Assembly (NCBI GenBank): GCA_003447785.1
Contig: DLYJ01000108.1
Span: 1-17,388, forward strand
From: Treponema sp.
GTDB lineage: Bacteria; Spirochaetota; Spirochaetia; Treponematales; Treponemataceae
Length of the DNA: 17,388 nt
Reading direction: 5' to 3'
Of this stretch, positions 1-17,388 are shown in pieces. A program made the position numbers and the translations under genes. Under the pieces are notes generated by a model. The model worked only from the letters and a program-made list of their open reading frames with translations. It did no database searches and was not told the origin of the DNA. How positions within the stretch are numbered: the first letter of the stretch is position 1; every line of letters starts with the position of its first letter.

Positions 1-1211
1 GGCTTTGTAACCGGTCTTGGACCGACAAAACTCATTTCTCCGACGAGTATGTTAAAGAACTGCGGTATTTCATCAATACTTGTCTTTCTTAAGATTTTAC
101 CGATTTTTGTTACCCGGGGGTCGTTTGTAAACTTGCGGTCTTTTTCCCATTCTGCGCGCATTTCGGGATTTTCTGCGAGAATTTTTTCAAGCTGTTTGTC
201 TGCGTCAACAACCATTGAACGGAATTTCCAGCATTTGAATTCTTTACCGTTTTTGCCGATACGGGTGTGACCGTAAAAAACAGGTCCCGGGCTTGTAAGT
301 TTTACAATAAGCGCAACCACTGCAACCACTGGAATTGTGATCGGGCTTGAAATTAAAAGCAGGAATATGTCTACACAGCGTTTTGCAATCAGACTCAGGT
401 TCTTTGTAAGGTTGTGGGTTGAACTGAAACCGAGAACACCGCCAAAGTCACGTACGCTTGAACTGATTGTGTTTACATCCTGTCCCTTAGGAATTGTAAT
501 TGTGTATCTGAAGTATTCATTGAAAAGATACAGATCCTGATTGTAATCGATGATGATTGCAACCTTGATTCCGGTATTTTTAATGACTTTGAATATTTCT
601 TCTGTGGGAGCATAGACCGGAATATCGTTGAATGTGCGGTATTCGGCTGCTTTCTGGTCGATTATCAGTGCAGGCTTGTAACCCAGGTCAGGGCGCTTTA
701 AAAAGCGTTCAATAATAAAGTTTCCGTTGCTGCCTTTTACGAAGAAAACTGCAGGAACGCCAAACCATTTGGAGCCTGCAAAAATATGACGGGCAAGTTC
801 ACGGCCGGATGGCAGTAAAACCAGTGCGAAAGGAACTGCAAGAATAAATGCGATTACAAGGGGCTTTTTTTCGCCGGCAGTTTCTATTGCGATGGATAGT
901 GCAATTCCCGCAAAAATAAAGAAACAGCAGATTCCGGCTTTTTTTACTTCGTCAGCAGGTGGAAGTGAAATTCCGGGATAAAGGCCTGCAGCATAAAAAA
1001 CTGCGATGGCAGGACCAAGATATGTCCAGTAAGTTACGAATGAGCGGAAGTTAATCCATGAGTGATTTAAAAAGTTGATTATAAAGAAGCTTATTCCGAT
1101 TGAAAGCATTATCATAAGACAATCGCTTATTGCAAGAATAAGTCCTGAGAAAAATGAAGACGTTTTCCAGAATTTTAAATTAAAATAATTAAGATAGTCC
1201 TGCTCGCTCAT
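1..1211 (-). CDS. Polyprenyl-phosphate glycosylphosphotransferase (WbaP/PGT type), C-terminus cut by window edge
   Basis: Initiating enzyme of polysaccharide synthesis: transfers a sugar-1-phosphate from a nucleotide sugar to undecaprenyl phosphate at the cytoplasmic face of the membrane. 403 complete codons are visible; probably several dozen residues are missing. The N-terminal ~130 residues are strongly hydrophobic (about four or five membrane segments), followed by a soluble Rossmann-like middle region (~140-240) and another hydrophobic segment (~275-300). The catalytic bacterial sugar-transferase domain follows, with GPVFYGHTRIG and KFRSM, then the catalytic Asp380-Glu381 pair inside SIDEIPQFFN and the signature MSFVGPRPVTK at the window edge. 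The start is ATG at 1211, with an in-frame TAG two codons upstream; I see no strong Shine-Dalgarno sequence. It lies 16 bp after the GT4 gene and is probably its co-transcribed partner. The sugar transferred cannot be read from the sequence. Confidence 0.93.
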   Translation of the reverse strand, partial: MSEQDYLNYFNLKFWKTSSFFSGLILAISDCLMIMLSIGISFFIINFLNHSWINFRSFVTYWTYLGPAIAVFYAAGLYPGISLPPADEVKKAGICCFFIFAGIALSIAIETAGEKKPLVIAFILAVPFALVLLPSGRELARHIFAGSKWFGVPAVFFVKGSNGNFIIERFLKRPDLGYKPALIIDQKAAEYRTFNDIPVYAPTEEIFKVIKNTGIKVAIIIDYNQDLYLFNEYFRYTITIPKGQDVNTISSSVRDFGGVLGFSSTHNLTKNLSLIAKRCVDIFLLLISSPITIPVVAVVALIVKLTSPGPVFYGHTRIGKNGKEFKCWKFRSMVVDADKQLEKILAENPEMRAEWEKDRKFTNDPRVTKIGKILRKTSIDEIPQFFNILVGEMSFVGPRPVTK

Positions 1212-1227
1212 AATCTACAGAATTATA

Positions 1228-2295
1228 CTATACTTTACTGATTGCGTCCATTATTGTCTGTGCTGAGTTTTTATATGAATAACGCTCAGAAAGTCTTACG
1301 CGAGTTTTACTGTCTAATTCAACATCCTGAACCAGTTTGTCTGCCAAATCATTAAAATCCTGAACATGGAAAAAGGTTACCGGAAAATCTCCGTAAATTT
1401 CTTTAAAAACGGGAATGTCAGAAATGATTGCAGGAGTTCCGCACATCATTGCTTCCAGCGGCGGCATGCCAAAACCTTCGTACAATGACGGCTGTACAAG
1501 AACACGGCTCTTCTGATACAGTTTTTTTAATTCGGCATTTGAGATTTTACCCGTAAATTCAATTGAATCATCATTGTTTTTATCAAAATATTCAGTAACT
1601 TCCTGATCTCCGGTCCTGAAATTGTCCTTGTTTCCCACGATTACCAGCTTTGATTTTAAGCCTTTTTCCCTGGCAAGAGAAAATGCCTTGAGCAGTGTGG
1701 GAAGTCCCTTGTGTTTTTTTATGTTTCCCACAAATAAAATTATGTCCTCTTTTTGCGGTTTTTCTCCGGTTGAATCCAGTGAATCCAGCAGATATGACGG
1801 GGCAGAATTGTAAATGACTGTCAAAGGCTTTTTACAGTGCAGTTGTTTTTGAATTCTCTCTTTTGAAAAGTTTGAAACCGTAAAAATCTCTTTTGATTTA
1901 TTGATTGCCCTCTGGTAAATGATTTTTCTTGCAAGCCGGCCCAAGGTTCCTGTAAGGACGTCAACATCCAGAAAAACAATGTCGTGAATCGTACAGTAAA
2001 CCGGAATTTTAATTCCGTTGGGGATGTTGCAGTAGGGCGTAAAATATGCGTCGCAGGAATTGATTTTTTTGAGCATGTCTTTTGGAAAGAAAAGCATTTC
2101 CTTTAAGGAAAATGTTTTAATCTCGCACTCCAAAAATTCAACCTTTGGATTTGAAAGAAAGACCTGAGCCTGATTTTTTGAACCGATTAAAAGACATTTT
2201 TCGTAATGTGCGATAAAGTGGGGCAAAAGTTCGCTGATGAATGAACCGATTCCGCCTGAGCCAATCATTCTGATATCGATGGCAAGTCTGTTCAT
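1228..2295 (-). CDS. Glycosyltransferase family 4 (GT-B fold)
   Basis: Cytoplasmic GT-B retaining glycosyltransferase of 355 residues, a normal length for family GT4. The N-terminal acceptor domain opens with a glycine-rich turn (IGSGGIGSF, 11-19) and has HDIVFLD at 104-110. The C-terminal donor domain has LFVGNIKKHKGL (187-198) and the classic EX7E motif, Glu273 and Glu281 within YEGFGMPPLEAM, followed by CGTPAIISD. It presumably adds a sugar to the lipid-linked repeat unit started by the downstream glycosylphosphotransferase. The start codon overlaps the TAA of the preceding GT4 gene (TAATG, one shared base) and an AGGAT ribosome site sits at 2302-2306, so translation is probably coupled. 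Donor and linkage are not predictable here; many relatives are mannosyl- or rhamnosyltransferases. Confidence 0.9.
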   Translation of the reverse strand: MNRLAIDIRMIGSGGIGSFISELLPHFIAHYEKCLLIGSKNQAQVFLSNPKVEFLECEIKTFSLKEMLFFPKDMLKKINSCDAYFTPYCNIPNGIKIPVYCTIHDIVFLDVDVLTGTLGRLARKIIYQRAINKSKEIFTVSNFSKERIQKQLHCKKPLTVIYNSAPSYLLDSLDSTGEKPQKEDIILFVGNIKKHKGLPTLLKAFSLAREKGLKSKLVIVGNKDNFRTGDQEVTEYFDKNNDDSIEFTGKISNAELKKLYQKSRVLVQPSLYEGFGMPPLEAMMCGTPAIISDIPVFKEIYGDFPVTFFHVQDFNDLADKLVQDVELDSKTRVRLSERYSYKNSAQTIMDAISKV

Positions 2296-3431
2296 TATTT
2301 TATCCTGCTTCCAAAATCGGCGGTAACTTTATTGATGTGTTCAAGGAGCTCTTTTCTGAAACGTTCTGCAGAAAAGAATTTTGCGTGTTCAACTATTTTC
2401 TCAGAAACAAAAGTGCCTCTGTCAGAAAGTTCTTCAAAGTTTTTGATGGCAGCGCAGACACTTTCAGTTTCCTGTTTATCAAAGAAAACTCCGGTTACAC
2501 CGTCTTTTACGGTTTCCAGTGCGCCGCCCTTGCCAAAAGCAATTACGGGCCTTCCGCACGCCTGAACTTCAACAGGGATGATTCCAAAATCTTCTTCTGC
2601 GCTGAAAATCATAGCCTTGCAGCGCTGCAGATAATCCTGAACTTCAGCGTCGCTGATACGGCCGGTGAATTTTACATCGTCCGGGTGAGAACCAAATGCT
2701 TCTTTTGCAAGTGCTTTGAGTTCTGCTTCCTGGGAACCTGCGCCGATTACCACCAGTTTTTTTCCAAGTTTACCGCAGGCAGAAATAGCAAGATCGATTC
2801 TCTTGTATGGAACAAAGCGGCTGAAAACTACATAAAAATCTTCGCTTTCCTTATTATTTGGAGAAAGGCGTCCGGTATCTACAGGAGGGTAGATTACAGT
2901 TGAAGAAAGATTCCAGTATTTTTGAATGCGTCGTGCGATGTATTTTGAATTTGCGATGAGGCTGTCAATGCGTTGGGAAGAAATAAAGTCCCAGAGTCGG
3001 ATTGAAGGCATCCAGCGGTTCATAAAAAATCTGGTCAGTCTGCCGCTTCGTTTCCGGTATTCAAAAAACTGGTCCCAGGCATAACGCATGGGTGAGTGAA
3101 TATAGCAGATGTGGGGAACGTCCGGCGGGGTAATAACACCCTTTGCACATGAAGAAGACGAGCACAAAACTAAATCATAGCCTGAAAAATCAAAGGATTC
3201 GAAGGCTTTTGGCATCAAAGTGAGCAGTTTTGTATACAACCTGGTACTCATTGGAAGTTTTTGAACAAAAGATGTGTGAACTTTTTCTTTTGGAAAAATT
3301 TTTCCTATCTTTTTTTCATCATAAACGAGAGTATAAATATCAGCGTCCGGGTAGAGTTTGAGCATTTCTTCTACAACCCGTTCTGCGCCACCGTAATTTA
3401 CGAGCCAGTCGTGTACAATTGCAACTTTCAT
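2295..3431 (-). CDS. Glycosyltransferase family 4, WbaZ-like
   Basis: GT-B glycosyltransferase of 378 residues. It opens with MKVAIVHDWL and YGGAERVVEE (13-22), typical of the WbaZ-like branch of GT4, whose named members are mannosyltransferases. Further marks are CYIHSPMRYAWD (109-120), YPPVDTGR (181-188), the donor-domain segment FSRFVPYKRIDLAI (203-216) and the EX7E pair Glu280/Glu288 in EEDFGIIPVEVQACGRPV. It is followed by the second GT4 through a TAATG overlap and shares ATGA (3428-3431) with the upstream nucleotidyltransferase gene. An AAGGA ribosome site lies at 3441-3445. The protein probably extends the undecaprenyl-linked oligosaccharide in the cytoplasm. Mannose as donor is an inference from the subfamily only. 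Confidence 0.9.
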   Translation of the reverse strand: MKVAIVHDWLVNYGGAERVVEEMLKLYPDADIYTLVYDEKKIGKIFPKEKVHTSFVQKLPMSTRLYTKLLTLMPKAFESFDFSGYDLVLCSSSSCAKGVITPPDVPHICYIHSPMRYAWDQFFEYRKRSGRLTRFFMNRWMPSIRLWDFISSQRIDSLIANSKYIARRIQKYWNLSSTVIYPPVDTGRLSPNNKESEDFYVVFSRFVPYKRIDLAISACGKLGKKLVVIGAGSQEAELKALAKEAFGSHPDDVKFTGRISDAEVQDYLQRCKAMIFSAEEDFGIIPVEVQACGRPVIAFGKGGALETVKDGVTGVFFDKQETESVCAAIKNFEELSDRGTFVSEKIVEHAKFFSAERFRKELLEHINKVTADFGSRIK

Positions 3432-4987
3432 GCAAGAATTTCCTTTATTGCTTTAATCAGTGCGTCGTTTTCTTTTGGCAAGCGGACGCAGATATTCAAT
3501 TTGTCTTCGTTAACGCGAACGAGCATGTTGTAGGTGTCCAGAAGTTTTTCTGCAACTTTTTTAGCGTCAATCTTTGTCTGAACTGCGATAAAACTCATTC
3601 CGCCGGTTTGAATTTTTACTCCCTTGATTTTTGATAGGGCTTCGGAAAGGCGTTTGTATTCTTCGTTCATGCTTTTAAAGGACTGATTGTAGTCTTTTTT
3701 GTATTTTTCAAGAATCTGCATGCAGTATTCGGCAATTGAATTAACATTGTTTTCTGGTAGAAATGCGTTGATTGTCTGAACCAGTTCCTTGTTGCCGCAG
3801 AACAGGACTGCAAGTTTAACACCCGGAATTCCATATGCCTGGCCCAAATCCTTAAAGAAAATTGTGTCAGGATTGTCGTCCAGAAGTTTCTGCGTAATTT
3901 CTACAGGAGAGTCTGTCCAGTCAGAATATGTAATGTCAGCGTATGAAAGTTCTTCAGTGTCGTCAAACATACATTCAATGGAATCCATAAGGTTTTCAAT
4001 TGAATCTGAAACGGCAACGTTTTCCGGAAGAAGTTTGTAGAGCTTTGAAGCAAGAAGATTCTGCTGGAAGTGGCTTGACGGCTGACGCGTTACAAGGTCA
4101 GAAACTGATATATTCAATTCTTCCAGAAACTTTTTTGGCGGGAAGAATGCGTTTGCGCTGTTTGTAAAATCCGTAAGGCTCGGAAACCTCCAGGTTCCGC
4201 CGTCACGCTGTTCCATGAGCTTGAGCTTTCGGGAAGGTTTTGCGAAACGGCTTTCTGAAATGTTGAGGTCGGCAAAGTCATCGCTTTCATACCACAGGTC
4301 TCCGGAAACAGGAAGTGCCTTCAAAAGTTTTGGCTTAAGCATAATCAGCATTTTGAGCGTAGTTTCGTAGTATTCATTTTTGCCGAATACGCTCTGATAA
4401 GCTTCCAGGAGAGGCATATAAACGTCATTGATAAAGTCCTTACTGAACTTGTAGATGTTTACGGTTTTGTAATATGAATCAACCTCGGAGAATTTAAAGT
4501 GGTTTTTGTCGATAAGGGCAGTAACATTGTTTTCTTCGTCGATTGTAGTACAGGTTCCGTCCATCCACGGTTCAAAATGGCTTACAACAGCAACGTTCGG
4601 GTCTTCTGTTGCAACGAGCTGTTTAATGATTCTTTTGTCAAAGAAAAGATCACTTTCGAGAAGAATGGTGTCGTCCCGTTCAAAAAACTCACGGGCAAGA
4701 TAAAGTGAATAAATATTGTTTGTCTTGTCGTAAACAGGGTTTTCGGCAAATTCAATAGCCATTCCCTTAAGGCGTTTGTCGTCAAAGTTTGTAGCAATAT
4801 AATTTCTTAAAACATCAGCCTTGTAGCCCAGCCCGATAACAAGTTTTCTGATACCGGCAGCAACAAGAGCATCGATGGCATTTTCTATCATGGTAATTCC
4901 GTTAACCGGAACCATACATTTAGGAACACTGTCTGTAATCGGAGCAAGTCTGGAACCTGTTCCCGCAGCAAGAATAAGAGCCTGCAT
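3428..4987 (-). CDS. LicC-type nucleotidyltransferase fused to a degenerate class I/II aminotransferase domain
   Basis: Two-part protein of 519 residues. Residues 1 to ~245 are a sugar-nucleotidyltransferase-fold domain of the LicC/phosphocholine-cytidylyltransferase branch: LAAGTGSRLAPITDSVPKCM (6-25), NPVYDKTNNIYSLYLARE (83-100) and the metal-binding aspartate in LLESDLFFD (109-117). It probably activates a phospho-alcohol or phosphonate with CTP. Residues ~260-519 resemble HisC/CobD-like aminotransferases but are damaged: the usual Schiff-base lysine of SKxYGxPGLR is Gln383 (LGQAYGIPGVK), the following arginine is Lys391, the cofactor-site GNG motif appears as SDSIEN (327-332), and the central ~100 residues that carry NPTG are absent. 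The second domain is therefore probably non-catalytic. A strong GGAGG site (4994-4998) serves the start, which overlaps the preceding stop (TAATG). The T. denticola PntC fusion is an analogous but not identical arrangement. Confidence 0.85.
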   Translation of the reverse strand: MQALILAAGTGSRLAPITDSVPKCMVPVNGITMIENAIDALVAAGIRKLVIGLGYKADVLRNYIATNFDDKRLKGMAIEFAENPVYDKTNNIYSLYLAREFFERDDTILLESDLFFDKRIIKQLVATEDPNVAVVSHFEPWMDGTCTTIDEENNVTALIDKNHFKFSEVDSYYKTVNIYKFSKDFINDVYMPLLEAYQSVFGKNEYYETTLKMLIMLKPKLLKALPVSGDLWYESDDFADLNISESRFAKPSRKLKLMEQRDGGTWRFPSLTDFTNSANAFFPPKKFLEELNISVSDLVTRQPSSHFQQNLLASKLYKLLPENVAVSDSIENLMDSIECMFDDTEELSYADITYSDWTDSPVEITQKLLDDNPDTIFFKDLGQAYGIPGVKLAVLFCGNKELVQTINAFLPENNVNSIAEYCMQILEKYKKDYNQSFKSMNEEYKRLSEALSKIKGVKIQTGGMSFIAVQTKIDAKKVAEKLLDTYNMLVRVNEDKLNICVRLPKENDALIKAIKEILA

Positions 4988-6249
4988 TAGTTGCCTCCAT
5001 CCGTTAATTCTTTTTCTTTGGCAATCATAAAGTCTGCAATCTTTTCACCGGCTTGTCCAATGTACATCCATGCTTCAGCCTTAGCCTGTGCGCGCGCTTT
5101 AGACAGGGGTTCTGAGTCAGAGGCATTTTGAATTACTTCCCGGATATTGGCAAACTGTTTTTCTTTAAGTTCAATACCGATTTTTTCCAGGGTAGTGAAC
5201 TGCCAGATTCGTTTTGGAGAGCCGTCCGGATTATAAACTTCGCTTGCATCATACATTCTCAGGTCAAGTTGGGCGTTTACATACATGACCGGTTTGTCAC
5301 AGAGGAATGTGTAGTCATAAATTACGGAACTAAAGTCACTAATCATGATATCTGCCCGTTTAAGGGCGTAAATATTGTCGCGGTCGTAGTTCCATTCAAG
5401 ATTTTTTGCATCTTTATATTTTTCCGTGAGTCTGTTCAAAAGTTCAGCTTCAGATTTTTTTGACTGCGGGTGAGGGCGGATAATAATATGCCAGCCTGTA
5501 GCAAGAAGCGGGTCAATGAGTTTTTCGCCATATTTTGAAAGGATTGCACTCGGTCCCCAGGATGGAGAAAGCAAAACCGTAAACTGATGATTTTCTTCAG
5601 CAGGAATTGCTTCCATCTTCTTTTTAAGTTCATCAAGATAAGTGCAGCCTACGGTAACAAGTTCCTTTTCTTTTACACCTCGTGCTTTTTCAAGATAGCG
5701 TATGTCATCTTTCTGGTAATCTCCGGTAAGCAGAACTGAATCCCAGTAATCAAGACCAAAAAGACGGTACATGGTTGCATCTCCTGAACCGTGTCGAACA
5801 TGTGCATAGTGCTTAACGGTTTTTGACCGCTTCATCTGGTATACATCAAGACCAGGAGTTGTCATGAGTACGATGTCTGCATCAAGCATATTCAGGCGGG
5901 CAAATGCCGGGTTTCCTTCTCCAATGTATTCGGCCTTTACATATTTGTATTCGGCTTCAAAAATCGGGTCTTCTTTGTATGAAGTAAAGTAGGTAATTTC
6001 AGTCTGGCGGCCTTCAAAAGCGTCCAGAACAGGCTTAAATACGTTACAGTACTGTTTTCCTTCGTTGTAGATTACATAATGCTTTCGGCCTGCTTTTAAC
6101 GCTTCGCGAGCCTTTCTTCCGCTGAACAAAACCTGAAGTTTAAGCCACGCAGCTTTTGCAAGAAAGAACAGTGTTGCGGCAGCTCCGATAAAAACGGAGA
6201 ACAGCATGCTTCCCGTACCGGGATCTATGTAAAGTGGTAAAATCATCAT
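4987..6249 (-). CDS. CDP-glycerol glycerophosphotransferase-like protein (TagB/TagF family) with N-terminal membrane anchor
   Basis: Protein of 420 residues related to enzymes that transfer alditol-phosphate from CDP-alditol to a lipid-linked acceptor (teichoic acid type chemistry). It begins with LYIDPGTGSML (6-16) and a single membrane span to ~residue 32, a prelude I recognise from proteins of polysaccharide clusters. The catalytic part has HYAHVRHGSGD (137-147), the region GLDYWDSVLLTGDYQ (155-169), IIRPHPQS (246-253, His250) and ISDFSSVIYDYTFLCDKPVMY (start 293), the usual CDP-binding signature of the family. The first of two tandem ATGs (6249) is chosen because GGAG lies 8 nt upstream (CTCC at 6258-6261). 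It shares ATGA with the large fusion gene before it and TAATG with the cytidylyltransferase gene after it, so a CDP-activated substrate supplied next door is plausible. The true substrate is unknown. Confidence 0.85.
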   Translation of the reverse strand: MMILPLYIDPGTGSMLFSVFIGAAATLFFLAKAAWLKLQVLFSGRKAREALKAGRKHYVIYNEGKQYCNVFKPVLDAFEGRQTEITYFTSYKEDPIFEAEYKYVKAEYIGEGNPAFARLNMLDADIVLMTTPGLDVYQMKRSKTVKHYAHVRHGSGDATMYRLFGLDYWDSVLLTGDYQKDDIRYLEKARGVKEKELVTVGCTYLDELKKKMEAIPAEENHQFTVLLSPSWGPSAILSKYGEKLIDPLLATGWHIIIRPHPQSKKSEAELLNRLTEKYKDAKNLEWNYDRDNIYALKRADIMISDFSSVIYDYTFLCDKPVMYVNAQLDLRMYDASEVYNPDGSPKRIWQFTTLEKIGIELKEKQFANIREVIQNASDSEPLSKARAQAKAEAWMYIGQAGEKIADFMIAKEKELTDGGN

Positions 6250-8960
6250 TTTTGAATCTCCTGCTGCCAGTTTTCGCTTTTAAAGATATTGCCTTTTACA
6301 CGGTACCAGTGATCTTTTTCGGCTGTAAAGTAATATTCACTTTTGTTATGGTAAGGCATAAAAATGTCATCTATACAAACAAGTGCTCCATCAGCCTTTT
6401 TGCTTGAGTCCAAAGGGTTACCTGTTGCCGGATTGACCGGTTTCTCAACGATTCCCCTTGTAAGTAGAGCTGGTGCGTCGGCATTTGTCATAAAATCATC
6501 GTTTATGACAAGATTTCCACTGGAATCAAAATCTTTGAACATGAGCAGAGGATGATAACGGCCAGGACGGATTATTTCAAACTTTTCGTCCCATTCATAG
6601 CCGTCTTCTTTGCCGTTGGCTCCATGGTCTGCTGCAAGTACAATCCTTGTGTTGTCATAGCAACCGTTTTCCTTTAAGAAATCAAGCCATTCACCGACAC
6701 GGAGCATAGCTCCTGCAAATGAATGGTAGTCTTTTTTGTTTTTGTATTCGCTGGTACCAAAATCAGTTACCTTCGATACCGGGCGATACTCAGGTGCCTG
6801 CAAAAACAGATTGTCGTGTGTGGTATTGTTTATCAGGTTGATGTAAGTGTTTTTTGTCTTGCTTTCAAAGTCAGAGAATTCAATCGCATAGTCGAGAACT
6901 GAATATCCGTCCAGATAGTCATTGTAGTCGTCTGTGGCTGTATTGGTCGACCAGTAATTGCCGTCGTTGTAAAAGGCAGGACGAAGTACAAGTGGAGCAA
7001 CTTTAAAGAATGAGTACCAGAGAATATTTCTTTTGAGGGAAGAACTTACAACATCAATCTTTGCTGTATCCTGATGATCTTTGTACCAGCGGTCAGTATA
7101 AACACCGTCTGTAAGATATGCAGAGATATTCTTGTCTTTGTATTCATCAAAAATCGAGATATCCGGAATCCAGCTGTAGTTTGCCCATGAAGGGTCTGTA
7201 ATTACAGCAGAATAGTCTTTTGCCTGCTCAGTAAAAAATCTTGGAAGAGTACGTAAAGCTTCGTTTGTCTTATCTACCAGTTTTTCTTTAGACCGGCTGT
7301 TCATGGCCTCTGGGGTGTATTCGTAGCCACCAAAACATGGAGGAGAACCAATAAGTGTATGTGAGTTGAATGAGAGAGTGTTACGGTAGAAAGTAAATCC
7401 CGAGAACTGAGAGTTCAGTTGAGGGCATTCTTTAAATAGCGGTTCAACATACTGAGCCTGAGCCCTGTCAAGATAAATGTAAAGTACATTCTGACCGGTT
7501 TTTGAAAAATGGAATATCTTTTTAAGATTGCTACAACTTTTATCGGAGATAAGTTTTTTCTCCTGGTAAGACTTGTACCCATTATTGATAGTACTTATGT
7601 TTGTGAATGACAAAACTAAAATCCCGACGCAGAAAATTGCCATTACGGAGGTAAGATGTTTTGAGAATTTTGACCTGAGAATGAGTAGAAAAGCAAATAT
7701 AAGTGCAGTAATAGAAAGAAGGTTTAACAGAATAGAAGATAAACTTGAATCTACACTGGTAACGTCGGTAAATTTTAAAAGTTTGCTGAGTGTTCCGTAG
7801 TCTCCCGGAAAAATAAAAGCGTTCAGCAGGGCTGAGCCAAAAATAAATGCAAGGAAAGCTGCAATCAGAGTCTGCATGCGTTCTTTGTAGAGGAAGAATA
7901 TCAGAGAACACCAGATAATAAAGAATCCAGCTGCCTGAACAAAGGTGTTTTTGATAAAGACAAGGGGGCTTCCGAATCCGTCAATTCCTGAAAATTCCTC
8001 AGGAGAAGAAGAAACAAGAAGGGTTGGAATCAAAAGACCCACCAGAAGTGTAAGACCGATTGCGCTTACGGTAAAAAGGGAAGTTCGGATTTTTCGGGAA
8101 TCCCTTAAGACTGCAAGTGTTTTGTCGATAAGATGGTTTGCGGCTTTAACATAAAGTGGAGCCGGATAAATGAGAGCAAAGCAAAAAGATACGAGTAACG
8201 CTCTTTTGAATGCCAGGGTGTGTGAAGCGAAAATCCAGATTATGAATACGGTAACAAGTGTACAGGCAATGTAATAAAGAACTTTTACAGGATGCTTCAT
8301 CTTGTAAAAAACATTTTTTACAAGAGAGAAGAGGTTGTTCATGGTCCAATACATTACAAGTCCTGCAGGGCTGTCGTACAGAATTACAACAAAGAGCAGA
8401 GCCAGTCCATAGGTCTGGATTTTGTCACGAAGTGGAAGTCCTCTGGTGTAAATGGTGCCCGAAATCATGTTGATTAAGGTCATTGCAATTGGAAGAACAT
8501 TTACAGTAAATGCTCCGATTGTAAAAAGAGCGTCCGGAGCGCCCATATCCCGGATAAAAAGGAATTGTTTTCCCTGCAAGGCACTCATGTTAGAAAGACA
8601 TGTATATGCGGCTGTAAAGAAAGGAATCTGAATCAAAAGTCCGAATGCGGAACGCAGTGACATAATCGGGTGATAGTGATTCTGGCGGTAATATGTGGAA
8701 AGAATCATGTACTGTTCGTTTCCTTTGAATACAGCCTTGATTTTATCAACTTCGCCCTTCATTTTTTTCTGAATGTCGCGTTCAACCTGTTGCCAGTGCT
8801 CGGCTACGATGTAGAGGGGAAGGGTTAAAAGAGAAACAGCGGCACTAACGCCTAAAATGGCGATACCCGTGTTGTCAAACAGTTTTTTGCAAAAAGTAAA
8901 AACAAGCTCAATAATCTGTGTGAGGGGATAAATCACCAGACTGAAAAATGCACTATCCAT
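6246..8960 (-). CDS. YidC/Oxa1-like membrane domain fused to an LtaS-like sulfatase-fold domain
   Basis: Protein of 904 residues from ATG 8960. Residues ~5-225 are YidC/Oxa1-like: IYPLTQIIEL, a first core helix ending LLTLPLY, a charged hairpin loop, FGLLIQIPFFTAAYTCLSNM and the final-helix signature SPAGLVMYWTMNNLFSLVKN. The arginine essential in the YidC groove is replaced by Ser43 (AAVSLLTLPLY). About seven or eight more hydrophobic segments follow (~230-455), then an extracytoplasmic alkaline-phosphatase/sulfatase-fold domain (~485-904): metal Asp498 in YIYLDRAQ, a Thr535/Ser539 nucleophile region (SHTLIGSPPCFGGYEYTP), NNTTHDN (His725), AADHGANG (Asp778, His779) and RYHPLLMF (His803). Lipid-dependent phosphotransferases such as LtaS and EptA have this latter architecture, so it may transfer a phospho-group to a surface polymer. 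A TTG at 8978 would add six residues; no Shine-Dalgarno supports either start, while a promoter at 8967-8995 fits the ATG. Confidence 0.85.
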   Translation of the reverse strand: MDSAFFSLVIYPLTQIIELVFTFCKKLFDNTGIAILGVSAAVSLLTLPLYIVAEHWQQVERDIQKKMKGEVDKIKAVFKGNEQYMILSTYYRQNHYHPIMSLRSAFGLLIQIPFFTAAYTCLSNMSALQGKQFLFIRDMGAPDALFTIGAFTVNVLPIAMTLINMISGTIYTRGLPLRDKIQTYGLALLFVVILYDSPAGLVMYWTMNNLFSLVKNVFYKMKHPVKVLYYIACTLVTVFIIWIFASHTLAFKRALLVSFCFALIYPAPLYVKAANHLIDKTLAVLRDSRKIRTSLFTVSAIGLTLLVGLLIPTLLVSSSPEEFSGIDGFGSPLVFIKNTFVQAAGFFIIWCSLIFFLYKERMQTLIAAFLAFIFGSALLNAFIFPGDYGTLSKLLKFTDVTSVDSSLSSILLNLLSITALIFAFLLILRSKFSKHLTSVMAIFCVGILVLSFTNISTINNGYKSYQEKKLISDKSCSNLKKIFHFSKTGQNVLYIYLDRAQAQYVEPLFKECPQLNSQFSGFTFYRNTLSFNSHTLIGSPPCFGGYEYTPEAMNSRSKEKLVDKTNEALRTLPRFFTEQAKDYSAVITDPSWANYSWIPDISIFDEYKDKNISAYLTDGVYTDRWYKDHQDTAKIDVVSSSLKRNILWYSFFKVAPLVLRPAFYNDGNYWSTNTATDDYNDYLDGYSVLDYAIEFSDFESKTKNTYINLINNTTHDNLFLQAPEYRPVSKVTDFGTSEYKNKKDYHSFAGAMLRVGEWLDFLKENGCYDNTRIVLAADHGANGKEDGYEWDEKFEIIRPGRYHPLLMFKDFDSSGNLVINDDFMTNADAPALLTRGIVEKPVNPATGNPLDSSKKADGALVCIDDIFMPYHNKSEYYFTAEKDHWYRVKGNIFKSENWQQEIQK

Positions 8961-8966
8961 ATTTTT

Positions 8967-8995
8967 ATAATAGTGCAAAACAGAGGAAGTTACAA
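8967..8995 (-). promoter_or_regulatory. Putative sigma70 promoter for the YidC/sulfatase fusion gene
   Basis: On the minus strand, TTGTAA (8990-8995) and TATTAT (8967-8972) are separated by exactly 17 bases. The -10 box ends 6 nt before the ATG at 8960, so transcription would start at or next to that ATG. This would give a leaderless transcript, in line with the absence of a Shine-Dalgarno sequence here. It would be an internal promoter of the leftward unit. It rests on consensus matching only. Confidence 0.45.
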
Positions 8996-9005
8996 CTAAA
9001 GAGAA

Positions 9006-9341
9006 CTAAATTACGAAGATGAGAATGCCTGAAAGAATCATGATCATTGCGATGATTTTCCGTTTTGAAAACTGTTCCTTGAAGAAGATTTTTCCAAAAA
9101 TGAGTACGAAAATATAACTTGACGCCTCCGCTACTGGTACAAAGGAGACTGGAACTTTTTTTAGGGCAAGTAAATCAAGAAAAACTGCTAGAAAATAAAT
9201 TGCATATGCCGAAAGAACATAGACGTTTAGATATTCCTGCCAAAATGAACCGTAGCTCCTAAGGGCTGATTTTTTGAGCAGGACCTGAGAAAAGGCGGAG
9301 ATAAAAACAGAAAATAGCAGAATAAAAATAGAGAACTTCAT
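9006..9341 (-). CDS. EamA/SMR-type small membrane transporter subunit (ArnE/ArnF-like), second of pair
   Basis: Very small inner-membrane protein of 111 residues with four predicted hydrophobic segments (about 3-20, 40-62, 65-85, 94-111). The first helix ends in AFSQVLLKKSA, a pattern common to EamA/SMR half-transporters, and the third helix region has PVAEASSYIFVLIFG followed by FFKEQFS, typical of the family. The membrane-embedded glutamate of drug-exporting EmrE (in helix 1) is absent, which favours a lipid-sugar flippase role like ArnE/ArnF over drug efflux. It shares ATGA with the preceding small gene and has its own GAGGAG site (9350-9355); the two products probably form a heterodimer. 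Candidate role (inference): moving an undecaprenyl-phosphate-linked monosaccharide across the membrane for the GT2/GT-C genes nearby. Confidence 0.8.
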   Translation of the reverse strand: MKFSIFILLFSVFISAFSQVLLKKSALRSYGSFWQEYLNVYVLSAYAIYFLAVFLDLLALKKVPVSFVPVAEASSYIFVLIFGKIFFKEQFSKRKIIAMIMILSGILIFVI

Positions 9342-9712
9342 TGTGAGTTCTCCTCTTTTTCTGTACTCAAAAGAAAAATACCCGAAAGAATCAGGATGGT
9401 GCCAAGAAGCATTTTTAAGGATACTTTTTCTTTAAAAAATAAAAAGCCAAAAATCATTCCCCAAACAATGGTTATAGACTTGTTCGCTATGGCAGTTGAG
9501 AGAGAATAACGCTTTAAAACCTGCTGCCACAACAAGGCATAGACCGCAAGCACGGCAAAAACCAGACAGTAGAGGGCAATAAAGGGAAGGGAAAGTACTT
9601 CATAGCGGCTAGCAAATTTACCGATGAGTGGATAGATTGTATAAACCAAAAAGGCAAGATGCATGAAGAGGAAAGAAAAGAAGTTGTGATTGTGGCTCTG
9701 TACTGAACTCAT
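9338..9712 (-). CDS. EamA/SMR-type small membrane transporter subunit (ArnE/ArnF-like), first of pair
   Basis: Inner-membrane protein of 124 residues with four hydrophobic segments (about 11-32, 40-62, 72-92, 99-116). It contains the family-typical stretch LSTAIANKSITIVWGMIFGF followed by LFFKEKVSLKMLLGTILILS. Helix 1 lacks the proton-coupling glutamate of SMR drug exporters. It is the first gene of the leftward unit and overlaps its partner by four bases. The start is ATG 9712; no Shine-Dalgarno is visible and a strong promoter lies immediately upstream, so translation from a very short leader is likely. Probably one half of a heterodimeric lipid-sugar flippase; the substrate is unknown. Confidence 0.78.
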   Translation of the reverse strand: MSSVQSHNHNFFSFLFMHLAFLVYTIYPLIGKFASRYEVLSLPFIALYCLVFAVLAVYALLWQQVLKRYSLSTAIANKSITIVWGMIFGFLFFKEKVSLKMLLGTILILSGIFLLSTEKEENSQ

Positions 9713-9723
9713 TTGTAAGATAG

Positions 9724-9752
9724 ATTATCTTTAAAATGATAGTCCAAGTCAA
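9724..9752 (-). promoter_or_regulatory. Sigma70-type promoter for the leftward unit
   Basis: On the minus strand, TTGACT (9747-9752) is followed after a 17-base spacer by GATAAT (9724-9729). Each box has one mismatch to consensus. The expected start point, about 9717, is only a few bases ahead of the ATG at 9712, which itself has no Shine-Dalgarno sequence. This is the best promoter match I noticed and would drive the unit running from the SMR pair towards position 1. Confidence 0.6.
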
Positions 9753-9821
9753 TTATTGAGTATTTGATGAATCTGTTAAGCAGGAAAACAATGGGGATGA
9801 CTAAATATAAAAATTATATTA

Positions 9822-9839
9822 AATTGTAATTAAACAATT
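9822..9839. promoter_or_regulatory. Inverted repeat upstream of wecE, possible operator
   Basis: Six-base arms AATTGT (9822-9827) and ACAATT (9834-9839) flank a six-base AT spacer. It sits just downstream of the candidate -10 elements and about 25 bp before the wecE start, a plausible operator position. In such AT-rich DNA a repeat of this size can arise by chance. Confidence 0.25.
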
Positions 9840-9863
9840 CTGAAAAATGGAGATGTTTATTTT

Positions 9864-11015
9864 ATGATTCCTTTCAATGTTCCTCCAGTAACTGGCAATG
9901 AAACAAAATATATTCAGAAAGCAATCGAAAATCACAAAATCTGCGGTGACGGTGAATTTACAAAAAAATGTCACGAGTGGTTTGAGCATAAGCTAAATTC
10001 TGTTAGGGGGGGGCTAACACCCTCAAAAGTCCTTCTTACCACAAGCGGAACGACAGCCCTTGAAATGGCGGCACTTCTCTGCGATATAAAGCCTGGGGAC
10101 GAGGTAATAATGCCGTCCTTTACTTTCTGTTCCACAGCAGATGCCTTTGTTCAGCGGGGAGCTACAATCGTTTTTGTTGATGTCCGTTCCGACACTATGA
10201 ACATTGACGAAAATAAAATCGAACGGGCAATTACAGAAAAGACAAAGGCAATCTGCGTGGTTCATTATGCAGGAGTTGCCTGTGAAATGGACGCGATTAT
10301 GGATATTGCCCGCCGCCACAGCCTTAAAGTCGTTGAGGATGCCGCTCAGGCTGTCTGCTCTTTTTACAAGGGAAAGCCTTTGGGAACAATCGGAGACTTC
10401 GGCTGTTTTTCTTTCCATGAGACAAAGAATTTTTCCATGGGCGAAGGCGGTGCGGTCATCATCAATACAGGAAATGCTGATTTTGAAAAGGCTGAGATTA
10501 TCCGTGAAAAAGGCACTGACAGAAGCCGCTTCCTTCGCGGACAGGTGGACAAATATACCTGGCGGGATTACGGCTCATCTTACCTTCCAAGCGACATGAA
10601 TGCGGCCTATCTCTGGGCACAGCTTGAAAAAGCCGATGACATTCAGAATTCCCGAATGAATGTTTGGAACAAATATAAGGAAGCCTTTGCAGCTTTGGAA
10701 AAAGACGGAAAAATCCGTCTTCCTGCAATTCCAGAAGACTGCACTCACAACGCCCACATGTTCTATCTCATTACAAAAAATCTTGAAGAGCGGACAAAAT
10801 TCATTTCATTCATGAAAGAAAAAGACATTCTCGCAGTTTTCCATTACATTCCGTTGCATTCGGCTCCTGCCGGACTGAAATTCGGTCGTTTTGATGGCGA
10901 AGATGAAATCACCACAGCCTATTCAAAGCGTCTTGTCCGTCTTCCCCTTTATTACGGGCTTACAGATGAAGACCAAAACAAGGTCATTGACGCGGTCCTG
11001 GAGTTCTACAAATGA
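9864..11015 (+). CDS. wecE: dTDP-4-amino-4,6-dideoxygalactose aminotransferase (WecE/RffA)
   Basis: PLP-dependent sugar aminotransferase of the DegT/DnrJ/EryC1/StrS family, 383 residues. It converts dTDP-4-keto-6-deoxyglucose to dTDP-Fuc4N using glutamate as amino donor. It closely resembles E. coli WecE as I recall it: MIPFNVPPVTGNE start, ICGDGEFTKKC, LEMAALL, PGDEVIMPSFTF, HYAGVACEMD (134-143), VVEDAAQAV (156-164, PLP Asp159), the Schiff-base Lys188 in SFHETKNF, and the late motif AVFHYIPLHSAPAG. Unlike E. coli it seems to carry about eight extra residues at ~46-53 (SVRGGLTP), encoded across an 8-G run. GGAG at 9849-9852 supports the ATG. It overlaps the following GT2 gene by four bases. 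The dTDP-glucose pathway genes that make its substrate are not in the window. Confidence 0.92.
   Translation: MIPFNVPPVTGNETKYIQKAIENHKICGDGEFTKKCHEWFEHKLNSVRGGLTPSKVLLTTSGTTALEMAALLCDIKPGDEVIMPSFTFCSTADAFVQRGATIVFVDVRSDTMNIDENKIERAITEKTKAICVVHYAGVACEMDAIMDIARRHSLKVVEDAAQAVCSFYKGKPLGTIGDFGCFSFHETKNFSMGEGGAVIINTGNADFEKAEIIREKGTDRSRFLRGQVDKYTWRDYGSSYLPSDMNAAYLWAQLEKADDIQNSRMNVWNKYKEAFAALEKDGKIRLPAIPEDCTHNAHMFYLITKNLEERTKFISFMKEKDILAVFHYIPLHSAPAGLKFGRFDGEDEITTAYSKRLVRLPLYYGLTDEDQNKVIDAVLEFYK
10006..10013 (+). repeat. Homopolymeric G(8) tract inside wecE
   Basis: Eight consecutive G residues encode the end of Arg48 and Gly49-Gly50. The tract is flanked by GTTAG (10002-10006) and CTAAC (10014-10018), which can pair as a small hairpin around it. 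Loss of one G brings TAA into frame immediately after the tract; gain of one G leads to TGA about 18 codons later. Either change would inactivate the enzyme, so this is a candidate slipped-strand (phase-variation) site. Confidence 0.6.
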
Positions 11016-11971
11016 GCGTGAATCAAGAAAAACAGAAAGAAATCAGCATCGTAATTCCAGTCTACAACAGCCACGAGTGCGTCGCAGAACTCAGCCGTCA
11101 GATTGCGGACTCTCTCGGCTCGGCAGGAATCAGCTATGAGCAGATTATGGTAAACGACTGTTCGAGAGACTCCAGCTGGGAGGAAATCAAAAAAGAGTCG
11201 GAGAAAAATCCCAATCTTCTAGGAATCAACCTGCGGAAAAACGGCGGACAGGACTCTGCCATCCTCACTGGCTTGAACTACACCAGCGGAAAGTGGATTG
11301 TCATTATGGACGATGATTTGCAGCATTCGCCCTACGACATTCCTAAACTTTACGAGGAAGCAAAAAAAGGCTTTGATGTGGTCTACGCCAATTTTGAGGC
11401 AAAAAAACAGAAACTCTGGAAAAATCTCGGAAGCTGGTTCAACGGAAAAATTAGCGAGATTGCCCTGGACAAGCCAAAGGGAATTTATCTTTCCCCTTTT
11501 AAAATCCTGAATGGCGAAGTCGTTAAGGAAATGTGCAAATTCAATAATTTGTTTCCTTATATTGACGGTCTGATTTTTCAGGTAACAAGAAATATCACAC
11601 AGATTGACATTGAGCACCACAAGCGGGAACTGGGAAAGTCCAACTACAACCTGGTTAAATCGATAAAAGTCTTTTTGCGCATGCTTTTCGGCTTCTCCAC
11701 CATGCCATTGAACCTTGCGTCCTTTACAGGATTTTTTAGTGCGGCGGTGGGACTTGTGCTTGCCATTGTCTATGCGGTGCAGTATTTTACCGGCAAGACG
11801 GACGTCACCGGCTGGACTACGCTCGTAATCCTTCTTCTGATTCTGGGCGGACTCATTCTTGTATCTCTTGGAATCATCGGAAAGTACCTCGGGCAGGTAT
11901 ACCTTACGGTAAACAAGCAGCCCAAGTTTATTGTGAAAGAAACGACAACGAATAACACTGGAGAGAGATAA
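11012..11971 (+). CDS. GT2 undecaprenyl-phosphate glycosyltransferase (ArnC/GtrB/DPM1-like)
   Basis: Family 2 glycosyltransferase of 319 residues with the layout of ArnC/GtrB: an N-terminal GT-A domain and two C-terminal membrane spans (about 230-258 and 269-290). Visible motifs are ISIVIPVYNS (11-20), VNDCSRDSS (47-55), the metal-binding DDD (100-102) in IMDDDLQHSP, and EHHKRELGKSNY (201-212), the late basic motif of this subgroup. Such proteins load one sugar from a nucleotide donor onto undecaprenyl phosphate on the inner membrane face. The start overlaps the wecE stop (ATGA) with GGAG at 11000-11003, so the two are translationally coupled; the WecE-derived amino-sugar is a candidate donor (inference). 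Its DNA is visibly GC-richer than neighbouring genes. Confidence 0.88.
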   Translation: MSVNQEKQKEISIVIPVYNSHECVAELSRQIADSLGSAGISYEQIMVNDCSRDSSWEEIKKESEKNPNLLGINLRKNGGQDSAILTGLNYTSGKWIVIMDDDLQHSPYDIPKLYEEAKKGFDVVYANFEAKKQKLWKNLGSWFNGKISEIALDKPKGIYLSPFKILNGEVVKEMCKFNNLFPYIDGLIFQVTRNITQIDIEHHKRELGKSNYNLVKSIKVFLRMLFGFSTMPLNLASFTGFFSAAVGLVLAIVYAVQYFTGKTDVTGWTTLVILLLILGGLILVSLGIIGKYLGQVYLTVNKQPKFIVKETTTNNTGER

Positions 11972-11974
11972 AAT

Positions 11975-13864
11975 ATGGATTTCAAGGAATCAAAACTAGA
12001 TAAGTCTTATTTATCGAATAGAACTGAAGTGATATTTTTTACATTGACAGCATTTTTCCTTTTAGCAGGTACAGTTTTAATTGCCTTCTCAAATGCTTTC
12101 ATTCCGTATTTGTACGAATTCTTTTCCAAAACTGTATTTCATCGTGAGTTTTCAATCGATAAGTGGCTTCCGACCTTACAGTCTTTTGTCCTGATTCCGA
12201 TTTTTCTTGTGCTTTTTGTCAATGCTATTGTTTTTCATAAGCATACCGACCGTGTAAAGATATTTTATATTGCTGCGCTTCTTTTGTGCATTGCATTTCT
12301 TGTTACATATACTGTTCTTGTATCTATGCACAAGTTTATTGACGCAGACCTTTCTTCTGAAACGCTGCTTGCCCTGGAATGTGTGCGGGAAAAATCACTG
12401 GTTCCGCTCGGCTGGGGATATTCCACAGAAATCCGTCTTTTGAATACGCAGCTGATTTCAGCTCCTTTGTTTGTCTTTATAAAGAGTTGGGATGTAGTCC
12501 GTGCACTTACATCGCTTGTTTCATGCGCGATTTTGTCGCTTTCCTGTTGGTTTTTGCTTTCAAAGGCTGGTGTTAAAAAGACATGGCTTAAGCTACTCGG
12601 TGCTGCTTTTGTTTCATGTCCTTGGTCGTCCCTACAGTTTTATGTCATTGGCTGGGGGAATTATTATATTCCGCACATCGTACTTGGGTTCCTTACGCTG
12701 TCGATTTTTATTCCTATAGCGAATGGAACAACCGGAAACCGTAAGCGTTCAATTGCCATTTTTTATCTGCTTGCTTTTGTGAGTGGACTTTCGACAATCC
12801 GCTATATACTGATTTATCAGTTTCCTCTTGCACTGGCGGTTGCAATTCTTTCTGTCCGAAGAAAAGAGCGTTTTGTTCCTGTTACGCTGTCAGAACTCAA
12901 ACAGTGTTTCTGGGAAAACAAAGTCGTCAGAACGACTCTAATCGCACTTTTTTTGAGCGGGGCAGGCTATGTCTTTAATAATGCTGTCCTGCAGCGCCTG
13001 TATAATTTCTCGCAGTGGAATGATGTAACGTTCAATCACTTCGGCGATGTGAGTCTCTTAAAGCTCCTTACGACCATTCTGCGTGCATTCGGTTATCAGG
13101 AAAACGTGGCTGTTTTTACGCCGAGCGGCGTTATAAATGTTTGTGTCTATATAGCAGTTGTCTTTTTTGTTGTAAACATGATTGCTTCTCTTAAGGCAAA
13201 GCTTCCGTTCGAAAAATCGCTGATCTTGGTATTTTCCATTTGTACAATAGCATTCAATACATTCCTCTATTATCACACTGAATTTATTGGCCGTTACTAC
13301 ATTACGGTACTTGCATATATGATACCATGTGTGATTATTTTTATCGATAGTTCGGAACTGGGATATATTAAACGTTATTGTGTCGGAACCGGTTTTGCCC
13401 TTTGTATTTTTGTTTCGTCTTATACTTCTACTCAGGATTATCTTACGCGTGATTTTAATATAGATTTGTATCCTGTAATGGACTTTCTTAAAGAAAAAGT
13501 TGCTTCTGATCCCGATTACAGCTTCGGTTACAGTACCTTTGATTTTGCGAATCTGATTACCTACTTTACGAACGAGAAGATTGAGGTCGCGACCGTAAAA
13601 AAAGCCCGGAAATATGTTCCGGAACTGGGTGGAAAAGTTGACTGCCTTCCCGATAAGTTTACGAAAGGCACCTGGCTTACACCTCTGCGTTACAACCGCG
13701 AATCTCACAGCGGAAAAGTGTTTTTGATGCTTTCTGAACCGTTGTACAGATACTCTGCCGACAATGCTGTTTTTAAGAATGGCAGGGAAGTGTACAACGA
13801 CGGAAAATTCCTCGTGTTCGAATATGCAAGCCAGGCTGCTTTTAAATCTTCATTTGGAAGATGA
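11975..13864 (+). CDS. Multi-spanning membrane protein, GT-C glycosyltransferase-like
   Basis: Hydrophobic protein of 629 residues with about ten to twelve predicted membrane segments between residues ~17 and ~480 and a soluble C-terminal region (~480-629) probably outside the membrane. The first long loop after membrane segments has an acidic DAD motif (Asp123-Asp125, in FIDADLSSETLLALE), the place where GT-C enzymes carry their catalytic acidic residues. GT-C enzymes use polyprenyl-phosphate sugars on the periplasmic side. It begins three bases after the ArnC/GtrB-like gene, with GGAGAGAG at about 11960-11967 as ribosome site, so a role as the transferase that uses that gene's product fits, as in Gtr-type three-gene systems. 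I do not recognise a specific family; an O-unit polymerase is an alternative. Confidence 0.72.
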   Translation: MDFKESKLDKSYLSNRTEVIFFTLTAFFLLAGTVLIAFSNAFIPYLYEFFSKTVFHREFSIDKWLPTLQSFVLIPIFLVLFVNAIVFHKHTDRVKIFYIAALLLCIAFLVTYTVLVSMHKFIDADLSSETLLALECVREKSLVPLGWGYSTEIRLLNTQLISAPLFVFIKSWDVVRALTSLVSCAILSLSCWFLLSKAGVKKTWLKLLGAAFVSCPWSSLQFYVIGWGNYYIPHIVLGFLTLSIFIPIANGTTGNRKRSIAIFYLLAFVSGLSTIRYILIYQFPLALAVAILSVRRKERFVPVTLSELKQCFWENKVVRTTLIALFLSGAGYVFNNAVLQRLYNFSQWNDVTFNHFGDVSLLKLLTTILRAFGYQENVAVFTPSGVINVCVYIAVVFFVVNMIASLKAKLPFEKSLILVFSICTIAFNTFLYYHTEFIGRYYITVLAYMIPCVIIFIDSSELGYIKRYCVGTGFALCIFVSSYTSTQDYLTRDFNIDLYPVMDFLKEKVASDPDYSFGYSTFDFANLITYFTNEKIEVATVKKARKYVPELGGKVDCLPDKFTKGTWLTPLRYNRESHSGKVFLMLSEPLYRYSADNAVFKNGREVYNDGKFLVFEYASQAAFKSSFGR

Positions 13865-13875
13865 TGAATTTATTT

Positions 13876-13890
13876 GGTAACTTGATTACC
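13876..13890. terminator. Weak hairpin between converging genes
   Basis: GGTAA (13876-13880) and TTACC (13886-13890) form a five-base stem with loop CTTGA in the 34 bp between the stops of the two converging membrane-protein genes. G-T pairs could extend it slightly. No clear T-run follows on either strand, so terminator function is uncertain. Confidence 0.3.
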
Positions 13891-13898
13891 GGATAGAT

Positions 13899-15686
13899 TT
13901 AACGCTTTTCAATCAGTTCTTCTTTGAAAACTCTGAAGCCGTTTTCGTCTTTTACATGGGTAAGATACCAGAAACTTCCTGTGCAGATTTCTTCTGCCTG
14001 TTCTTCCGTATCTGAAAAATAGACTGACTGATTGTCTTTCAGATACGGAAGAACAGATGGATAAACACAATCGTGGCTGATAACGATGGGATTTTCTTCG
14101 TCTTTGAGGAATTCTGCATTAAGCACCGCTTCATCGGCATCGTTCAAATGTCTGATTTTTGTGAAATTCTGCTGCGATGGAAAGACATTTTTTAGCGTCA
14201 AAAGCACAACGCAGAGTTGAAGAGCATAGACAGCATATCGCAAGCCTTTCTTATTTGTGTCAATAATCAGAGAAAAAGAAAGCAAGGGGAAAACTGGGGC
14301 AACATAGCGGAGTGCTTTCAGCGGAGAAATATACAGCACGAGAAAACAGAATAGTAATGAACAGGCGAAAATGACAGTGTGGGTTGCATTCTCTGTTTTA
14401 TTTCTGATGCAAAGAAATCTTCCAGCAGCTGCAAAAATAATCATTACTATCAGATTGAACATATTTTCTGAAACAAAGTCATTAAGTTTAAGAATTGTGT
14501 ATGTGAAATTTTTTAATGCGGAATTCCCAATTTCAGAGAAAGCCTCTGCTCCTCTGCCTGCAAAAAAACCAGTTCCATAATTCAAATAGAAACATTTCGT
14601 CAAAAGTAATCCCGTGAAAACTGTACAAAGCAAAAAAAGAGACAGGTTATACTCTTTTTTGCGTATTGAAAGATACAAAAGTACAAGCCCAAGAATACCA
14701 AGGTAGAGCACAGAGAAATAATCCGTGGAGAAGAGGACTGCACAGACAATGCTTGTACGAATAAAGTTCGTTTTGGTCGTGATTTCTCTATCTGACTTTA
14801 TGTTTTTATAATAAAACACAAACAGGTATGTGAACAGAATTAATACTGTTTCCTGCAACGCATACGAGCGCATGAAAACAGAAAGACCGATAGTGGTAGG
14901 ATTCAAAAAGGCGAAGGTAATGAGCAGGACCTTTGTTAGCTTATTGTCTGTTAATTCAGAAATCAGCAAATAGAAGAAATAAAATGCGATGCAGAAGAAA
15001 ATAAAATTCAGTAGTCCTGCGCGGATAAATGTCGTCTTAAAATCTGAGGACTTGAAGCCCGTGAACCAGATTCGGGAAAGGTATATGAACAGATTGTTGT
15101 ATGCGGTGTCCTTGTTGTAAACCCAGAGGTGTAATAAATCTCTGACAGTGTCTTTTATTGATGCATCGTCAAAGAAAATTGCGTCTTTGATTTCTTTTCC
15201 GGTATATAACCGTCCTTTCTCAAAATCTTTTCCGCTCCATAAGCCGTATTCATTTTGTGTGACGATGGATATTCCATACATCTCGTCAATATGGAATGTT
15301 TGCTTTTGGTTCAGCCAGTAAAAACGAATCCCTGAAATGGTCAAAAAAAGCATAAGAAGAACGAGTGTATATCTGCTCATCTTTCTGTTTTCACAGACGG
15401 GATGTACAGTGAAAGTGGGCGTGTTTTCTTTGTCAACATTTGAGAATTTGACAAAATTGAGTAGAATAAAGAGCGCTCCGAATACTGTGAACAGAATAAT
15501 ATTCCCATAAAGAACACCTTTAAGCTTTGCAAGTTTCGCAATGGTGAGATTGGGCTTAAATGTTTTGAGAACATCAAGAATTCTTACGGCAATCAAGTCA
15601 GTGCATGCACAGAGAAATGCGATGGCAATGAGGAAACTGATGACAGAAAGGACTGTAAGTATGATTCGTTTTTTTGTATTAGTCAT
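13899..15686 (-). CDS. GT-C glycosyltransferase-like integral membrane protein
   Basis: Integral membrane protein of 595 residues with about eleven or twelve hydrophobic segments. A TM-flanked loop carries FHIDEMYGIS with the acidic pair Asp134-Glu135, matching the catalytic loop-1 motif of GT-C enzymes such as ArnT and PMT; further on, LKALRYVAPVFPLLS resembles the family's RY..P.FP element. The last ~110 residues are soluble and probably extracytoplasmic. The chosen start at 15686 shares ATGA with the upstream glycosyltransferase gene and has GGAAC at normal spacing; an ATG at 15725 would overlap that gene by 43 bases and is less likely. It is expected to move a sugar from a polyprenyl-phosphate carrier to an external acceptor. 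Donor and acceptor are unknown. Confidence 0.75.
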   Translation of the reverse strand: MTNTKKRIILTVLSVISFLIAIAFLCACTDLIAVRILDVLKTFKPNLTIAKLAKLKGVLYGNIILFTVFGALFILLNFVKFSNVDKENTPTFTVHPVCENRKMSRYTLVLLMLFLTISGIRFYWLNQKQTFHIDEMYGISIVTQNEYGLWSGKDFEKGRLYTGKEIKDAIFFDDASIKDTVRDLLHLWVYNKDTAYNNLFIYLSRIWFTGFKSSDFKTTFIRAGLLNFIFFCIAFYFFYLLISELTDNKLTKVLLITFAFLNPTTIGLSVFMRSYALQETVLILFTYLFVFYYKNIKSDREITTKTNFIRTSIVCAVLFSTDYFSVLYLGILGLVLLYLSIRKKEYNLSLFLLCTVFTGLLLTKCFYLNYGTGFFAGRGAEAFSEIGNSALKNFTYTILKLNDFVSENMFNLIVMIIFAAAGRFLCIRNKTENATHTVIFACSLLFCFLVLYISPLKALRYVAPVFPLLSFSLIIDTNKKGLRYAVYALQLCVVLLTLKNVFPSQQNFTKIRHLNDADEAVLNAEFLKDEENPIVISHDCVYPSVLPYLKDNQSVYFSDTEEQAEEICTGSFWYLTHVKDENGFRVFKEELIEKR

Positions 15687-16846
15687 TTTATCAGTTCCAA
15701 GAATTTTGCGGTAATATTCTCCCATTTCCGTTCAGATAAATCAAAAGAATAACCGCAAGATTTTTGCTCAATTGCTTTGCGAACTGCTGCAATAAAATCA
15801 TCGTAAGTGTAAGTGACTGTGACTCCCGCGTCAGTTAGTTTTGGCGTGTCGCAGTATGCTACGATCGGCTTTTTTGCCGCCATTGCCTGATAATATTTCG
15901 CCGTAATCCCCAGCGGGCGATTCTTATAGAAATCCGTAACATACGGCACCATGACGACCGAGCAATTTGTAATCCACGCAGGCACGTCTTTTGGCGGAAT
16001 ACCCGGAACATAAAAGAAATTTTTGCAAGTCTTTACTTTTTCCTGTATCTCCGCGCTCGGATAATTAGGGCAAACGACAATGTAATTAAAATTTTCGTCC
16101 GCATCTGCCGCCTTAAAAAGCAAATCCCATTCCACTTCCCACGCACCGACATACAGTACCGTGTTTCCTTTTTGCAAAAGCTCTGGAACCGGATATTTTT
16201 TCTCATAGCTTTCGATGTCAACGCCATTAGAAAGGAGCGTGTATTTTATCGTTCTGTCAAAATCTGGAATCTTGCGTTTGTATAAATCCAGCCCTTCCTG
16301 ATTTACGATTATGTTCAAATCGGCTTTTTTCATCATATGCGTTTCATTTTTGACATAGCGGCTCAAAGCACCATCATACATGAGCGGGTCGCTTGGGCGG
16401 TAAATCATTTTTGCGTTCGGGTACATTTTTTTGAGCTGATCAACAAAAATCATTCCGTCAGAACTTTCAAAAACAAAAACGTCCGTTCCGTCAAACCATT
16501 TTTTTGCAAACTTTTTGAACGATGCAAAAGAAAAACGCTCCAGAGCATTCATCATGCCGTCAGAAAGAATCTTGTTTGCACTGTTAGGAAGCTTGAAGGT
16601 TGGGAAGGTGATGTTTGTAAGAGACTGCCCGGCAACTTCATATTTAATTCCTTTCTGCAGCTCTTTTATTGTTTTGTAATTGTAAAGCTCTTGATGCATA
16701 AAATAGCTGTAATAAGGGCGGGGAAAACTGAAAAAGACAACTTCAATTCCTGCATTGCAGGCCGCTTCCGCAAATTTATGAAAGCCCCCCAGTCGGTTTG
16801 ACTTCCAGTTATGTCCGGTAATGAAGTTTATTTTTTTTAATGACAT
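15683..16846 (-). CDS. GT-B glycosyltransferase (GT1/GT4-like, possibly GumK/TuaH-related)
   Basis: Soluble glycosyltransferase of 387 residues. The N-terminal acceptor domain starts NFITGHNWKSNRLGGFHKFA (7-26) and VVFFSFPRP (36-44), reminiscent of GumK-like glucuronosyltransferases. The donor domain has LLSNGVD (204-210), VLYVGAWEVEW (230-240) and NRPLGITAKYYQAMAAKKPI (309-328), a stretch like that of TuaH-type enzymes. It lies one base after the stop of ugd, whose product is UDP-glucuronate, and has an AAGGG ribosome site. Together these make a uronic-acid transferase a reasonable hypothesis, but neither donor nor linkage is shown by the sequence. It is coupled by ATGA to the GT-C gene after it. 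Confidence 0.8.
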   Translation of the reverse strand: MSLKKINFITGHNWKSNRLGGFHKFAEAACNAGIEVVFFSFPRPYYSYFMHQELYNYKTIKELQKGIKYEVAGQSLTNITFPTFKLPNSANKILSDGMMNALERFSFASFKKFAKKWFDGTDVFVFESSDGMIFVDQLKKMYPNAKMIYRPSDPLMYDGALSRYVKNETHMMKKADLNIIVNQEGLDLYKRKIPDFDRTIKYTLLSNGVDIESYEKKYPVPELLQKGNTVLYVGAWEVEWDLLFKAADADENFNYIVVCPNYPSAEIQEKVKTCKNFFYVPGIPPKDVPAWITNCSVVMVPYVTDFYKNRPLGITAKYYQAMAAKKPIVAYCDTPKLTDAGVTVTYTYDDFIAAVRKAIEQKSCGYSFDLSERKWENITAKFLELIK

Positions 16847-16847
16847 T

Positions 16848-17388
16848 CTAATCCCTTGAGAATAAATCCCTGGTGTATACCTTTTCCCTGCAGTCAGCTA
16901 AATCATCAGACATGCGGTTTGCAAGAATTACGTCGCAGTTTTTCTTGAAAACGGACAAATCGTGTTCTACCTTGAAATGCTCAAAATCATTAGATGTAAG
17001 AGTAGGCTCGTAAATCACAACATCAACGCCTTCTCCGCGAAGAATTTTCATAATATCCTGAATAGAGCTCTGACGGAAATTGTCACTGTTTGCCTTCATA
17101 GTGAGGCGGTAGATTCCAACAGTGTTTGGTTTTGATGAAAGAATCTGATGAGCAATGAATTCTTTTCGCGTTCGGTTTGAATCGACAATGGCCTGAATTA
17201 AGTTTTGTGGAACAGAGTTAAAGTTTGCAAGCAGCTGCTTGGTGTCCTTTGGAAGACAGTAGCCGCCATATCCGAAGGAAGGGTTGTTGTAGAAGTCTCC
17301 GATGCGGGGGTCAAGGCTGATTCCCTGGATAATCTGCTTTGTGTTTAAGCCTCTGACTTCTGCATAGGTGTCAAGCTCGTTGAAGTAG
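16848..17388 (-). CDS. ugd: UDP-glucose 6-dehydrogenase, C-terminal part (N-terminus outside window)
   Basis: The last 179 residues of an NAD-dependent enzyme that oxidises UDP-glucose to UDP-glucuronate in two steps. The visible part starts in the central helix ([15 protein letters not shown]), continues through [18 protein letters not shown] and the catalytic cysteine of [10 protein letters not shown] (codon 17256-17258), and then the C-terminal UDP-binding domain ([43 protein letters not shown]). It closely resembles E. coli Ugd as I recall it, which separates it from the ManNAc dehydrogenase WecC. The true start lies beyond position 17388; an internal ATG at 17099 is not a gene start because the reading frame is open to the edge. 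It ends one base before the GT-B gene. Confidence 0.93.

Follow-up and report, generated by a model that had tools for sequence, protein, structure and literature searches.

A YidC-like module lacking the insertase groove charge is fused to an LtaS/EptA-like domain and co-occurs with a TagF-like transferase

One gene in a 17,388-nucleotide stretch of DNA from Treponema sp. (contig DLYJ01000108.1, the window) begins like a YidC/Oxa1 membrane insertase and ends like an enzyme of the alkaline-phosphatase superfamily, which raises the question of what such a combination does, and with which partners. The gene (FUS), its neighbor (GLY), and the other features of the locus are listed in Table 1. Residue numbers refer to the 910-residue frame of FUS; subtracting 6 gives the numbering of a preliminary description of this DNA (Ser49 here is Ser43 there).

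Table 1. Features of the FUS locus in the window
Feature	Coordinates	Strand	Basis
Two GT4-type glycosyltransferases, downstream (surface-glycan context)	1228..3431	-	Domain search
LicC/PntC-like cytidylyltransferase with serine/threonine-phosphate-decarboxylase-like domain lacking the PLP lysine	3428..4987	-	Domain search, alignment
GLY, TagF-like CMP/CDP transferase	4987..6249	-	PF04464, model, Foldseek
FUS, YidC-LtaS/EptA-like fusion gene	6246..8960	-	904 aa from ATG
Outer-face alkaline-phosphatase-superfamily catalytic domain, residues 494-910	6249..7499	-	Pfam, Foldseek, profile
Asp784-His785 codons, putative metal site	6624..6629	-	Alignment
Thr541 codon, putative catalytic nucleophile	7356..7358	-	Alignment
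Asp504 codon, putative metal site with Asp784-His785	7467-7469	-	Alignment
Five TM helices (295-323, 339-363, 366-388, 413-435, 439-481)	7530..8105	-	Model
Linker, about two TM helices, residues 229-291	8106..8294	-	AlphaFold2 model
YidC/Oxa1-like module, residues 10-228	8295..8951	-	Pfam, Foldseek, conservation
Arg109 codon, family-specific basic residue, start of TM2	8652..8654	-	Alignment
Ser49 codon, insertase groove Arg/Lys position	8832..8834	-	Alignment
Two small EamA-type proteins, directly upstream	9006..9712	-	Weak ArnE/ArnF flippase-half likeness

The open reading frame of FUS (6246-8978, minus strand) has no internal stops and encodes 910 amino acids counted from a TTG codon. A relative that is 97% identical has a length of 904 amino acids, which makes the ATG at 8960 the likely start, in agreement with the preliminary description. 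That description also read YidC and sulfatase-fold signatures in one continuous frame; the motifs that it quoted are present, no frameshift interrupts them, and 237 of the 240 homologues among the matches listed exceed 800 amino acids. This confirms a single uninterrupted gene joining a YidC/Oxa1 core to an LtaS/EptA/MCR-like alkaline-phosphatase-superfamily domain, the folds being those predicted by an AlphaFold2 model (mean pLDDT 91.3, pTM 0.79).

The N-terminal region matches Pfam 60KD_IMP (residues 38-225, E = 1.3e-18, 68 bits against a cut-off of 35), and Foldseek places the model on Bacillus halodurans YidC (3wo6) with a TM-score of 0.74 by target length (rmsd 3.6 A, 223 columns). Pfam, alignment, Foldseek, and profile agree on a YidC core fold, predicted to have the five TM helices of the insertases and with the YidC core positions conserved. 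FUS differs from the YidC/Oxa1 insertases in being part of an enzyme and in lacking the basic residue of the groove. Ser49 aligns with the groove Arg of B. halodurans YidC, which we take to be residue 72. Ser, Thr, or Asn occupies this position in 233 of 238 aligned FUS members, and Arg or Lys in none of the 238, nor in any of the 29 members of a set gathered by whole-protein search. A shift of the Arg to another site in TM1 is not seen (Arg or Lys anywhere at residues 40-57 in just 3/238); residue 109, at the start of TM2, is Arg or Lys in 235/238. The same genome encodes a separate canonical YidC elsewhere, with Lys at the groove site, and the lost feature is therefore positive charge: Ser does stand at the Arg position, as described earlier, but loss of Arg as such is not what distinguishes the family.

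FUS is an accessory protein rather than a housekeeping or universal YidC copy: a threshold of E <= 1e-60 leaves 196 of the 247 Spirochaetota genomes without a match. Its clear YidC fold and conserved core positions would suit a dedicated insertase that still inserts GLY, the helices of FUS itself, or proteins of the glycan locus; with the groove basic residue missing in 238/238 members and a separate canonical YidC carrying that Lys in the same genome, we consider this very improbable, and the module is apparently an insertase no longer. It is the most conserved part of FUS: identity is 41% in the YidC module versus 23% in the catalytic domain, and the module is the more similar of the two in 3378 of 3379 distant pairs and in all 253 pairs of the set found by whole-protein search. 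According to a passage of PMC10491306, lipid scrambling was seen in vitro with Escherichia coli YidC and yeast Oxa1, and in simulation with every Oxa1-family insertase tested. The lipid-handling role earlier suggested for the fusion is plausible.

Between the YidC and catalytic domains the model places approximately seven further TM helices. LtaS and EptA have five TM helices ahead of the catalytic domain, and the last five modelled for FUS agree in number with the membrane part of the LtaS/LtaP/EptA/MCR/PbgA (YejM) group. YidC therefore looks like an extra N-terminal module, followed by two linker helices, and by the model is not the sole membrane platform of the enzyme, contrary to the preliminary description. 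An alignment with PbgA (6xlp) covers residues 292-910 of the model, but at an rmsd of 15.8.

The Pfam Sulfatase match (E = 2.3e-4, 21 bits) falls below its cut-off of 25. Foldseek with residues 494-910 recovers LtaS, LtaP, MCR, PbgA, and phosphonate monoester hydrolases, many sulfatases being equally good, and the best phosphotransferase match of a whole-family profile is LtaS (4uoo, E = 4.9e-8). Position 541 is Thr in 237/238 members and Ser in one; Asp504, Asp784, and His785 are each kept in all 238, and His721 in 233. Formylglycine sulfatases and phosphonate monoester hydrolases carry Cys/Ser-x-Pro/Ala-x-Arg at the nucleophile; FUS lacks this motif, having the Thr noted above and Arg at +4 in 0/238. 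The alignment instead suggests the Thr nucleophile and Asp/His metal ligands of the outer-face EptA/LtaS-type domains, whose active sites are given as Thr, Glu, Asp, and His in a passage of PMC7576196; Asp504 stands where that passage lists Glu. Both B. halodurans YidC and LtaS are matched in fold by the model, with only the first domain above its Pfam cut-off. This supports the idea of an LtaS/EptA-type domain joined to a YidC module that has no insertase charge.

The neighboring GLY (~420 amino acids) consists of a conserved N-terminal Y-I/L-D-P-G-T-G motif, one predicted TM helix, and a GT-B domain. It matches PF04464 (37.9 bits, cut-off 22.1), and its model (pLDDT 90.8) has TagF and Bcs3 as its first two Foldseek matches, TagF leading with E = 2.1e-11, although VIA-align gives a tie with UDP-GlcNAc 2-epimerases. 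The PDB contains no close relative of it by sequence, the best match being Bcs3 (E = 0.0018). GLY shares PF04464 and the GT-B fold with the CDP-alditol transferases TagF, TarL, and Bcs3, but is set apart by its length, its TM helix, and its own motif; in 50 aligned sequences Y7, D9, P10, and L16 never vary and G11, T12, and G13 hardly do, and all of these residues lie just ahead of the helix.

The fusion is a recurrent family, not an oddity, carried by 51 of the 247 sampled Spirochaetota genomes and also found in Clostridia, Bacteroidota, Desulfovibrio-type bacteria, and Neptunomonas. Its pairing with GLY is near-strict. Among 97 relatives, with FUS called at E <= 1e-40 and GLY at E <= 1e-30 and no best matches between these thresholds and about 1e-20, 53 have both, 3 FUS only, 1 GLY only, and 40 neither (Fisher p = 1.7e-22). 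The corresponding counts in the 247 Spirochaetota genomes are 48, 3, 1, and 195, and in 181 high-quality genomes the same 43 carry both and 138 carry neither. The preliminary description asked whether such fusions sit beside CDP-alditol-type transferases. In 73 loci with a FUS ORF of at least 800 amino acids, which are the top scorers of a capped scan rather than a random sample, GLY is the next ORF on the same strand in 50 and lies within two ORFs on that strand in 57.

One explanation of this pairing, which we regard as possible but doubtful, is that the YidC module offers a permanent docking site to the single N-out TM helix of GLY, tying the cytoplasmic transferase to the outer one and moving no lipid. 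Short N-out proteins with a single span are among the typical clients of YidC, and the invariant residues of GLY ahead of its helix, like the co-occurrence itself, would be expected. Of 55 loci, however, 27 have more copies of FUS than of GLY, 27 have as many, and one has fewer; such an excess would follow if a single charged carrier supplied several acceptors.

Genes linked to FUS and GLY appear to make activated small headgroups. One set (PEP mutase, Ppd, PntC-AEPT) leads to CMP-aminoethylphosphonate, a second comprises PEP mutase, Ppd, and Fe-ADH (product inferred), and in a third LicC is fused to serine/threonine-phosphate-decarboxylase-like domains. A PEP-mutase query matched 28 of the 97 relatives, 27 over the PEP-mutase part and one (G047, left out below) over the cytidylyltransferase part only. 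GLY is present in 27/27 of these genomes (p = 3.9e-9) and FUS in 26/27 (p = 4.9e-7), with PEP mutase less than 200 bp from GLY in 11/27 and less than 15 kb away in 16/27. LicD, another headgroup transferase, occurs in 7/27 and shows no association (p = 1.0). PEP mutase was not found in 30 of 56 FUS genomes, and had no match in the window's genome (G000), whose assembly is 75% complete. Contiguous runs are PepM-Ppd-FeADH-GLY-FUS in Neptunomonas qingdaonensis, PepM-Ppd-FeADH-GLY-FUS-FUS in Draconibacterium, and FUS-GLY-PepM-Ppd-PntC/AEPT in L027, from the window's genus. In L027, Ppd was assigned by position and similarity and PntC-AEPT by alignment with L031, whose protein matches PDB 6pd1 (E = 2.8e-280), presumably the T. 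denticola enzyme. Resemblance of the upstream EamA-type pair to ArnE/ArnF is below the NCBIfam cut-offs.

These linkages, and the near-perfect GLY pairing, would be left unexplained if FUS were an ordinary enzyme of its type. EptA and LtaS draw on bulk phospholipids, and FUS, with the same active-site set and LtaS as its best phosphotransferase profile match, might likewise take its headgroup from PE or PG while GLY separately decorates or polymerises a glycan precursor inside. YidC would then be a structural scaffold, which is not expected to be the most conserved module; we judge this unlikely. The TagF-likeness of GLY also recalls the earlier idea of polymer threading, here of an alditol-phosphate chain that would pass along the YidC groove and be completed by the outer domain. 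It found no direct support; the linked supply pathways yield small aminated or hydroxylated units, and we give it hardly any credence.

We lean toward a role for FUS as an outer-face headgroup transferase and partner of GLY in the decoration of surface glycans. A cytidylyltransferase would make CMP- or CDP-linked small headgroups: some loci would supply 2-aminoethylphosphonate or a group of the hydroxyethylphosphonate type, others groups resembling phosphoethanolamine/aminopropanol-phosphate or choline. GLY, on the inner face, would load the phospho- or phosphono-headgroup onto a membrane carrier, which would cross to the outer face by way of the YidC module or next to it; the module may additionally dock the TM helix of GLY. 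Finally, the LtaS/EptA-like domain would take the headgroup on Thr541 and pass it to a surface-glycan sugar. More tentatively, a YidC-type groove may have been repurposed from protein tails to lipid headgroups, GLY and FUS forming a two-protein relay in which a carrier charged inside with phospho-/phosphono-ethanolamine-type groups crosses via the YidC module for transfer to surface glycans.

The proposed logic is that of the three-component Und-P-sugar systems (ArnC/ArnT, GtrA/B/C), in which a lipid is charged inside, flipped, and used for transfer outside, except that GLY and FUS would use phospho- or phosphono-headgroups, with the flipping and transfer parts fused. Pairing with a TagF-like enzyme and linkage to CMP-headgroup synthesis likewise distinguish FUS from the LtaS/EptA group. 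In several lineages PepM, Ppd, and PntC-AEPT genes of the Pnt (phosphonyl tailoring) pathway lie beside GLY and FUS. Part of the text of the Pnt/PntC paper (PMC6697681) calls the steps following C-P bond formation enigmatic and names LicD-like phosphotransferases and glycosyltransferases; neither YidC nor sulfatase occurs in its main text. FUS, nearly always accompanied by GLY, makes a good candidate for the machinery by which bacteria put small phosphate or phosphonate groups on their surface sugars. If so, it supplies a now testable candidate for the transfer step of cell-surface phosphonate synthesis, a natural case in which an Oxa1-family fold handles lipids rather than inserting proteins, and a modular system of surface decoration, with a headgroup that the adjacent genes allow one to guess. 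Groove repurposing, if true, would account for the missing surface-phosphonate transfer step with a new class of flippase-transferase fusion. Many family members that have database names are labelled YidC insertases, a name that hides an enzyme family.

The fusion gene (FUS), whose protein is 904 amino acids long from ATG (residue numbers below follow the 910-amino-acid TTG frame), was aligned with 237 of 240 listed homologues, three of 800 amino acids or fewer being left out. The preliminary description, of a YidC-like domain without the insertase arginine joined to an LtaS-like domain, is correct: across the 238 aligned members the insertase groove position is Ser in 112, Thr in 103, Asn in 18, Val in 2, Gly in 1, and a gap in 2, and Arg or Lys in none (0/238). 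The canonical, separate YidC of the same genome has Lys at this position. A single-gene fusion, as opposed to a frameshift or artefact, is borne out by the 237 of 240 listed homologues that exceed 800 amino acids. Two new basic residues, Arg109 (Arg or Lys in 235/238) and Lys221 (Arg or Lys in 238/238), are conserved at helix termini that presumably lie on the cytoplasmic side.

Features of the window around the fusion gene
Feature	Positions	Strand	Description
LicC-fused ORF	3428-4987	-	LicC-fused aminotransferase-like domain without the PLP lysine (DLGQ versus SISK)
GLY	4987-6249	-	TagF-like CMP/CDP transferase; PF04464 present
GLY N-terminal motif	~6199-6234	-	Y-I/L-D-P-G-T-G, residues 6-17
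FUS	6246-8960	-	YidC-LtaS/EptA-like fusion
EamA pair	9006-9712	-	Paired small EamA proteins, weak ArnE/ArnF likeness
Transaminase	9864-11015	+	WecE-type dTDP-4-amino-4,6-dideoxy sugar transaminase
Glycosyltransferase	11012-11971	+	Resembles ArnC/PgfS
Putative glycosyltransferase	13899-15725	-	Weak LA_3751/LA_3752 family match

In the catalytic domain, Asp504, Asp784, and His785 are each invariant (238/238), Thr541 is found in 237/238 members and His721 in 233/238. These residues match the active-site sets of EptA and LtaS (Thr, Glu, Asp, His) as given in PMC7576196. Identity as a formylglycine sulfatase is ruled out by the nucleophile motif, since Arg occurs at nucleophile +4 in 0/238.

Among 3379 pairs of fusions sharing less than 35% overall identity, mean identity was 41% in the YidC module, 23% in the catalytic domain, and 15% in the five-TM part; the module exceeded the catalytic domain in 3378 of these pairs, and of the 43 columns with at least 95% conservation, 26 fall within it. 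Because the homologue search was biased to the first 500 residues, from which its words were drawn (the 7994 candidates sharing most words were scored), conservation was measured again on 29 fusions retrieved by searching genomes with the whole protein; here the module averaged 50% against 32% for the catalytic domain and was higher in all 253 pairs below 40% identity. Judged by sequence comparison, it is the YidC module that is under constraint in this protein, and such conservation would not be expected of a mere anchor.

That the fusion is a lone rumen oddity is ruled out by its occurrence across relatives, genome-scan loci, and 51 of 247 sampled Spirochaetota genomes (E ≤ 1e-60). At E ≤ 1e-3, 2311 proteins match, the weaker of which may be plain YidC; the 120 matches listed are 755-962 amino acids long and all contain PF02096. 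A search from a distant member matched proteins of Salinivirgaceae, Desulfovibrio, and Treponema denticola, and a genome scan with YidC motifs, from which the best 80 were kept, yielded at least 76 loci, including Treponema putidum OMZ 758, Ruminococcaceae AB4001 and YRB3002, and Neptunomonas qingdaonensis. In a length-limited search many of the listed matches lack PF02096; the six examined of 120 listed begin at differing points, one (P0315) inside the YidC module, and no clean YidC-less version was recognized among them. One match from this search (P0326; 591 amino acids, on a 41.7-kb contig) is annotated as an LTA synthase and might be such a version, and two partial matches in relatives' genomes (G016:C125 and G047:C191) sit near contig ends. 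A T. putidum locus (L049:1177-13746) holds tandem paralogues, several of them split into separate ORFs, beside one full-length 952-amino-acid copy, possibly reflecting decay or variation of paralogues. Most genomes of one spirochaete genus (g54 of family f22 in the phylum sample) have several matches to the fusion profile and usually one GLY; some of these matches are two pieces of one gene, and one genome had 21 first-look candidates.

The adjoining gene, GLY, is modelled as a GT-B enzyme (pLDDT 90.8), and the first two Foldseek matches of the model are CDP-glycerol-bound TagF and CMP-bound Bcs3; by VIA-align, UDP-GlcNAc 2-epimerases are level with TarL/TagF. Its N-terminal motif is nearly invariant in 50 aligned GLY proteins from several phyla and precedes a single predicted TM helix; we know of no role for it, and it could be a signature of proteins partnered with the YidC module. 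Presence of the two genes is tightly coupled. Among 97 relatives, 53 have both, three FUS only, one GLY only, and 40 neither (p = 1.7e-22); completeness is 72-83% for the three genomes with FUS alone, and the sole GLY-only relative has a fragment at a contig end. The corresponding numbers for the 247 Spirochaetota genomes are 48, 3, 1, and 195 (p = 2e-46), all four exceptions lying outside the high-quality set of 181 genomes, in which FUS and GLY occur in the identical 43. Of the 73 best-scoring loci, 50 have GLY as the neighbouring ORF in the same orientation and 57 have it at most two ORFs away, and six of the 15 loci without GLY are pieces shorter than 6 kb; ORF picking gave these 73 of 76 loci a FUS ORF of at least 800 amino acids (L071, L076, and L101 were left out), and some loci come twice from one genome (e.g., L041/L044 and L042/L043). 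Copies of FUS outnumber those of GLY in 27 of 55 loci, equal them in 27, and are fewer in one, an excess consistent with several acceptor-specific transferases drawing on one charged carrier.

Genes for headgroup supply accompany the pair. A LicC/PntC-like nucleotidyltransferase cluster (29 ORFs, membership by clustering) lies within six ORFs of FUS in 26 of 76 loci. Besides the window's own, 26 fused versions (some twice from one genome) sort, when aligned at the PLP site, into three or more kinds: PntC-AEPT (L031 against PDB 6pd1, 2.8e-280), LicC with a CobD/serine-phosphate-decarboxylase-like domain (L042 against 6oux, 7e-38), and LicC with another aminotransferase-like domain (L024). The window's LicC-fused protein is some 85-95 amino acids shorter than relatives of its kind and seems to keep a dead enzyme domain; in one relative (L107) the PLP lysine is also gone (SMAL).

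A PEP-mutase query matched 28 of the 97 relatives, one of which (G047) was left out of the counts, its match covering the cytidylyltransferase part only. The remaining 27 genomes include 27 with GLY (p = 3.9e-9) and 26 with FUS (p = 4.9e-7); in the one without FUS, GLY is present only as a contig-end fragment, beside PEP mutase. PEP mutase and GLY are at most 200 bp apart in 11 of the 27 and at most 15 kb apart in 16; they are farther apart on one contig in three and on different contigs in eight. The order PepM-Ppd-FeADH-GLY-FUS is contiguous in Neptunomonas and Draconibacterium; in one spirochaete, GLY and a FUS that matches weakly stand with PepM, Ppd, and FeADH, and a stretch of about 9 kb in one Lachnospiraceae genome contains FUS, Ppd, GLY, a LIC match, and PepM. 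PEP mutase was found in 12 of 20 genomes searched, hand-chosen from the 76 loci. Counting against the link, it was not found in 30 of 56 FUS genomes and had no match in the window's own assembly, and the PepM cluster is separate from FUS and GLY in T. putidum, in a T. brennaborense MAG, and in several Clostridia. LicD as the general transferase of phosphonate genomes is rejected, as it occurs in 27 of 97 genomes and seven of the 27 with PEP mutase, with no association.

The supply genes adjoining GLY and FUS point to aminoethyl- or hydroxyethyl-phosphonate or phosphoethanolamine-like small units, and the pair therefore most likely moves such headgroup units. PntC makes CMP-AEP, the T. denticola enzyme being among those characterized, and the further steps of the Pnt pathway are called enigmatic in the same source (PMC6697681). 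GLY, whose fold is suited to this, would take headgroup units from CMP or CDP inside, something must cross the membrane between the two, and FUS, whose active site is suited, would transfer the headgroup outside; we infer the chemistry of this route. Lipid scrambling in vitro is documented for YidC and Oxa1 (PMC10491306), and a YidC module that is conserved but lacks the groove charge would be compatible with a route for lipid or with a docking site for GLY. A bolder, possible reading is that a lipid path of the YidC type has been fused to a transferase. The earlier interpretation, of a lipid-dependent phosphotransferase with a repurposed YidC, was right in outline and missed the further TM helices, the family's size, the partner GLY, and the phosphonate link. 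The literature searched, which leaves out most subscription journals, gave no report of a YidC-sulfatase-domain fusion, and neither YidC nor sulfatase occurs in the text of two phosphonate-producer papers (PMC8931226, PMC11546328).

The EamA pair and the ArnC/PgfS-like glycosyltransferase, all below NCBIfam cut-offs, are a possible set for Und-P-sugar flipping and transfer in the FUS locus. The transaminase match is well above its NCBIfam cut-off, so an aminodideoxy sugar probably belongs to the window's glycan. The LA_3751/LA_3752 match scores 36 bits against a cut-off of 200.
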